Positions 1-64,000 of a stretch of DNA of 64,000 nt are shown here, piece after piece. The translations under genes and the position numbers were made by a program. Numbering within the stretch: the stretch's first letter is position 1; each line of letters opens with the position of its first letter. The notes beneath the pieces are model-generated. The model did not search any database, had not been told where the DNA came from, and worked only from the letters and a program-made list of their open reading frames with translations. Source of the stretch: Advenella incenata (GTDB lineage Bacteria > Pseudomonadota > Gammaproteobacteria > Burkholderiales > Burkholderiaceae_B); the NCBI RefSeq assembly GCF_004217095.1, contig NZ_SHKO01000001.1:1550001-1614000 (forward strand), read 5' to 3'.

Positions 1-713
1 CCGTACTGGCATGCGTACAGGAATCCAGCCAGGCCGGCCAGCATCCCGCTGATGACAAAGCTTGCAATCTTGTATGAGGTCGACTCGAACCCGGCGGCAC
101 GCATACGTAGCTGGTTGTGCTTGATACCCACAAAGGCATGACCCAGGCGGGAACGCAGGATCAGTTGCAGAATGATAACGGTGATAATAAGCAGTACCAG
201 CGTGAACCAGTAAAAGGTATTGCCCGATTCAAGATTGAAGGGTTGCCACTGCAAAATGGAAAAATCAGGTTTGAAATAAATATAGGTGCCGTCGGAGCCG
301 CCGAAGATCTTGATGTCATGAAAGACGAAGTAGACCAGTTGACCGAAGGCCAGCGTAACCATGATGAAATAGACGCCATAGCTGCGCATGACCAGCAGGC
401 CGATTAACAGCGCCAGCAGCCCGGCGCCGCCAATGCAGATGGCCATCAGCAGCCAGCCATTGCCCGCCTCCGACTCGGGCGAGAAGGTCGCGACCATATA
501 GGCGGCAAAGCCAAGAAAGGCGGCGTGTCCTAGGCTCACCAGGCCAGTGAACCCCACCAGCAACTGCAGGCTGAGCGCGAAGATGCTCAGAATCATGATT
601 TTCGTGACCAGATCGCCGTGGTATTTGCTGCCAATGGGCTCGGGCAGCAGCGGCAGCAGTGCCAGCAGGGCCAGGCCGACTACCCACCAGAACAGATTGT
701 TTTTTGTAATCAT
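1..713 (-). CDS. livM: Liv-type ABC transporter permease, C-terminus cut by window edge
   Basis: This is an inner-membrane permease of the branched-chain amino-acid (HAAT) ABC family. The ATG at 711-713 follows livH by two bases, and the frame stays open to the left edge, so about 236 residues are visible and the C-terminus is missing. The N-terminus is a hydrophobic segment rich in Leu. Further on, the family motifs VGFTGLVSLGHAAF and RLGHAFVGIKHNQLRMRA (the loop that contacts the ATPase) can be read. It would pair with the LivH-like permease and the binding protein next door; the ATPase genes (livG, livF) should lie beyond the left edge. Given the benzoate-CoA ligase downstream, the substrate is more likely an aromatic acid than leucine; this is inference. 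Confidence 0.88.
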   Translation of the reverse strand, partial: MITKNNLFWWVVGLALLALLPLLPEPIGSKYHGDLVTKIMILSIFALSLQLLVGFTGLVSLGHAAFLGFAAYMVATFSPESEAGNGWLLMAICIGGAGLLALLIGLLVMRSYGVYFIMVTLAFGQLVYFVFHDIKIFGGSDGTYIYFKPDFSILQWQPFNLESGNTFYWFTLVLLIITVIILQLILRSRLGHAFVGIKHNQLRMRAAGFESTSYKIASFVISGMLAGLAGFLYACQY

Positions 714-715
714 GG

Positions 716-1585
716 TCAGGTTCCCTGTTTGAACAGGCCCTGGGGCTTGAACAGCAGCACCAGCACCATAAGCAGATAGACCAGTGCGCCTGCACCTTCG
801 GGCCAGAGCACTTTGCCAAACGTGTCTACGAAGCCGATCAGCAGGGCTGCGACCAGCGCGCCCTTGATGGAGCCGATACCGCCAATGACCACGACCACAA
901 AACAGATAATCAGTTCATTGCCGCCCATGCCAGGGTAGACCGATGACACCGGCGCCGAGAGCATGCCGGCAAAGATGGCCAGGGCAACGCCGGCTGCAAA
1001 CACGGTGCGGTACAGCACCGAGATATTGACTCCCAGCGATTGCACCATCTCGCGATTGGTGGCGCCGGCGCGGATTTTCATACCCAGCCGGGTATGCTTG
1101 ATCAACAGGTACATGCCAATCGCAATAACCAGGCAGACAAGCGATATGAACAGGCGGTAGACCGGATAGCTCAGCCCATTGCCCAATGCGATAGAGCCGG
1201 CGAGCCAGCCTGGCGGGCTGACACCATGCACATCATCGCCCAGCAGAATGCTGCGCAGCGCTTCAAACACCAGAATCAGCCCGTAGGTCATCAACACCTG
1301 CAACAGATGCTCACGCTCGTACAGAAAGCTGAAAAAGCCCCACTCCAGCAGGTAACCGAAAGCCAGGGCCAGAATAATGCCCAGCATCAGCGCAACGACG
1401 AAGTTATCGATATACATGCCCAGTGCGTATATGAGATACGCGCCGATCATAAAGAAACTGCCGTGCGCCAGGTTGATGACACCCATAATGCCGAAGATCA
1501 GTGTCAGCCCGCTGGCGATCAGAAACAGCAGCAGCCCGTACTGCACACTGTTCAGACACTGAATCAGAAATGTTGTTATATCCAT
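716..1585 (-). CDS. livH: Liv-type ABC transporter permease LivH
   Basis: This 289-residue protein is the second permease of a HAAT-family importer. It begins with a short periplasmic stretch and then a run of hydrophobic segments containing GLTLIFGIMGVINLAHGSFF, the signature of LivH proteins. The conserved EALRSILLG and KIRAGATNREMVQSLGVN segments follow, the latter being the cytoplasmic coupling loop. Length is normal for the family. It is transcribed with the binding protein (57-base gap upstream) and livM (two-base gap downstream), so the three form one operon. The genomic position beside benzoate-CoA ligase suggests uptake of benzoate or a related aromatic acid. The sequence alone does not prove the substrate. 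Confidence 0.9.
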   Translation of the reverse strand: MDITTFLIQCLNSVQYGLLLFLIASGLTLIFGIMGVINLAHGSFFMIGAYLIYALGMYIDNFVVALMLGIILALAFGYLLEWGFFSFLYEREHLLQVLMTYGLILVFEALRSILLGDDVHGVSPPGWLAGSIALGNGLSYPVYRLFISLVCLVIAIGMYLLIKHTRLGMKIRAGATNREMVQSLGVNISVLYRTVFAAGVALAIFAGMLSAPVSSVYPGMGGNELIICFVVVVIGGIGSIKGALVAALLIGFVDTFGKVLWPEGAGALVYLLMVLVLLFKPQGLFKQGT

Positions 1586-1642
1586 ATGTGATCCGAAGAA
1601 AAATGCAGGCGCGCGGTTCAGCCGTACGCCTGCATTTTCGGT

Positions 1643-2812
1643 TTACTTGCTCAGCTTGCAGCCTTTGGCCGGATCTTCCAGATTGGCTACTGCGATTCCC
1701 AGGTTCTTGTTATGGTTGCCCACGACTTCGCGCAGATAAATATTCTGCACCGGGTTGTGCGCCTTGGACATGGTGAATGGCCCGCGCGGGCTATCCACCT
1801 TGGCCTGTTCCATCCCCTCAATGACGGTATCCTTGTTCTTGATATCGCCCTTGGCATGGTTCAGGCCAGCGGCCAGCAACTGGGCTGCGTCGTATCCCTG
1901 CACCGCGTATACGTCCGGCTCCATGCTGAACTTTTCCTGGTAGTGCTTGCGGAACGCTTTGTCTTTCGGATTATTCAGTTCATCGGCATAGTGCAGGGTG
2001 GTCAGCATGCCCTTGGCTGCATCGCCCTGGGCGGCGAGTGTGCCGTCAGTCAAAAAGCCTGGACCGTATAGCGGGATCGTCTTGCGCAGGCCCGAGGCAT
2101 CGTAATCCTTCACGAATTTGACCGCACCGCCACCGGCAAAGAATGCAAAGACGGCATCCGGTTTCAGTGAGGAAATTTCAGTGAGCAGCGACTGGAATTC
2201 CACGTTGGGGAAGGGCAGCGTGAGCTCTTTGATCACTTTGCCGCCCTTGGCTTCGAAACCTTCGCGGAAACCATCGGCCGCCTCAGTGCCTGCGGCGTAT
2301 TTCCAATTGATGGTCACTGCTGTTTTATGTTTTTGCTTTTCGGCCGCGACAATGCCCATGCCATAAGCGGGCTGCCAATTGGTGAATGAGCTGCGGAAGA
2401 TGTTTTTGGCGCACAGCGGCCCGGTGAGCATATCTGCACCGGCGTTGGGAATAATGTAGATCACGCCGCTGTCACGCGCGATTTTCGCCATCCCCATGGC
2501 CACGCCTGAATGCACTGTTCCTACCAGTACATCAACTTTGTCGCGCTGCACCAACCGGTTGGTGTTCTCCGGCGCCTTGGCCGGATCAGATTCGTCATCA
2601 ACAGCAAAATACTGGATCTGCTGGCCGCCCAGCTTGCCACCCTGTTCCTCGACATACAGTTTAAAGCCATTTTCGATCGCCTTGCCAAGCGCCGCATAGG
2701 TGCCTGTGGCCGGCAGCATGAGGCCCACCTTGACTTCGGCCTGCGCCGCCTGACCCAATCCCCCGGCCAGCATGATCGCTGTGGCGATCGTGGCTTTTTT
2801 CACATTATTCAT
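1643..2812 (-). CDS. Periplasmic substrate-binding protein of the Liv-type transporter
   Basis: This 389-residue protein has a clear signal peptide (MNNVKKATIATAIMLAGG, cut after QAAQA) followed by EVKVGLMLPATGTYAALG, the typical start of type I periplasmic binding proteins of the LivJ/LivK kind. The segment VLVGTVHSGVAMGMAKIARD matches the ligand-cleft region of the family. The ATG is preceded by a good ribosome site (CAGGAGACAGGACA). It is first in the livK-livH-livM order and so captures the ligand in the periplasm. Members of this subfamily are often found next to aromatic-acid CoA ligases, which fits uptake of benzoate here, but that assignment is by context only. Confidence 0.9.
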   Translation of the reverse strand: MNNVKKATIATAIMLAGGLGQAAQAEVKVGLMLPATGTYAALGKAIENGFKLYVEEQGGKLGGQQIQYFAVDDESDPAKAPENTNRLVQRDKVDVLVGTVHSGVAMGMAKIARDSGVIYIIPNAGADMLTGPLCAKNIFRSSFTNWQPAYGMGIVAAEKQKHKTAVTINWKYAAGTEAADGFREGFEAKGGKVIKELTLPFPNVEFQSLLTEISSLKPDAVFAFFAGGGAVKFVKDYDASGLRKTIPLYGPGFLTDGTLAAQGDAAKGMLTTLHYADELNNPKDKAFRKHYQEKFSMEPDVYAVQGYDAAQLLAAGLNHAKGDIKNKDTVIEGMEQAKVDSPRGPFTMSKAHNPVQNIYLREVVGNHNKNLGIAVANLEDPAKGCKLSK

Positions 2813-2962
2813 TGTCCTGTCTCCTGAATGTACGACTGCTTTTTATGATGACTGCTTGTTTTTGTTGCCACGAACAACGCCGCTTGCCGCGTCCTGGTAC
2901 CGCACTTGCAGGATCACGGCGTCCCTTGCGATAGTCCGCTGTGCCCGTCTTTTTGTGCTGGC

Positions 2963-4537
2963 TTACGCCACTTCATGCTGATTCATTTCACGCAGACGGA
3001 AGCGCTGGATTTTGCCGGTTGCCGTTTTGGGCAATTCATCCAGAAATTCAATGCTGCGTGGATATTTGTGCGGCGCCAGCCGGGATTTGACAAAGGCCTT
3101 GAGTGCATCCTTGAGTGTGTCGTCAGCCGGTGGCGCCGTTTCCTTGAGCACCACATAGGCGCGGGTCTTGACCAGGCCCTGCGAATCGGCAACGCCGATG
3201 ACGGCCGCCTCCAGGACGGCTTCATGCTCTATGAGTGTGGCCTCCACTTCGAAGGGAGACACATACTGTCCGCTTACCTTGAGCATGTCGTCGCTGCGAC
3301 CCGCATAGGTGTAATAGCCGTCGGCATCGCGCGAATACTTGTCGCCACTTTTGGTCCACTCCCCCTGAAATGTTGCTCTTGTCTTTTCCCGGTTGTTCCA
3401 GTACATGAGGGCAGCGCTTTTTCCCTTGATGTACAGATCGCCGATTTCGCCATCTGCGACGATAGCACCTTGCTCGTCGCGAAGCTCGAGTTCATAGCCG
3501 GGTACGGGTTTTCCTGTGGTGCCATAGCGGATGTCATCAGGCTTGTTGGACAGAAAAATATGCAACATTTCAGTTGAGCCGATGCCATCGATGATATGAC
3601 ATCCGAAATGAGCCGTGAAGCGCTCGCCAAGTTCCCGTGGCAGCGCCTCCCCGGCTGAAGAACACATCCGCAATTGCACCTCGTCCCGGGTGGGCGTGTT
3701 GGCTGCCGCCAGCATGCCGGCATAACCGGTTGGCGCACCGCAAAACACCGTCGGCTGGTGTTTGCGCATCGCCTCGAACACAGCATCCGGAGTAGGGCGG
3801 CCTTCGATCAGGATCACGCTGGCGCCGACGCCCAGAGGGAAGGTCAGGGCATTGCCCAACCCGTAGGCAAAAAACAGTTTTGCGGCCGACAGAATACGAT
3901 CCGACTCGGTCAGCCGCAGCAGGTCTTGCGCATAATAACGAATGGTCCAGTAAGGGTTGGCATGACTGTGGATTGTGCCCTTGGGCTTGCCGGTTGAGCC
4001 AGAAGAGTACAGCCAGAAGGCCGGCTCATCGGCCCTGGTGCTACAGGGGCGATGACAGGGCGTGGCGGCAGCCAGCGCCTGTTCCATGCTCAACTGGCCG
4101 TGCGAGAGTTCACCTTGCGGGCGCGACACCAGGATATGCTTGATTTCATGCTCTGCTTCGCTCATGGCCTGGGCCAGCACCGGCAGCAGCGTGGCCGACA
4201 CCATGGCGGCCTGACAGCGGCTGTCTTCAATAATGTATTTATAGTCCTGTGGTGTCAGCAGGGTGTTGATGGCAACTGGCACAATACCGGCATGAATCGC
4301 CCCCAGAAAGGCGACAGGCCAGTCTGTGCAATCGTTCATCAGCAACAATACCCGCTCCTCGCGGCGTACGCCCAGGTTTTTCAGTACCGCGGTCAGGCGC
4401 CGCACTTTGTCAAAAAGCGCTGCGTAGGTCAATGAGCCGTTGCCATCGATATACGCAATGCGATCCAGACGGCTCTGGTTGGTTTGCATCAGATAGTCGG
4501 CAATATTGAACTGATTGCTGTTTTCAGGGGTCTGCAT
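2963..4537 (-). CDS. bclA: Benzoate-CoA ligase
   Basis: This 524-residue member of the acyl-adenylate-forming family activates benzoate with ATP and coenzyme A, the first step of the aerobic benzoyl-CoA (box) pathway. The AMP-binding P-loop YSSGSTGKPKGT lies near residues 177-188, the segment CGAPTGYAGML is typical of benzoate-CoA ligases, and the C-terminal catalytic lysine lies in KTATGK near residue 509. The start at 4537 was chosen because GGAG lies seven bases upstream (GCGGAGTTAACCATG); an in-frame ATG 14 codons earlier lacks such a site. It lies between the transporter genes and the DUF4863 gene, all on the minus strand. A related aryl-CoA ligase (for instance 2-aminobenzoate) is possible, but box genes next door favour benzoate. 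Confidence 0.93.
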   Translation of the reverse strand: MQTPENSNQFNIADYLMQTNQSRLDRIAYIDGNGSLTYAALFDKVRRLTAVLKNLGVRREERVLLLMNDCTDWPVAFLGAIHAGIVPVAINTLLTPQDYKYIIEDSRCQAAMVSATLLPVLAQAMSEAEHEIKHILVSRPQGELSHGQLSMEQALAAATPCHRPCSTRADEPAFWLYSSGSTGKPKGTIHSHANPYWTIRYYAQDLLRLTESDRILSAAKLFFAYGLGNALTFPLGVGASVILIEGRPTPDAVFEAMRKHQPTVFCGAPTGYAGMLAAANTPTRDEVQLRMCSSAGEALPRELGERFTAHFGCHIIDGIGSTEMLHIFLSNKPDDIRYGTTGKPVPGYELELRDEQGAIVADGEIGDLYIKGKSAALMYWNNREKTRATFQGEWTKSGDKYSRDADGYYTYAGRSDDMLKVSGQYVSPFEVEATLIEHEAVLEAAVIGVADSQGLVKTRAYVVLKETAPPADDTLKDALKAFVKSRLAPHKYPRSIEFLDELPKTATGKIQRFRLREMNQHEVA

Positions 4538-4698
4538 GGTTAACTCCGCTAAATGCCTGGCTGCTTGCTGCCAGCTCACTTCAAGTTGTTGGCACTGCCG
4601 CGCTGCGAGTGGATCAATTGGCTGCCTGTACCGGTCTTGCGCAACCTCAGTACGGCGGCAGCCTGCTTATTAACAGGATCTGAAGGTGCATTGACCTG

Positions 4699-5169
4699 TC
4701 ATTGCGGCTGCGCCGTGAATTCAATTTTTCCTTCCGGCAGCAAATACAGCACATGGGCGGCACCGTTGCTGACGGTGGGACAATGTGCGGAGTCCGGGCC
4801 ATAGACTTTCCAGCCGGCATCACAGCCATCAAATCGGGCGCCGGGGGTGAGCGGCATGATCAGATCAATTTCGCCATTGGGATGGCGGTGATGGGGGCCG
4901 CGGATATCCTGCATGCTCACCACATCTACCGAAAATCCATGGGTCGCTTCGGACGGTTTGGTCACCCGGCCGTATTTGAGTCCCTGTGCTTCGTGCTTGC
5001 ACATCCAGCCATCCTGCACGCCTGCAATACAGGCAGCGCTGATGTCGTGGTACCACTGGCTGTCGGCACCGTAGTGACTATTGAGCCAGCCCTGTAACGT
5101 TTCATCGAGCGGACGGTCTGCGATCTGCCGGGTTACTGTCTGGATGAGCGTGTCGAAATGTTCACGCAT
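4699..5169 (-). CDS. DUF4863 family protein (4-hydroxylaminobenzoate lyase-like)
   Basis: This 156-residue protein belongs to the DUF4863 family, some members of which are annotated as 4-hydroxylaminobenzoate lyase (PnbB). The C-terminal half looks like a small cupin: HHRHPNGEIDLIMPL carries a His cluster and an acidic residue typical of a metal site, followed by GPDSAHCPTVSNG and VLYLLPEGKIEF. The start at 5169 follows AAGGAGACTTTCAGT; an earlier ATG at 5220 has no such site and would overlap the TGCA operator region. It is the first gene transcribed leftward from the boxR intergenic region, probably in one operon with benzoate-CoA ligase. Its job in benzoate breakdown is not established; a side-reaction or detoxification role is only a guess. 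Confidence 0.82.
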   Translation of the reverse strand: MREHFDTLIQTVTRQIADRPLDETLQGWLNSHYGADSQWYHDISAACIAGVQDGWMCKHEAQGLKYGRVTKPSEATHGFSVDVVSMQDIRGPHHRHPNGEIDLIMPLTPGARFDGCDAGWKVYGPDSAHCPTVSNGAAHVLYLLPEGKIEFTAQPQ

Positions 5170-5205
5170 ACTGAAAGTCTCCTTAACACCTGATTTTTTT
5201 TTTCG

Positions 5206-5243
5206 TGCATTATTTTGCATGTAGATGATAAGATAGGCATGCA
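5206..5243. promoter_or_regulatory. Putative BoxR operator (TGCA-N6-TGCA) in the boxR/DUF4863 intergenic region
   Basis: TGCA occurs at 5206-5209 and 5216-5219, separated by exactly six bases, and a third TGCA lies at 5240-5243. BzdR, the well-studied relative of BoxR, recognises TGCA-containing repeats, so these are the expected kind of site. The cluster sits between the DUF4863 start and the boxR start and could repress both directions. The same arrangement recurs upstream of boxC. Confidence 0.55.
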
Positions 5244-5315
5244 GTTAAAATCAGTCAAGATTTTTGCTCAATCTTTAGGGAAAACACTAGCTCCCGATTT
5301 ACGAAATGGCACGCT

Positions 5316-6230
5316 ATGACGCTGGAAAATTCATTTGAAATAGATCCAATGGAAGACAAGACGCCGCTGTTGCGAGCGTTGGGCGAGCGGATTCGCTCGC
5401 TGCGCGCGCGCAAGGGAATTACGCGCAAGAAGCTGGCGAGCCTGGCGGGTATTTCCGAGCGCCATATGGCCAATCTTGAGCTGGGTACCGGCAATGCAAC
5501 CATACTGGTGCTGCATCAGGTGGCCCAGGCGCTGACGTGTTCGCTGGCCGAGCTCATCGGCGACGTTACCACCTCGTCGCCCGAATGGCTGATGATCCGC
5601 GAGTTGCTGGAGAACCGCAGCGAGAAAGATCTGCACAAAGTGCGGCTGCGGTTGATTGAACTGTTCGGTGCCGACAAAACGCCGGGCTCGCGCCTGTCAC
5701 GCATTGCCCTCATTGGTCTGCGCGGCGCCGGCAAATCCACGTTGGGCCGTATGCTGGCTGACCGGCTTGGCTATCCGTTCATCGAGTTGTCGCATGAAAT
5801 CGAACAGACAACCGGTTGCAGCATCAACGAGATCCATTCACTGTATGGCCCCGTGGCCTACCGTCGCTACGAACGGCGTGCGCTGGAAGAAACCATCCAG
5901 CTGTATCCTGAAGTAGTGATTGCCACGCCGGGCGGGCTGGTTTCCGAAGCGGCCACCTACAACAATCTATTGGAGCATTGCCTGACGGTCTGGCTGCAGG
6001 CCACGCCGCGCGAGCACATGGACCGGGTCATCGCCCAGGGGGATTTTCGCCCCATGTCCGGCAGCAAGGAAGCCATGCATGACCTGAAGCTGATTCTGGA
6101 GGGCCGGGTGGCCTTCTACAGCAAGGCCGATGTGCATCTGGATACCAGTCTTCAGCCTCTTGAGGAGACTTTTGATGCGTTGTTTGCGAAGGTCCAGGCC
6201 GCCCGCCAGTCCGCTGAAATGCTGACGTGA
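5316..6230 (+). CDS. boxR: BoxR, benzoyl-CoA-responsive repressor (XRE HTH plus shikimate-kinase-like domain)
   Basis: This 304-residue regulator has an XRE-type helix-turn-helix at about residues 19-80 (RIRSLRARKGITRKKLASLA, GISERHMANLELGTG) joined to a shikimate-kinase-like domain. The kinase P-loop GLRGAGKST lies at residues 134-142 and ATPGGLVSE follows at about residue 205. This architecture is diagnostic of BzdR/BoxR proteins, where the kinase-like part binds benzoyl-CoA and releases the HTH from DNA. It lies between the leftward ligase operon and the rightward boxCBA operon, and TGCA-N6-TGCA sites are present on both sides. No strong ribosome site precedes the ATG at 5316; the in-frame ATG at 5349 is an alternative start. 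Confidence 0.93.
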   Translation: MTLENSFEIDPMEDKTPLLRALGERIRSLRARKGITRKKLASLAGISERHMANLELGTGNATILVLHQVAQALTCSLAELIGDVTTSSPEWLMIRELLENRSEKDLHKVRLRLIELFGADKTPGSRLSRIALIGLRGAGKSTLGRMLADRLGYPFIELSHEIEQTTGCSINEIHSLYGPVAYRRYERRALEETIQLYPEVVIATPGGLVSEAATYNNLLEHCLTVWLQATPREHMDRVIAQGDFRPMSGSKEAMHDLKLILEGRVAFYSKADVHLDTSLQPLEETFDALFAKVQAARQSAEMLT

Positions 6231-6241
6231 TCAGACGTGAG

Positions 6242-6264
6242 TGACTAGGGTAAATCCCTAGTCA
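6242..6264. promoter_or_regulatory. Perfect 9-bp inverted repeat between boxR and boxC
   Basis: TGACTAGGG and CCCTAGTCA are exact complements separated by TAAAT. The repeat begins 11 bases after the boxR stop codon. No T-run follows, so it is a poor terminator; it could be a transcript-end hairpin or a protein-binding site. It lies about 57 bases upstream of the TGCA pair in front of boxC. Confidence 0.4.
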
Positions 6265-6289
6265 AACAGCTTGACTGCCTGAAGAATCA

Positions 6290-6334
6290 TGCAATATAGT
6301 GCGTCTAATGATAAACGAAATGCAATGAAATGCA
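6290..6334. promoter_or_regulatory. Putative BoxR operator (TGCA-N6-TGCA) upstream of boxC
   Basis: TGCA occurs at 6321-6324 and 6331-6334 with exactly six bases between, the same spacing as the pair at 5206-5219. One more TGCA lies at 6290-6293. The block ends about 20 bases before the boxC start, a position where a bound repressor would block transcription. The match in spacing between the two promoter regions is the main evidence. Confidence 0.55.
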
Positions 6335-6354
6335 TGACTCTATTGGAGACAGCC

Positions 6355-8016
6355 ATGAGCGAGCTGAAAGTCAATTACCAGACCAATCCGTCGCAGTACA
6401 AGCACCTCTCATTGACGACCGAAGGCAATGTGGCGCGTCTGACGATTGACATTGATGAAGACAGCGGCATTCGTCCCGGCTATAAGCTGAAACTGAACTC
6501 TTATGATCTGGGCGTGGATATTGAATTGCACGATGCACTCAATCGTCTTCGCTTTGAACATCCCGAAGTGCGCAGCGTTGTCGTATCCAGCGGTAAGGAG
6601 CGTATCTTCTGCTCGGGCGCCAATATTTTTATGCTGGGCTTGTCCAGTCATGCGTGGAAAGTCAATTTCTGCAAGTTCACCAATGAGACGCGCAACAGCA
6701 TAGAGGATACCAGTGAGCATTCAGGCGTGAAGTTCATTGCCGCTGTCAATGGCGCCTGTGCTGGTGGCGGTTACGAGCTGGCCCTGGCCTGTGATGAAAT
6801 CTATCTGGTGGATGATCGCTCCTCGTCGGTTTCACTGCCCGAAGTCCCGTTGCTTGGCGTACTTCCGGGTACGGGCGGCCTGACGCGAGTGACCGATAAA
6901 CGCAAGGTCCGCCACGACCATGCCGATGTTTTCTGCACCTTGGTCGAGGGCGTGCGCGGTCAGCGGGCCAAAGACTGGAAACTGGTCGACGAGGTTGTCA
7001 AGCCTGCCCGGTTTCAGGAAACCATCAACGCCCGGGCGGTAGAGCTGGCGCAGCAGAATGCGGCGGATTCGTTGGACGGTCTGCAGGGGGTGGCGCTGAC
7101 GCCGCTTGAAAAACACGAAACCGCCGACAGCCTGCATTACACATATGTCAGTGTCGATATTGACCGGGCAGGCAAGTTCGCCACCTTCACCCTGCGAGGC
7201 CCGCAAGGGGAGTTGCCCGACAGCATTGAGGCCATTTTGCAGGCAGGCATGCGCTGGTGGCCGTTGCAAATGGCCCGTGAACTGGATGATGCCATTCTTT
7301 CCATGCGGACCAACGAACTGGACAGCGGCCTGTGGTTGATCAAAACCACAGGCAGCGCCGAGGCAGTGCTCAAAAGCGACGATATCCTGCTCAATCATAA
7401 GGACCATTGGTTCGTGCGCGAAACCCTGGGTTTGCTGCGTCGTACTTTTGCAAGGCTGGACGTCTCCTCGCGCTCCCTGTTTGCACTGGTCGATGAAGGC
7501 TCGTGCTTTGCCGGATCGTTGCTGGAACCGGCGCTTGCCTGCGATCGCATTTATATGCTGACCCTGCCTGATGACGAAGACCGTACGCCACGTATCACCG
7601 TCGGTCCGATCAACTTCGGCTTCTTGCCCATGGTGACGCGACAGTCGCGCCTGGCGCGCCGCTTTTATGATGATCAAGCCAGCCTGGAGGCCATCAAGTC
7701 ACTGGCCGGCAAGCACCTGGAGGGCGATCAGGCCGAGCAGGCCGGACTGGTTACCTATGCGCTGGATGATATCGATTGGGACGAAGAAGTACGGATTGCG
7801 ATTGAAGAGCGGGTGTCCATGTCGCCCGATGCGTTGACCGGCATGGAAGCCAACCTGCGCTTTAATGGCCCCGAAAATATGTGGACGCGGATCTTCGGCC
7901 GCTTGACGGCCTGGCAAAACTGGATCTTTATTCGACCCAATGCGGTCGGAGAAAAAGGCGCCCTCAAACTGTATGGTAAGGGCGAAAAACCCAGCTTTGA
8001 CCGCAATCGCGTCTGA
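6355..8016 (+). CDS. boxC: BoxC, 2,3-epoxybenzoyl-CoA dihydrolase
   Basis: This 553-residue enzyme opens the non-aromatic ring of 2,3-epoxybenzoyl-CoA, giving 3,4-dehydroadipyl-CoA semialdehyde and formate. It belongs to the enoyl-CoA hydratase (crotonase) superfamily but is about twice the usual length, as BoxC proteins are: the first crotonase-like core shows VNGACAGGGYELALACDEIYL with an oxyanion-hole pattern, and a second related region contains VDEGSCFAGSLLEPALACDRIY. The start at 6355 follows TTGGAGACAGCC; upstream in-frame ATGs lie inside the operator region. It is the first gene of boxC-boxB-boxA. Family assignment is secure from both length and the two characteristic motifs. Confidence 0.95.
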   Translation: MSELKVNYQTNPSQYKHLSLTTEGNVARLTIDIDEDSGIRPGYKLKLNSYDLGVDIELHDALNRLRFEHPEVRSVVVSSGKERIFCSGANIFMLGLSSHAWKVNFCKFTNETRNSIEDTSEHSGVKFIAAVNGACAGGGYELALACDEIYLVDDRSSSVSLPEVPLLGVLPGTGGLTRVTDKRKVRHDHADVFCTLVEGVRGQRAKDWKLVDEVVKPARFQETINARAVELAQQNAADSLDGLQGVALTPLEKHETADSLHYTYVSVDIDRAGKFATFTLRGPQGELPDSIEAILQAGMRWWPLQMARELDDAILSMRTNELDSGLWLIKTTGSAEAVLKSDDILLNHKDHWFVRETLGLLRRTFARLDVSSRSLFALVDEGSCFAGSLLEPALACDRIYMLTLPDDEDRTPRITVGPINFGFLPMVTRQSRLARRFYDDQASLEAIKSLAGKHLEGDQAEQAGLVTYALDDIDWDEEVRIAIEERVSMSPDALTGMEANLRFNGPENMWTRIFGRLTAWQNWIFIRPNAVGEKGALKLYGKGEKPSFDRNRV

Positions 8017-8111
8017 CCCATTCCGTCTGACGGCCAGCTGCGTATATTCATCAAAATGAAGGGGCAGGGTAAACCCATTGAAATACCCGCTCCGTGACAC
8101 TGGAGATCACT

Positions 8112-9539
8112 ATGTCGAGTATCAACTACAACGAGAAAATCCCCAATAATGTGAACCTGTCCGAAGACCGGACACTGCAGCGCGCGCTTGAGCACTGGCA
8201 GCCGAATTATCGCAAATGGTGGAATGAGATGGGACCCGAAGGTTCGCAGGACTTTGACGTCTACTTGCGTACCGCGACCAGTGTGGATCCGCAGGGCTGG
8301 GCATCCTTTGGCTATGTGAAGATGCCGGACTATCGCTGGGGCATCTTTCTGAACCCGCGTGATGTCGAGCGTCAGGTCAATTTTGGCGAGCACAAAGGCG
8401 AGAAGGCCTGGCAGGATGTGCCGGGTGAACATCGCGCCAATCTGCGGCGCATTATTGTGACCCAGGGCGATACCGAGCCGGCATCAGTGGAGCAGCAGCG
8501 CTATCTGGGCCTGACCGCGCCTTCCATGTATGACTTGCGCAATCTGTTCCAGGTCAACGTGGAAGAGGGACGGCATTTGTGGGCCATGGTGTATCTGCTG
8601 CACAAGCATTTCGGTCGTGATGGTCGCGAGGAAGCAGAAGCGCTGCTTGAGCGCAATAGTGGTGACCAGGACAATCCGCGAATTCTGGCTGCCTTCAATG
8701 AAAAAACGCCAGACTGGCTATCGTTTTATATGTTTACCTATTTCACGGATCGCGACGGAAAATTTCAATTGTGTGCGCTGGCCGAATCCGGCTTTGACCC
8801 GCTGGCACGCACCACGAAATTCATGCTGACCGAAGAGGCGCATCATATGTTCGTCGGTGAGTCTGGGGTATCGCGGGTCATCCAGCGAACCTGCGAGGTG
8901 ATGAATCAATTGAAAACTGACGATGCCGCGCGTCTTCGCGAAGCCGGTGTGATTGACCTGGAAACCATTCAGCGCTATCTGAATTTCCATTTCAGTGTCA
9001 CCATTGACCTGTTCGGCGCAGACGAGTCCAGTAACGCCGCTACGTTCTACAATACCGGATTGAAAGGGCGCTACGAAGAAACCAAGCGTGACGACGATCA
9101 CAAACTGTACGATCGCACCTATAACGTGCTGGCCGTGCAGGACGGGCGTCTGGTCGAGCGCTCTGTGCCGATGCTCAATGCGCTCAACGAAGTGTTGCGC
9201 GATGACTATATCACGGACTCGGTCGGTGGCGTCAATCGCTGGAATAAAGTGATTGAAAAGGCGGGAATTTCCTTTCGCCTGAAGACACCGCACAAAGCAT
9301 TCAACCGGAGCATCGGCACCTTGTCGGGCATATTTGTTTCCCCCGAAGGTACGATGATGTCCGAGGCCGAATGGGTCAGGCGCGAACGTGACTGGTTGCC
9401 GACAAGTGAAGACCGCGCCTTTGTCGCTTCACTGATGGGGCGCGTCGTGGAGCCGGGCAAATTTGCCAACTGGATTGCGCCGCCGGTCATGGGCATCAAT
9501 CGCCAGCCGGTCGATTTCGAGTATGTGCGATTCAACTGA
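8112..9539 (+). CDS. boxB: BoxB, benzoyl-CoA 2,3-epoxidase oxygenase component
   Basis: This 475-residue protein is the di-iron oxygenase that adds one oxygen atom to benzoyl-CoA to form the 2,3-epoxide. Carboxylate-histidine motifs of a class I di-iron protein are visible: VEEGRH (Glu about 151-152, His 155) and TEEAHH (Glu about 241-242, His 244). Length and sequence match BoxB. The start at 8112 follows TGGAGATCACT, and 95 bases separate it from boxC. Electrons come from BoxA, encoded next. The gene ends at a hairpin that separates it from boxA. Confidence 0.96.
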   Translation: MSSINYNEKIPNNVNLSEDRTLQRALEHWQPNYRKWWNEMGPEGSQDFDVYLRTATSVDPQGWASFGYVKMPDYRWGIFLNPRDVERQVNFGEHKGEKAWQDVPGEHRANLRRIIVTQGDTEPASVEQQRYLGLTAPSMYDLRNLFQVNVEEGRHLWAMVYLLHKHFGRDGREEAEALLERNSGDQDNPRILAAFNEKTPDWLSFYMFTYFTDRDGKFQLCALAESGFDPLARTTKFMLTEEAHHMFVGESGVSRVIQRTCEVMNQLKTDDAARLREAGVIDLETIQRYLNFHFSVTIDLFGADESSNAATFYNTGLKGRYEETKRDDDHKLYDRTYNVLAVQDGRLVERSVPMLNALNEVLRDDYITDSVGGVNRWNKVIEKAGISFRLKTPHKAFNRSIGTLSGIFVSPEGTMMSEAEWVRRERDWLPTSEDRAFVASLMGRVVEPGKFANWIAPPVMGINRQPVDFEYVRFN

Positions 9540-9543
9540 TCAG

Positions 9544-9563
9544 GGATGCCCGAAAGGGCATCC
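9544..9563 (+). other. Intercistronic hairpin with GAAA tetraloop between boxB and boxA
   Basis: GGATGCCC and GGGCATCC form a perfect 8-bp stem closed by GAAA, a stable GNRA-type tetraloop. It begins four bases after the boxB stop codon and has no following T-run. It is therefore more likely to protect the boxCB part of the transcript or tune boxA expression than to end transcription. Confidence 0.55.
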
Positions 9564-9598
9564 ACTAATATGGAAATAGATCCAGGAGGCAGACTGTT

Positions 9599-10864
9599 AT
9601 GGCGACGATCGAACAAGCCCAGGTAATAAAAAAACAGCACCTGATTGATCCGGAAATTTGCATACGCTGCAATACATGCGAGGAAACCTGTCCGATTGAT
9701 GCGATTACGCACGACGGTACCAATTATGTGGTGAAGCCGGACGTTTGCAACCATTGCATGGCCTGTGTGGCGCCCTGTCCCACCGGCGCCATCGATAACT
9801 GGCAGCCGGTACATGCGGAAAAAATGTATTCAATCGACGAGCAATACACCTGGGACGAGTTGCCGGCGCCGCTGGCGCTGGATGTGCCGGATATACCAGC
9901 AGTTGCCGACGCTGGTACGACTGATGTTAATACAGAGGCGGATGCGGAAGTAACCATCCAGGGCAGCAATTATGTCGCTGGCTCGCAGATTCCTCCATGG
10001 TCTGCCTCGCACAGCTATACCAACCTGTATGGCACGCGCAACGTGGTGACGGCCACGGTCTCGGGAAACTACCGGCTGACCGATGATGCGTCCGATAGTG
10101 ACATTCGGCATGTCGTCCTGGATTTTGGCGATGCCCCGTTTCCGGTGTTGGAGGGCCAGTCCATTGGCATTATTCCACCAGGCACTGACGCCGGCGAGCG
10201 TTTGCATCATGCCCGTCAATATTCACTGGCCAGCCCGCGGGATGGCGAGCGACCCCGCTACAACAACGTATCGATCACCGTCAAGCGGGTGGTGCAGGAC
10301 TATGATGGCAATGCGGTCAAGGGGGTCTGTTCCAATTACGTATGTGATTTGCAGAAGGGCGACAAGGTACAGGTTATCGGGCCTTTTGGCCATACCTTCC
10401 TGATGCCGAACCACCCGGGCGCAAATATTATCATGATCTGCACCGGAACCGGCAGCGCGCCCATGCGCGCGATGACCGAGAGGCGCCGGCGCAAGCACCT
10501 GGAAGGACAGGGCGATGCACGCGGCAAACTCATGCTTTTCTTTGGCGCCCGCTGTAAGGAAGAACTACCTTATTTCGGACCGCTCAACAAGTTGCCCAAA
10601 GACTTTATCGATATTAATTTTGCATTTTCGCGTACCCCCGGCCAGCCCAAAAAATATGTGCAGGATGTGATGCGTGAACGCCTGCCCGATCTGCTGGCGT
10701 TGCTCAAGGACGAGGACACGTATATTTATGTCTGCGGCGTCAAGGGCATGGAGTCCGGCGTGCTGGAGGTCTTGCAAGAAGCGGCCACTGCCGGCGGCAT
10801 GGTATGGCCCGAACTGCATGCCACGCTCAGGCAAAAAGGGCGTCTGCATCTGGAGACGTATTGA
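9599..10864 (+). CDS. boxA: BoxA, benzoyl-CoA epoxidase reductase component
   Basis: This 421-residue flavin and iron-sulfur protein passes electrons from NADPH to BoxB. Two 4Fe-4S motifs are near the N-terminus ([12 protein letters not shown] and [12 protein letters not shown], about residues 20-60). After a linker comes a ferredoxin-NADP reductase-type module with the FAD motif ARQYSLAS, the segment CSNYVCDL, and the NADP motif [14 protein letters not shown]. The ATG at 9599 follows a strong AGGAGG. It ends the boxCBA operon. The aldehyde dehydrogenase (boxD) and lower-pathway genes are not in this window. Confidence 0.95.
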
Positions 10865-10920
10865 TGGTGTTGGCATAGCGGTACGATCAGCCAGATCATA
10901 TTTTGCAATTGGCCGCAGGT

Positions 10921-12066
10921 CTATGTTTCCTGATGTTTGCTGAAGGATGGGCGCTCGACACAGGCAGCGGCAGCCCATACCAGCAACACTGCAGGTACTG
11001 AGTATACCCAGAACGCAGACAGCAAAGGCAGCAGTAGTCCGGCGGCAAGCGGGCCGGTTCCGGCCCCGATATCACGCCAGACAGAACGAGCGGCAAGGGC
11101 GTGAACCCGCTCCGGGCCCGGCGTTCGTCGGGCCACGATGGGCGCCAGCAGCGGCAGTTGCAGGGCGCGAAGTACAACAATTGACGTGGCACAGCTCCAT
11201 AGCCAGCCCGCACCGAATCCGATCAGGCATACACAGGTCATCAGCGACAGTGCAAGCAGAAGTTTTTCGGCACCGAATCGTTCTGCAAGCCTGCCGCCTA
11301 TGGGACTTAAGACAATTTCACCCAGATAGCGCAGTGCCAGCAATAGGCCGGCGGTCATGACCGCGCCCTCAGGAAAAAGATCGCTGCCCAGGTAGGACAG
11401 ACCGATAATGAACAGCCCGTCCAGCGTGAAGCCTTCCAGAAAAGACCACATATCCAGACTGTTGGGCAGGCGCAGGCCGCGCCGCTTTGGCGGCATTGGA
11501 TACGCACGAAATGGAAGGTGGCGGGTGACCACGACGCCCATCATTGCCGTGGCGGCGAGTATCCAGAAAATGGCGCGGGGCCCGAAGCCATAGGCAAGTA
11601 GCGCTGCCAGAGGCAATGCGATGGCCGGTCCCAGCGCAATAAAGGCGCGGGATCTTCCCGATCGGCGTGAAGCGCCTGTTGCCTCGGCCGTCGCCAAAGC
11701 CTGCGTTGACAGGTTCAGGGCGGCGAAGGCCAATCCCCAGAGCAGTCGCAATGGCAATAACGCCCACAGGCCCGTCAGCGTGGCATAGCCCACTGCACAC
11801 AGGCCGGCCGCAATGACGGCAAGCGTGCAGACCAGGCGATCGCCATGTCGGGCATAAAAGCGTGCGACAAAACCATACCCGGCTATCCGGATAAGGCGAT
11901 TGGCGGCAAGCAATACGCCGGCCTCAACCAGCGATACGCCAAACTGTTCCGAGTACATGGGGAGCAACAAATACAGGACTACATCGGTGGGTAAGGCAAG
12001 GGCCATGGCGAGCGCGGCATACCGCGAATGCCGTTCAACGGGGGGCTGGGCAGGGGGAATGATCAT
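10921..12066 (-). CDS. MFS transporter of unknown substrate
   Basis: This 381-residue protein is almost entirely hydrophobic, with about twelve membrane segments. MFS loop motifs are visible in both halves (VARFYARHGDRLV after the second segment and GGRLAERFGAEKLL in the second half), and the GGR-A-RFG form is typical of sugar-efflux and drug-efflux MFS proteins. It is tail-to-tail with boxA (56-base gap, no clear terminator) and divergent from the LysR gene, which may control it. Nothing in the sequence fixes the substrate. Efflux of an aromatic intermediate is conceivable from context but unproved. Confidence 0.85.
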   Translation of the reverse strand: MIIPPAQPPVERHSRYAALAMALALPTDVVLYLLLPMYSEQFGVSLVEAGVLLAANRLIRIAGYGFVARFYARHGDRLVCTLAVIAAGLCAVGYATLTGLWALLPLRLLWGLAFAALNLSTQALATAEATGASRRSGRSRAFIALGPAIALPLAALLAYGFGPRAIFWILAATAMMGVVVTRHLPFRAYPMPPKRRGLRLPNSLDMWSFLEGFTLDGLFIIGLSYLGSDLFPEGAVMTAGLLLALRYLGEIVLSPIGGRLAERFGAEKLLLALSLMTCVCLIGFGAGWLWSCATSIVVLRALQLPLLAPIVARRTPGPERVHALAARSVWRDIGAGTGPLAAGLLLPLLSAFWVYSVPAVLLVWAAAACVERPSFSKHQET

Positions 12067-12140
12067 ACGGGAATGCTACTGCGCAGTCAGAGACGCGACA
12101 AACGATTTAAATTCGCGCCATGTGTTATAAAATTAAACGC

Positions 12141-13052
12141 ATGAACACCTCTCTGCCACCCCTCAATGCCGTTCGCGCTTTTGTTGCTGCAGCGCGGCAC
12201 CAGAGTTTTACACTGGCGGCCAATGAACTGCATATCACCCATAGCGCAATCAGTCATCAGGTGAAGGCGCTTGAGTCCTATATGGGAGTCCGTCTATTCG
12301 ACCGACGTATCCGGCAGGTAAGCCTGACACTCGAAGGCTTGCGGTTTTTCACACAGGCCGATGCGGCGCTTAAACAAATCGCCAATGCTGCGCAATCGGT
12401 CATGAGCCAAACGCCTGAACGGGTAGTCAGGATCAATGTCCGTCCTTCATTTGCGGTACGTTGGCTGATTCCCAGGCTGCCTGAATTCATCGCGCAATAC
12501 CCCGGTATAGAACCGCACGTGCTCACCACGACGCTACCGCCCGAGTCCGCCGGCGACTTCGATATTTCCATCCGTCGGGGCCTCAAGGGATGGTCGGACG
12601 CGATGCAGGTGTCCGCGTTTATTGAAGATGACGTATGTCTGGTCATGTCGCCCGCTTTCCAGGCCAAGTATGGTGTCACGGATCCAGGCGCGCTGGCGGG
12701 ACTGACGCTGTTGCGGTCAAAGTCTCGCAAGGGCGATTGGGAAGCCTGGCTGGAGCATGTTGGCATAGACGGCGTCAGACCCGTGGGTCAAATGCAGTTT
12801 GACCATGTACATTTTGTTCTACAAGCGGTCGAGGACGGCCTGGGTTTCGCAATTGTCCCGTTCTCGTTGATTTCCCACGACGTGGCGCTGGGCCGACTTT
12901 GTTGTCCATTGCCGGATATGCATATGCGCCTGCCGGTGACCCGGTATTATTATGGCGTTAGTCCGAACGCGACACCTGAAGCGCGATATTTTATTGCCTG
13001 GCTGGAAAAGGAGCTTGCACGCCAGGCGAGCAGTGGGCGCGTGACCGGATGA
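12141..13052 (+). CDS. LysR-family regulator, GcvA-like
   Basis: This 303-residue protein begins LPPLNAVRAFVAAARHQSF and shows the winged HTH of LysR regulators, with FTLAANELHITHSAIS as the recognition region; this N-terminus is typical of the GcvA-type subgroup. The C-terminal part is a periplasmic-binding-protein-like effector domain. The start at 12141 was taken from the family's N-terminus; no clear ribosome site precedes it. The 74-base gap to the MFS gene is a divergent promoter, and the amino-acid ABC transporter lies downstream on the same strand. It may control either or both. Confidence 0.88.
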   Translation: MNTSLPPLNAVRAFVAAARHQSFTLAANELHITHSAISHQVKALESYMGVRLFDRRIRQVSLTLEGLRFFTQADAALKQIANAAQSVMSQTPERVVRINVRPSFAVRWLIPRLPEFIAQYPGIEPHVLTTTLPPESAGDFDISIRRGLKGWSDAMQVSAFIEDDVCLVMSPAFQAKYGVTDPGALAGLTLLRSKSRKGDWEAWLEHVGIDGVRPVGQMQFDHVHFVLQAVEDGLGFAIVPFSLISHDVALGRLCCPLPDMHMRLPVTRYYYGVSPNATPEARYFIAWLEKELARQASSGRVTG

Positions 13053-13147
13053 CACCGAAAAAGGGATCGGCACTGCCTGTCGGGAACGGGCAGGGATGTT
13101 TTCCCACTTGCGTGTAAAGCAAATCGATGGACGATTTGATAATTACT

Positions 13148-13166
13148 AAATAACCATTGGTTATTT
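13148..13166. promoter_or_regulatory. 8-bp inverted repeat upstream of the ABC transporter operon
   Basis: AAATAACC and GGTTATTT are exact complements separated by ATT, in an AT-rich stretch between the LysR gene and the binding-protein gene. About 50 bases further on, CCAAATAACGTTTGG repeats the AAATAAC core. The position about 100 bases upstream of the start codon suits a regulator site. Confidence 0.4.
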
Positions 13167-13262
13167 TATTCGCCTTTGTTATGCTGATATAGTTTTCTTC
13201 ACGAATATATGTATTCCAAATAACGTTTGGGTATAACGCCAACTATCAGGAAACCTGCCATT

Positions 13263-14090
13263 ATGAAACTGAGAAAACTTTTACCCCTGCTGGGCGCGGC
13301 CCTGATCGGCCTGAGCGCCGTCAGCGCCCAGGCTGATCAACTGGACGATATCAAGAAAAACGGTGAACTGGTTGTCGGTGTTCTGGGCACAGATGAACCG
13401 GCAACCTTCATCGACCCCAAGACCCGTGAGTTCATTGGCTATGAAGTGGATCTTGCCAAGGCGGTAGCCGACAAGATCGGCGTGAAAGCCCGCTTCAAGC
13501 AAGTAGCCGTGGCTGCGCGCATTCCCGAACTGCAGCAAAAACACGTGGATATTATTGCCGCCGGCCTGACACACAACAAGGAACGCGAAGCACAGGTCGA
13601 TTTTTCCGTGACCACTTTTGTGACCGGACAGAAGGCGCTGGTGCGTAGCGACAGCGGTATCACCGATCTGGCCGGTTTGTCGGGCAAGAAAGTGCTGACC
13701 ATTCGTGGCGGCACTCAGGAGCCCAATATTCGCAAGGCAGTGCCTGATGTGAACGTGGTTACATTCGATACCAGCCAGCAGGCGTTTCTTGCTTTGCAAC
13801 AAGGCAAGGGTGTGGGCTATGTTGACGATGAAGCGGCGTTGATGCGCGTCTATGCCAAGCTGGGGCCAAAGCAGAAAGATTTTGTGGTGCTCAAGCAAAG
13901 CATCAGCGAAGAACCGCTGGCATTCGGCTTGCGCAAAGGCGAGGCCGGTTTGAAAAAAGTGGTCGACGATACGCTGCGTGAACTTGAAGCCTCTGGTCAG
14001 GCCGAGAAAATTTTCTTCAAATGGTACGGACCGGATACAAAATCGCAGTTTTCAACGCGCAGCTTTAAATTCGAAACCGATAAAATTTAA
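13263..14090 (+). CDS. Polar amino-acid ABC transporter substrate-binding protein
   Basis: This 275-residue periplasmic protein has a signal peptide (MKLRKLLPLLGAALIGLSAV, cut after SAQA) and a type II binding-protein fold of the SBP_bac_3 family. Characteristic segments are GELVVGVLGTDEPATF, FIGYEVDLAKAVADKIG and LAGLSGKKVLTIRGG. The start at 13263 is preceded by CAGGAAACC. A terminator-like hairpin follows, which commonly makes the binding protein more abundant than the permeases. Two permeases and an ATPase follow on the same strand. The ligand is probably an amino acid or similar small compound, but cannot be named from sequence. Confidence 0.9.
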   Translation: MKLRKLLPLLGAALIGLSAVSAQADQLDDIKKNGELVVGVLGTDEPATFIDPKTREFIGYEVDLAKAVADKIGVKARFKQVAVAARIPELQQKHVDIIAAGLTHNKEREAQVDFSVTTFVTGQKALVRSDSGITDLAGLSGKKVLTIRGGTQEPNIRKAVPDVNVVTFDTSQQAFLALQQGKGVGYVDDEAALMRVYAKLGPKQKDFVVLKQSISEEPLAFGLRKGEAGLKKVVDDTLRELEASGQAEKIFFKWYGPDTKSQFSTRSFKFETDKI

Positions 14091-14150
14091 GAGTAGACTG
14101 GATACCCGCAAGACAGCATCTGGAAAATGATCGGTTGCTGTTGCAAAGCG

Positions 14151-14199
14151 ACGGCGTGTGCTGCGCTAGACCAGCGCAGCGGACTTCACGCCGTTTTTT
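14151..14199 (+). terminator. Compound stem-loop with T-run between binding protein and permease genes
   Basis: ACGGCGTG (14151-14158) pairs with CACGCCGT (14187-14194), and inside it GCTGCGCT (14160-14167) pairs with AGCGCAGC (14173-14180). Six T residues follow directly. It sits 60 bases after the binding-protein stop and 25 bases before the first permease. It is probably a partial terminator that lowers permease and ATPase expression. Confidence 0.65.
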
Positions 14200-14224
14200 G
14201 TTTCCACGACTACGCGACTGATCC

Positions 14225-14920
14225 ATGCCCGAGTTTGACGCTTCCATGCTGCTCAGCGGCCGGTACCATGAAATGCTGCTGGCAGGATTATGGCTATCCA
14301 TACAATTGCTGGTCATTTCACTGGTGCTCGCGCTGCCACTGGCCACCTGCATCGCCTTGCTGCGCCTGTCGCCGTTGGCGCTGCTGCGCGGCCTGGGCTT
14401 TGCCTATGTCGAGACGATCCGCAATATCCCGCTGCTGGCACATATGCTGTTCTGGTATTTCGGTGCCCCCGAGCTGCTGCCCGAAGCAGCCAAGCAATGG
14501 CTTTATGCCGGCAACACCGAAGCCAGCTGTGCGGTCATTGCGCTGACGCTTTATACCGCAGCCTATATGGCCGAAGATATCCGTAGCGGCATCCGGGCTA
14601 TTTCATTTGTACAGATGGAAGCCGCGCGTGCGCTGGGGCTGAGTTTTCTGGCGGCCATGCGTCTGGTCATCCTGCCACAGGCCATGCGGGTCATTACACC
14701 GCCATTGATTTCGCAGACACTGAATTTGTGGAAAAATACCAGTATTGCAACTGTCATTGGTGTGGCTGAGCTTATGTATCAGGCCGGTCAGGTCGAAAGC
14801 GCCAGCTTCAGAAGTTTTGAATCCTTTGCTTTTGCCACCTCTGCCTACCTGAGCCTGTCGCTGCTGATCACTGCGCTGGCTGCGTGGTTCCAGCATCGTT
14901 ATCCGCCGAGGGCGCTATGA
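14225..14920 (+). CDS. Polar amino-acid ABC transporter permease 1
   Basis: This 231-residue inner-membrane protein is a HisM/GlnP-type permease. It has several hydrophobic segments, the family motif YVETIRNIPLLAHMLFWYF near residue 60-80, and the coupling (EAA) loop [20 protein letters not shown] near residue 140. Length is usual for the family. Its stop codon overlaps the start of the second permease by four bases (ATGA), so the two are translationally coupled. It would form the membrane pore with the next gene product. Confidence 0.92.
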   Translation: MPEFDASMLLSGRYHEMLLAGLWLSIQLLVISLVLALPLATCIALLRLSPLALLRGLGFAYVETIRNIPLLAHMLFWYFGAPELLPEAAKQWLYAGNTEASCAVIALTLYTAAYMAEDIRSGIRAISFVQMEAARALGLSFLAAMRLVILPQAMRVITPPLISQTLNLWKNTSIATVIGVAELMYQAGQVESASFRSFESFAFATSAYLSLSLLITALAAWFQHRYPPRAL

Positions 14921-15636
14921 GCGGATTTCTTGAGGTCATCGATACGTACTGGTTGTACTTCCTGGTTGGCCAGTATCCGAACGGGCCGCTGGGCGGACTG
15001 GCGCTTACGTTGTTGCTGGCAAGCTGTGCGCTGGTCATGGCCATGCCGCTGGGTATTGCGCTGGCGTTTGCCCGCATCAGCCCATGGCGGGCGGTGCGCT
15101 GGCCTGTGAGCATCCTGGTATTTGTGGTGCGTGGAACGCCGTTGCTGATGGTGGTGTTTTGGGCCTATTTCTTTTTGCCCAGCGTGACTGGCGTAAAAAC
15201 TAATCAGTTCTGGACCATGCTTATTGCACTGGTTATTTTCGATGCCGCCTATCTGGCCGAAATTATCCGGGCCGGCATCCAGGGTTTGCCCAAGGGCCAG
15301 ATGGAGTGCGCCCGTTCGCTGGGCTTCGGTTATTTTCGCGCCATGCGACTGGTCATATTGCCGCAGGCGATCAGGCATATGCTGCCATCGCTGGTCAACC
15401 AGTTTATCTCGACGATCAAGGAAACTTCCCTGGGTTATATCATCGGTCTTGCTGAGGTTTCCTTTATCACCTCGCAGATCAATACCCAGGTGATGGTGTA
15501 TCCGACGCAAATTTATCTCGTCCTGGGCCTGACCTATCTGCTGCTGTGTTTCGGCCTGTCCCGTTTTGCCTACTGGCTTGAACGCCGGCGCGGGAAACAG
15601 CAAGCTGCCATCGCTGCCCGCAAGGAAGCAACATGA
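14917..15636 (+). CDS. Polar amino-acid ABC transporter permease 2
   Basis: This 239-residue permease has the same family signatures as its neighbour: [21 protein letters not shown] and the coupling loop [20 protein letters not shown]. The start at 14917 was chosen because it overlaps the previous stop as ATGA; an earlier in-frame start would lie deep inside the first permease gene. Its own stop overlaps the ATPase start in the same way, so the three genes are tightly coupled. Confidence 0.92.
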
Positions 15637-16376
15637 TTGAATTTGAAAATGTGAATAAATGGTATGACAAGTATCATGCCTTGGTGGATGTCACGGAAAC
15701 CGTCGCGCGCGGCGAAGTGGTTGTCGTGTGCGGCCCGTCAGGATCAGGTAAATCTACCCTGATCCGTACGATCAACCGGCTCGAGCCTATTCAGGCGGGT
15801 CATATCCGCGTCAATGGTCAGGATATCCATGATAAATCGATAGATTTGAATGCCTTTCGCTCGGGCATCGGTTTTGTTTTCCAGCAGTTCAATTTGTTTC
15901 CTCATCTGAGCGCCCTGGAAAACTGCACCCTGGCGCCTATGCATTTGCATGGGCTGTCTGCCCCGGCGGCGCGAGAAAAAGCCTTGTCGTTGCTGGATCG
16001 GGTCGGCCTGGCTCATAAGGCTGATGCCATGCCCGACGCGCTGTCGGGCGGGCAGCAGCAGCGCGTTGCCATCGCTCGTGCGCTGGCCATGGAGCCGCCG
16101 CTGATGCTGTTTGATGAACCAACCAGCTCGCTGGATCCGGAGATGGTCGGAGAAGTACTGTTGGTTATGCGCGATCTGGCTAAAGACGGCATGACTATGG
16201 TATGTGTGACGCATGAAATGGGATTTGCGCGCGAAGTGGCCGACCGGATTCTGTTTATGGATGCCGGCAAAATGCTGGAGCGCGCCACACCGGACGATTT
16301 TTTCAACCGTCCGCAGCATCCCCGGGCAGCGCAGTTTCTCTCGGATATACGCACGCCTTTTGCCGGGGCGGTATGA
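15633..16376 (+). CDS. Polar amino-acid ABC transporter ATPase
   Basis: This 247-residue cytoplasmic ATPase energises the importer. Walker A is GPSGSGKST (residues 34-42), the Q-loop is [12 protein letters not shown], the signature is [15 protein letters not shown], Walker B is [12 protein letters not shown], and the switch His lies in CVTHEMGFA. The whole protein closely resembles GlnQ/HisP. It starts at the ATGA overlap with permease 2. The oxygenase gene begins 123 bases downstream and may be co-transcribed. Confidence 0.95.
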
Positions 16377-16499
16377 CAATGGTTGCCTGGGCAGGATGAC
16401 AAATGAAATACGCTTGCCATTGTTTGTGCTTCTGCTATCACCCTTGTTCGCGAACCGCCAGGCGGCGCCGGCTATTTAACCATTGAATCGATACAGATC

Positions 16500-17522
16500 A
16501 TGACCTATACCCCTGAGACTCACCCTGCATTACCGATCATTGATGTCTCTGCATTGGTAACCGATAGTAGCCGCCAGGCATTGCAGACGGTTGCTGATCA
16601 CATTCGCAATGCTTGTCGTGCCCACGGTTTCTTCTATGTTGCAGGGCATGGCGTCGATATGGCGTTGATGCAGCGTCTGGATACGCTCAGCCGCCAGTTT
16701 TTTTCGCTGGACGAGCAGGAAAAAATGCGCTGGCGGATGGCGCTCGGTGGTCGGGCGTGGCGCGGTTATTTCCCCCTGGGCGGTGAATTGACTTCGGGCA
16801 GGCCGGACTGGAAAGAAGGGCTTTATCTGGGCACCGAGCTGGCCGATGATCATCCGCTGGTGCAGGCAGGCACGCCGGTACACGGGCGCAACCTGTTTCC
16901 CGACATCCCAAACTTGCGGCAAACCATCTTGCAATACATGGAAGCGGTGACCGCGCTGGGTCATGCCCTGATGCGCGGCATTGCGCTCAGCCTGGCGCTG
17001 CCGGCAGACTACTTCGAGCGCCGCTACACCGCAGACCCCCTGATCCTGTTTCGCATTTTCAATTATCCGACCCAGGATGTGCCCAAAGAGATGGACGTGC
17101 AATGGGGCGTAGGGGAACATACAGATTATGGGTTATTGACCATTTTGCTGCAGGATCAGATCGGTGGCTTGCAGGTGAAGACCCCTGGCGGCTGGGTTGA
17201 TGCCGTACCGGTGCCGGGCACGTTCATTTGCAATATCGGCGACATGCTGGAACGCATGACCGGCGGCTGGTATCGATCAACCGCACATCGGGTGGTGCGC
17301 AACACCTCGGGCAGCGACCGGCTGTCTTTCCCGTTGTTCTTTGATCCCAATTATTTTGCACAAGTGCAGCCCATCGAAGGGCTGCCCGCCGTTCCTGATC
17401 CGGATGACAGCGCATCGCGCTGGGATAAGGCCAATGTGCATGCATTCAATGGCATTTACGGAGACTATCTGCTCAACAAAGTATCCAAGGTATTTCCGCA
17501 ATTGCGCCAGGATGTTTTGTAA
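16500..17522 (+). CDS. 2-Oxoglutarate/Fe(II)-dependent oxygenase, isopenicillin N synthase family
   Basis: This 340-residue soluble enzyme has the DIOX_N domain at the N-terminus ([19 protein letters not shown]) and the 2OG-FeII_Oxy core at the C-terminus. The iron ligands are visible as H207-T-D209 in [13 protein letters not shown] and the distal His at about 263 in STAHRVV, and an R-x-S (about 273-275) that would bind 2-oxoglutarate. The length suits the family. It follows the ABC transporter on the same strand, so it may oxidise the imported compound; ethylene-forming-like and amino-acid hydroxylase members share this fold. The substrate is unknown. Confidence 0.88.
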
Positions 17523-17650
17523 GGGGCGGGCGGCGCGCCATGGATATTGCGTTGGCAAGCAAAACAGGATTTGGTGATTAACGGCGCATAAGCACGACGA
17601 CAGCAGGCTTAGACGCTACAGAATAATCATCAGATAATCCCGACAATCCT

Positions 17651-17662
17651 ATTGTTAACTAT
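17651..17662. promoter_or_regulatory. Putative GntR operator (ATTGTTAACTAT) upstream of the GntR gene
   Basis: ATTGTTAACTAT differs at one base from the perfect palindrome ATTGTTAACAAT found at 20021-20032 in the promoter region of the carboxylase genes. It lies about 20 bases upstream of a TATAAT element. This fits self-control by the GntR regulator encoded downstream. Confidence 0.45.
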
Positions 17663-17682
17663 ATGAATTATTACAACGGCGT

Positions 17683-17688
17683 TATAAT
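17683..17688 (+). promoter_or_regulatory. -10 element (TATAAT) of the GntR gene
   Basis: A perfect TATAAT lies about 75 bases upstream of the GntR start codon. I could not find a good -35 hexamer at 17 bases, so only the -10 element is claimed. The putative operator at 17651-17662 covers the -35 zone. Confidence 0.4.
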
Positions 17689-17762
17689 ACGCTGAACCGT
17701 TTGCAATCATTTTCTGCCGGGCGCCGTATCTACAAACGCATGCCAGCGAACAGGATTTTATT

Positions 17763-18491
17763 TTGAAACCAACTGATCAAGACGCGCTTGATAACTTTGA
17801 AAGTTCGGTCGGATTTCGACTGTTTGCAGAACGTAAGCAACTCACATTATCGCTGCCTGAGCAGATTGCCGCTCAACTGGGCGACCAGATCATCAGCGGC
17901 TCCATGGCCAACGGCGCGCATATTCCCGAGCAGGAACTGGCCGAACGATATGAGGTCAGCCGGGGCCCGGTGCGCGAGGCTTTAAGGATCCTGGAGCGAG
18001 AAGGACTGGTTGTCGTCAACCCCAGACGGGGGGCCAGTGTGTCCGAGTTGAACGCCGATGAACTGGCAGAAATATTCGAGGTGCGCAGCAGCCTTTTGTC
18101 GCTGGCGGCGCGAAAGAATGCGGCGGCTCAAAATCCAGAATTACTCAAGCTGCTTGAGCACGGTATCAAAAAGCTTGCGTCGTGCATTGACACGCCTGCC
18201 GATGGCAGTCTTTATGCCGAGACCACTTACCGCCTGTCTTTACTGTCGGCGCGCTACGCAAGCAATACACGCTTAAGTCAGATCGTGACCTCCTTGTCTT
18301 TGCAAACCTTGCGTTATTCGAAATTGCAATTTCGATCCCGGGAACGAAGAGTGCGCTCTATCGAGCATTGGCAACGTTCCCTGCAGGCGTGCAAGGCGGG
18401 TGACGCTGAACTGGCGGCCCAGATTTGCCAGCAGCGGATCCAGGAGTCCTGGGATGCCACACTGGCGGCCCTGCAAGCTGAGACGCACTAG
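17763..18491 (+). CDS. GntR-family regulator (FadR/FCD subgroup)
   Basis: This 242-residue protein has a GntR winged HTH at about residues 30-95 (LGDQIISGSMANGAHIPEQE, YEVSRGPVREALRILEREGL, VVVNPRRGASV) and an all-helical FCD-type effector domain after it. The start is TTG at 17763, chosen because AGGA lies about ten bases upstream and it keeps the full N-terminus. It lies directly before the biotin carboxylase gene, which is convergent with it, and related palindromes occur before both this gene and the carboxylase operon. It is therefore the likely regulator of the 18.5-24.3 kb cluster. The effector is not known. Confidence 0.88.
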   Translation: MKPTDQDALDNFESSVGFRLFAERKQLTLSLPEQIAAQLGDQIISGSMANGAHIPEQELAERYEVSRGPVREALRILEREGLVVVNPRRGASVSELNADELAEIFEVRSSLLSLAARKNAAAQNPELLKLLEHGIKKLASCIDTPADGSLYAETTYRLSLLSARYASNTRLSQIVTSLSLQTLRYSKLQFRSRERRVRSIEHWQRSLQACKAGDAELAAQICQQRIQESWDATLAALQAETH

Positions 18492-18551
18492 GGAGCAAGG
18501 CCGATCGCGCTGTAATGGATCCGCAGCGCAATGGATCTACCCCGAGAGGCA

Positions 18552-19931
18552 TCACGCGGCAAGTGGGCGCTTTCTGTCGGGAGCAGCCTGCGTGACAATA
18601 TTCTGTGCCAGCTGCGTATGAACCTGGCCTTGGCAAAAGTCCGGGTATTCCAATGCGGCCAGCAGGAACGGTATATTGGTCTTGATGCCCTCGATTACGC
18701 TGTCTGATAATGCGCTTCTTAAACGCTCAATGGCCTGGCGCCGGGTGTCGCCATGCGCAATCACCTTGGCAATCATCGGATCATAAAACGGCGATACCCT
18801 GGTGCCTTCTGCATAGCCGGTTTCAATGCGAATGCCTGCGCCCTGACCCAATCGAAAAACGCTCAATAATCCAGGAGACGGGGTGAAACGCCATGGGTCT
18901 TCGGCATAAATGCGAACCTGGATCGCATGGCCGATAGGGGCCTGCGGCCGATTTGGAATGACTTCGTGCAGACGTTTGCCGGCGGCCAGCGCAATCTGGC
19001 TTTGCACAATGTCAATGCCCGTTACTGCTTCGGTAACGCCATGTTCGACCTGTAGCCGGGTGTTCATTTCCAGAAAACTGAAGCCAGTCTGCTGATCGTA
19101 TAAGGTTTCCACCGTTCCAATATTGTTATATTTCACGTTTTCCATGATGCGAACAGCAGTGTCTGCCATCGATACGAGTGTGGCCCTGTCAATGGCCGGG
19201 GCGCCCGCTTCTTCGATTACTTTTTGGTGGCGGCGCTGGATCGAGCAGTCGCGCTCGAACAGATGCATGGCGTTGCCAAAGTTGTCTGCCATGATCTGAA
19301 ATTCAATATGCCGCGGCTGTGCAAAGAGGCGCTCGGCATACAACTGGCTGTTGCCGAAGCTTCTTTGCGCCAGGCTTGTGGCCTGTTCGAGCGCGGCTGG
19401 CAGTGCAGAAGCTTCATGCACTGCGATCATGCCAATGCCGCCACCGCCTGCTGCAGGCTTGATTAACAACGGAAAACCCGCGCTTGCGGCCTGGATACAC
19501 TGCTGTTCGGCCGTGCCCTGGAGGATGCCGCTGCTGCGGCACATCGGCATGTTATGTTGCGCCATCAGTTCCCGTGCCCGGGTTTTGTGTCCCATGGACT
19601 CGATCCAATGCGGCGATGGGCCAATGAATACCAGGCCGGCGCGCTGAGCGCGCGCGGCGAACTCAGCGTTTTCCGATAGAAAGCCGTACCCCGGATGGAT
19701 CGCGTCGACGCTGGCCGATTGCGCGGCGGCCAGTATTTTGTCCATATTCAGGTAACTATCGGCCGCTGCAGGGGGGCCAATACAAATTTTTTCTTCTGCC
19801 TGCCGCACATAGGGCAGGTCAGCATCTGCCTCTGAATAGACCACAGCACAATCTATGCCCATTTGCCTTGCGGCGCGAATAATTCTTGCTGCTACGGCGC
19901 CCCGGTTGGCCACCAATATTTTCTTGAACAC
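18552..19931 (-). CDS. Biotin carboxylase subunit of an acyl-CoA carboxylase
   Basis: This 459-residue enzyme carboxylates biotin on its carrier protein using ATP and bicarbonate. It shows the AccC fold: FKKILVANRGAVAARIIRAA at the N-terminus, GYGFLSENAEFA, the glycine-rich ATP loop KPAAGGGGIGM, the RHIEFQIM segment, and EMNTRLQVEHGVTE with the catalytic residues. The start was set at a GTG (19931) because CAGGAGATCTGACA precedes it. The gene is divergent from the carrier gene, with the palindrome ATTGTTAACAAT between them. A housekeeping AccC is normally next to accB, so this is probably a dedicated catabolic carboxylase. Confidence 0.9.
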   Translation of the reverse strand: MFKKILVANRGAVAARIIRAARQMGIDCAVVYSEADADLPYVRQAEEKICIGPPAAADSYLNMDKILAAAQSASVDAIHPGYGFLSENAEFAARAQRAGLVFIGPSPHWIESMGHKTRARELMAQHNMPMCRSSGILQGTAEQQCIQAASAGFPLLIKPAAGGGGIGMIAVHEASALPAALEQATSLAQRSFGNSQLYAERLFAQPRHIEFQIMADNFGNAMHLFERDCSIQRRHQKVIEEAGAPAIDRATLVSMADTAVRIMENVKYNNIGTVETLYDQQTGFSFLEMNTRLQVEHGVTEAVTGIDIVQSQIALAAGKRLHEVIPNRPQAPIGHAIQVRIYAEDPWRFTPSPGLLSVFRLGQGAGIRIETGYAEGTRVSPFYDPMIAKVIAHGDTRRQAIERLRSALSDSVIEGIKTNIPFLLAALEYPDFCQGQVHTQLAQNIVTQAAPDRKRPLAA

Positions 19932-20020
19932 TGTCAGATCTCCTGTCGCACTCTTGAATGCCGGTTTGCCGGTCATCGAGCAATTGATTGATTGTGTAAT
20001 TCTAGTTTGTATATTATATT

Positions 20021-20032
20021 ATTGTTAACAAT
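20021..20032. promoter_or_regulatory. Putative GntR operator (perfect palindrome ATTGTTAACAAT)
   Basis: This 12-bp perfect palindrome lies in the AT-rich region between the divergent biotin carboxylase and biotin carrier genes, where one bound regulator could control both. A further TTGTTAAT at 20037-20044 resembles a half site. The near-identical sequence at 17651-17662 lies before the GntR gene. Confidence 0.55.
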
Positions 20033-20064
20033 CTGTTTGTTAATTTATTTATAAGGCAAAAAAT

Positions 20065-20277
20065 ATGGACGTTCTGTCAGAAGTGACCGGCACGGTATGG
20101 AAAGTCGTCGTTAATGATGGCGATACGGTTCAAGAGGGCCAGACTTTGGTAATTGTGGAATCCATGAAAATGGAAATCCCGGTAGAGGCGCCTGCCAGTG
20201 GTCAAGCTACGATTCTGGTTCAGGAAGGTAGTGCTGTCGAGGAAGGCATGATCGTGGCGCGAATCGGGGCAGCCTGA
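20065..20277 (+). CDS. Biotin carboxyl carrier protein, single-domain
   Basis: This 70-residue protein is a stand-alone biotinyl domain. The biotin attachment site is the Lys at residue 35 in VESMKMEIPV, and the surrounding beta-strand pattern (GTVWKVVVNDGDTVQEGQ) is that of a lipoyl/biotinyl domain. It is shorter than housekeeping AccB, which has an extra N-terminal part. The start is preceded by TAAGGCAAAAAAT. It shuttles carboxyl groups from the biotin carboxylase encoded divergently to the carboxyltransferase encoded downstream. Confidence 0.93.
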   Translation: MDVLSEVTGTVWKVVVNDGDTVQEGQTLVIVESMKMEIPVEAPASGQATILVQEGSAVEEGMIVARIGAA

Positions 20278-20321
20278 ATCAGCGATCGACCTGAACCCCT
20301 TATTTGCAACAGGAGAATACC

Positions 20322-21569
20322 TTGAATCCACCTGCGACCAATCTGCAATCCACCGCCGAATCAGAGGCGCAGCCGCTGGCGGGCGTCAAGGTGATCGAGA
20401 TCTGCAGCACCATTGCCGGACCCGCTTGCGGGCGCCTGCTGGCTGATTTCGGCGCCGATGTCATCAAAATAGAGCCTCCCCAGGGAGATCCGGTGCGTCA
20501 GATGGGCAGTCATGTGGGTGATATCTCGCTCTACGCCGCGTCCATCCTGCGTAATAAGCGTTCGGTCGTGATCGATCTGAAGACTGAACAGGGCTGCAAA
20601 CTGGCGCTGGCGCTGATGGCTGGAGCAGATATTGTGCTGGAAAACAACCGGCCCGGCGTTCTGGAAAGACTGGGGCTGGGCTATGAGCAGGTATCGGCGC
20701 AGCATCCCGGCATCATCTTTGTGCGCATCAGCGGATATGGACAGGACGGGCCTTACGCCCAAAGACCGGGCTACGGTGCGATTTGCGAGGCGGTGGGCGG
20801 CGTCAGACATATGACTGGAGACCCGGATCGGCCACCTGCGCGCGTTGCACTAGCGACAACCGACTATCTGACCTCGGTGTACGCCGCCTTTGGTGCAATG
20901 GGCGCACTGCGCAGTCGGGATCGAACCGGGCAGGGCCAAGTCGTGGATGTGGCATTGTATGAGACCGCCTTCACGCAACTGGAGCCGCTGGTCCCTGCAT
21001 ACCAGAAGCTCAACAAAATTCCAATGCGAGTCGGTCCGAACCTGCCTTCCATGGCGCCCAACAGTCTTTACCCGACTCGCGATAATAATTATCTGCTGAT
21101 CGCTGCCAACAGCAATGCCACGTTCGAACGTTTGCTCAAACTGATGGATCGTCTTGATTTGCTACAGGATACGCGCTTTTGCTCGATTCGTGCGCGGGGC
21201 CAAAAACCCAATATGACGGATCTGGATGCCATTATCAGCACGTGGACGCGCCAGTACGATGCCGTCGAGCTGGAACAGATGATCATTGCCGTAGAAGTGC
21301 CTGTATCCAGGGTCTATACGATAGCGGACATCTTTGACGATCCGCATTATCGGGCGCGCGGCATGATTGCCAATGTGCCTCACCCGCAGCTGGAGTCTGT
21401 AGCCCAGGTCGGAATTGTGCCGCGCCTGTCGGTCACGCCGGGCAGCATCCGCTTTACGGGGCCCGATCTGGGCGCAGACACGGTCAGTGTGCTGCGCGAC
21501 GAGCTTGGCATCGACGACAAGACCATAGAAGACTTGCTGCGCGACGGAGTGATCGCGGCGGGAGATTGA
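20322..21569 (+). CDS. Class III (CaiB/BaiF) acyl-CoA transferase
   Basis: This 415-residue enzyme moves CoA between carboxylic acids. The N-terminal motif GVKVIEICSTIAGPACGRLL and the following ADFGADVIKIEPPQGDP are hallmarks of family III CoA-transferases. The likely catalytic Asp is about residue 181 in ATTDYLTSVYAA. A TTG at 20322 is taken as start because CAGGAGAATACC lies just before it. It lies between the biotin carrier and carboxyltransferase genes, so it probably makes the CoA thioester that the carboxylase uses. Neither donor nor acceptor can be named from sequence. Confidence 0.9.
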   Translation: MNPPATNLQSTAESEAQPLAGVKVIEICSTIAGPACGRLLADFGADVIKIEPPQGDPVRQMGSHVGDISLYAASILRNKRSVVIDLKTEQGCKLALALMAGADIVLENNRPGVLERLGLGYEQVSAQHPGIIFVRISGYGQDGPYAQRPGYGAICEAVGGVRHMTGDPDRPPARVALATTDYLTSVYAAFGAMGALRSRDRTGQGQVVDVALYETAFTQLEPLVPAYQKLNKIPMRVGPNLPSMAPNSLYPTRDNNYLLIAANSNATFERLLKLMDRLDLLQDTRFCSIRARGQKPNMTDLDAIISTWTRQYDAVELEQMIIAVEVPVSRVYTIADIFDDPHYRARGMIANVPHPQLESVAQVGIVPRLSVTPGSIRFTGPDLGADTVSVLRDELGIDDKTIEDLLRDGVIAAGD

Positions 21570-21640
21570 CTCACCTGTGCAGCTTCGGGGAAGCGTAACG
21601 CGCCTTGCCGGCTGTCATTACAACCAATATAGAAGAGACT

Positions 21641-23203
21641 ATGCAAACATTCGAATATCATGGCCAGCAGTGGAAAGAGGAATACGAAGAGCTGTACAGA
21701 CGCCGCAAAATGGCTCAGGCCATGGGGGGCGAGCAAGCCTTGCTCAAGCACAAGGAGCGTGGACGGTTGAATGCGCGGGAGCGCATGGACGCATTGCTCG
21801 ATCCTGGCACTTTTCGTGAGATGGGCAGACTGGCAGGCAAGGGACGTTATGACGAAAACGGTCGCTTCATTGATATGTCGCCCGTGAATGCAATTATCGG
21901 CACAGGTAAAGTTGAGAGCAGGACTGTGGTGGTCTCGGGCGATGACTATACGTTGCGCGCCGGGTCTTCCGAGTCCACCATTTCCGATAAGTGGATCTAT
22001 GCTGAACGGTTGGCCATTACGATCGGCGCGCCGTTGATCAGAATGGTCGATAGCGCCGGCGGCAGTGTCAAGCTGCTTGCGCAGATGGGTGGAACGAAGA
22101 TCCCTGGTTATCCGACCTGGCCAGCCATTAAACTGATGGATAAGGTACCTGTTGTCGGTATTGCGCTGGGCTCGTGTGCCGGGCTTGGTGCTATGAAAGT
22201 GGTGTTGTCGCATTTCTCTGTGATGGTACGCGATCAGGCTCAGGTGTTTGCTGCCGGGCCACCGGTGGTCAAACAGGCTTACGGCATTGATATCGACAAG
22301 AACGAATTGGGCGGCTATAAAGTGCATCGTCGCAGTGCGCTCGTGCATAACGAAGCCGTGGATGAGGCGGATGCTTTCGCCCAGGTTAAACGCTTCTTAA
22401 GCTACTTGCCACCAAACAGCGATCAGCTGGCCGAGCGTACGGTTCCGGACGACTCACCGGATCGGGTAGAGGATTGGCTGGCCGATGCGATTCCAAAAGA
22501 TCGGCGAAAAATTTTCGATCCTCGCAAAATCCTTGCTGCAATCTGCGATCGTGATTCAGTCTTTGAGATAGGTCGCTGGCAAGGTGGATCGGTCATAACG
22601 GCGTTCGCGCGGATCGACGGTTATCCGGTTGGTATCTTGTGCAACGATCCAAAAATTGCCGGCGGTGCCATGACGGTAGCGGCCGCGTATAAAACAGAGC
22701 GGCACGTCAAGCTGTGCGACACCTTCGGTTTGCCAATCATTAATCTGGTCGATCAGCCTGGTAATGCGACCGGCCCCGAGGCCGAGTTGCAAGGCACGCT
22801 GTTGTCTGCCGTGCGGGTGCTTACCGCTATTGAACATGCCGATGTGCCATGGTTCACCGTGATTATGCGACGCTGCTTCGGTATGGCCGGCGGCATGCAT
22901 GCACCAAAGCATTTTCCGGCACTGAACCATCGGGTCGCATGGCCTTCTGCGCGGTGGGGCTCTATTCCTATTGAAGGTGGCGTTTACGCGGCACATCGTC
23001 GTGAGATTGATTCGGCAGAAGACCCCGTTGCGCTCAGAGAACAATTAGAGGCGCAATATCATCATCTGGGTTCACCGTTCCGTACCGCCGAGGCCTTCGG
23101 CATTCTGGACATTATTGATCCTCGCGAAACACGGTCGTTGCTGTGTGAATGGGTGGATCAGGCGTGGCATATGCTGGCAGCCAAACGTGGCACGAAAAAG
23201 TAA
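21641..23203 (+). CDS. Acyl-CoA carboxylase, carboxyltransferase (beta) subunit
   Basis: This 520-residue protein belongs to the carboxyltransferase family of propionyl-, methylcrotonyl- and geranyl-CoA carboxylases. The N-half shows RERMDALLDPGTFREMGRLA, GDDYTLRAGSSE and DSAGGSVKLLAQMGG. The C-half shows GILCNDPKIAGGAMTVAAA and LPIINLVDQPGNATGPEAE in place of the usual VDVPGF type segment. The start at 21641 follows GAAGAGACT. The MRRCFGMAGGMHA region also departs from the textbook propionyl-CoA carboxylase pattern, so the acyl-CoA substrate is probably different. It works with the biotin carrier and biotin carboxylase of this cluster. Confidence 0.88.
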   Translation: MQTFEYHGQQWKEEYEELYRRRKMAQAMGGEQALLKHKERGRLNARERMDALLDPGTFREMGRLAGKGRYDENGRFIDMSPVNAIIGTGKVESRTVVVSGDDYTLRAGSSESTISDKWIYAERLAITIGAPLIRMVDSAGGSVKLLAQMGGTKIPGYPTWPAIKLMDKVPVVGIALGSCAGLGAMKVVLSHFSVMVRDQAQVFAAGPPVVKQAYGIDIDKNELGGYKVHRRSALVHNEAVDEADAFAQVKRFLSYLPPNSDQLAERTVPDDSPDRVEDWLADAIPKDRRKIFDPRKILAAICDRDSVFEIGRWQGGSVITAFARIDGYPVGILCNDPKIAGGAMTVAAAYKTERHVKLCDTFGLPIINLVDQPGNATGPEAELQGTLLSAVRVLTAIEHADVPWFTVIMRRCFGMAGGMHAPKHFPALNHRVAWPSARWGSIPIEGGVYAAHRREIDSAEDPVALREQLEAQYHHLGSPFRTAEAFGILDIIDPRETRSLLCEWVDQAWHMLAAKRGTKK

Positions 23204-23228
23204 AAGGCCGTTTTTTTGGGCCGCGTGT

Positions 23229-23253
23229 AATGGTGCTGTCCACCATTTTTATT
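23229..23253 (+). terminator. Weak hairpin with T-rich tail between carboxyltransferase and binding-protein genes
   Basis: AATGGTG and CACCATT pair around CTGTC and are followed by TTTATT. The stem is short, so partial read-through into the binding-protein gene is likely. It may reduce rather than abolish downstream transcription. Confidence 0.35.
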
Positions 23254-23302
23254 ACAGAAGCGAGCGTTGGATTCGCTCAATCTACCATCTGAGGAGATCA
23301 GT

Positions 23303-24319
23303 ATGAGTCTGAATAGTCGGGGCAAACGGTTAGGCAGCGCGGCAATGGGTTTGTATTTTATGGGTGCGATGATGACCGCTGGAATCGGTCACGCGCAACA
23401 GCCAGCTGATAAAAAATGGCAGCCAAGTAAGGGTGAGTTCATTGTGCCGGCAGGTCCGGGTGGGGCGCTTGATACCGCCGCTCGAATGATCTCCCATATG
23501 CTGCAAAAGGAGAAGCTTTATTCTAATCTTGTCGTGGTCAATAATCCCGGCGGCAATATGGCGATTGCACTTAATGCGCTTGACAAGCACAAGGGAGATG
23601 GCAATTACGTGATGACCTCGATCAGCTCGCTTATGAACCAGGAAATTCTAGGAAAAATTCAACATAAGCTGAGCGATTACACAGAGATTGCTACCCTGTT
23701 TGATGAATATGTAGCCATTGCCGTTCGTGCCAATTCACCCTATAAAAATATTCACGATTTGATAGCCAAGTTCAAAGCGTCGCCTGGAGAACTGAATGTT
23801 GGCGTAGCGACATCCATCGGAAACCATATACATGTCGGTCTTGCAAGCCCGTTGAAAGTGGCCGGCGTCGATATCAGCAAGATGACCGTGGTACCTTATA
23901 AATCATCAACTGAATCCATAACTGCATTGCAGGGCGAACACCTGGACGTTGTTGCGGCGACCACCCCTAACCTGGTTGGCCTGACTAAAAGTGGCGCGAT
24001 TCGGGTATTGGCGATTGGTGCGCCAGAACGGTTGAGCGAGCCGTTTGAAAATGTACCCACCTGGGTTGAAGAGGGCATTAACGTTGTGCCCAGTTCAGCG
24101 CAGGGCGTATTAGGCCCCAAAGACATGCCTAAAGAGCAGCTTGATGTATGGGTGAATATGCTGACAACCATTGCTGCGACAGACGAGTGGAAAGCGTTTG
24201 TGGCCAAAAATCATTGGAGAGAGCACTTTCTTGGTCCCGAAGCAACGCGGGAATATCGTGCCGAAGAATATAAGCAGATTCGTTCTGTATTGACCGATCT
24301 CGGGTTGGTAAAGAAATAG
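23303..24319 (+). CDS. Bug-family (TctC) tripartite tricarboxylate transporter binding protein
   Basis: This 338-residue periplasmic protein has a signal peptide ending AGIGHAQQ and the Bug fold: FIVPAGPGGALDTAARMISHML, VVNNPGGNMAIALNAL, KASPGELNVGVATSIGNHIH. The ATG at 23303 follows GAGGAGATCAGT. No TctA or TctB membrane genes lie nearby, as is common for the many orphan Bug proteins of Alcaligenaceae. Its place at the end of the CoA-transferase/carboxylase operon suggests it captures the acid that the pathway uses. The ligand is unknown. Confidence 0.9.
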   Translation: MSLNSRGKRLGSAAMGLYFMGAMMTAGIGHAQQPADKKWQPSKGEFIVPAGPGGALDTAARMISHMLQKEKLYSNLVVVNNPGGNMAIALNALDKHKGDGNYVMTSISSLMNQEILGKIQHKLSDYTEIATLFDEYVAIAVRANSPYKNIHDLIAKFKASPGELNVGVATSIGNHIHVGLASPLKVAGVDISKMTVVPYKSSTESITALQGEHLDVVAATTPNLVGLTKSGAIRVLAIGAPERLSEPFENVPTWVEEGINVVPSSAQGVLGPKDMPKEQLDVWVNMLTTIAATDEWKAFVAKNHWREHFLGPEATREYRAEEYKQIRSVLTDLGLVKK

Positions 24320-24321
24320 CC

Positions 24322-24361
24322 AATCAAACTCCTTAGGGAAGTGAATCAAACTCCTTAGGGA
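24322..24361. repeat. Two perfect 18-bp tandem direct repeats (period 22)
   Basis: AATCAAACTCCTTAGGGA occurs at 24322-24339 and again at 24344-24361, separated by AGTG. The repeats lie between the convergent Bug and aspartate dehydrogenase genes, just after the former's stop. They look like a local duplication; no T-run or strong stem suggests a terminator. Confidence 0.8.
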
Positions 24362-24420
24362 CCCGGGCTATGTGCCAAAGGCGGTTGTGCGATTGGCCAT
24401 GTCCCGGGGTGTGATTCGTG

Positions 24421-25227
24421 TCAGGTTCCGACGCTTAAGGGCGCGCGTAATTTGCGCAGCAGGGCAATGACGCTTTGCGCTGTAATGCGTCCTGTTTTAG
24501 GATTGTCCGAAGGAATATTCTGAATTTCCACCGAGAGCAGCGCCGCATCGGAAACGACTTCAATGCGGTGCGTATTGCGCTCCAGAAAAGGATCCGCCCA
24601 CACTTCCAGGAAAGTATTGTCAGGGCCGACGCCGGCCAGTGCAACGCTGGCCGCCACGTTCAGATTGGCCGGAAAGCCTGCTGCAGCCTCGCGGGCCGAA
24701 CCGGAAAATAGCATGGTCGGTTCCTTGAACGTCATTACATCGATATTCTGCGCTTTTAGAAATGGTGCGCCGGCAAAGCCCTTGAGCGGCTTGCGCGAGG
24801 TCATTCGGACCGATTCAATCTTGCCTTCGGCAGCGCCCAGAATGGCATCCAGGCCGGCAATGGCGCCCGATGGAATGAGAATTTGCCCGTTATGGGCTTT
24901 GGCAAGTTCCACCAGCTCGGGATGCGCCAGTAATGCGCCACTGCTTAAACAGATCACCTTTTTCCCTTTTTCCAGAAAAGGGGTGGCAATACGCGGCAGC
25001 AGTTGCGCCGGTGCGCATTCAACCACAATATCACAGCAGGCCTGCATGTCATCGAGCAGGACAAACTGCGGCACAGGCTTGTCGTTCCAGGCAAAGGTCG
25101 GTGGCGCGGCCGGATCCCTGACGCCTATGGCGGCAAGCTGCATGCCTTCAACGCCATTAATCAAATGGGTTGCGATAGACTGGCCGATTGCACCAAAGCC
25201 TGCTATTCCGATACGTAAGTCTTGCAT
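24421..25227 (-). CDS. nadX: L-aspartate dehydrogenase
   Basis: This 268-residue NAD(P)-dependent enzyme converts L-aspartate to iminosuccinate/oxaloacetate and ammonia. The Rossmann motif GIAGFGAIGQSIA is at the N-terminus; the segments SSGALLAHPELVELA, LIPSGAIAGLDAILGAA and MTSRKPLKGF are typical of the family, and the catalytic-type His lies in ERNTHRIEV. The ATG at 25227 follows CAGGAATATTACAG. There is no nadA or nadC beside it, so a catabolic role is as possible as NAD synthesis. It is convergent with the Bug gene. Confidence 0.88.
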   Translation of the reverse strand: MQDLRIGIAGFGAIGQSIATHLINGVEGMQLAAIGVRDPAAPPTFAWNDKPVPQFVLLDDMQACCDIVVECAPAQLLPRIATPFLEKGKKVICLSSGALLAHPELVELAKAHNGQILIPSGAIAGLDAILGAAEGKIESVRMTSRKPLKGFAGAPFLKAQNIDVMTFKEPTMLFSGSAREAAAGFPANLNVAASVALAGVGPDNTFLEVWADPFLERNTHRIEVVSDAALLSVEIQNIPSDNPKTGRITAQSVIALLRKLRAPLSVGT

Positions 25228-25356
25228 CTGTAATATTCCTGTTGCGAAAATGAATCCGGTCTTGGCACCGGGTGGTATCCATTCTAGGAGAGAGCGGGCC
25301 GTAGGACAAACAGTTTGTGGTGGTGCTGCGTACGGCGTCCGGCTGGTCCGTCACAG

Positions 25357-25842
25357 TCACTCCATTAATTGCACCAGCTTCCAGGTATCCAGGAAGGCAT
25401 TGACATGCGTGATTTTGCCATCGGCCATGGTCAGGTGCCAGGCATAGCTGTTTTCATAGGGTTGGCCGGTTTTTGCGGTGGCCACGCCATCCCAAATAAC
25501 CATTACCTGGTCTGCCTGGGCCACAATGTGCTTTACCTCAGGGGTAATGGGCGTGGCTAGCCTTGCTGTAATTGGGCGGACCGCCTGCGCGATAAATGAA
25601 TCGCGTGATCGATAGGTATCCGACACGGGACTGTATCCGGCTACAGTCCATTGCGCATCTTCTGTCAGCAGGTCAAAAACACTGCCCTGGCCCTGTTTCC
25701 AGGCCTCGAACGCCTGCTGGACAATGGCAGTGTTCGCCGCTTCGGTAGTTACAGCAGTCGTTGACGCGCTGGCGGGATAGTAAGAAGAGACGGCCATCAG
25801 GGCCATGTATGCAATGGCTTTCGCCCGGTTCTTCAGATTCAT
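25357..25842 (-). CDS. Secreted SnoaL-like (NTF2 fold) protein
   Basis: This 161-residue protein has a signal-like N-terminus (AIAYMALMAVSSYYPASAS) followed by an NTF2/SnoaL-type domain: IVQQAFEAWKQGQGSVFDLLTEDAQWTVAG, then a strand pattern ending VNAFLDTWKL. The start at 25842 follows AAGGAGCTACTC; an earlier ATG lacks a ribosome site. It lies downstream of the SDR gene on the same strand and is probably co-transcribed. SnoaL-like proteins include isomerases and non-catalytic binders, so no reaction is proposed. Confidence 0.78.
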   Translation of the reverse strand: MNLKNRAKAIAYMALMAVSSYYPASASTTAVTTEAANTAIVQQAFEAWKQGQGSVFDLLTEDAQWTVAGYSPVSDTYRSRDSFIAQAVRPITARLATPITPEVKHIVAQADQVMVIWDGVATAKTGQPYENSYAWHLTMADGKITHVNAFLDTWKLVQLME

Positions 25843-25955
25843 GAGTAGCTCCTTGTCGTGGCGCGAACGCCGGTGGGAAATGACGGGTAAATAGTTCTCG
25901 GCTAAGTGCTGCAGCAATGTCTGCAGGGGCCGGTATTGAATGCCTGTGAGGCAAA

Positions 25956-26690
25956 CTACAAGCTTGCGGTGGGACGGACAACGATTTCGCTCGTATCGAT
26001 ATCGTCCGGCTGGTTGATGACATGTGCAATCGCTGCGGCGATCGCCTCTGGTTTAAGCGCAATTTGCCGGTAGCTTTGCATGGCAGCGGCCGCTGCTGCG
26101 TCGGTAATGGTATTGGCCAGCTCCGATTCGACCACGCCCGGATAAACGCAGGTGATGCGAATTTTGTCGTTCTCCTGCCGTAGTCCGTCCGATAGCGCGC
26201 GTACCGCGTATTTGGTAGCGCAGTAGACGGCAGCTGTTGGCACGACCTGAAGTCCGCCGATAGACGAAACATTGATGATTTGTCCGCCATTGTGTTTCTG
26301 CATGGTCGGCAGGACCGCAGCGATGCCATAGAGCACGCCCCGTAAATTAACGTCGATCATTTGGTTCCACTCATCAACTTTCAATGCGGCCATGGGCGAC
26401 AGGGGCATCACACCTGCATTATTGATCATCACATCAATGCGCCCATAGCTGCTGACCGCAAAATCGGCGAATGCCTGCACGTCTTGTTGCCGGGTGACAT
26501 CCAGGGCGCGATACATGACTTGGGCGCCGTTTGCGCGCAGATCCTGCGTCAGCGTTTCCAGTTTGTCGGTTCGGCGTGCGCCAACGATCAGTCTGTGCCC
26601 CTGCGTTGCCAGTAAACGGGCACACGCCTCTCCAATACCGCTACTGGCCCCCGTAAGAAGTATGACCTTGCTGCGTTCTGGTTTATGCAT
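25956..26690 (-). CDS. Short-chain dehydrogenase/reductase (classical SDR)
   Basis: This 244-residue NAD(P)H-dependent oxidoreductase has the cofactor motif TGASSGIGEACARLL, NNAGVMPLSP, and the active-site YCATKYA. The sequence resembles the YdfG/serine-dehydrogenase-like group of classical SDRs. The start at 26690 follows AAGGAAACCAGAGTG. It forms an apparent operon with the SnoaL-like gene and is divergent from the AraC gene, which may control it. The substrate is unknown. Confidence 0.88.
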   Translation of the reverse strand: MHKPERSKVILLTGASSGIGEACARLLATQGHRLIVGARRTDKLETLTQDLRANGAQVMYRALDVTRQQDVQAFADFAVSSYGRIDVMINNAGVMPLSPMAALKVDEWNQMIDVNLRGVLYGIAAVLPTMQKHNGGQIINVSSIGGLQVVPTAAVYCATKYAVRALSDGLRQENDKIRITCVYPGVVESELANTITDAAAAAAMQSYRQIALKPEAIAAAIAHVINQPDDIDTSEIVVRPTASL

Positions 26691-26939
26691 CACTCTGGTT
26701 TCCTTATAGTAGTAGGGCGTGCATCCCTGCCTGCAATGGCCAGGGGAGCATCCCGATAGAGTGAATGCTAAAGGCAATGGCTAAGTATGCTAAGACCTGA
26801 TCTTCTTGGGTTCTTGCCTATTTCTATTTCGATGAGATTTTTGGAACAAAATAAAACGCTGCTGTTAGACTATTCCTATTGAAATGTCCGGATGCATCAG
26901 TCGCGCGTTTGCGGTCTGAACTTTTTACCAGGAACTACT

Positions 26940-27881
26940 ATGTCCTCTCAGCAAATGCGTATGGTTGAACTGATCCAGCGACTCGCACCGAGTGAGGGCT
27001 ACACGCAGTCATTGCTCGAAGGGGTGACCTTCATGCGATCCAATCGTCCGCTTGCAACCACGCAGGCACTGTACGAACCGAGTATCGTGATCGTGATTCA
27101 GGGGCGCAAACGCGGTGTTCACGGTGGGAATGTGTACGTTTACGACGCTCAGCATTATTTGGTGCTATCAGTGCCATTGCCGTTTTCCACCGAGACCGAG
27201 GCTAGCGAAGCGGAGCCCATGCTCGGGATAGCGCTGCGTATAGACACAACAGCGACGGCGGAAATCGCAATTGCCCTCGATGATTATGTGTCACCTGCCA
27301 AGGCGCAGCCCGCTCCCTTGTACGCCACTCGTATGGAGGAGAAACTTCAGGATGCGACATTGCGTCTGCTCGAAGCGCTCAATTGCCCTGTCGAAGCCTT
27401 GGTGCTGGGGCCAGCACTACTGCGTGAAATTACATTCCGTGTGCTCACTGGCGAGCAGGGAGGTGCATTGCTTGCGGCGCTTCAGCAAGGCGGCCACTTC
27501 GGGCGCATTGCCAAGATACTCAGGAAAATCCATATTCATTATGCGTCAGATCTTAATGTCGCTGCGCTGGCAAAGGAAGCCAGTTTGAGTGTTCCAGCTT
27601 TCCATGTGCATTTTAAAGCGGTAACCATGAGCTCGCCAATTCAGTACATAAAGGCAATTCGCCTACATAACGCGCGCTTGATGATGGTACGCAATGGCAT
27701 GAGTGCGGCGACCGCCTCGGAGCAGGTCGGCTACGAAAGTCCGTCTCAGTTCAGCCGCGAGTTCAAGAGACTGTTCGGCCGCAGCCCGGCACAGGAACTG
27801 CAGCACCTGAAGCAAATCCTGTCGCTGTCTTCCCCGATATTGCGTCCCCCAGGACAGTCAGGCAGCCAGGCCCATCCATAA
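26940..27881 (+). CDS. AraC-family regulator with AraC-type N-terminal domain
   Basis: This 313-residue regulator has an N-terminal cupin-like ligand domain of the AraC_N type (GVTFMRSNRPLATTQALYEPSI in two parts, VIQGRKRGVHGG) and a C-terminal AraC HTH (LNVAALAKEASLSVPAFHVHF, SAATASEQVGYESPSQFSRE). The start at 26940 follows CAGGAACTACT. The 249-base divergent region to the SDR gene suggests it regulates the SDR/SnoaL pair; this organisation is common for this subfamily. The effector is unknown. Confidence 0.9.
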   Translation: MSSQQMRMVELIQRLAPSEGYTQSLLEGVTFMRSNRPLATTQALYEPSIVIVIQGRKRGVHGGNVYVYDAQHYLVLSVPLPFSTETEASEAEPMLGIALRIDTTATAEIAIALDDYVSPAKAQPAPLYATRMEEKLQDATLRLLEALNCPVEALVLGPALLREITFRVLTGEQGGALLAALQQGGHFGRIAKILRKIHIHYASDLNVAALAKEASLSVPAFHVHFKAVTMSSPIQYIKAIRLHNARLMMVRNGMSAATASEQVGYESPSQFSREFKRLFGRSPAQELQHLKQILSLSSPILRPPGQSGSQAHP

Positions 27882-28052
27882 ACACCATGGTGAAAAAAAT
27901 GTTTGGATGCAGTCGGAAACTGAGGGAAAAATTGGGTAAAAATTGGTTAATGCCGGTCCAAGCACAATTGAAATTATGCTAAAGATAGTATTAAGGCCAC
28001 AATTGACTACCATTCTGGTGTGAGCCTTATTTCACTTATATGAGGTGATGCT

Positions 28053-28307
28053 ATGAATACCGATGAAACGATTCAACAAAAGGCGGCTGCCGCTGCAGAC
28101 AAAGCACAAGCCGCAACCGAGGAATTTATTGACGATCCTAAAGAGCAAATCAAGCGTCGGGCGGGCCAGGCAGCCGGTGATGCATCGTATGCATTCAATT
28201 CACTGGTCGATTCGATAGAAGATTGCACCAGACGCAGCCCGGGATGCGCGCTGCTTATTGCCGGGCTGATTGGTGTGTGTGTCGGTCGTCATTTTTACAA
28301 GAAATAG
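28053..28307 (+). CDS. Small DUF883/ElaB-like membrane-anchored protein
   Basis: This 84-residue protein has an Ala/Glu/Lys-rich helical N-terminal part (about residues 8-45) and a C-terminal hydrophobic segment CALLIAGLIGVCVGRHFYKK ending with basic residues. That layout is the one found in the ElaB/YqjD/DUF883 family of inner-membrane proteins, some of which bind stationary-phase ribosomes. The ATG follows TGAGGTGATGCT. Similarity is by layout, and I could not confirm the family with certainty. It lies in a neighbourhood of stress-type genes. Confidence 0.72.
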   Translation: MNTDETIQQKAAAAADKAQAATEEFIDDPKEQIKRRAGQAAGDASYAFNSLVDSIEDCTRRSPGCALLIAGLIGVCVGRHFYKK

Positions 28308-28448
28308 ATACGACGCAAAGGGAGATTGATGGATGTGATCCGTTGCCCGAGACCTTTTCGGCAGGTTGCAGAAATTGAAAAGGCGCATGTACAGATAAAC
28401 AAAAACTGGGTAAAAACGGTGATGTGCATCCAGCGGATTATTTGCCAG

Positions 28449-28655
28449 TCATCCATTCATCGCGGGCCCATCGTGCCAGAAACGCAGAAGATGTAGATCA
28501 CCCCTGATCATGGGGGATGCAGATTTTCTGCGGCTCTTTTTTGCGCGGATCCAGACCTTACCAGTCCAATAGGCTTCCCGCTCTGCTCCCGTAAACAGTT
28601 TGATCGGATAGGTGCCCGGTTTCGGCGGAACAGCGTCATCGATGCAGTGCCACAT
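28449..28655 (-). CDS. Small hypothetical protein (68 aa)
   Basis: This 68-residue reading frame starts MWHCIDDAVPPKPGTYPIK and is supported by an excellent ribosome site, AAGGAGAGGCCAG, directly before the ATG at 28655. It is rich in Lys, Arg and Trp, with a basic patch RAKKSRRKSA. I do not recognise the family. Its neighbours are the DUF883-like gene and, further right, the DUF4142 gene. A longer frame starting at 28745 has no ribosome site. Confidence 0.5.
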   Translation of the reverse strand: MWHCIDDAVPPKPGTYPIKLFTGAEREAYWTGKVWIRAKKSRRKSASPMIRGDLHLLRFWHDGPAMNG

Positions 28656-29119
28656 CTGGCCTCTCCTTGATCGTTGGCATGTGCCTGTTTTATTGTCTTG
28701 CAGAATTGTCTTGCAGGAATAACAGGCTATATCAAAATGACACAAAAATGTTGACTTATGAGTATCAAAATTTTTCGGAAATAGGGTGGCGTAGAATCGG
28801 CAAAATCAGCATTTGCTCTGTATGTTCCCGTAACAGCAAAGATCTGGTACCTAAGCGTCCGCTACTTTTGCCAATAGCTTTGCATGGCATGTCAAAAATT
28901 ATTTGCAACTTCATTTAAGCGTCAATCGTGACATGGCCAGGATCAAGAGGCGTATGCTGCAGCTATCATTATGGCAAGTTATATGGTTGTCACTGAAGGC
29001 ATGATCACGATGCCCAGTAATTGATTCCTGAACTCAATGATTACAGATCGGACGCTCTATTTATATCTGGGTTCTCTGCAATTTTGTGCGGTGCATTAGC
29101 TGCGTCTCCGATCTCGCCC
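28656..29119. other. 464-base region without a supported gene
   Basis: The region is AT-richer than its surroundings. A plus-strand frame at about 28667-28918 has no ribosome site or recognisable motif. Near the right end, AGATCGGACGC (29045-29055) and GCGTCTCCGATCT (29102-29114) form an imperfect inverted repeat just beyond the DUF4142 stop; it could act as a weak transcript end. Confidence 0.5.
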
Positions 29120-29707
29120 TCAGGGTCTGGGCATGGCTTTGATGACGGTCGGGTTGAGTGCCTTGGCCAGCTTCAGGTGCGTCTGCAGCGACGGTAATGT
29201 TTTTTCGGCAAAGGCCTTGATATCCCGGTCTTGACTATTGACGGCGGCATCCTGGAACAACGCAATGGTACTCTCATGTGCTGCTACGCCCAGCCGGTCT
29301 ACATAGCTCTCATCAAACTTGGCGTCCAATAGACTGAGCGCCTGGAGTTCGCCTTTTTGCAGCAAGGAAGGTGCTGTCGGCAACTTGACGTCTTTGGTCG
29401 CTGCCAGCGCTTTCAGCTCGTCATTAACCTTGGTATGTTCGGTGATCATCTGGGCTGCAAAGCGCTTGACTTCGCCGGTTGCCGCTTTTTTCTGGGCAAG
29501 CATGGCGCCCTCGATTTCTGCCATGCCGGCTTGCGCCGCATCGTTAAGAAATGATTGATCGCTTGCCACTAGCGGTTGGGTCGTCGGCGGATTGTCTACG
29601 TCCGGGCTCGTATGGGTAGCAGGGTTAGCCGGCTGTGCGCCAGCCGCAATGGGAACGATTAATAATGCCGATAACAATACGATCGTTTTGCAGGATAACT
29701 GAAACAT
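29120..29707 (-). CDS. Secreted DUF4142 protein
   Basis: This 195-residue protein has a signal peptide (TIVLLSALLIVPIAAGAQ) and a DUF4142 four-helix domain with a ferritin-like look: QSFLNDAAQAGMAEIEGAML, VKRFAAQMITEHTKVNDEL, ESTIALFQDAAVN. The ATG at 29707 follows TTGGAGGCTAT. Proteins of this family are periplasmic and often adjoin stress-response genes in proteobacteria, but a precise role is not known. A Pro/Thr-rich linker separates the signal from the domain. Confidence 0.85.
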   Translation of the reverse strand: MFQLSCKTIVLLSALLIVPIAAGAQPANPATHTSPDVDNPPTTQPLVASDQSFLNDAAQAGMAEIEGAMLAQKKAATGEVKRFAAQMITEHTKVNDELKALAATKDVKLPTAPSLLQKGELQALSLLDAKFDESYVDRLGVAAHESTIALFQDAAVNSQDRDIKAFAEKTLPSLQTHLKLAKALNPTVIKAMPRP

Positions 29708-30433
29708 ATAGCCTCCAACATCCGGTGAGTGCCCGGACTATTCCGAGCTTCATCTATTGTTTGTCCATGCGCGTCGCATTTGTGAGTAACAACAACGGGT
29801 CCATAAAGCTGCGCTGTGTGCCGTTGCCTTTGTGTTTGACGACAGCGCAGGGGCAGTGTGTTCGTGCCGATATATTCACGCGTTTTTGGCAGAGGATTTA
29901 AATCACCGTCGCCGTGACATCGAACGCTCAGGCGCTGTATCGCCGGACGCTTTTGCGCTTGGGCGCAATGGTGTAGCGTGCCAGGGCAGCGTAGCAGGCA
30001 TGGACAGGATTCATACTAGCAATCAAATCGACTGAAAAATATGGGATGTTACATATGCTTAAAAAGACTATGGGCCTGAAATAAAAAAGGGCCTGTCGCG
30101 TTAGGCTCGCATTTGAGGCGACTAATGAGCAATACCACGCAGTTAGAAGGATATTTGACGAGCTTGGCGAACGTGTTGCATCGCGCCTTTACGTGTCTTT
30201 ACAAACTAGTAGGCGGGATGTTTGCGTCGGGCCGATGTCAGGGCAGATAATGAAATTGTCTTTTGGCCTTAGGTGAAAAAGACGTGGCTCGTATCAACCG
30301 GCCCGGTACGCAGGCGCGCATATAAGAACAATGACAGAGATCGCGTGCACATGTAGAAAATCCATGCGTTTACAGGGACGGAATACGACTTGAATCTACC
30401 GTGAAATAGAACTCTCAATCGCAAGGAGAAAAT
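29708..30433. other. 726-base region between DUF4142 and SDR genes
   Basis: No convincing protein gene longer than 45 residues is present. It serves as the divergent promoter region for the DUF4142 gene (left) and the stress-type SDR gene (right). A 41-codon frame at 30125-30250 is listed separately with low confidence. Otherwise I see no strong inverted repeats. Confidence 0.5.
30125..30250 (+). CDS. Possible 41-residue peptide, uncertain
   Basis: ATG at 30125 is preceded by GAGGCGACTA, a fair ribosome site, and the frame runs 41 codons to TAA. The peptide begins MSNTTQLEGYLTSLANVLHR and could form an amphipathic helix. I do not recognise it, and coding is not proven. Confidence 0.22.
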   Translation: MSNTTQLEGYLTSLANVLHRAFTCLYKLVGGMFASGRCQGR

Positions 30434-31285
30434 ATGACACAGACAATGCCAGTCCAGGAACAGCAAGTGCAGCCCGGCCGGGAGTCAAAAATGCACCCGG
30501 CCCCTGTTTATGACGATCCGCATTACAAGTCAGCAGGTAAATTGCAGGATAAAGTCGCACTCATCACCGGCGGCGATAGCGGGATAGGGCGTGCAACAAC
30601 CATTGCGTTTGCCAAGGAGGGTGCCAGGATCGCCATTGTTTATCTGGAAGAAGATCGTGACGCCAGGGAAACCCAACAATGCGCGCAAGCGTATGGCTCG
30701 GAAGTGTTGTTGATCAAGGGCGATATTGGCGACGTGGCGTTTGCGAAAAAATGCGTCAATGACACATTCGAACATTTTGGAAAGCTGGATATTTTGGTCA
30801 ATAATGCGGGTGAGCAGCACACTGCCGCCGAGCCGGAGGATATCAGCTATGAGCAATTGGTGCGCACTTTTCAGACCAATTTCTTCAGCACTGTCACCAT
30901 AACGCTCGAAGCGCTCAAGGTCATGCGCGAAGGCGCATCCATTATTAACACATCTTCCATTACCGCTTTTAAAGGTAATCCGGATCTGATTGACTATTCG
31001 GCGACCAAAGGCGCGATTACGTCTTTTACGCGCTCTCTTTCGACAAAAATAGTTGATCGGCAGATTCGCGTGAATGCTGTCGCGCCCGGACCCATCTGGA
31101 CACCACTCATACCGGCTTCTTTTTCGGCTGACAAGGTGGCCAAGTTCGGCAAAGACACCCCCATGGGCCGCCCGGAGCAGCCGTTTGAACTGGCGCCGGC
31201 CTACGTCTATCTTGCCAGCCCGGATTCCAGTTATGTGACGGGCCAGACGATTCATGTTAACGGCGGTACGGTGCTGAATGGATAG
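30434..31285 (+). CDS. Stress-type SDR oxidoreductase (GSP39/YghA-like)
   Basis: This 283-residue SDR has an extended N-terminal arm with DPHYKSAGKLQDKVALITGG, typical of the YghA/general stress protein 39 group. The cofactor motif is TGGDSGIGRATT, NNAGEQH follows, and the active site is YSATKGA. The C-terminus shows VTGQTIHVNGG. The ATG follows AAGGAGAAAAT. It sits with the DUF883-like and DUF4142 genes, which suggests a stress-linked neighbourhood. Members reduce aldehydes; the physiological substrate is unknown. Confidence 0.88.
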   Translation: MTQTMPVQEQQVQPGRESKMHPAPVYDDPHYKSAGKLQDKVALITGGDSGIGRATTIAFAKEGARIAIVYLEEDRDARETQQCAQAYGSEVLLIKGDIGDVAFAKKCVNDTFEHFGKLDILVNNAGEQHTAAEPEDISYEQLVRTFQTNFFSTVTITLEALKVMREGASIINTSSITAFKGNPDLIDYSATKGAITSFTRSLSTKIVDRQIRVNAVAPGPIWTPLIPASFSADKVAKFGKDTPMGRPEQPFELAPAYVYLASPDSSYVTGQTIHVNGGTVLNG

Positions 31286-31432
31286 GTGGGATCACAGATG
31301 ACATCAGCGGCGACTTCGAGTGGCGACGCGGACTTTTTATTACATCTGTCATTAGGCGGCGGTTTGTCTCAGGCGCGGCTTTCAACCCTGACAGTAAAAC
31401 AGCCCGGCAAGGCGACCTGGAATCCGCAGTTG

Positions 31433-32233
31433 TTACAACAGGGCGCGTACAAAAGCGACAATGGCGTCGGTGGTTTCCTGCGGCTTGTCGCGATGCGGGG
31501 AATGGCGGCAATCGTCAATGACATACAACTTGACGTCAGCCGCTAGCTGGGCGATATGCTCGATCTGGGCCAGCGACCCGTATTCGTCTTCTCGCCCCTG
31601 AATAGCCAGGATCGGGCACTGGATGCATGCCACGTCATCTTCAATATTCCAATGCCTGAATGCAGGCGAGAGCCAGACGTTATTCCATCCCCAGAAGGCC
31701 GAATCGACATTGTCGTGATAGCGTTGCAGTTTGTCGGGCAGGTTGCTGTTCAGATAGGCAGTGCGGGCCAGTTCGATATTTCTCACGGTGGCCTCTTCGA
31801 CAAACAGGTGCGGGGCCAGCACCGCCGCTGCACGGATGCGATCAGGAAAAGCCGCGGCGTACAGCAGCGCGATTGAGGCGCCGTCGCTATGCCCGACTAA
31901 AATAGGTTGGTCAGCGCGCGTGTCTATTCCAAGCGCGCTGAAAAAAGCCGGTAGAAAATGTTGTGCCTGGATGTGCATGAAGTCTGGCAACCATTGTTCC
32001 TGGGCAGGGCGGGGCGTGGATTTGCCGTAGCCGTGGCGTGAAAAAACCAGACCGCGGCAATCGAGCAGGCGGCACAGATTTGCGGGCCAGTCTTTCCACA
32101 TCGCGACCGAACCCAGGCCCTCGTGCAGGAAGACCAGAAGCGGCCGGTCAAGCCTGTCGGGCTGAATCAACTGATATTCGATAGCCGCGGTTATTTCGTC
32201 ATATGAAACGTTGGTCAGTTGTATGTCAGCCAT
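31433..32233 (-). CDS. Alpha/beta-hydrolase
   Basis: This 266-residue enzyme has the alpha/beta-hydrolase fold: oxyanion segment FLHEGLGSVAMWKDWP, nucleophile elbow VGHSDGAS with Ser as nucleophile, an acid near GREDEYG, and the catalytic His in DDCRHSPHRDKP. The first residues (MADIQLTNVSYDE) suggest the start at 32233; earlier in-frame starts add an unlikely tail. It is divergent from the MaoC gene. It could be an ester or lactone hydrolase of aromatic catabolism, but no substrate is shown. Confidence 0.85.
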   Translation of the reverse strand: MADIQLTNVSYDEITAAIEYQLIQPDRLDRPLLVFLHEGLGSVAMWKDWPANLCRLLDCRGLVFSRHGYGKSTPRPAQEQWLPDFMHIQAQHFLPAFFSALGIDTRADQPILVGHSDGASIALLYAAAFPDRIRAAAVLAPHLFVEEATVRNIELARTAYLNSNLPDKLQRYHDNVDSAFWGWNNVWLSPAFRHWNIEDDVACIQCPILAIQGREDEYGSLAQIEHIAQLAADVKLYVIDDCRHSPHRDKPQETTDAIVAFVRALL

Positions 32234-32418
32234 TTTCAGAATAAGTGTGAGTTTGCAGTTGTGGGTAGGAAGTTTAAGTAAAATAGCCGGTTGCGGGCAG
32301 TTGTCTGGTCGTGCACCAGTTATTCGCACCAACATCAGTTTATCAAGTCAGACGCTGCATTTATAGAGGGGCATACAGCTTTTGCTGCATTTGTGCCGTT
32401 CACAATAAGGTTAGTTAA

Positions 32419-32877
32419 ATGAAATTCGCGGAATTCCAGCCGGGTATGGTCTTTGAACAGGGACCCCGGCATTTGACCGAAGAAGAAATCATTCGCTTCG
32501 CCGAAGCCTATGACCCACAGTGGTTTCACGTTAATCCGGAACGGGCCAAGGCCGGTCCCTGGAAAGGCCTGATCGCCAGCGGCTGGCACACCTGTGGGAT
32601 CGCCATGAAAATGGCCGTGGAAGCAGCACTGGAAGGTTCCGAATCGTTTGCTTCGCCTGGCCTGGACAGTGTCAAATGGCTCAAGCCGGTGCGGCCCGGC
32701 GATGATCTGTTCTGGAAAGGCGTGGTCAAGGCCAAGCGGATATCCAACACCCGGGAAGGGCTGGGCATTCTGCTCTGGAGCTGGGAAGTGACCAACCAAA
32801 AAAATGAAACGGTCCTGGAACTTGATGCCACCAGTCTTTTTGATATTTCCGAGAGTATGGAAAAAGACGAAGAATAA
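32419..32877 (+). CDS. MaoC-like hydratase
   Basis: This 152-residue hot-dog-fold protein carries the R-hydratase motif (IIRFAEAYDPQWFHVNPERA) with the Asp and His that form the catalytic pair, and SGWHTCGIAMKM. Such single-domain proteins hydrate enoyl-CoA thioesters. It ends at a strong bidirectional terminator. Its neighbours are the alpha/beta-hydrolase (divergent) and glutaryl-CoA dehydrogenase (convergent); a link to acyl-CoA breakdown is plausible. Confidence 0.9.
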   Translation: MKFAEFQPGMVFEQGPRHLTEEEIIRFAEAYDPQWFHVNPERAKAGPWKGLIASGWHTCGIAMKMAVEAALEGSESFASPGLDSVKWLKPVRPGDDLFWKGVVKAKRISNTREGLGILLWSWEVTNQKNETVLELDATSLFDISESMEKDEE

Positions 32878-32946
32878 TCTATCGAAATTCAATGGCTGGC
32901 GATCATGTAACCTGCCGTTGAATATTCAGTCTCACAGCACTAAATT

Positions 32947-32983
32947 AAAAAGCCAGCATGCGGTACCCGATGCTGGCTTTTGT
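32947..32983. terminator. Bidirectional terminator between MaoC and gcdH
   Basis: AGCCAGCAT (32951-32959) and ATGCTGGCT (32970-32978) pair, with A-run before and T-run after, so it works for both strands. It lies after the MaoC stop and downstream of the gcdH end. A second perfect stem follows at 33003-33025. Confidence 0.8.
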
Positions 32984-33002
32984 CTGGCCTGAGGTTTCCT
33001 GC

Positions 33003-33029
33003 GGATGCTGTGAACCACAGCATCCTTTT
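33003..33029. terminator. 10-bp stem-loop next to the gcdH stop codon
   Basis: GGATGCTGTG and CACAGCATCC pair perfectly around AAC and are followed on the plus strand by TTTT. It begins seven bases from the gcdH stop codon on the other strand. It may stop plus-strand read-through or protect the gcdH message end. Confidence 0.55.
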
Positions 33030-33035
33030 GGATGA

Positions 33036-34229
33036 TTAGTAGAACGCCTGCAGGCCGGTTTGTGCACGACCCAGAATCAGGGCGTGCACATCATGTGTGC
33101 CTTCGTAGGTATTGACTACTTCCAGATTCACCAAGTGGCGGGCTACGCCAAATTCATCTGAAATGCCATTGCCGCCCAGCATGTCGCGCGCCATACGGGC
33201 AATATCCAGCGATTTGCCGCAGGAATTGCGTTTCATGATAGATGTGATTTCAACGGCAGCCGTACCTTCGTCTTTCATGCGACCCAGACGCAGGCAGCCC
33301 TGCAGGCCAAGTGTGATTTCTGTCTGCATGTCGGCCAGTTTTTTCTGAATCAGTTGGTTCTGCGCCAGCGGGCGACCAAACTGCTTACGATCCATCGTGT
33401 ATTGACGGGCCATGTGCCAGCAGGCTTCGGCTGCGCCCAGAGCGCCCCAGGCGATGCCGTAACGGGCAGAGTTCAGGCAGGTAAAGGGACCGCGTAGACC
33501 GCTTACGCCCGGCAGCATCTGTTCATCAGATACTTGCACGTCGTCCATTACGATTTCACCTGTGATAGAGGCACGCAGGCCGACCTTGCCGTGGATGGCT
33601 GGTGCAGACAGGCCTTTCATGCCTTTTTCCAGAATGAAGCCGCGAATTTTTCCATCAAAATCGCCGCCGACACAACGTGCCCATACGACAAACACATCAG
33701 CGATCGGCGAGTTGGTGATCCACATTTTGTTGCCACTCAGGCTGTAGCCGCTGTCGATTTTTTTTGCGCGGGTTTCCATGCCATCCGGGTCAGAGCCATG
33801 ATTGGGTTCGGTCAGGCCGAAGCATCCGATCCATTGACCAGAGGCCAGTTTTGGCAGATATTTGGATTTTTGTTCTTCGCTGCCGAATTCATTAATTGGC
33901 ACCATCACCAGTGAAGACTGGACACTCATCATGGAACGGTAGCCCGAGTCTATGCGCTCCACTTCGCGCGCGATAAGCCCGTAGGCGACGTAGTTCAGAC
34001 CACCGCCACCGTATTGTTCAGGAATGGTGGGGCCTAGCAGGCCCAACTCGCCCATTTCGCTGAAAATGGCCGGATCGGTTTTTTCGTGGCGAAAGGCTTC
34101 CAATACACGGGGTGCCAATTTGTCCTGGCAGTATGCCGCAGCGGCATCGCGAATCATGCGTTCTTCGTCGGTCAACTGTGCATTGAGCAGCAGAGGATCG
34201 TCCCAGTGGAATGAGGGGTTAGAGGACAT
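33036..34229 (-). CDS. gcdH: Glutaryl-CoA dehydrogenase
   Basis: This 397-residue flavoenzyme oxidises and decarboxylates glutaryl-CoA to crotonyl-CoA in lysine and aromatic breakdown. Acyl-CoA dehydrogenase signatures are visible: [13 protein letters not shown], the FAD segment [17 protein letters not shown], and the catalytic Glu in [16 protein letters not shown]. The N-terminal part ([20 protein letters not shown]) and [12 protein letters not shown] are typical of glutaryl-CoA dehydrogenases. The ATG follows CAGGAGCCAACT. A LysR gene is divergent, with a 21-bp LysR-type site between them, a known gcdH-gcdR arrangement. Confidence 0.95.
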
Positions 34230-34324
34230 AGTTGGCTCCTGTCTGTATTTATGAATGACGGCGTTCGGGTTTTGACGGGCTGACTGATCAGCACAGTCTG
34301 GATCAAAGCATTGTATGTGTTAAA

Positions 34325-34345
34325 TTATCAATGATCAATTGATAA
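34325..34345. promoter_or_regulatory. LysR-type operator between gcdH and its regulator
   Basis: TTATCAA and TTGATAA are perfect 7-bp inverted arms separated by TGATCAA, containing a T-N11-A pattern. It lies in the 167-base divergent region, about 50 bases upstream of the LysR start and 95 bases upstream of gcdH. The position suits a site for the LysR protein encoded next. Confidence 0.6.
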
Positions 34346-34396
34346 AAATGCACAATGTCGTGCGCTGTATTCAGATTGTTTCAGGCGGAGAGGGCG

Positions 34397-35290
34397 ATGC
34401 GTAAAGGTATTCCCAGCCTGGGCGCGTTGCAGGCGTTTGAGGCCTGCGCCCGTCTGGGCTCGTTTTCAAGGGCGGCCGAAGAGTTGTCGCTGACCCATAG
34501 TGCGGTATTTCGGCAAGTTGAAGGGCTGGAGGCCCGCTTGGGCGTGACGCTGTTCAACCGCGTGCGCCGGCGCATATCGCTCACGACACAGGGTGCGGAA
34601 TACGCAGCGCGCATACGCCACCATTTGGAACAACTGCAAAAGGATACCTTTGGGCTGATGAGCCGTTCGGGTCTGGGACGCAGCCTGCATATTGCGACGC
34701 TGCCCACCTTGGCCACTACCTGGCTGATTCCCCGGCTGGCCGATTTTCAGCGCCATTGGCCCGACGTCCAGATCAGCCTGTCGGTACGCACCCATCCGTT
34801 TCAGTTTACCGATGTGCCGGTGGATGGCGCCATTTATCATGCCGCACAGCCGTGGCCAAATACACAAGGCGTCATGTTATTTCGTGAGCAGGAATTGGTG
34901 CCGGTGTGTTCCTCGCAATTGCTGGCCCGCGCAAAGGAAAAAGGGGCAGGGGCGCTGGCGCAATTGACGCATTTGCACATGATGACGCGTCCCGATGCAT
35001 GGCCCAGTTGGTATGAACATAATGCCGTGCCATTTACGCCATTGGTGCTGGGTGGGCCTCGCTATGAACTGTTCACCATGCTGCTGGCTGCTGTAGATGC
35101 TGGGCTGGGTGTGGCGCTGGTGCCAGCTTTTGTTGCCCGTGAGCATATTAAAAGTGGTCGCTATGTGATGCCGGTATCGGCAACCCTGCCGGTGGAGACC
35201 GCCTATTATTTTGGCTATCCAAAAGCCGAAGGCTACCCAGAGGCATTGACTCTGTTCGAATCCTGGCTGAAGGCGCAGACGATACGTTAG
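34397..35290 (+). CDS. LysR-family regulator of gcdH
   Basis: This 297-residue LysR protein has the HTH at the N-terminus (LGALQAFEACARLGSFSRAA, EELSLTHSAVFRQVEGLE) and a C-terminal effector-binding domain ending AYYFGYPKAEGYPEALT. The start at 34397 follows GCGGAGAGGGCG. It is divergent from gcdH and is the likely activator responding to glutarate or glutaryl-CoA (GcdR-like); this role is inferred from context. Confidence 0.88.
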   Translation: MRKGIPSLGALQAFEACARLGSFSRAAEELSLTHSAVFRQVEGLEARLGVTLFNRVRRRISLTTQGAEYAARIRHHLEQLQKDTFGLMSRSGLGRSLHIATLPTLATTWLIPRLADFQRHWPDVQISLSVRTHPFQFTDVPVDGAIYHAAQPWPNTQGVMLFREQELVPVCSSQLLARAKEKGAGALAQLTHLHMMTRPDAWPSWYEHNAVPFTPLVLGGPRYELFTMLLAAVDAGLGVALVPAFVAREHIKSGRYVMPVSATLPVETAYYFGYPKAEGYPEALTLFESWLKAQTIR

Positions 35291-35417
35291 TGGCGCCTGT
35301 CTCCCATCTGCAGCAGGGGAAATTGCGCAATGGAAAAATGGATCAAACCCCCGCAGTAGCGTTTGAAGAAAAAAGCAGAATATTGCTGCTGTGCTGATGG
35401 GCGGCACAGACGGTAAA

Positions 35418-35441
35418 AGGGCCCGACCGAAGCCGGGCCCT
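35418..35441 (+). other. Stable GC-rich hairpin just upstream of the 25-residue peptide gene
   Basis: AGGGCCCG and CGGGCCCT form a perfect 8-bp stem around ACCGAAGC. It ends 20 bases before the ATG of the small peptide and nine bases before its AAGGAGG site. No T-run follows, so it may be a 5' leader structure rather than a terminator. Confidence 0.6.
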
Positions 35442-35460
35442 GCCTGATAAGGAGGATACG

Positions 35461-35538
35461 ATGACACGAATCGTATTACAACTTATCCTGATCGGTATAG
35501 TGCTGATGCTGCTGGTGTACAGCGCCCCAGCTTACTAA
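35461..35538 (+). CDS. 25-residue single-pass membrane peptide
   Basis: ATG at 35461 is preceded by TAAGGAGGATACG, a near-perfect ribosome site, and the frame encodes 25 residues: a short polar start (MTRIVLQ), a hydrophobic run of about 13 residues (LILIGIVLMLLVY) and the tail SAPAY. It is flanked by a stable hairpin 20 bases upstream and a strong terminator five bases downstream, which together look like a self-contained transcription unit. I do not recognise the family. It could be a small inner-membrane peptide that modulates a larger protein, but no partner is evident. Confidence 0.62.
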   Translation: MTRIVLQLILIGIVLMLLVYSAPAY

Positions 35539-35543
35539 TCAGG

Positions 35544-35578
35544 GACCGGTGGGCTCATCCCCACCGGTCTCAGGTTTT
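35544..35578 (+). terminator. Strong terminator after the 25-residue peptide gene
   Basis: GACCGGTGGG and CCCACCGGTC form a perfect 10-bp stem around CTCATC. TTTT follows five bases after the stem. It closes the small peptide gene and faces the end of purU on the other strand. Confidence 0.75.
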
Positions 35579-35672
35579 AATTTACTCAACTGTATTTCTT
35601 TTGTCAATGTCGTACTTTCCGTAGCCGCCACCTGCAAGCGCCGGGGTATCGACGCATCCGTCGTGTCCAATA

Positions 35673-36524
35673 CTAGCGGAAAATCACCGTGCGGTGGTTA
35701 TTGAGCAAAATACGATGTTCAACGTGATATTTGACGGCGCGCGACAAGACCAGAGATTCAATATCGCTGCCAACTCGTGTGAGTTCATTGGCCGACATGG
35801 TGTGGTCGACCTGCTCGATGTCCTGGGCAATGATAGGACCTTCGTCCAGATCTGCCGTTACATAGTGTGCGGTGGCGCCAATAATTTTTACGCCACGCGT
35901 ATGGGCCTGGTGGTACGGCCTGGCGCCTTTGAAGCTGGGTAGAAAACTGTGGTGAATATTGATTGCCCGGCCTTCCAGCGCACGACAGAAAGGATCCGAC
36001 AGAATCTGCATATAACGGGCCAGAACGACAACATCGGCCTTGTGGTTTTCTACCAGCGCCAGTACCTGTTTTTCCTGCTCGGCTTTGGTGTCTGGTGTCA
36101 CCGGCAGGTAATGGAAGGGGATACCGTAGCCGGTGGCCAGTCTTTCATAGTCGCGATGATTCGAGACGACGGCAACAATTTCAATCGGCAAAGAGCCGCT
36201 ATTGGCGCGAAACAGCAGGTCATTCAAACAATGCCCCTGCTTGCTGACCATGATCAGCACGCGTGCCTTTCTTCTGGCGTCATGCAGCTTCCAGGTCATA
36301 TTGAATTTTTCGCCCAGGGGAATAAATTTCAGGCGGATGTCGTCATGATTGATCGCGCTGTCTACGCTGAAATGTATGCGCAGGAAAAAACGCTGGGTTT
36401 CTTCGTCCCCGTACTGCTGTGAATCAATAATGTTGCCTTCCATTTCAAGCAGCAGGCCGGAAATGGCATGCACAATGCCAGTGCGGTCTGGGCAGGAAAC
36501 AGTCAGGATGTAATCGTTTTGCAT
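35673..36524 (-). CDS. purU: Formyltetrahydrofolate deformylase
   Basis: This 283-residue enzyme hydrolyses 10-formyltetrahydrofolate to tetrahydrofolate and formate. An N-terminal ACT domain (TVSCPDRTGIVHAISGLLLE) precedes the formyltransferase-type catalytic domain with HHSFLPSFKGARPYHQAH, containing the conserved catalytic His, and TAHYVTADLDEGPII. Length is normal. It lies 31 bases downstream of the FAD-oxidase gene, so the flavin reductase, oxidase and purU genes may form one operon and link one-carbon units to oxidation. Formate released by BoxC is a separate source. Confidence 0.94.
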   Translation of the reverse strand: MQNDYILTVSCPDRTGIVHAISGLLLEMEGNIIDSQQYGDEETQRFFLRIHFSVDSAINHDDIRLKFIPLGEKFNMTWKLHDARRKARVLIMVSKQGHCLNDLLFRANSGSLPIEIVAVVSNHRDYERLATGYGIPFHYLPVTPDTKAEQEKQVLALVENHKADVVVLARYMQILSDPFCRALEGRAINIHHSFLPSFKGARPYHQAHTRGVKIIGATAHYVTADLDEGPIIAQDIEQVDHTMSANELTRVGSDIESLVLSRAVKYHVEHRILLNNHRTVIFR

Positions 36525-36555
36525 ATTCGTTCGCGGGTCGGTAGCGGGTTAGGGG

Positions 36556-37668
36556 TCAGCGGGAGGTTAGGGCCTGGGCCGTAGCCGTGGCAACGGCCAG
36601 GGCCGCTGTCAGGCCGGGAGATTCAATGCCGAACAGATTGACCAGGCCGGGTACGCCATGATCACCGGGGCCGGAAATAACAAAGTCGCCCGCCGCTGAT
36701 GAGGAAGGTACAATTTTGGGGCGAATACCAGCATAACCCGGTTCCAGGGCATTGTCGGGCAGGCCTGGCCACCAACTGCGAATGGCCTGGTCAAAAGCGG
36801 CGGCATGATCCGGGTTGACCAGATAGTCTTCGTTCTCGATCCACTCGGTATCGGGTCCGAATTTTGCCTGGCCACCCATGTCCAGGGTCAGGTGCACGCC
36901 AAGGCCTGCGCTGTTGGGCATTGGATAGATCAGATGAGAAAACGGTGCGCGGCGGCTCAGCGTGAAATAGCTGCCCTTGCAGTAATACTCGCCCGGAATA
37001 TGTATCGGGTCTAGTCCGCCGATGTTGCGCGCCAGGGTCGGCGCATGCAGGCCAGAGGCATTGATGAGTGTGCGACAGCGTAAAGTCATGGCTTCGTCCC
37101 CGCCGAAATGGCAGGTGAAAGCACCATCGGCGTCGATATTCGCATGCAGCATGGGCGTGCGCAGAATAACCTGGGCGCCGGCGTTTTCTGCATCGCCCTG
37201 CAGGGCCAGCATATAGGCGTGGCTATCGATAATGCCAGTTGACGGAGACAACACGGCGGCGGCGCAGTCTAGTTCGGGTTCCAGCTTGCGCGTTTGCTCG
37301 GCAGTAAGCCACTGCAGATCGTCTACACTGTTGGCCTTGCCCTGGGCGGCGATTTTTTCCAGATACGGCACCTGGCTGTCGGCTGTGGCGACCAGCAGTT
37401 TGCCCATGCGTTTGTACGGGATATGGCGTGCATCACAATAGGCATAAAGCTGTTTTTTGCCTTCCACACAAAGGCGGGCCTTCAGGCTGCCTTCGGGATA
37501 ATATAACCCGGCATGAATCACTTCGGAGTTGCGTGAGCTGGTACCCATGCCAATGGCTTCTTCAGCTTCCAGCACCAGAACTTCAGTTCCCGAACAGGCC
37601 AGTTCGCGGGCAATGGCAAGCCCGACGACACCGGCGCCGATGACGATGCATTCAATATCAATACTCAT
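36556..37668 (-). CDS. FAD-dependent L-2-hydroxyglutarate oxidase-like protein
   Basis: This 370-residue flavoprotein of the DAO family has the FAD-binding motif [19 protein letters not shown] at residues 9-27 and [20 protein letters not shown], characteristic of L-2-hydroxyglutarate dehydrogenase/oxidase (LhgO). It ends with [15 protein letters not shown]. It overlaps the flavin reductase stop by one base and precedes purU. LhgO would join glutarate breakdown (via 2-hydroxyglutarate) to the gcdH locus a few kilobases away. A different 2-hydroxy acid or amine substrate cannot be excluded. Confidence 0.85.
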
Positions 37669-38189
37669 TATGTTTCTGTTAATGTAGGGGTCAGGTCAAA
37701 GCTGCCCGCATGATAGACCAGGGGCAGCGAATCGGTATGGTGGCACCGCTCTACCTCGCCGATCAGGATCATATGATCCCCTTCGTGGTAGTGATTACGG
37801 TTGTAGCATTCGAACCAGGCCGAGCAGTAGCGGTCATCCAGCTTGGGGACCTGTTCGTCTGTGGCGCCCGGCGTCCAGAGTATGTCGCGGAAACGTTCTT
37901 GCGGACTGCCAGCGGAAAACTGGCGGGCCAGCGTCAGTTGCTCGGCGTTCAATATGTGGATGTTGTAGCGCGTGATCTGCTCAAAGGCTTCCCGGTTGGA
38001 AGAGGATTTGATCAGGCTCCAGAGTACCAGTGGGGGGTTCAGCGAGACTGAATTGAACGAGCTGACGGTCAATCCGATAGGATGGCCGTTTTGCGGATTC
38101 GTGGCCGTCACGATGGTGACGCCGGTCGCAAAGCGGCCCAGCGCAGACTTGAAATCCCGTGAGTCAAAATCCGGAGCCTGTGCGCTCAT
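37668..38189 (-). CDS. Flavin reductase-family protein
   Basis: This 173-residue FMN-binding split-barrel protein carries the flavin reductase motif [19 protein letters not shown] and [20 protein letters not shown]. The final residues include [13 protein letters not shown]. Such proteins either supply reduced flavin to a monooxygenase or use FMN themselves. Its stop overlaps the FAD-oxidase start by one base, indicating translation coupling. No partner monooxygenase is present here. Confidence 0.88.
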
Positions 38190-38225
38190 GGTGTAGATAC
38201 CTTATTTCTTGGCTTTGTGATCATG

Positions 38226-38858
38226 TCAGGGAGACAGGCGAACCATGGACCAGCGTGCGTCTTCGCTACGCGTATAACGGAGACGGTCATGCAGCCGCGA
38301 TGGGCGGCCCTGCCAGAACTCGATCATTTCCGGTACGACAACATAGCCTCCCCAATGAGGCGGTTTCGGGACGGTATCGCCAAATTTTTCCCTGAAATCC
38401 TCTGCGCGTTCTTCCAGTTCTTCGCGGGTAATCACCTGGCTTTGCTTGGATGCCCAGGCACCGATTCGGGAGCCCAGCGGACGGCTGACGAAGTAGTCGG
38501 TCGACTCCGCTTCGGGCAGTTGCCGCGCGATACCGTTGATATGTACCTGGCGTTCCAACCCCAGCCAGACGAACAGCAGGCTGACTGCAGCATTGCCGGC
38601 AATATCGTGGCCCTTGCCCGATTCGTAGTTGGTAAAAAAGGTGAAGCCTTCGGCCGTCAGATCCTTGAGCAGGACTGTGCGGGAAGACGGTCTATGGCGT
38701 GCGTCCACGGTGGACAGCACCATGGCATTGGGTTCCTTGACGCCGCCTGCGACGGCATCGTTGAACCAGCGTTCGAATTGTTTGATCGGGTCGGGATCGA
38801 CCTGGGATTCCAGAAGCACGTTCTGTTCGTAGTTCTGGCGTAAATCTGCGAGCGTCAT
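38226..38858 (-). CDS. pdxH: Pyridoxamine 5'-phosphate oxidase
   Basis: This 210-residue FMN enzyme makes pyridoxal 5'-phosphate. Clear markers are SSRTVLLKDLTAEGFTFF, SGKGHDI, the segment SRIGAWASKQSQVI, and the C-terminal RLHDRLRY ... WSMVRLSP. The start at 38858 precedes the conserved LADLRQNYE; an upstream in-frame ATG adds 22 unlikely residues. The gene lies directly after the flavin reductase gene on the same strand. The PdxA-like protein of this window belongs to a different branch. Confidence 0.95.
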   Translation of the reverse strand: MTLADLRQNYEQNVLLESQVDPDPIKQFERWFNDAVAGGVKEPNAMVLSTVDARHRPSSRTVLLKDLTAEGFTFFTNYESGKGHDIAGNAAVSLLFVWLGLERQVHINGIARQLPEAESTDYFVSRPLGSRIGAWASKQSQVITREELEERAEDFREKFGDTVPKPPHWGGYVVVPEMIEFWQGRPSRLHDRLRYTRSEDARWSMVRLSP

Positions 38859-38954
38859 AATTACTTCTTCAGGGAAAATACCTAAAGGAATAGTGTACTG
38901 CACTTGGGCGGATTTCCCCGCCAATTCCCGGTCGGCAGCAGCAGATTGCCCCGG

Positions 38955-39611
38955 TCAGGTGCCTGGCTTTACCGGGTAGGTTTTCTTGAGCGTATCTGCC
39001 AGTTTGAACAGGGCGTGATCCTGGATGTTGGCATCTGACAGGGCATGCGCGGTTTCGATCACATATTCAGGGCAGGGGCCGTTCTGGCCGGTGGCGTTCA
39101 GGATGATCTGCAGGGTTTCCTCGAAGGTCAGGTCCTTGGCGTAAGCGTGATTTTCCCGGTCCATAATAAAGGCCAGGGCACGCACTCTTCCTTGCTCCGT
39201 TTCGCAGTGGGTCCAGGTGGGGATGTAGGCGCCCGAGACCATTTCGCGTTTCCACAAGGCGCGAAACTCCTGTTCCAGCGCATCGGGCCGCAGTTTGAAG
39301 ACTTTGCCTTCGCATTTTCCGCCTTCGTCCAGGCCGAATACCAGACCGGGCCGTTCCGGGGTACCGCGGTTGACGCTGGACCACAGACACAGCGCACGAT
39401 GGAAACCGTGAAGGGTGGCAAGACGGCATTCCTGGAATTCGAATTCGGGACGCCAGATAAGGGATCCGTAACCAAAAACCCATACGTTGTTCGGGTCGGT
39501 ACCGGCCAGGTTCTGTTGCATGGAGTGTTCGACTTCTTCGTCGGTCCACAGACGGAACTGGCGGATATGGTCGAGTGCTTTTTGTAAGGGATTCCTGATT
39601 AGTTCAGCCAC
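38955..39611 (-). CDS. chaC: ChaC-like glutathione-specific gamma-glutamylcyclotransferase
   Basis: This 218-residue protein has the GGCT-fold signature VWVFGYGSLIWRPEFEF with the substrate loop GYGSL, and the acidic catalytic residue in LWKREMVSGAY. ChaC enzymes release 5-oxoproline from glutathione. The N-terminus may be a little shorter than the first ATG. It is divergent from tcdA. Confidence 0.88.
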   Translation of the reverse strand: MAELIRNPLQKALDHIRQFRLWTDEEVEHSMQQNLAGTDPNNVWVFGYGSLIWRPEFEFQECRLATLHGFHRALCLWSSVNRGTPERPGLVFGLDEGGKCEGKVFKLRPDALEQEFRALWKREMVSGAYIPTWTHCETEQGRVRALAFIMDRENHAYAKDLTFEETLQIILNATGQNGPCPEYVIETAHALSDANIQDHALFKLADTLKKTYPVKPGT

Positions 39612-39737
39612 GGAAATGAACTTCTTTGAATGTGCATTAAAATATGACGGAGTCCGGAGCGCGGATCAAGCCAGACCAGCCGGACGCCGGCGGTTAAATC
39701 TCTGTAACAAGTTTAGTATAGGTCAGATTCGATTGGA

Positions 39738-40538
39738 ATGGATACAACTATTAACGATAAGCAAAGACGTTTCAGCGGTTTACAGCGCCTGTATGGCGAT
39801 GGGGCAACAGTGCGCCTGGAGCAGGCCCATGTCATGGTGGCCGGGATTGGTGGCGTAGGCTCCTGGACTGCAGAGGCCCTGGCCCGTTCCGGTGTGGGCG
39901 AACTGACGCTGATCGACCTGGACCATATCGCCGAATCCAATGTGAACCGGCAAATTCATGCACTCTCGGCCACGCTGGGCCAGGCCAAAATTCAGGCCAT
40001 GGCAGATCGCATTGCCGGCATCAACCCTGATTGTCGCGTGAATCTGGTAGACGATTTTCTGGGACCCGATAATGTTGATACGCTGCTGCAGGCCCGACCC
40101 GTAAGCGTCCTGGTGGATGCCACCGACCAAGTCGCGGCCAAGATCGCCATGGTGTTGGCCAGCCAGCGTGAGCAGATTCCATTTATCATGTGTGGTGGCG
40201 CCGGCGGCAAACTGGATGCGCTCACGCTGACCGCTGGTGATTTGTCCACAGCACGTAACGACGCGCTGCTGGGCCGTATCCGGCAACAGTTGCGCAAGCA
40301 CCATGGGTTCGCCAAAGGCTCCGATCGCCACGGCAAGGCCCTGCGCAAGGCGCCTGCCATGCGCGTTTTTGCGCTCTGGTTCGACCAGCCTGCCATTCTG
40401 CCCCAGGCGTGGGGGGCGTCAGAAGAGAGTGGCGCACTTCAGGGTTTGTCCTGCGCCGGTTATGGGTCTGCGGTAACGGTAACTGCAGCAATGGGCATGG
40501 CGGCAGCTGGCGAGGCGATTCGCAGAATCCTGGCCTAA
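39738..40538 (+). CDS. tcdA: tRNA threonylcarbamoyladenosine dehydratase
   Basis: This 266-residue E1-like protein cyclises t6A37 in tRNA to ct6A. It shows the ThiF-type nucleotide motif GIGGVGSWTAEALARSGVGE, the NRQIHAL segment, DATDQVAAK and a C-terminal region ending GMAAAGEAIRRIL. It lacks the catalytic Cys-type tail of ThiF itself. Length and order of motifs match TcdA (CsdL). Confidence 0.92.
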   Translation: MDTTINDKQRRFSGLQRLYGDGATVRLEQAHVMVAGIGGVGSWTAEALARSGVGELTLIDLDHIAESNVNRQIHALSATLGQAKIQAMADRIAGINPDCRVNLVDDFLGPDNVDTLLQARPVSVLVDATDQVAAKIAMVLASQREQIPFIMCGGAGGKLDALTLTAGDLSTARNDALLGRIRQQLRKHHGFAKGSDRHGKALRKAPAMRVFALWFDQPAILPQAWGASEESGALQGLSCAGYGSAVTVTAAMGMAAAGEAIRRILA

Positions 40539-40890
40539 TCCCGCACGCATTGCAGCGTTGCCAACATAGCGCCATCTTGAACAGAAAAACGGCTGAACAC
40601 GGTCATGATCAAGGTTTTGGTCATGGCTGCGGCTGCGCGTGCGCATTTGCACAGTGGCGATGGGCTGAGGCGAGTGGTGAATGCAAGGGGGCACCGACCG
40701 GAGCGCATGTCGATGGACCACTCGTTGCGGTTTCCCCTGTTCAGCGGTGACGTCAAGTCGTGTTTTGGATTGGGGCAGTGGTCGATAAAAGACATTTTTA
40801 CAATTAATTACCCGGGTAATATTCCAATTATATTTATACCCGGGTAATATTTGAATTGTACTGATCAAGCCAATTAAAGGAGTTCCAACA
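40539..40890. other. 352-base region between tcdA and DUF2239 gene
   Basis: No convincing gene is present; several frames overlap without ribosome sites. The right end holds the tandem palindromes and presumably the promoter of the DUF2239 gene. Confidence 0.5.
40807..40848. promoter_or_regulatory. Tandem palindromic sites (ACCCGGGTA) upstream of DUF2239
   Basis: ATTACCCGGGTAAT (40807-40820) is a perfect 14-bp palindrome, and TACCCGGGTA (40837-40846) is a second palindrome with its centre 28 bases from the first. The following bases are also repeated (TAATATT and AATT). The pair lies 42-84 bases upstream of the DUF2239 start. The symmetry and repetition suggest a cooperatively bound operator. 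Confidence 0.6.
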
Positions 40891-41580
40891 ATGACCGCAA
40901 CCCCGGAACAAACCTACACCGCATTTCATGGGTACCGCAAGCTCGCTTCCGGTACGTTGCCCCAGGTCGCGGCAGCATACCAGGCCGCCCTGAACAAAAC
41001 GTCAACCAGCGCGGTATTGATATTCGACGATGTTACCGGCCGTTCAACCGATATTGATTTGCGGTTACTGGATGCCGCAGCGCCAATCGATCAGCAGGAC
41101 GGCCTTGAGCCACAGGCGATAACACTGCGAACGGGTAGCGGGGCAGCAGGGGAGACTAACCCCGATATGACGGACGCCACCGATTCGTCATCGCATCGTA
41201 CAGTGTTGACGCCGGCAACGCAGGAGAGCGACGATCAGACTGTGCGACGGCGCGGGCGACCGAAGCTGGGAGTGATTTCCCGGGAGGTGACGTTGCTGCC
41301 CAGACATTGGGAATGGCTGGCTGCCCAGCCAGGGGGAGCATCAGTCGCGTTGCGTAAGCTGGTAGAGTCGGCTCGGCTCAGCAACACGGACCGTGACAGC
41401 CGGCGCAAAGCCCAGGAACGGGCCTATCATTTCATGCTGGCGCTGGGTGGTGACCTACCCGGCTACGAAGAGGCAACCCGGGCGCTATTTGCCGATAATA
41501 CCGAGGCGCTGAAAACACATATCGCTGGCTGGCCGGATGATGTGCGCACACATGCGCTGAAGCTGGCCACTGACGTCTGA
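40891..41580 (+). CDS. DUF2239 protein with AT-hook-like motif
   Basis: This 229-residue protein has an N-terminal DUF2239 part (YTAFHGYRKLASGTLPQVAA), a Thr/Ser/Asp-rich linker, then RRRGRPKLG at residues 119-127, which has the R-G-R-P core of an AT-hook, followed by REVTLLPRHWEWLAAQPGG and SVALRKLVESAR, a short strand and two helices reminiscent of ribbon-helix-helix proteins. These suggest DNA binding; the function is not established. The ATG follows AAAGGAGTTCCAACA. Tandem palindromes upstream may be sites of self-control. Confidence 0.82.
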   Translation: MTATPEQTYTAFHGYRKLASGTLPQVAAAYQAALNKTSTSAVLIFDDVTGRSTDIDLRLLDAAAPIDQQDGLEPQAITLRTGSGAAGETNPDMTDATDSSSHRTVLTPATQESDDQTVRRRGRPKLGVISREVTLLPRHWEWLAAQPGGASVALRKLVESARLSNTDRDSRRKAQERAYHFMLALGGDLPGYEEATRALFADNTEALKTHIAGWPDDVRTHALKLATDV

Positions 41581-41738
41581 GGGCGGCCACGATAGTCGAT
41601 TGCGCTGCCCGTCTTTCGGTACCTTCGCGCCACGTATTGCCCGTAGCGTCTTTGCCGCAAGCGGCGATTGCGCGGCGGCACCGCAGTTTCTGCGCGTGGC
41701 AGTTTGCGGTGCAGGCGGGCGCCCGATTTACACCTCAA

Positions 41739-44700
41739 TCACGATGCCAGGGCCGGCGTTACTTCAGACGTGCGTGCCAGGAACTCGTCAAGGACAAGGC
41801 CCGTATGGGATACGGATTTTTTCGCAATAATGTCCTGCACCGATCCGACGGCGACAACCTGTCCGCCGCCGTTGCCGCCTTCGGGTCCCATGTCGACAAT
41901 CCAGTCGGCCTCGGCCATGATGTCCAGGTTGTGTTCTATGACCACGACTGTATTGCCCGCTTCAACCAGCCGGTGCAGTACCACAATCAACTTTTCGACA
42001 TCGGCCATGGATAGCCCGACAGTGGGCTCATCCAGCACGTACAGTGTGTGTGGCCGGCTTGAGGCCCTGCCGGTTTTGATAACGCCTTCGTCGAGCCGTG
42101 CCTTCACCAATTCCGATACCAGTTTGATTCGTTGAGCTTCACCACCAGACAGGGTAGGGGAAGGTTGTCCCAGTGTGAGATAGCCCAAGCCGACATCCTG
42201 CAATAGTTGCAGCGCACGCTTGACTCGTGGATGAGCAGCGAAATAGGGAATGGCGTCATCGACTTCCATCTTCAGCACTTCGCCCACATTTTTTTCACGC
42301 AAGCGGATGGCCAGCGTATCCGGACTGAAGCGATTGCCATTGCACGCTTCGCACGGGACTTTGATGTCTGGCAAAAAGCTCATTTCAATGGTGCGCATGC
42401 CCTGGCCCTCGCAAATCGGGCAGCGTCCATCACCCGTATTGAACGAGAAGCGGGAGGTACTCCAGCCGCGAATCTTCGCATCGCGCGTTTCTGCAAACTG
42501 ACGTCGTACATCATCCCAGAAGCCGATATAGGTTGCCGGGCACGAACGCGGCGTTTTGCCGATAGGTGTCTGGTCCACCTCAAGTACACGGTCCAGGCTT
42601 TCCCAGCCGGTGATATCGTCACAACCACGCCATGGCACTGGTGTCTTGGTGCCGATCACTCCCTTAAGATTATCCAGCAGGACGTCGCGCGCCAGCGAGG
42701 ATTTGCCGGAGCCGGATACACCGGTAATCACACTGAGGCGGCCCTTGGGTATGCGAACGTTCACATGCCGCAGATTATGCAAATGGGCGCGATGGATCTC
42801 AATATAATCGGTATTGGCATCGGTGGGTTGGCCGGGCTTTAATGGATGCACCATAGGGTGCTTCAGGTAGCGGCCGGTGAGTGAGTCCGGGTTATTAATG
42901 ATATCTTCGTAGGTGCCCTGGGCCACCACGGTGCCACCACGCACGCCGGCACCGGGTCCCATATCGATAATATGTTCGGCGCGGCGAATGGTGTCATCGT
43001 CGTGCTCCACCACCACCAGCGTATTGCCATTGCCTTCCAGTCGTGACAGCGCATTGAGCAGAATTCGGTTATCGCGTGGATGCAGGCCGATTGTCGGCTC
43101 GTCCAGGATGTAGCACACGCCCTGAAGGTTAGAGCCCAGTTGAGCAGCCAGACGGATGCGCTGCGCTTCACCGCCGGACAGCGTGGGTGCCGACCGATCC
43201 AGGCCCAGATAACCCAGTCCGACTTCTTCCATGAAGGACAGACGACTTTTTATTTCACTTAGGATATCGCGGGCAATCTCGGCGTCGCGGCCTTTGAGGA
43301 CCAGACCGGCAAAGAAGGTATGCGCCTCGCTGACCGGCAGTGCCGCCAAATCGGCAATACTGCGGTCTTTCCAGCGCACGGCCAGCGCGTTGCGATTCAG
43401 GCGGTGGCCGTGGCAGGCGGGGCAGGCGGCAAGTTCATGTTCTTCGTCGCCGGACAGATTTTTCCAGGCGTCTTCTTCACCGCTTTGTTCTTCATCGAAC
43501 CCGCTCAGCTTGACGCCAGTGCCGAAGCAGGAGTTGCACCAGCCATGCTTGGAGTTATAGGAAAACAGACGCGGATCGGGTTCGGGGAAACTCGTTCCAC
43601 AGCTTGGGCAGGCGCGCTTGGTGGAAAAGTGCTGTTGCTCCAGTTCACTGGCGTGCAACGGGTTTGCCGGATCCAGATCCAGAATGATGCTCATGGTGCC
43701 GTGACCGGTTTCCAGCGCACTGTGCAGGGCTTGCTTCAGGCTGGACTCTGCTGCCGGGGTAATGACCAAGTCGGCTACGGGCAATTCGATCGTATGTTCC
43801 TTGTAGCGGTCCAGTCGCGGCCAGGGCTTGACCGGGATGAAATCGCCGTCGACACGCAGATGGGTATAGCCTTTGCCTTCAGCCCATTTGGCCAGATCGG
43901 TATAGTAACCCTTGCGAGCCGTAACCAGCGGCGCCAGAACGCCGATGTGCCGGCCCTTGCACGCGCTCATGATGCGGGCAAAAATCTGTTCCTGCGATTG
44001 CGGTTCTACCGGCACCTGGCAGTCGGGGCAATATTGGGTGCCCAGTTTGACGTAAAGCAGCCGCAGAAAATGGTGGGCTTCGGTCATGGTGCCGACCGTG
44101 GATTTTCGGCCACCGCGACTGGTACGCTGCTCGATTGCCACTGTGGGCGGGATGCCGTAAATGGCGTCAACATCCGGCTTGCCGGCCGGCTGAACCACCG
44201 CGCGCGCATATGCGTTGAGCGATTCAAGATAGCGGCGCTGCCCTTCATTGAAGAGGATATCGAAAGCCAGCGTGGATTTTCCTGACCCCGACACGCCGGT
44301 GATGACTGTAAAGGTATTATGCGGAATATGAACGTTGACGCCTTTGAGGTTGTGTTCCTTGGCGTTCAGGATGTCGATCTGCGAGGGCGTTTCGCGCCGC
44401 GTAACAGCCAGCGCCGTGCTGCCTGCATAAGCCACCTGCGGCTCCTGCAGTGTAAGCGGTGCGCTGGCGATAATATTGGATTCGTATTCGCGCAAAGCCA
44501 CACCGGTGTGCGAGTGGGCAATGTCCATGACGGTGTCGGGCGTGCCTTCGGCGATAACCCGACCACCGCCCACGCCGCCTTCCGGGCCGAGATCGATCAG
44601 CCAGTCGGCCGCGCGGATCACATCCAGATTGTGTTCAATGACCAGCAGTGAGTGGCCGGCGCCCAGCAGCTTGCGGAATGCGCCCATGAGCCGGGCGACA

Positions 44701-47435
44701 TCATCGAAATGCAGGCCGGTGGTGGGTTCGTCAAACAGGAACAGGCTGCCTTTTTTGGCGACCTTTGCAGAGGAAATGCCGCTGCGCGCTGCTTCGGCCA
44801 GATGCCCGGCAAGTTTCAGGCGCTGCGCCTCGCCGCCCGACAGGGTGGGTACGGGCTGACCGAGCTTGAGGTACTCCAGTCCCACGTCAATGAGCGGTGA
44901 AAGGCTGGTTTGTACGTCGCGCAGGCCTTTGAAAAACGTCAGCGCTTCGTTGACGGTCATATCCAGCACTTCATCGATAGAGGCGCTGTTGCCCAGGTGT
45001 TCAACACGGATTTCCAGAATCTCGGGACGGAAACGCTTGCCGTCGCAATCGGGGCAGCGAATGTACACGTCGGACAGGAACTGCATTTCCACATGCTCGA
45101 AGCCGGTGCCGCCACACGTGGGGCAGCGCCCATCGCCGCTGTTGAAGCTGAAGGTGCCGGGCGTATAGCCGCGCTCGCGGGCCGCCGGCGCTTGTGAGAA
45201 CAGCTTGCGAATGGCGTCGAAGGCGCCAACGTAACTGGCTGGATTCGATCTGGCGGTTTTGCCGATCGGACTTTGATCGACCATTACGACGCCGGCGATT
45301 TGTTCGGCGCCAAGCAGACGGGTAAAGGGGCCGGGTGCTTCAGTCGGGCGACCGAAATGCTTGAGCAGTGCAGGGTAGAGCACATCCTGAACCAGGGTAG
45401 ATTTGCCGGAACCCGAGACGCCGGTCAGACAGACCAGGCGGCCCAGCGGAAAGGCGGCGTCGACATCCTGCAGGTTATTGGCGCTGACGCCTTCGATGAT
45501 CAGCTTGGGGGTATTCGGTTGCACCGGCATTGGGCGTGGCGCTTCGACACGCAACTGACCGCTTAAGTAGCGGCCGGTGAGCGAACTGCCTTCGCGCAGG
45601 CGCTGCGGCGTGCCGTCAAAGACAATCTGACCGCCACGTTCGCCGGGCCCGGGGCCGATGTCCAGAATACGGTCGGCGGCAACCATGACCTGCGGATCAT
45701 GCTCGACTACGACCAGCGTATTGCCGGCATCGCGCAGACGATGCAACACCTGGACAATCCGATGCATGTCGCGCGGATGCAGGCCAATGGACGGTTCATC
45801 CAGGACAAACAGGGTATTGACCAGGGAGGTGCCCAGTGCGGTGGTCAGGTTAATACGCTGAACCTCGCCGCCGGACAGGGTACGGCTTTGCCGATCCAGG
45901 CTAAGGTACCCGAGGCCTACGTTGCACAGAAAGTCCAGCCGGCTGCGGATTTCCTGGAGCACCAGATCCATGGCGCTGTCCATGAACACGGAAAGCGCCA
46001 ACGTGGCGAAAAAATCGCGCACCTGTATGATGGGCAGACGCATCAGATCATGAATGCCAAGGCCGTCCAGCGCAGTGAGCGCAGGGACGGACCACTTCGC
46101 ATGCACCGGCATGAAACGGGTGTAGGTTCCCATGATGTCGTCGCCTGCCGGCGCATCGCCCAGCCGCCACAGCGTTGCATCCGGTTTGAGGCGTGAGCCA
46201 TGGCAGGCCGGGCAAGGTGTATAGCTGCGGTATTTGGACAGCAGGACACGTACATGCATCTTATAGGACTTGGTTTCGAGCCAGTCAAAAAAGCGCTGTA
46301 CGCCATACCACTGATGCTTCCAGGCCGATGGGCCGCCTTTCCACTCGGGATCGCCATACAGCACCCAGTGCTGTTCCGCATCATTCAGTTCTTTCCATGG
46401 CGTATCGGTGCGGATGCCGGCCTTTTTGGCGTACTGCATCATTTCCGTCTGGCATTCGCTATAGCTGGGCGTCTGCCAGGGCTTGATAGCGCCTTCCTGC
46501 AGTGTTTTGGTTTCGTCAGGGATGACCAGGCCAAAGTCGATACCCATGGCGCGACCGAATCCGCGGCAGGTTTCGCAGGCGCCCAGAGGGGAGTTGAAGG
46601 AAAACGTGCTGGGCAATGGCGACGAATAGGTAATGTCGCAGTTGGCGCAGTGCAACTGTTCGCTGAACTTCCATGATTGCAGCGGATTGCTGTCGTTGTC
46701 GACGGCGTATACCGTGCACATGCCGGTCCCGTAGCGCAGACAGGCCTCCAGTCCTTCGATGACCCGCGACTTTTCGGTGGTGGAAAAACGGAAGCGGTCC
46801 TGCACTACATGCAGGACACGGCTGATTTCCACTTTTTGCGACTTGCCGCGCCCTTTGGGCGTCACAGTTGCGCTGCGTTCCTCTTCGGCGTGAACCCGGG
46901 TATAGCCCTGTTGTTCAAGATACTGCCGGACTTCTTCTTCGCTATAGTTGCCGGGAACGACCACGGGAAAGGTGAGGACCAGGCGTGGATCCCCCAGCGC
47001 TGCCGTGGTAGTCTCAAGAAATTGGTAAATGGTGTCAGGATTGTCCTTGCGTACCTCAGTCGCGCATTGCCGACAGTACAGTCTGGCCGCACGGGCAAAA
47101 AGCAATTTGATGTGGTCGTTCAGTTCGGTCATGGTGCCCACTGAACTGCGTGAGTTGCGCACCGGATTGGTCTGGTCGATGGCAATGGCGGGCAGAATGC
47201 CTTCAATGCGGTCGGCCTGGGGCTTGTCCATGCGGTCCAGAAATTGTCGCGCATACGGGGAAAAGGTTTCTACGTACTTGCGCTGACCTTCTGCATAAAG
47301 CGTATCAAAGGCGAGCGAGCTTTTGCCTGAGCCTGATACCCCGGTAATCACCACGAATTCGCCGGTATTGAATGTGACATCAAGATTTTTGAGATTGTTT
47401 TGTCTGGCGCCGAATATCCGGATCTGCGAACTCAT
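41739..47435 (-). CDS. uvrA: Double-length UvrA (two tandem UvrA units in one protein)
   Basis: This 1898-residue protein is an intramolecular duplication of UvrA, the damage-recognition ATPase of nucleotide excision repair. Four Walker A motifs can be read: [48 protein letters not shown] and GVSGSGKSSLARDVLL. Paired zinc-finger cysteines occur in both halves (CANCD...CETC, CPTC...CPDC; CPSC...CNSC, CPIC...CEAC), and LSGGEVQRINL, LSGGEAQRLKL and LSGGEAQRI signatures follow. A normal UvrA is about 950 residues. The start at 47435 follows CGGAGCACTTC. A LexA-type box lies about 60 bases upstream. A second, standard uvrA elsewhere in the genome would be expected. Confidence 0.95.
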   Translation of the reverse strand: MSSQIRIFGARQNNLKNLDVTFNTGEFVVITGVSGSGKSSLAFDTLYAEGQRKYVETFSPYARQFLDRMDKPQADRIEGILPAIAIDQTNPVRNSRSSVGTMTELNDHIKLLFARAARLYCRQCATEVRKDNPDTIYQFLETTTAALGDPRLVLTFPVVVPGNYSEEEVRQYLEQQGYTRVHAEEERSATVTPKGRGKSQKVEISRVLHVVQDRFRFSTTEKSRVIEGLEACLRYGTGMCTVYAVDNDSNPLQSWKFSEQLHCANCDITYSSPLPSTFSFNSPLGACETCRGFGRAMGIDFGLVIPDETKTLQEGAIKPWQTPSYSECQTEMMQYAKKAGIRTDTPWKELNDAEQHWVLYGDPEWKGGPSAWKHQWYGVQRFFDWLETKSYKMHVRVLLSKYRSYTPCPACHGSRLKPDATLWRLGDAPAGDDIMGTYTRFMPVHAKWSVPALTALDGLGIHDLMRLPIIQVRDFFATLALSVFMDSAMDLVLQEIRSRLDFLCNVGLGYLSLDRQSRTLSGGEVQRINLTTALGTSLVNTLFVLDEPSIGLHPRDMHRIVQVLHRLRDAGNTLVVVEHDPQVMVAADRILDIGPGPGERGGQIVFDGTPQRLREGSSLTGRYLSGQLRVEAPRPMPVQPNTPKLIIEGVSANNLQDVDAAFPLGRLVCLTGVSGSGKSTLVQDVLYPALLKHFGRPTEAPGPFTRLLGAEQIAGVVMVDQSPIGKTARSNPASYVGAFDAIRKLFSQAPAARERGYTPGTFSFNSGDGRCPTCGGTGFEHVEMQFLSDVYIRCPDCDGKRFRPEILEIRVEHLGNSASIDEVLDMTVNEALTFFKGLRDVQTSLSPLIDVGLEYLKLGQPVPTLSGGEAQRLKLAGHLAEAARSGISSAKVAKKGSLFLFDEPTTGLHFDDVARLMGAFRKLLGAGHSLLVIEHNLDVIRAADWLIDLGPEGGVGGGRVIAEGTPDTVMDIAHSHTGVALREYESNIIASAPLTLQEPQVAYAGSTALAVTRRETPSQIDILNAKEHNLKGVNVHIPHNTFTVITGVSGSGKSTLAFDILFNEGQRRYLESLNAYARAVVQPAGKPDVDAIYGIPPTVAIEQRTSRGGRKSTVGTMTEAHHFLRLLYVKLGTQYCPDCQVPVEPQSQEQIFARIMSACKGRHIGVLAPLVTARKGYYTDLAKWAEGKGYTHLRVDGDFIPVKPWPRLDRYKEHTIELPVADLVITPAAESSLKQALHSALETGHGTMSIILDLDPANPLHASELEQQHFSTKRACPSCGTSFPEPDPRLFSYNSKHGWCNSCFGTGVKLSGFDEEQSGEEDAWKNLSGDEEHELAACPACHGHRLNRNALAVRWKDRSIADLAALPVSEAHTFFAGLVLKGRDAEIARDILSEIKSRLSFMEEVGLGYLGLDRSAPTLSGGEAQRIRLAAQLGSNLQGVCYILDEPTIGLHPRDNRILLNALSRLEGNGNTLVVVEHDDDTIRRAEHIIDMGPGAGVRGGTVVAQGTYEDIINNPDSLTGRYLKHPMVHPLKPGQPTDANTDYIEIHRAHLHNLRHVNVRIPKGRLSVITGVSGSGKSSLARDVLLDNLKGVIGTKTPVPWRGCDDITGWESLDRVLEVDQTPIGKTPRSCPATYIGFWDDVRRQFAETRDAKIRGWSTSRFSFNTGDGRCPICEGQGMRTIEMSFLPDIKVPCEACNGNRFSPDTLAIRLREKNVGEVLKMEVDDAIPYFAAHPRVKRALQLLQDVGLGYLTLGQPSPTLSGGEAQRIKLVSELVKARLDEGVIKTGRASSRPHTLYVLDEPTVGLSMADVEKLIVVLHRLVEAGNTVVVIEHNLDIMAEADWIVDMGPEGGNGGGQVVAVGSVQDIIAKKSVSHTGLVLDEFLARTSEVTPALAS

Positions 47436-47494
47436 GAAGTGCTCCGAAAGACCCCCTTTTCTGAGTGGGGTGCTATGAGGATGAAGGTGATTCT

Positions 47495-47514
47495 TACTGT
47501 ATAAATAACCAGTT
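47495..47514. promoter_or_regulatory. LexA (SOS) box upstream of uvrA
   Basis: TACTGTATAAATAACCAGTT contains CTG-N10-CAG, the core of the proteobacterial LexA site, with an A/T-rich centre. It lies 60-80 bases upstream of the uvrA start codon, overlapping the probable promoter (TTATAATATTG follows). Regulation by LexA fits an excision-repair gene. Confidence 0.75.
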
Positions 47515-47692
47515 ATAATATTGTCGCATAATAATTGATTTTTGACACGGTGCAGCACCAAAATTCTGCAGGCAGGTCCCGCTTAATGGCCAGGTCAAAG
47601 CTGAAAGATGAGGCCGGCCTGTCAAATATAAAGAGCTGGCGGTATAGATAAAGCGCGCGCGGTATAGAAGGCGGTAGAGAGGGGCTTATAAC

Positions 47693-47730
47693 GCAGGGGA
47701 TGGTAATGCAGGGGATGGTAATGCAAGGGA
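47693..47730. repeat. 15-bp tandem repeat, two perfect copies plus a partial third
   Basis: GCAGGGGATGGTAAT occurs at 47693-47707 and 47708-47722, and GCAAGGGA starts a third, diverged copy. It lies in the non-coding region upstream of the PdxA-like gene. GGTATAG-type repeats lie just to its left. Confidence 0.75.
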
Positions 47731-47881
47731 GTATCACCGGGCTAGCGGTGGGCGACTTTGTACGTGGCGGGCCGGCGGCAAGCCCTGCATCGTGGCCGGT
47801 TTGTATTGTCCCTGCAATGGGATTACACTTTCGCACGCTGGTCCACATGGCCATAGATCACTGCCGGATGAACGTTACCTT

Positions 47882-48907
47882 ATGAAAACTGAACCGTTAT
47901 CGCAATCAACCGAGCCGCTGGGGCTGACCATGGGTGATGCCGCAGGCATCGGGCCCGAACTGGTGGCCAGGCTGTTCAGCCAGGGCCTGCCCGCCAGCGC
48001 TGTGGTGTACGGCGATGCGGGCGCCGTATCGCGGGCGGTGGTTCAATTGGGGCTGGATCTGCCGGTTACCTCGTATGGCTCGGTGGCACAGTGGCGGGCA
48101 GCACACCAAAACCGGTCAATTTCATCTGAAATACCGGTAATTAGCTGTGCCGATCCTTTGCCGGAGAATTTATTGCTGGGGCAGGTGAGTCCGCAGGCCG
48201 GCCTGGCATCCTATCATTTTCTCCTGGCCGCGATTACAGATGCCATGGCCGGCGAGATTTCGGCAATTGTCACGGCGCCCATCAACAAGCTGTCGCTGAA
48301 GGCGGGCGGCGTCGATTTTCCCGGGCATACGGAAATCCTGGCGCACGCCGCTGGCGTACCGCGGGTTGCGATGATGCTGCTCAACGAGCAATTACGGGTG
48401 ATTCTGGTGACCATTCATGTGGCCCTGAGCGAAGTGCCTGCGCTTATTACATTCGAAAACGAGCTGGATACCATCCGGCTGGCGGATCGTGCCTGCCGGA
48501 TGGTGGGCCTGGCGGGGCCCCGCATTGCGGTGGCGGGACTCAATCCGCATGCTGGCGAGGGCGGGCGTTTCGGCCATGAGGATGATGCTGTCATCCAGCC
48601 GGCGATCGCGGCGGCCCGGGCCGAAGGCCTTGATGTGAGCGGCCCCTATCCGGGCGATACAATTTTCATGCGGGCGCGCCGCGGAGAATTTGACATTGTG
48701 GTGGCGCAATATCATGATCAGGGCCTGATTCCGGTGAAGTATCTGGGCGTAGACAATGGCGTGAATGTGACGGTGGGTTTGCCGTTTATCCGCACCAGCG
48801 TGGATCATGGGACGGCTTACGATATTGCCGGCAAGGGGGTGGCGGATCCGTCATCATTGCGTGTCGCCTGTGAACTGGCTTTGCAGATGCGTAACCCGAG
48901 TGTCTGA
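47882..48907 (+). CDS. PdxA2-like 4-phospho-hydroxyacid dehydrogenase
   Basis: This 341-residue NAD-dependent dehydrogenase belongs to the PdxA family. It shows TMGDAAGIGPELVARLF, the metal-binding segments PGHTEILAHAAG and YHDQGLIPVKYLG, and GVNVTVGLPFIRTSVDHGTA. The residues around LGVDNGVNVTVG favour the PdxA2 branch (D-erythronate/D-threonate 4-phosphate dehydrogenase-like) over the pyridoxine-synthesis PdxA. TphB-like dihydrodiol dehydrogenases share the fold. The usual partner of PdxA2, a DUF1537 kinase, is not nearby. The start at 47882 was chosen because the conserved protein begins there. Confidence 0.85.
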   Translation: MKTEPLSQSTEPLGLTMGDAAGIGPELVARLFSQGLPASAVVYGDAGAVSRAVVQLGLDLPVTSYGSVAQWRAAHQNRSISSEIPVISCADPLPENLLLGQVSPQAGLASYHFLLAAITDAMAGEISAIVTAPINKLSLKAGGVDFPGHTEILAHAAGVPRVAMMLLNEQLRVILVTIHVALSEVPALITFENELDTIRLADRACRMVGLAGPRIAVAGLNPHAGEGGRFGHEDDAVIQPAIAAARAEGLDVSGPYPGDTIFMRARRGEFDIVVAQYHDQGLIPVKYLGVDNGVNVTVGLPFIRTSVDHGTAYDIAGKGVADPSSLRVACELALQMRNPSV

Positions 48908-49005
48908 TTTTCGCGCCGGCACACCATGGTGTTGCAAAATTCGTAGATAAATGACTGATTTAATGCTAGAATACCTGATTAAGTAAAAATTTCTCGGAGA
49001 ATCTC

Positions 49006-49134
49006 ATGGCAGAAGTCAAACGCACTCGCCGCAACACGCTAGAGCGTCGTTGCCTGGGTAAAGCATTCAAGCGTCTTTTTGTACGCTCGCCCAAAGGCGT
49101 ATTCAAAATGCTGGAAAAAGTAAAACGCGTATAA
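49006..49134 (+). CDS. 42-residue very basic protein
   Basis: ATG at 49006 follows TCGGAGAATCTC, and the frame of 42 codons ends in TAA. The product (MAEVKRTRRNTLERRCLGKA...) holds about 15 Lys/Arg, one Cys and few acidic residues, so it may bind RNA or DNA. I do not recognise the family and it is not a ribosomal protein I know. It stands alone between the PdxA-like gene and a strong terminator-bearing region. Confidence 0.65.
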   Translation: MAEVKRTRRNTLERRCLGKAFKRLFVRSPKGVFKMLEKVKRV

Positions 49135-49575
49135 GCGGCGCAGCGGGCGAAGGCTTCATTGCCGGCGGCCCGTTATGAAGTGTCTTCTGTGGCGCTCTAT
49201 AGGTGCTACTAGGCAAATAGACGCTTCCAGCAGTCGGAATTGCGTTACGTCGTTTTTTCATCGCAAGATTTGCATGAAATGGTAATGCGACGTATTCAAT
49301 GCGATGCATTGCTCTCTGGTATCCGATGGCGTTTTTTCGCTAGACGGCAGAGATTGAAAAAAAGCCACTTGCGCAAGTGGCTTTTTTCTCGCCTGGTTGT
49401 CGGTGGCAGTCGCTGCCCGGTCGGATTTTGCAGGCATGTCGTGCAGTCCTAATGTAGTTCGTTATTGCGCACGACGGCTTACTTTTTGCTACAAGTTGCA
49501 CATCGTTTTCATCACTTTCTCTGCTATCGTAAACCAACAAAAATAAAATAATGATCGGATTGAATACGTAAAGCC
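49135..49575. other. 441-base region between the 42-residue protein and the glycosyltransferase gene
   Basis: It holds a strong terminator (49357-49387) and an AT-rich stretch before the glycosyltransferase that should contain its promoter. Short frames here lack ribosome sites. Confidence 0.5.
49357..49387. terminator. Bidirectional rho-independent terminator
   Basis: GCCACTTGCGCAAGTGGC (49364-49381) is a perfect 18-bp palindrome flanked by seven A on the left and six T on the right. It can end transcription in both directions. It lies about 220 bases after the small basic protein gene. Confidence 0.88.
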
Positions 49576-50508
49576 ATGACGCAAAATCTTTATTTTTTTA
49601 CGGTGTTGACGCCTACCTACAATCGCGCTCATACCCTTGAGCGCGTCTACCAGTCGTTGTGCGAGCAGCAATTCAAGGATTTTGAGTGGCTGGTTATCGA
49701 CGACGGTTCGACCGACAATACCCGCAATAAAATAGAAACCTGGCAGGTCGATTCGCCATTTCCGATCCGGTATGTCTGGCAATCGAATCAGCATAAAAAA
49801 ACAGCATTCAATACCGGCGTTAAGGAAGCCTGGGGGCGCCTGATTGTTGCGCTCGATAGTGATGACACGCTCTTGCCCGATTCGCTGCAGTCCATGGCGG
49901 ATGTATGGCGTGGCATTCCCGATGATCTGAAAAGCGGGTATATCGCCGTAACCGGTCTGTGTGCGCGTCCTGATGGCAGTATTGTGGGGGATCGGTTCCC
50001 GGAAGATGTCATGGACATGACTTCGCTAGATATGAATTTCAGATGTCATGTGAAGGGAGAGAAATTCGGCTGTCTGCAGACACAGGTACTCAAGCATTTT
50101 CCATTTCCCGAAGATATCGACGGTTTCGTCCCCGAAAGCATGGTGTGGCGGGCGATCGCGCGAGATGGCTATCTGACGCGCTTTGTTAATAAAGTATTCC
50201 GCACCTACTACGAGAGTGAAGATTCACTGAGTAACGAAGGCGCGGCGTCAGGTGAAAAGCATGCGTTGGGCATTCTGTTGCTGGCCCGCGATACGGTGGT
50301 CAATTGTCTGCCCTGGTTCCGTTTCCAGCCCATGTCGTTTTTGATGGCGGCGGCGCGATATACCCGCTTTCGCATGCATCTGCAGCGAGCCGGAAAGCCC
50401 CTGCCTCCTGCCGTGGAATTGCAGGGCAATATGTCAAGATTGCTGGTGTCGCTGATGTATCCGGTCGGATGGGCGCTATATCTGCGGGATCGCCGCCGGC
50501 ACGCATAA
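49576..50508 (+). CDS. Family 2 glycosyltransferase
   Basis: This 310-residue protein has the GT-A fold markers VLTPTYNRAHTLERVYQSL, VIDDGSTDNTRNK and the metal-binding ALDSDDTLLPDS. The C-terminal part is basic with a hydrophobic stretch (LVSLMYPVGWALYL), suggesting membrane association. It is isolated from other polysaccharide genes, so its acceptor is unknown. A lipopolysaccharide or capsule role is only the usual guess. Confidence 0.88.
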   Translation: MTQNLYFFTVLTPTYNRAHTLERVYQSLCEQQFKDFEWLVIDDGSTDNTRNKIETWQVDSPFPIRYVWQSNQHKKTAFNTGVKEAWGRLIVALDSDDTLLPDSLQSMADVWRGIPDDLKSGYIAVTGLCARPDGSIVGDRFPEDVMDMTSLDMNFRCHVKGEKFGCLQTQVLKHFPFPEDIDGFVPESMVWRAIARDGYLTRFVNKVFRTYYESEDSLSNEGAASGEKHALGILLLARDTVVNCLPWFRFQPMSFLMAAARYTRFRMHLQRAGKPLPPAVELQGNMSRLLVSLMYPVGWALYLRDRRRHA

Positions 50509-50628
50509 TCGGCAGGTGCCTGAGCTTGACCTGATCATTGCGATGCGGGGCATAACCTTCCGCACCGTTTGCCGATCATTTATCTGCAACGTTTATCTTC
50601 AATGTATACCCGCAGCGTTCAGGCAAAC

Positions 50629-51129
50629 TCAATGCAGCGTGGGTGAGGATGGGTCCTGGGGGGCAGGGGGCGGATCTTCGTCTTCATCCTCGTCGTTTTC
50701 TTCGATTTCAAGTAATTCGCCGGGCTCCGGGTCGCGCATGCCGAACGGCAGCAGTTCTTCTATATTGTCTCCCCATTCGACTTCCTCGCCTTCGAAATCA
50801 ATACGCACGAATCTTGCATTTTCGATATCGGTAATCTGAATGCCCCATAGAAATTCACAAGCATAAACTTCTTGGTCGGGGTTTTCCAGGTCACTGGATT
50901 CGCTGATGAGCCGTGCACCGGGGCCGCCCATTTCAAGGGTGACAATATCGTCGGGGGTTTCATCTGTAATATCCAGCGGGACGCCGAAAGCGACCCATTC
51001 CATCCCGTCTTCGGTGGTATCGATTTCGGCGATGACCGGTTTGGCCAAATAGGCAGTAAGCGCATCTGCAGTTTTTTTCAGCAGTGCGATCTCGTGGTCG
51101 GTGAATGTGGGTTCAGGTACAAAACTCAT
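50629..51129 (-). CDS. Acidic hypothetical protein (166 aa)
   Basis: This 166-residue protein has an acidic C-terminal tail (LEIEENDEDEDEDPPP) and a folded N-terminal part beginning MSFVPEPTFTDHEIALLKKT. I do not recognise the family. It is divergent from ettA with a 110-base gap and convergent with the glycosyltransferase. The start at 51129 is set by the conserved-looking N-terminus; the ribosome site is weak. Confidence 0.65.
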   Translation of the reverse strand: MSFVPEPTFTDHEIALLKKTADALTAYLAKPVIAEIDTTEDGMEWVAFGVPLDITDETPDDIVTLEMGGPGARLISESSDLENPDQEVYACEFLWGIQITDIENARFVRIDFEGEEVEWGDNIEELLPFGMRDPEPGELLEIEENDEDEDEDPPPAPQDPSSPTLH

Positions 51130-51239
51130 AGCAGGGGTCCGATTTCTATTCTTATTGTTATTGTAGCCGCCCTCGCGCGGCACGCATCATGTTTATTTCA
51201 TACAATGGTTATTTGAATCTTTTGCAAGCAAAATTAACT

Positions 51240-52913
51240 ATGGCCCAGTACGTTTATACGATGAATCGTGTCGGCAAAATCGTGCCCCCGAAGCGGCAGA
51301 TTCTGCGCGATATTTCTCTGTCTTTTTTTCCGGGCGCCAAAATCGGCGTTCTTGGTCTGAACGGATCCGGTAAATCTACGCTGTTGAAGATCATGGCGGG
51401 GATAGACACGGATATTGAAGGCGAAGCCACGCCCATGCCCGGCCTGAAAATAGGGTATCTGCCGCAGGAGCCACAACTGGTTCCGGAACATACCGTGAGA
51501 CAATCGGTAGAAGCCGGCTTGGGTGAAGTGTTTGCGGCACGCCAGCGGCTGGAAGAGGTGTACGCCGAATATGCCGAGCCCGATGCCGATTTTGACAAGC
51601 TCGCAGCCGAACAGGCCGAGCTCGAAGCGGTCATTGCTGCCGCTGCATCCAGTGGCGCCGACGATATCGGCACGCAGATGGAAATAGCTGCCGACGCGTT
51701 GCGCCTGCCGCCATGGGATGCTGTTGTTGGCAAGCTCTCGGGCGGCGAGAAGCGGCGTGTGGCGTTGTGCCGCCTGCTGCTATCCAAGCCGGACATGCTT
51801 TTGCTGGACGAACCCACCAACCACCTGGATGCCGAGAGTGTCGAATGGCTGGAGCAGTTCCTGCAGAAATTTCCAGGCACCGTCGTGGGTGTAACGCATG
51901 ATCGCTATTTCCTGGATAATGCGGCCGAATGGATTCTTGAACTGGACCGTGGCTACGGTATCCCCTGGAAGGGCAATTACAGTTCCTGGCTCGAGCAGAA
52001 GGAAGCCCGCCTGGGACAAGAAGAGGCCAGTGAAACGGCACGCCAGAAAACGATTCGCAAGGAACTGGAATGGGTGCGCCAGAATCCGAAGGGAAGGCAG
52101 GCCAAATCCAAGGCGCGTCTTGCCCGTTTTGAAGAGCTATCGTCACACGAGTACCAAAAACGCAATGAAACCCAGGAAATCTTTATTCCCGTGGCCGAGC
52201 GTCTTGGCAACGAGGTGATTGAGTTTGCCAATGTCAGCAAGGCCTTCGGCGAGCGCCTGCTGATAGATGATTTGAGTTTCAAGGTGCCGCCTGGCGCAAT
52301 CGTCGGTATTATCGGCCCCAACGGCGCAGGTAAGTCCACGCTGTTTCGCATGATCGCCGGACAGGAACAACCTGATGCCGGTGAAGTGAAAATAGGCCAG
52401 ACCGTAAATATTTCATTTGTGGATCAATCGCGCGAAACACTGGCCAATAACCAGAGTGTGTTCGACTTTGTATCACAGGGATCGGATGTGCTCAATGTCG
52501 GACGGTTTGAAATTCCCACTCGCGCCTATCTGGGGCGGTTCAACTTCAAGGGATCTGACCAAACCAAGCTGGTAGGACAGCTTTCAGGCGGTGAGCGCGG
52601 CAGGTTGCACATGGCCAATACGCTGATCAAGGGCGGTAACGTATTGCTGCTAGATGAACCGTCCAATGACCTGGACGTGGAAACCCTGCGTGCCCTGGAA
52701 GATGCTCTGCTGGAATTTGCCGGCACCGTTATGGTCATCAGCCACGATCGCTGGTTCCTGGACCGTATTGCCACGCATATTCTGGCCTTTGAGGGCGATT
52801 CCAATGCCGTATTTTTTGACGGTAATTATCAGGAATATGAAGCCGACAAGAAAAAACGCCTGGGCGAAGAGGGCGCAAAACCACGCCGTATTCGCTATAA
52901 GGCGCTGAAGTAA
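51240..52913 (+). CDS. ettA: EttA, ABC-F energy-dependent translational throttle protein
   Basis: This 557-residue cytoplasmic protein binds the ribosomal E site and gates early elongation according to energy charge. Both ABC cores are present: Walker [13 protein letters not shown] and [11 protein letters not shown], signatures [12 protein letters not shown] and [12 protein letters not shown], and Walker [12 protein letters not shown] and [11 protein letters not shown]. The linker [20 protein letters not shown] lies between them. The start at 51240 gives the family N-terminus [16 protein letters not shown]. Confidence 0.94.
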
Positions 52914-52994
52914 ACTGTCGCTTCGCTGCGGTCGCACATTGTTGCGCAATAAACGCGACTGCAGCGTTGCATTTTGCCCACGCAAACGTGAGGG

Positions 52995-53029
52995 TTTATT
53001 TCAGTTGATATCATTTCGATTGAAATAAA
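52995..53029. promoter_or_regulatory. 9-bp inverted repeat upstream of the glycine-zipper lipoprotein
   Basis: TTTATTTCA and TGAAATAAA are perfect inverted arms separated by 17 bases. It lies about 140 bases upstream of the lipoprotein gene and about 80 bases after ettA, and may be a regulator site or weak transcript end. Confidence 0.35.
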
Positions 53030-53166
53030 ACATCTGTGTAACAAAGCACCACGATGCAGTTGGTTGCTTAAAGTTTTCCATTGTATAGTGTCAATAAGGC
53101 GTTTGAGACGAGCACTCGCTTGGCCAATACGCGAGATATCTTCATTCCCACTCAGGAGTACATAAT

Positions 53167-53385
53167 ATGAAAACGAATATCGTAGCCAAGAGCATCATAG
53201 CTGGTAGCCTTGCCATTGCACTGGCAGGATGTGGCGGTATGACGCAACGCGACAGAAATACTGTCGGCGGCGCAGCCATCGGTGGTATCGCCGGCTCGTT
53301 GCTGACTAACGGCGGTACCTTAGGTACGGTTGGTGGTGCTGCTGTCGGTGGTGTGATCGGCAATCAGGTTGGTGGTCGTCGTTAA
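53167..53385 (+). CDS. Glycine-zipper lipoprotein
   Basis: This 72-residue protein has a lipoprotein signal peptide (LAIALAGC lipobox, Cys at residue 22) followed by a glycine zipper (GGAAIGGIAGSLLTNGG, GGAAVGGVIGNQVGG). It resembles OsmB/SlyB-type outer-membrane lipoproteins. The ATG follows AGGAGTACATAAT. Confidence 0.9.
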   Translation: MKTNIVAKSIIAGSLAIALAGCGGMTQRDRNTVGGAAIGGIAGSLLTNGGTLGTVGGAAVGGVIGNQVGGRR

Positions 53386-53507
53386 TCGCCAGCGATTTTG
53401 TTCGCAGTTGCATCTGGCCCCAGGTGGGCTAATCAGATCAGCCGACCGGCAAGGGTCATTGTTTTGAGCGTGTCAGGATAGCCCTGACCGCTACGAATGA
53501 AATCCAG

Positions 53508-53548
53508 GGACCGAGTGTTGCCTCAGCAGCACTCGGTCCTTTTATTTT
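53508..53548 (+). terminator. Terminator after the glycine-zipper lipoprotein region
   Basis: GGACCGAGTG and CACTCGGTCC form a 10-bp stem, extended by inner pairing (TGC/GCA) around CTCA. TTTTATTTTT follows. It lies about 120 bases after the lipoprotein stop. Confidence 0.75.
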
Positions 53549-53675
53549 TAACTCCCGCCTATCAGTCCACTCACGTGGCCGGGATACAGCTTCCGGTTGA
53601 GCATCAATTGCCGGGCTTCTATCGCTTTGGGACTGCCCATTGATTTGCACGCGGGCTCATGATTTTGCAAGGATG

Positions 53676-53712
53676 CTATGAGTCTATGAGTCTATGAGTC
53701 TATGAGTCTATG
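53676..53712. repeat. 8-bp tandem repeat (CTATGAGT, 4.6 copies)
   Basis: CTATGAGT is repeated perfectly four times (53676-53707), and the first five bases of a fifth copy follow. It lies in non-coding DNA between two genes. The copy number may vary between strains by slippage. Confidence 0.85.
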
Positions 53713-53941
53713 CGCCGCTGTGCTGAGGCAATGCTTTCGTCAAGTGCGCGACTTGCTTGGAAAACGATGAGGCGTTTGGCCTGTCGGAAATAAAAACAGC
53801 ACCGCAATGCCGCCAGTTGTTGCGGTTATTGTGGTGCTGTTCAATTTGGCTTGCTGTCTGGGTTTTGCTTACGCAGTACCAGAAGGCATCTGCCCCGGGG
53901 TAGCTGCCAGCACAGTTGTGATGGCAATGCGTGGAGGCGAA

Positions 53942-54226
53942 TCAGCCGACCTTTGCGATCACGTCTCTGGGATCCTGAGGCATTTCGATCTTGACTTCGA
54001 GTACTTCCAGATTGCCGTGTTTGTCTACATTGACTTTCAGGTCTTCCGGATTGATTTTGATGTATTTTGAGATGACTTCGATCAGATCTTTTTGCAGTTG
54101 TGGAAGAAAATCTGGTGCGCTGGCCGTGCCTTCCCTGCGCTCATGTGTAATGATGAGCTGAAGACGTTCTTTGGCAACGCTGGCCGATGATTTTTTTTCA
54201 CCAAGAAGAAATTTCAGGAAGGACAT
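53942..54226 (-). CDS. minE: MinE, cell-division topological specificity factor
   Basis: This 94-residue protein stimulates MinD ATPase and moves the MinCD inhibitor off mid-cell. The N-terminal amphipathic region [14 protein letters not shown] and the anti-MinCD segment [14 protein letters not shown] are visible. The start at 54226 follows GGAGGCAAGTAAT and is one base from the minD stop. It is the last gene of minC-minD-minE. Confidence 0.96.
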
Positions 54227-54227
54227 A

Positions 54228-55043
54228 TTACTTGCCTCCGAAAAGTCGTTTGAAGAAGCCCGGTTTGTTATAGTCGGTAAAACGCAGGGGTTTTTCTTCG
54301 CCCAGGTAGCGTGCAACGATGTCCTGATAGGCTTCGGACACGTCGGAGTCTTTCAGATGAATAGCGGGTACACCGGAGTTGGAGGCCTGCAAGACCGATT
54401 CAGACTCTGGCACAACGCCGATCAGCTTGATGCGCAGGATATCTTCGATATCCTTCAGGGACAGCATTTCACCGTCTTCAACGCGTTTCGGGCTATAGCG
54501 GGTGAGCACCAGGTATTCCTTGACAGCGTCTTCGCCCACTTCGGCGCGGCGTGACTTGGAGGAAAGGATACCCAGAATGCGATCGGAGTCGCGTACCGAG
54601 GAAACTTCAGGATTGGTTACAACCAATGCATCGTCGGCAAAATAGGCAGCCATGAGTGCACCGGTTTCAATGCCGGCGGGCGAGTCGCATACGATATATT
54701 CAAAATCCATTGCTTTGAGATCATTCAGCACTTTTTCCACGCCTTCGCGCGTAAGTGCGTCCTTGTCGCGGGTCTGTGACGCAGGCAGGATGAACAGATT
54801 TTCCATCTGTTTGTCCTTGATCAGCGCCTGGTTCAGCGTGGCTTCACCCTGGATAACGTTGACGAAATCGTACACGACGCGGCGTTCACATCCCATGATA
54901 AGGTCAAGGTTACGCAGGCCAACGTCGAAATCGATGACGGCTGTTTTGTGGCCACGCATGGCTAGGCCGGATGAAAAACTGGCGCTGGTGGTGGTTTTGC
55001 CCACGCCGCCTTTACCTGAAGTTACCACAATGATGCGAGTCAT
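54228..55043 (-). CDS. minD: MinD, septum-site ATPase
   Basis: This 271-residue membrane-associated ATPase recruits MinC to the membrane. The deviant Walker A motif [12 protein letters not shown] lies at residues 10-21, [12 protein letters not shown] follows in the middle, and the C-terminal membrane-targeting helix [11 protein letters not shown] ends the protein. It is followed directly by minE and preceded by minC after 97 bases. Confidence 0.97.
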
Positions 55044-55140
55044 GTAAGGTTATTCCTATATATCCGTATGGCTGTAAGTGCCGATATCTTAACGCATATC
55101 GGTATGAATTTCTTTTAAAAAACGTTACGGGAAGCCAGTG

Positions 55141-56037
55141 CTATCCCTGACCGCTGTTGTCGCCCGGAATAAATTTGAGTGTATCGTTGTCAAGTTCGAC
55201 AATGACTGGCTTTTTATTGAGCTGTGGTTCGATATCGGCGTCAATGACGCGATAGATACCGGCTATGGCCAGCAGTTCTGCATCCAGATGCGAAGTGAAA
55301 ATCCGCGCCGACGCGTTGCCGCGGGCACCAGCAATAGCCTTGCCGCGCAAGGGGCCGTATACGTGAATGTTGCCGTCGGCGATCACTTCGGCCCCACGGC
55401 TGACAACGCCAATGACAATCAGATCGCTGTTGCGCGCATAGACGCGCTGACCGGAACGCAACTGGCGGGCCAGCACCATGGTGGGTACCGGTACCGGCAC
55501 TTCGCGAATGGTTTCGCGCACGATCGGTTCGGCTGGCCGGGAGGGGGTGCGCGAGGAATGGGAGCCTTTGCGGGTGTCGGCCGGCGGTGCTTTCGGCGCG
55601 GGCGGCACGTCTTTTTCCGTCGCTGTCGCCACCGTCCGGATGTTGGCGGCCGGTGCCAGTTTGACCGCATCGGCTACCGGTTCGGTCAGCAGGGTCGGCT
55701 CTGGCGGCTGACGGTTATTGAGGGTGGATACGTCGACCTTGCACAGGCCTGCCTGGCGAGCACTGTCGATCAGGGCGCCATCGGGGCCCATGACGCCGAT
55801 AACCGGAAGCTTGTGCCGGGCGAGCAGTGCCACCAGTTCGGCCCAGTCGGGCGCATCGCTCAGACCGCTGATATCCAGGACGACCGGTTCGTGTTCGAAC
55901 AGGCTGCCGGCTTCGGCCATTTTCTGTTCCAGCGCCTGCTGCAGTGCTGCCGTATCGGTACTTTTAAGTTCGATCCGGACAACGAAAAGCGAAGCGCTTT
56001 TGAATTCGAGGGCAGAGAAAGAGGATTTGGAAGCCAC
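55141..56037 (-). CDS. minC: MinC, septum-site inhibitor
   Basis: This 298-residue protein blocks FtsZ assembly away from mid-cell. The C-terminal beta-helix domain shows RQLRSGQRVYARNSDLIVIG and VSRGAEVIADGNIHVYGPLR, the MinC signature. The N-terminal FtsZ-interacting domain is joined by a Pro/Ala-rich linker of about 60 residues that is longer than in E. coli. The start is GTG at 56037. It is the first gene of minCDE and follows glnS on the same strand. Confidence 0.94.
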   Translation of the reverse strand: MASKSSFSALEFKSASLFVVRIELKSTDTAALQQALEQKMAEAGSLFEHEPVVLDISGLSDAPDWAELVALLARHKLPVIGVMGPDGALIDSARQAGLCKVDVSTLNNRQPPEPTLLTEPVADAVKLAPAANIRTVATATEKDVPPAPKAPPADTRKGSHSSRTPSRPAEPIVRETIREVPVPVPTMVLARQLRSGQRVYARNSDLIVIGVVSRGAEVIADGNIHVYGPLRGKAIAGARGNASARIFTSHLDAELLAIAGIYRVIDADIEPQLNKKPVIVELDNDTLKFIPGDNSGQG

Positions 56038-56058
56038 GTTTCAATTCACTTTAATAAA

Positions 56059-57819
56059 TTAGGACCATGAATCCCGCAGCGTAACACAGCGGTTCAATAC
56101 CGGGTTTTCAGGAGTGGAGTCTTTGGCATCTGCGACAAAATAGCCCAGCCGCTCAAATTGCCAACGGGCGCCGGGTGTGGCAGTAAAGCCCGGTTCGAGC
56201 CAGGCGTTGACGCGCTGCACCGAGTCGGGGTTCAGATAATCAAGAAAATTCTTGTCGCCGCTGTCGGGAGACGCGTCGGTGAAGAGTCGGTCGTAGAGCA
56301 TGACCGTCGCCGGCACGGCATGGGCAGCGCTGATCCAGGTGATATTGCCCTTGACCTTGACGCTGTCGGCGCCTGGCGTGCCGCTTTTTGTGTCGGGAAG
56401 GTATTCGGCATATACATGCGTAATGTTACCGGCCTCGTCTTTGTCAAAGCCGGTGCATTTGATTACATAAGCATATTTGAGCCTGACGGTATTGCCGGGG
56501 AACAGGCGGAAATATTTCTTTGGCGGCTCTTCGCGGAAGTCGTCGCGTTCTATCAGCAATTCGCGCGAAAAGGGAAACTCGCGCCGGCCGGCCTGTGCGT
56601 CGTGCGGGTTGCGCGGGGCGCTGCACGCCTCGGTCTGGCCTTCGGGATAATTGGTAATAATGAGCTTGATCGGATCGAGCACAGCGACACTGCGATCGGC
56701 AATCGGATCAAGGTCATCGCGCAGCGCCTGCTCAAGCAGACTATAGTCAATCCGTGAGTCGGACTTGGATACACCCAGGCGATCACAGAAAAGTTTGAGC
56801 GAGGACGGCGTATAGCCGCGGCGACGCAGCCCGGCAAGGGTGGGCATGCGCGGATCATCCCAGCCGGTGACATGGCCTTCACGCACCAGTTGCAGCAGCT
56901 TGCGCTTGCTGGTCACGACATGCTTGAGGTTCAGGCGCGCAAATTCATACTGGCGGGGTAGCGGATCGCGCAACTGGCCCAGTTCCATCAGTCGGGCCAG
57001 CACCCAGTCATAAAATGGCCGCTGGTCTTCGAATTCCAGGGTACAGATGCTATGGGTGATGCCTTCGAGCGCATCCTCTATCGGATGGGCGTAAGTGTAC
57101 ATGGGGTAGATGCACCAGTCGTTGCCGGTGCGGTGATGTGCCGCATGGCGAATACGATATAGCACCGGATCCCGCATATTGATATTGGGCGAGGCCATGT
57201 CCACTTTGGCGCGCAGCGCCAGGCTGCCGTCAGGGTGTTTGCCCGCTTTCATTTCACGCAGCAGTGTCAGTGAAGACTCGGGCGAGCGATCACGCCAGGG
57301 CGAATCGACGCCGGCCGAGGTAAGCGTGCCGCGGTTGAGCCGGATCTGTTCAGGCGACTGTTCATCGACATAGGCATAACCGCCCTTGATCAGCGCTTCG
57401 GCGAAGTCGTACATGTAGCCAAAGTAATCACTGGCGAAATAGCGGTTTTCCTCGCCGTCGGGCCCTTTGGTGGTAAAACCCAGCCACTCGAGCGTGTCGT
57501 CAATGGCATCCACATATTCCTGCTCTTCCTTTTCAGGATTGGTATCGTCAAAGCGCAAATGGCAGGTGCCACCATAATCGCGCGCCAGGCCGAAATTCAG
57601 GCAGATGCTTTTGGCGTGCCCGATATGCAGGTAGCCATTGGGCTCGGGTGGAAAACGGGTGCGGATGCGGGCCGGGTCTTTCGGTGCATTCTGCAAAACC
57701 GAAGCTGGCCCGGGTTCACCGGCCCATCTTTTTGATTGATAGCGGTCGTTGCTCAGATCGTTTTCAATGATGGTTCGCAAAAAATTAGCGGCAGGAAGCT
57801 CTGGCGTTGAGGCGGACAT
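56059..57819 (-). CDS. glnS: Glutaminyl-tRNA synthetase
   Basis: This 586-residue class I synthetase shows the HIGH motif in PPEPNGYLHIGHAKS and the KMSKS-like VTSKRKLLQLV, together with RFDDTNPEKEEQEYVD and the C-terminal anticodon-binding beta-barrels. Length is normal. It lies just upstream of minC on the same strand and is divergent from the bd-like pair. It charges tRNA(Gln) directly. Confidence 0.97.
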   Translation of the reverse strand: MSASTPELPAANFLRTIIENDLSNDRYQSKRWAGEPGPASVLQNAPKDPARIRTRFPPEPNGYLHIGHAKSICLNFGLARDYGGTCHLRFDDTNPEKEEQEYVDAIDDTLEWLGFTTKGPDGEENRYFASDYFGYMYDFAEALIKGGYAYVDEQSPEQIRLNRGTLTSAGVDSPWRDRSPESSLTLLREMKAGKHPDGSLALRAKVDMASPNINMRDPVLYRIRHAAHHRTGNDWCIYPMYTYAHPIEDALEGITHSICTLEFEDQRPFYDWVLARLMELGQLRDPLPRQYEFARLNLKHVVTSKRKLLQLVREGHVTGWDDPRMPTLAGLRRRGYTPSSLKLFCDRLGVSKSDSRIDYSLLEQALRDDLDPIADRSVAVLDPIKLIITNYPEGQTEACSAPRNPHDAQAGRREFPFSRELLIERDDFREEPPKKYFRLFPGNTVRLKYAYVIKCTGFDKDEAGNITHVYAEYLPDTKSGTPGADSVKVKGNITWISAAHAVPATVMLYDRLFTDASPDSGDKNFLDYLNPDSVQRVNAWLEPGFTATPGARWQFERLGYFVADAKDSTPENPVLNRCVTLRDSWS

Positions 57820-57924
57820 ATTTTAAAATTTCAGTAATTCGATAATATCGACCATTTTGCCATGTTCAGCGGTTAGACTCATGGGAATCGCTCAACTGCC
57901 CCGAAATTTAAACTGCTATCGAGA

Positions 57925-59085
57925 ATGTGGGATATTTCATCATTACAGCTGGCAAAACTGCAGTTTTTCAGTTCGCTCTCCTTTTTTTCCGTTTTCGGAC
58001 TGTGTACGGTCGTCCTGGGCTGGTTGCTGCTGTTTTGTAAATGCATGACGCATCGCAAGGCTGCCGACGGGCGCTGGATGGATATGTACCGCTTCTGGGT
58101 GCGTATTTTCGCGCTTTCGATGACTGTATCACTGCTGGGTATGGTGTTTCTCCTAGTCCAGTCTGGCGCCTTATGGCCCAATCTGTTCGTGCGGCTGGGG
58201 CCCGTCAGCGGTCCGCTTATCGTCCTGATCGCTGCGAGCACATTCATCATTAAACTGTTCGTGACGGACATCATGCTGTATCGCCAGGGGACACTTTCAT
58301 CCTGGTTGCATAGCATTTTTGTATTGCTGGCCGCGCTCGGCCTGACCGTTATTGCCGGGCTGTTGATTTGCTTTCAGAGCTGGCTGCATTTTCCGGCCGG
58401 ACTGGCACCTGACACCGTCCCGCTTACCCTGACTGACTGGCGTGCGTTTATCCTGCAGGCCCAGGCCTGGCATCGCGTCACCTTCATGATCGCACTGGGT
58501 TGCCTGGGTGTCGGCGGGCTGATGGTATCGATCAGCGCCAGCGAGGCCCTGTCCAAACCCTTGAATGCGGCCGAACAGCTGGGATTCAGCATAGGCACGG
58601 GGTTGACAACCTTGGGGTTGGGCGTGCTGGCCGCCAGCGGCGCTGTTTTTCAAACCGAACTGTTCCGGCAGGTAGCGCCGCTGCCGATCATCGGGCTTTG
58701 GGCGCAAAAAATTGTGCTCGGCCTGCTCCTGTTGCTTGCACTGGTGTCTTTGGTTCAGTGGTGCTGGTATTTGAAGCGGCGCAGCGATTTCGGCAAATTG
58801 CCGCGCTGGGTGCAGCGCGTGCTGGTTTGGGTCGCGCCTGCGAGCTGGCTGGTCCTGTGGCTGACGCACGTCCTGCTATCGCTGCGCGATGGCCAGTATT
58901 TCGTACATGGGCTGGTGACCTACGCTGAGGCGTTCAGCAGTGAGCAGGGCGTCGTGCTGATTAGCGCTGTCACCGTTGTCATGTGGTTGTTGTTCGCTGT
59001 GATTTTGGCCGGTTTCATTTTCCTGGCACGCCGCGCGGCCCGCTATGGCGTCGTGCCTGTGCGTAAGATCCGGAGAACGGCATGA
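57925..59085 (+). CDS. Divergent cytochrome bd subunit I-like membrane protein lacking usual haem ligands
   Basis: This 386-residue protein has about nine hydrophobic segments and aligns in outline with CydA: LAKLQFFSSLSFF takes the place of the N-terminal S-R-x-Q-F...H motif, FWVRIFALSMTVSLLGMVF follows, and the gene overlaps cydB. By my reading, the haem-ligand His of the first motif (E. coli H19) is Phe, the two Glu of helix III (E99, E107) are hydrophobic, the ligand His of helix V (H186) is not in register, and the GRQPW motif and long Q-loop are missing. It is about 130 residues shorter than normal CydA. It may be a degenerate oxidase subunit or a new activity. Confidence 0.72.
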   Translation: MWDISSLQLAKLQFFSSLSFFSVFGLCTVVLGWLLLFCKCMTHRKAADGRWMDMYRFWVRIFALSMTVSLLGMVFLLVQSGALWPNLFVRLGPVSGPLIVLIAASTFIIKLFVTDIMLYRQGTLSSWLHSIFVLLAALGLTVIAGLLICFQSWLHFPAGLAPDTVPLTLTDWRAFILQAQAWHRVTFMIALGCLGVGGLMVSISASEALSKPLNAAEQLGFSIGTGLTTLGLGVLAASGAVFQTELFRQVAPLPIIGLWAQKIVLGLLLLLALVSLVQWCWYLKRRSDFGKLPRWVQRVLVWVAPASWLVLWLTHVLLSLRDGQYFVHGLVTYAEAFSSEQGVVLISAVTVVMWLLFAVILAGFIFLARRAARYGVVPVRKIRRTA

Positions 59086-60137
59086 TCGATACACTGGCGG
59101 GCTCTTTGGGACTCAATAGCTACGATCCGGGCTTCTGGATGCCGCTGCTTTGTTTTACCGTGTTTCTGGGTGTGTCCATCGCCGGCGCCGTCCTGGACGG
59201 CTTCGATTTGGGCGTGGGCATGCTGATGCCTTTTGCTACACCGGAGCAGCGGGCCCGGATGTTTACGTTCCTTGGCCCATGGCGCGACATGAATGTCTTC
59301 TGGATTTTCTTCGGTTGCGCCATCTTGCTGTCGGCCTTTCCCAAGGCATGGGCGTATGTAAGCGGCGCCCTGTATTTACCGTTGATGTTGCTGGCTGCTG
59401 GTGCCTTGTTGCGTGGCGTAGCCTATGAGTTTCGGCTGCGTGCACTGGCAGGGGGCCGCTCTGTGTTTGCTGCCGCCTTTGCTGTTGGCTCGCTGCTGAC
59501 CGCTTTCGGGCAGGGGCTGGTGCTCGGCCGAATCGCTGTCAATTTCGGTACCGAGCCCGGCAGCCAATTGTTTGCTGTATTCATTGCACTGTGCACTGTG
59601 GCGACATTCGTCCTGCTGGGTGCTACCTGGCTGCTGATGCGGGTCGAAGACGATCTGCAGTTGCAGGCCCGGGGATGGGTGCGTCGGGCATCCCGCCTGA
59701 CCGCTGCGGGTGTGGTGGCCGTCTCTGTGGCGCTGGGCATGGTCAACGGCGGGGTGTTTTTCAAGTGGACTGAAACGACCAGGCTGCCGGTGGTGCTGAT
59801 CGGCTGGTTTGCCTTGCTTGCCATGTTCGTGCTGGTCGAACTGGTGGTGCGCAAGGTACAGCGCGTGCGCCTGCTTATCTGGCTGCCATTCATTCTTACG
59901 ATTTTGATTGTCTTGAGCGTGATTGCCGGACTGGTGTTCAGTATTTTCCCGTTTTTTGTATTGGATGAGCTGACCATTTGGGAAAGTGTGACCAGCCTGG
60001 GAACAATCCGCTTGCTGGTCGTGGCCTTTGCATTGTTCCTGGTGGTGCTGCCACTGGTCACGCTGTGGTATTACCGGGATATGCTGGGCAAGGAGCGCAA
60101 GGCCAAAGATGTGTCGTTTATGAAGCGGGCGGATTAG
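59082..60137 (+). CDS. cydB: Cytochrome bd-type subunit II (CydB-like)
   Basis: This 351-residue membrane protein has the CydB marker GAVLDGFDLGVGMLMPFATP and ends TIWESVTSLGTIRLL, which matches the usual TIWDAASS-type segment. The segment normally reading WDGNxVWL is RDMNVFWIFF here, so it also departs from the standard. The start overlaps the previous gene's stop as ATGA, after GGAGAACGGC. The two are clearly one unit. The gene end overlaps the kinase gene tail-to-tail by 20 bases. Confidence 0.85.
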   Translation: MIDTLAGSLGLNSYDPGFWMPLLCFTVFLGVSIAGAVLDGFDLGVGMLMPFATPEQRARMFTFLGPWRDMNVFWIFFGCAILLSAFPKAWAYVSGALYLPLMLLAAGALLRGVAYEFRLRALAGGRSVFAAAFAVGSLLTAFGQGLVLGRIAVNFGTEPGSQLFAVFIALCTVATFVLLGATWLLMRVEDDLQLQARGWVRRASRLTAAGVVAVSVALGMVNGGVFFKWTETTRLPVVLIGWFALLAMFVLVELVVRKVQRVRLLIWLPFILTILIVLSVIAGLVFSIFPFFVLDELTIWESVTSLGTIRLLVVAFALFLVVLPLVTLWYYRDMLGKERKAKDVSFMKRAD

Positions 60138-61587
60138 CCCGAGGCAGGGTGACCGTTACCAGCAGGCCGCCGCTATCGCTGCTATCCAGTGTGAGCTTGC
60201 CGTTATGCGCACTGACGATGGTTTCTGCAAGCGATAGCCCCAGGCCGACGCTGCCGGTCATGGTCCGGGCTGAATCCAGGCGCGAAAACGCGCGCAGTGC
60301 TTCCGAGCGGCGTTCTGTCGGAATTCCGTCGCCATGATCGGCCACAGAAAGCATCGCCTGGTCGGCGGTCAGCGTCAGGCAGACATCCACCGGAGGACGC
60401 CCGTGCTTGAGAGCGTTGCTGATCAGGTTGTCCAGAACGCGCCCCAGCGACAAGGTATCGGCGCTGACATAGGCTGTCGTGGCGGGCAGGGGACGCAGAT
60501 GCACCGGGCTGCCAGCATCATGCCAGGAAGCGACGCGCTCCTCAACCCAATCGCAGATATTGACGGACTGGAACTTATAGGTGGCCAGGTCCGATCCCCG
60601 CACATAGCTGATGAACTGGTCAATCATGTCCTGCATTTCGTGCACGTCGTTGCGCATGCCTTCCTTGAACGTCGTGTCATCGGTCAGTTCTACGCGCAGT
60701 CGCATGCGCGCCAGCGGGCTTTTCAGGTCATGGGGCAGGCCGGCCAGCAGGGTCTGCTGAACAGCCTTGGATTCTTCCAGCGCATCCAGCATGGCGTTGA
60801 AGCGTTCGCCGAGCTGACGGGTTTCAGTCGGACCTGCCGGAGTGACGCGTTCCGGACGTCCCTGAGCCAGTTTGTCTGCGGCCAGGGTGAGACGGGTCAG
60901 CGGGCGCGTGATATGCCAGGCGAACCCGGCAGCCAGAATCAATAGCAGGCCAGTCAGGCTCAGCCAGGCGATGGTAATCGCATGCATGTTTGGCGGCTGG
61001 ATACGGTCCAACGGAATAACCAGCCATTCGCGGATGAATTGCGTGCCGTCATCGTCCGATTGGAGCGAAATGAACATGCGCGGTGTCGGCCCGCGTGTCA
61101 GACCGACTCGCGTTCCGTCATCCAGCTCCATATTGAGTCGTTTGACGATCTTCAGGATGTCACTGCTGGGCTGCTGGGCAAGGTGCGACGGCCCTGGGGG
61201 CGGTTTCTGGGCAGCCTGGCGACGGGCACGCTCTACTTCACGAGCCGCTTCCGGCACAGGCGGCGGCGCTGGTGCGATGGGGGAGTCAAGTGTGCCACCG
61301 CGGCGTCGCCGATTGGCATAGGGGTCGGCACGCGAAAGCAGGTACCAGCGCTTTTGGGATGCCTCGATAATGAAATCGGCGCGGCGGTTTTCAGGAATCT
61401 GCGATACGGCTGAGCGTAGCGTACGGATGGTGGTAGACAGGTAATTGACAACGATATCTTCCAGGAAACGTTCCTTGATATAGTTGCCGACTGTGAAGCT
61501 GCCGAGCTGCACGAGAATCACAGTGCCAAGAATGAAGAGGATCATCTGCAGCCGCAAGGAGCGCGGCCACAGCGAAGGTTTTATCAT
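60118..61587 (-). CDS. envZ: EnvZ-like sensor histidine kinase
   Basis: This 489-residue inner-membrane kinase has two transmembrane segments (about residues 13-30 and 203-224) around a periplasmic sensor region, then a HAMP domain (ITRPLTRLTLAADKLAQG), the phospho-His in LPHDLKSPLARMRL (His286), and the ATP-binding N and G boxes (NLISNALKHG, DHGDGIP, GLGLSLAE). The H-box and the QFISYVRG segment match EnvZ closely. The sensor region holds a Pro/Ala/Arg-rich insert at about residues 102-142. Its start overlaps the response-regulator stop as ATGA. Confidence 0.9.
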   Translation of the reverse strand: MIKPSLWPRSLRLQMILFILGTVILVQLGSFTVGNYIKERFLEDIVVNYLSTTIRTLRSAVSQIPENRRADFIIEASQKRWYLLSRADPYANRRRRGGTLDSPIAPAPPPVPEAAREVERARRQAAQKPPPGPSHLAQQPSSDILKIVKRLNMELDDGTRVGLTRGPTPRMFISLQSDDDGTQFIREWLVIPLDRIQPPNMHAITIAWLSLTGLLLILAAGFAWHITRPLTRLTLAADKLAQGRPERVTPAGPTETRQLGERFNAMLDALEESKAVQQTLLAGLPHDLKSPLARMRLRVELTDDTTFKEGMRNDVHEMQDMIDQFISYVRGSDLATYKFQSVNICDWVEERVASWHDAGSPVHLRPLPATTAYVSADTLSLGRVLDNLISNALKHGRPPVDVCLTLTADQAMLSVADHGDGIPTERRSEALRAFSRLDSARTMTGSVGLGLSLAETIVSAHNGKLTLDSSDSGGLLVTVTLPRANPPAS

Positions 61588-62291
61588 GCGTCAGGAGAGA
61601 ATCGGTAGCCAATGCCCCAGACAGTTTGAATCCAGCGCGGGTCTTTGGGATCGTCTTCGACGGCGCGACGCAGACGCAGAATGGCGATATCGATGGCGCG
61701 GTCGTTGCGTTCGCCTTCGTCGTCATCGCGCGCCAGTGCAAGCAGCCGTTCACGGGACAGCGGTTTACCGGAGTTTTTGACCAGGGCTTCGAGCAGATTG
61801 ATTTCACCGCCGGTCAGCTTGACCTGGGCACTGTCCTTGAATAACTGACGCCGGGCCGGATCAAAGGTAAACGGGCCGAAATGCACCGGGGTTTCCTTGA
61901 CCAGCGCCGAGGCGCCTTTTTTACGTCGCAGCACGGTTTCGATGCGTGCCAGCAGTTCGCGCGGGTCAAAGGGTTTGCCAATATAGTCGTCGGCGCCGGA
62001 TTCGAGACCGATAATGCGATCCGCCGTTTCGTCCTTGGCCGTGAGCAGAATGACCGGAATATCTTCATTCTGGGCACGCAGCCTGCGGCAGGTTTCCACA
62101 CCATCGCCACCGGGCAGCATGCGGTCAAGCACGATCAGGTCAGGTGAAAATTTGGTTATACGCTGGTTAATATCGCTGGCGTCGGGTGCAAGCAGGGTAT
62201 CGTAACCATGACGGTTCAGATATTCCGCGAGAAGCTGGCGCAGGGCAGGATCGTCATCGACGACGAGAATTTTTGTCAGTTGCTTGTCCAT
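61584..62291 (-). CDS. ompR: OmpR-like response regulator
   Basis: This 235-residue regulator has a receiver domain (VVDDDPALRQLLAEYL, phospho-Asp56 in LIVLDRMLPG, KPFDPRELLARI) and a C-terminal winged-helix OmpR-type domain (GEINLLEALVKNSGKPLSRERL, IQTVWGIGYRF). Close similarity to OmpR across both domains supports the name. It is co-transcribed with the kinase gene. The Bordetella relatives are called RisA/RisS. Confidence 0.92.
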   Translation of the reverse strand: MDKQLTKILVVDDDPALRQLLAEYLNRHGYDTLLAPDASDINQRITKFSPDLIVLDRMLPGGDGVETCRRLRAQNEDIPVILLTAKDETADRIIGLESGADDYIGKPFDPRELLARIETVLRRKKGASALVKETPVHFGPFTFDPARRQLFKDSAQVKLTGGEINLLEALVKNSGKPLSRERLLALARDDDEGERNDRAIDIAILRLRRAVEDDPKDPRWIQTVWGIGYRFSPDA

Positions 62292-62377
62292 AGTGCCTCA
62301 TCTTGCCAAAGGGTGGAAAGGAGCGCAAGCGGTCGAAATACAATGAAATCAGAAAGATCGGCCGATTGCGCAGTGCA

Positions 62378-63085
62378 TTAGCGGCTGACCTGGAAAGTGC
62401 GTGTGGTTAAAACCTTTCCGGTTGCCACATCTGTGATTTTAACCGTAACCCGGCGAGCAGTCATTGTGGGGGGGATTTCCAGTGTTCCTGCTGCCTGCTG
62501 GAAATCGGTTACCTCAAGCGTGATCGGCTCCAGTTCAGCCGTGCCGGAACGGCCATTGCGGTAGCGGCCATTGACCGCAAATTCGATGGACGCCTGCATA
62601 TCGGGATCCTGTTCATTTTTCTTCATGAGCAGCATGCTGTAGTCAAGCTTGCCCATCGGGCCACCGAATTCGCCAACGCGAATGCCCAGCGTACTGCCGC
62701 TTGGGTCTGCAGGAATGACTTTTTTGATCAGCGCCAGATTGTTGGCCAGGTCTTTGATCTGACCCTGAGCTTTGTTCAGTAACGCTGTCTGTGATTCCAG
62801 CTGCGATTGCAGGTTGTCGCGTTGCTGCGTGGCCGATTCCAGTTGCGATTGCAACTGCTGGCGGTCGGTCGAAAGCGAAGTGACTTCGCTGGTCAGTTTA
62901 TTGGATTCGTCCAGGCTCAGGCGCTTTGGGCCGTAATTGGTTTGCAAAAACCAGTAACCGCCCGCACCGATAATAACGCCGGTAAACAGTATGCCCACCC
63001 ACGGCGGCATGCGGCGGTGACGACGACGGCTGCTTGTTTCAAAAACAGAAGGCTTGAAGGTGGCTCTTTTAGAAGATCCAAACAT
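62378..63085 (-). CDS. Coiled-coil inner-membrane protein, possibly DUF6776
   Basis: This 235-residue protein has a basic N-terminus, one membrane segment (VGILFTGVIIGAGGYWFL, about residues 29-46), then a Gln/Leu-rich coiled coil (LSTDRQQLQSQLESATQQRD) and a beta-rich C-terminal domain. The layout is like DUF6776 proteins, but I am not certain. It lies between ompR and murU on the same strand. No function is proposed. Confidence 0.7.
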   Translation of the reverse strand: MFGSSKRATFKPSVFETSSRRRHRRMPPWVGILFTGVIIGAGGYWFLQTNYGPKRLSLDESNKLTSEVTSLSTDRQQLQSQLESATQQRDNLQSQLESQTALLNKAQGQIKDLANNLALIKKVIPADPSGSTLGIRVGEFGGPMGKLDYSMLLMKKNEQDPDMQASIEFAVNGRYRNGRSGTAELEPITLEVTDFQQAAGTLEIPPTMTARRVTVKITDVATGKVLTTRTFQVSR

Positions 63086-63139
63086 GGGTGTTTCATCCGA
63101 ATATCAACAGTAACGTATTGTACATTTTCCACTGGCAAT

Positions 63140-63838
63140 TTAGCGGGTGGTGCGCAGTTGCCCGTCAAGTTCGGTCAGACGTGCAGGCGTGCCGACGTCG
63201 GTCCATTGGCCGGTGTAGTGATAACCTTCGACCGAACGGGTTGCCATTGCCATGCGCAGCAGCGGTGCCAGCGGCGCCGGTTGACCGTTGTCGATATTGC
63301 GGAACAGGCTGGGGTGAAATACACCTATGCCGGCGTAGGTCAGGGCCTTGTCGCCATTCTGACGGGGGCTCAGATAGCCTTGCGTGTCCAGGCGGAAGTC
63401 GCCTTCGGGGTGATGCTCGGGATTATCCACCATCAGAAGCCACGCCTGGGTCGGCGAATCGTGCAATCTGTTGACCACGCTGACGGCCTGCATGGGGTTC
63501 CAGTCGCACCAAACATCGCCGTTGATCACCAGAAACGGTTGATCGCCCAGCAGCGGCAGGGCATGGGCGATGCCGCCGGCGGTTTCCAGCGCAGTGGCCT
63601 CGCGGGAGTACTGAATCGCCACGTCATACTGGCTGCCATCGCCCAGTGCGGCCTCCAGGCGGTCGCCCAGCCACGCGTGGTTGATAACGATATCAGTAAT
63701 GCCGACGGCAGCCAGGCGTTCCAGATGGTGGACAATCAGCGGTTTATCGTTGACGGGCAGCAGGGGCTTGGGCAGGGTATCGGTCAGCGGGCGCATGCGT
63801 TCGCCGCGTCCTGCCGCAAGAATCATGGTTTGAATCAA
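63140..63838 (-). CDS. murU: MurU, N-acetylmuramate alpha-1-phosphate uridylyltransferase
   Basis: This 232-residue nucleotidyltransferase shows ILAAGRGERMRPLTDTLPKPLLPV, the signature of the GT-A nucleotidyltransferases, and LVINGDVWCDWNP with the metal-binding Asp. MurU makes UDP-MurNAc in cell-wall recycling. The start may be TTG at 63838, overlapping the stop of the upstream gene, or the ATG four codons later. Its upstream neighbour is the AmgK kinase, the usual pair. Confidence 0.9.
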   Translation of the reverse strand: MIQTMILAAGRGERMRPLTDTLPKPLLPVNDKPLIVHHLERLAAVGITDIVINHAWLGDRLEAALGDGSQYDVAIQYSREATALETAGGIAHALPLLGDQPFLVINGDVWCDWNPMQAVSVVNRLHDSPTQAWLLMVDNPEHHPEGDFRLDTQGYLSPRQNGDKALTYAGIGVFHPSLFRNIDNGQPAPLAPLLRMAMATRSVEGYHYTGQWTDVGTPARLTELDGQLRTTR

Positions 63839-64000
63839 AATGTGTATCCTACTTTCGTTTCGATGTTGTCCAGGCGGTCCAGCAGTCGCAGCAGCGGGCG
63901 GAAGGCATTGTAGCGGGCGGCGACCTGACGTACGTACGCATTGACCCGGGGCATATGCTGCTGGTAATGGGATTTGCCGTCGCGGATCGAGAGGCGGGCA
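63835..64000 (-). CDS. amgK: AmgK-like kinase, C-terminal fragment cut by window edge
   Basis: The last 54 residues of a protein are visible, ending ETKVGYTF, with the segment MPRVNAYVRQVAARYNAFRPL. The stop codon TGA (63835-63837) overlaps the possible TTG start of murU. In Pseudomonas and relatives amgK (MurNAc/GlcNAc anomeric kinase) and murU adjoin in this order, which supports the name. The fragment alone is too short to prove it. Confidence 0.65.
   Translation of the reverse strand, partial: ARLSIRDGKSHYQQHMPRVNAYVRQVAARYNAFRPLLRLLDRLDNIETKVGYTF

Follow-up and report, generated by a model that had tools for sequence, protein, structure and literature searches.

A cytochrome bd-like gene pair lacking the canonical haem ligands beside glnS in Advenella incenata and related genera

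The window analysed here is a stretch of 64,000 nucleotides from Advenella incenata (assembly GCF_004217095.1, contig NZ_SHKO01000001.1, positions 1,550,001 to 1,614,000 of the forward strand), and it contains a pair of genes, here called cydA' and cydB', whose products resemble the two subunits of cytochrome bd oxidase (Table 1). Both products exceed the curated Pfam cut-offs of the cytochrome bd fold families, CydA' with 93.9 bits against PF01654 (cut-off 26.2) and CydB' with 180.1 bits against PF02322 (cut-off 35.6), and a sequence search of the PDB returned solved bd oxidases as the best matches of both. The adjacent CydB subunit of a bd oxidase is likewise present, the reading frames of cydA' and cydB' overlapping by ATGA. 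The original prediction had credited the first gene with the topology and operon partner of CydA, and the second with the motif DGFDLGVGM, and in these respects it was right. Matches to CydA' in three Advenella genomes share 74-91% identity. On another contig the A. incenata genome carries a second CydAB, which is canonical, its CydA retaining all seven of the residues considered below. A promoter scan found no promoter-like site, and terminator-like sites occurred at chance level. The C-terminal stretch AARYGVVPVRK of CydA' (window 59035-59082) varies hardly at all among 11 close relatives, and it is also well conserved across a 16-row alignment.

Table 1. Genes and residues of interest in the window (residue numbers in the first column are those of the window proteins)
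Feature	Position	Strand	Remark
glnS	56059..57819	-	divergent neighbour, locus marker
CydA' (CydA-like subunit)	57925..59085	+	386 aa; without Q-loop, without haem ligands
CydA' F21 codon	57985..57987	+	position of haem ligand H19
CydA' I102 codon	58228..58230	+	at the place of E99
CydA' K110 codon	58252..58254	+	at the place of E107
CydA' H129 codon (= E. coli H126)	58309..58311	+	sole His invariant in 11 close relatives
CydA' F187 codon	58483..58485	+	at the place of b558 ligand H186
CydA' Q-loop deletion, approximate place	58624..58680	+	roughly E. coli 238-380 missing
CydA' V264 codon	58714..58716	+	at the place of b558 ligand M393
CydA' S319 to D322	58879..58890	+	at the place of E445 to R448 (GRQPW region)
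CydB' (CydB-like subunit)	59082..60137	+	351 aa; better conserved than CydA'
CydB' R68 codon	59283..59285	+	corresponds to E. coli CydB W57
CydB' D69 codon	59286..59288	+	corresponds to E. coli CydB D58, where the published proton water chain ends (PMC6853902)
CydB' E116 to R120	59427..59441	+	= E. coli D105 to K109, proton path
EnvZ-like sensor kinase	60118..61587	-	tail to tail with cydB', 20-base overlap
OmpR-like response regulator	61584..62291	-	beyond the EnvZ-like kinase

The functional residues of E. coli CydA were mapped onto CydA' by alignment to solved CydA chains, by a MAFFT alignment of 105 CydA proteins, and by a third alignment with 73 rows of the haem-less clade described below and 84 canonical rows; the three were concordant. 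H19, R448, K252, E257 and the GRQPW motif are taken with the functional roles usually assigned to them. At E. coli H19, E99, E107, H186, M393, E445 and R448 the window protein has F21, I102, K110, F187, V264, S319 and D322, so that none of the seven checked haem or active-site residues is retained, neither the haem d/b595 ligands and acids (H19, E99, E445) and E107 nor the two ligands of haem b558 (H186 and M393). Of these, E99, H186, M393 and E445 are described as haem ligands in bd oxidase in PMC5322542 and PMC6853902. The Q-loop is absent, with E. coli K252 falling opposite a gap and E257 falling opposite a gap in the 105-protein alignment and opposite G239 in the 73 + 84-row alignment, while the GRQPW stretch reads LRDGQY.

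The mapping of ligands against the bd superfamily that the original prediction had proposed thus bears out its central claim, the loss of most haem ligands, along with its readings that the N-terminal haem histidine is phenylalanine (all alignments agree), that the helix V histidine is out of register (H183 of AWHRV lies four residues before F187) and that GRQPW and the Q-loop are gone. Its statement that hydrophobic residues replace the glutamate pair of helix III holds for E99 and fails for E107, where the residue is a lysine. The prediction would have fallen had the histidines of AWHRV or LTHVLL been found at the canonical ligand positions, but in the sequence alignment both are off-register, H315 aligning with W441, and both vary among relatives, H183 and H315 even within Advenella. 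In an 11-row alignment of close relatives, the stretches reaching four residues to either side of the ligand positions contain no His, Met, Cys or acidic residue that is invariant, and neither an invariant Cys nor any invariant His other than H129 is found; H129 is also present in canonical CydA, and we take it to be no haem ligand. The suggestions of a different electron route or of another cofactor consequently find no support here. Two AlphaFold jobs, run for the window and loci L005-L007 only, gave mean pLDDT values of 51.7 and 45.9; the low-confidence model of CydA' has nine long helices, and Foldseek recovered the bd fold from it, the best ten matches all being bd-oxidase chains, but neither job reached the quality that ligand geometry demands, and the ligand map therefore rests on sequence alignment rather than on structure.

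The pair is far from peculiar to the window. We fetched 80 loci around good matches in the family, a non-random choice of one to a few per genus, and in 72 of them, from 34 genera of this one family, CydA' lies beside glnS and is divergent from it. CydB' follows CydA' in 70 of the 72, the other two running into a contig end, and an EnvZ or OmpR gene lies within the fetched stretch in 49. Contig ends cut L178 and L187. None of the 72 retains E99, E107 or H186; the remaining eight of the 80 do not adjoin glnS and are all canonical. The search among related genomes that had been suggested for the pair thus uncovers a clade extending across the family, larger than the original prediction saw. A first reading from a four-row profile, in which the haem-less form was restricted to Advenella, was rejected because weaker family matches also turned out to be haem-less. 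The best eleven matches listed from a search of 268 family genomes are full-length short forms, from ten genomes of the same genus (one each) and from one of another genus, G222, and long forms of CydA' are widespread in the family; a length of 446 aa recurs in 21 of the 41 loci (out of the 72) with a placeable start. In the 73 clade rows the site of K252 is Lys in 46 and Arg in 14, and that of E257 is Ala in 42.

Across 78 clade rows E99, E107 and H186 are never retained, while H19 is kept in seven (doubtfully in one, L158, as its frame starts late), M393 in six, E445 in five and R448 in five; 64 of the 78 rows retain none of the seven residues, as against all seven in 27 of 27 canonical rows. 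Another set, of 59 sequences, divides into 37 with all seven and 22 without E99, E107 and H186, although several of the 22 are genes that the 72 loci had already supplied. Outside the family we searched an order sample of 399 genomes with profile A2 (the 11-row alignment of short forms) and with profile A3, and a phylum sample of 398 genomes with A2. All 30 loci aligned from the 31 fetched in the A2 searches (L050 was left out) are canonical, as are all 23 loci read from the A3 search, in which 80 genomes matched at E 1e-90, these being partly the same genes as the A2 set; the result holds for the loci read, in the sampled genomes and above the thresholds. Among plasmid relatives four of 315 matching records were examined, and in each of them CydA has all seven residues.

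The clade's intermediates bear on whether haem could still be bound. One might propose that the protein binds one or more haems through other ligands, such as K110 or H183 and H315, and acts as an unusual oxidase or reductase. The position of K110, nearly invariant and at the place of E107, would suit this proposal, and so would L156 (G171; 3866-5353), which retains H19, M393, E445 and R448 though it has lost E99, E107 and H186, and four loci of genus g43 (L090, L098, L171 and L172), which retain H19 with E or D at position 445. L156 is a candidate, and the best that we have, for a partly haem-loaded, ancestor-like protein, and since some clade members do retain ligands, haem may survive there. 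Against other-ligand binding, however, stand the variation of H183 and H315 within a single genus, the want of an invariant Cys, or of an invariant His beyond H129, in the 11-row alignment, the absence of H186 and E99 from all 78 clade rows, and, in the window form, the missing Q-loop, and we regard this explanation as decidedly improbable.

In a tree of 107 proteins, built by a quick method and showing some long branches (nine near-duplicate or partial rows were dropped and 11 canonical rows added), the haem-less set forms one clade with an SH-aLRT support of 100. Its neighbours in the tree are canonical CydAs, for the most part shorter than that of E. coli, which we take to be of the CIO type, and the nearest fork has a support of 89. 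On this tree E99, E107 and H186 need one change each, compared to four for H19, six for M393, five for E445 and four for R448, so the b558 ligand and the helix III acids appear to have been lost first; the intermediates suggest that H19, M393, E445 and R448 followed. The Q-loop was additionally lost in Advenella and G222, and no version of the clade seen is more stripped down than that of Advenella.

Several known systems invite comparison. CIO-type cytochrome bd (CioAB) is a quinol oxidase with a short Q-loop, and it shares with the haem-less pair the fold, the gene order and the CydB partner; unlike CioAB, the clade has lost the haem ligands and GRQPW, has Lys in place of E107 and, in Advenella and G222, has no Q-loop at all. 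Against E. coli bd-I (CydAB), CydA' can be aligned over helices I-V and the C-terminal helices, and several proton-path residues are kept or conservatively changed in CydB', whereas every one of the seven tested functional residues is replaced in the window CydA'. A third case is the archaeal CydAA', said to have been described by Murali et al. in 2021 and reportedly an active b-haem oxidase made of two CydA paralogues. The likeness lies in a duplicated and diverged CydA, while the haem-less protein differs in pairing with a CydB and in lacking the haem ligands.

In place of the ligands the clade has acquired nearly fixed charges, as seen on comparing 73 CydA' with 84 canonical rows and 71 CydB' with 78 canonical rows. 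The E107 site is Lys in 70 and Arg in three of the 73 clade rows, compared with Glu in 84 of 84 canonical rows, a figure that is no unbiased survey, the rows having been picked by similarity to known canonical proteins. The W57 site of CydB is Arg in 70 of 71 clade rows as against Trp in 77 of 78 canonical ones. According to PMC6853902, a water chain in the E. coli enzyme runs from D119(A) via K57(A), K109(B), D105(B), Y379(B) and D58(B) to the haem d propionate, and two reference titles in that paper name E107, one or other of them placing it, protonated, in the vicinity of the haem d/b595 centre and within a proton pathway. Within the clade, K57(A) is Arg in 73/73 rows, K109(B) Arg in 71/71, D105(B) Glu in 71/71 and D58(B) still Asp in 67/71; Arg also occurs in canonical rows, at the K57 site in 13/84 and at the K109 site in 7/78. 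The path is kept in part, D119 being Arg in 62 of 73 clade rows (canonical rows are variable here too) and S140 being lost. As the alignments read, much of the charged network is retained while the haem that it fed is gone, and we infer that the pocket would now be salt-bridged or ligand-binding rather than a proton path to O2.

Within Advenella, to which these estimates apply, both genes are under purifying selection: dN/dS over 15 pairs for each gene is 0.116-0.184 (about 0.14) for cydA' and 0.038-0.081 (about 0.05) for cydB'. Six pairs from the Advenella group whose genomes are smaller give 0.124-0.206 for cydA'. The pairs are non-independent, and the ratios are rough because several dS values exceed 1. 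The subunits have also exchanged rank. Of 55 genome pairs, 49 show greater similarity in canonical CydA than in canonical CydB, whereas for the haem-less proteins CydA' is the more similar subunit in one of 55 and CydB' the better conserved in the other 54. The genome pairs are non-independent, and in some of them the canonical proteins set against each other belong to two types, but the reversal is clear, and constraint has shifted from subunit A to subunit B.

These values bear on the proposal that the pair consists of decaying pseudogenes. CydA-like matches with internal stops or in two frames exist (G064:C1:3891242-3892527 and G175:C120:6895-8079) and may be recent losses; cydB3, the probable Bordetella counterpart discussed below, is reported as disrupted in seven of 14 B. 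pertussis strains (PMC11257404); and eight genomes of genus g21, each of only 0.7-0.8 Mb, have no match to the haem-less profile at E 1e-60. Decay would, however, be hard to reconcile with dN/dS of 0.04-0.18 over the 15 Advenella pairs per gene, with specific and nearly fixed substitutions across the clade, which are not what drift leaves, or with the long CydA' frames in the 72 loci (picked, it is true, by good matches), and we consider it extremely improbable. In Advenella the argument is made by dN/dS, and in other genera by conserved residues and open frames only. In G046, glnS and envZ of locus L096 and also the canonical CydA (L235, L243) are split into two or three frames, and as several genes of this genome are split, this looks like assembly frameshifts rather than biology.

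Alternatively, the protein might serve a canonical bd oxidase of the same cell as assembly factor, decoy or regulatory partner, for instance by an association of CydB' with canonical CydA. A canonical CydA match does accompany the haem-less one in 15 of 15 genomes (ten of the window's genus) and in 19 of 22 in a second set. But three genomes of 99% completeness, G115, G157 and G127, have no PF01654 match besides the haem-less protein (3/22 is no rate, several of the 22 having been chosen for a seeming single match), and cydA' has its own cydB' in 70 of 72 loci. We therefore hold a helper role to be improbable. The original prediction had offered a transport or assembly role, of which assembly has become less likely on account of these three genomes; transport is taken up below.

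A probable counterpart of the pair has been studied in Bordetella under the name cydAB3. Bordetella cydAB3 is BB4012-4011 (BP3225-3224) (PMC11257404), BB4011 corresponds to BP3224 (PMC1891110), and RisK is BP3223, co-transcribed with the OmpR-like BP3222 (PMC5020355); the order BP3224-BP3222 matches the neighbourhood of cydB', EnvZ-like kinase and OmpR-like regulator. The published cyd3 deletion removes 2373 bases, beginning 41 bases ahead of cydA3 and reaching base 994 of cydB3 (PMC11257404). By calculation the two starts would lie about 1338 bases apart, a spacing that suits a CydA' of 446 aa whose gene overlaps the next by ATGA. Bordetella cydAB3 would thus probably be the same locus as the haem-less pair, an indirect identification by locus tags and deletion size. 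Two recent papers treat it as a terminal bd oxidase (PMC11257404, PMC12914433), which means that what is probably this locus is being counted among the terminal oxidases, and in the accessible part of PMC11257404 we found no mention of missing ligands. The same source reports that a delta-cyd3 mutant grows like wild type, that transcription of cyd3 is low, and that no strain depending on cyd3 alone could be obtained, nor one depending on cco, cio, ctaD2 or cyo2 alone. The failure of the cyd3-only strain would fit a non-oxidase reading, but the same outcome for four other oxidase loci makes it weak evidence.

Because the haem ligands have been lost and yet many related bacteria keep the pair, its job is probably not O2 respiration. 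Oxidase activity with the known haems seems very unlikely from the aligned residues, and we think it likely that CydA' and CydB' form a heterodimeric, haem-free pseudo-oxidase, a bd paralogue kept for a non-respiratory job. On this explanation quinol oxidation and O2 chemistry would have disappeared from a bd paralogue, the simplest course being a single loss at the root of an Alcaligenaceae clade, and the protein would have been retained afterwards for another job. With the haems gone, K110 and R68 might pair with D69 and neighbouring acids or, alternatively, might hold an anionic or quinone ligand where the haems used to sit, and the complex would work as a haem-free, CydB-centred membrane protein.

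What such a protein might do is a matter of graded guesses. Sensing of a ligand, of quinone or of membrane energy, or some other regulation, is the guess that we rank first, and tentatively; ion or solute transport is possible but doubtful; and some other structural role strikes us as unlikely. We further speculate, with considerable reserve, that the bd fold now serves as a membrane sensor or transporter, free of haem and centred on CydB, whose Lys and Arg bind an anionic or quinone ligand, and that the recurrent EnvZ/OmpR-type neighbourhood (RisK in Bordetella) may point to a functional link.

We found no description of haem-ligand loss in this family in the open-access literature, and the haem ligands are called invariant in a survey of bd oxidases from Proteobacteria (PMC5322542). 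Cytochrome bd is regarded as a haem enzyme. A bd-shaped complex devoid of the haem ligands persists in many genera of one family, and it presents a natural experiment on the role of CydB apart from haem chemistry. Family profiles still score the pair as a bd oxidase, and if it is none, terminal oxidase inventories for the family are too high by one. For G115, G157 and G127, a family-based pipeline would credit a bd oxidase that these bacteria probably lack.
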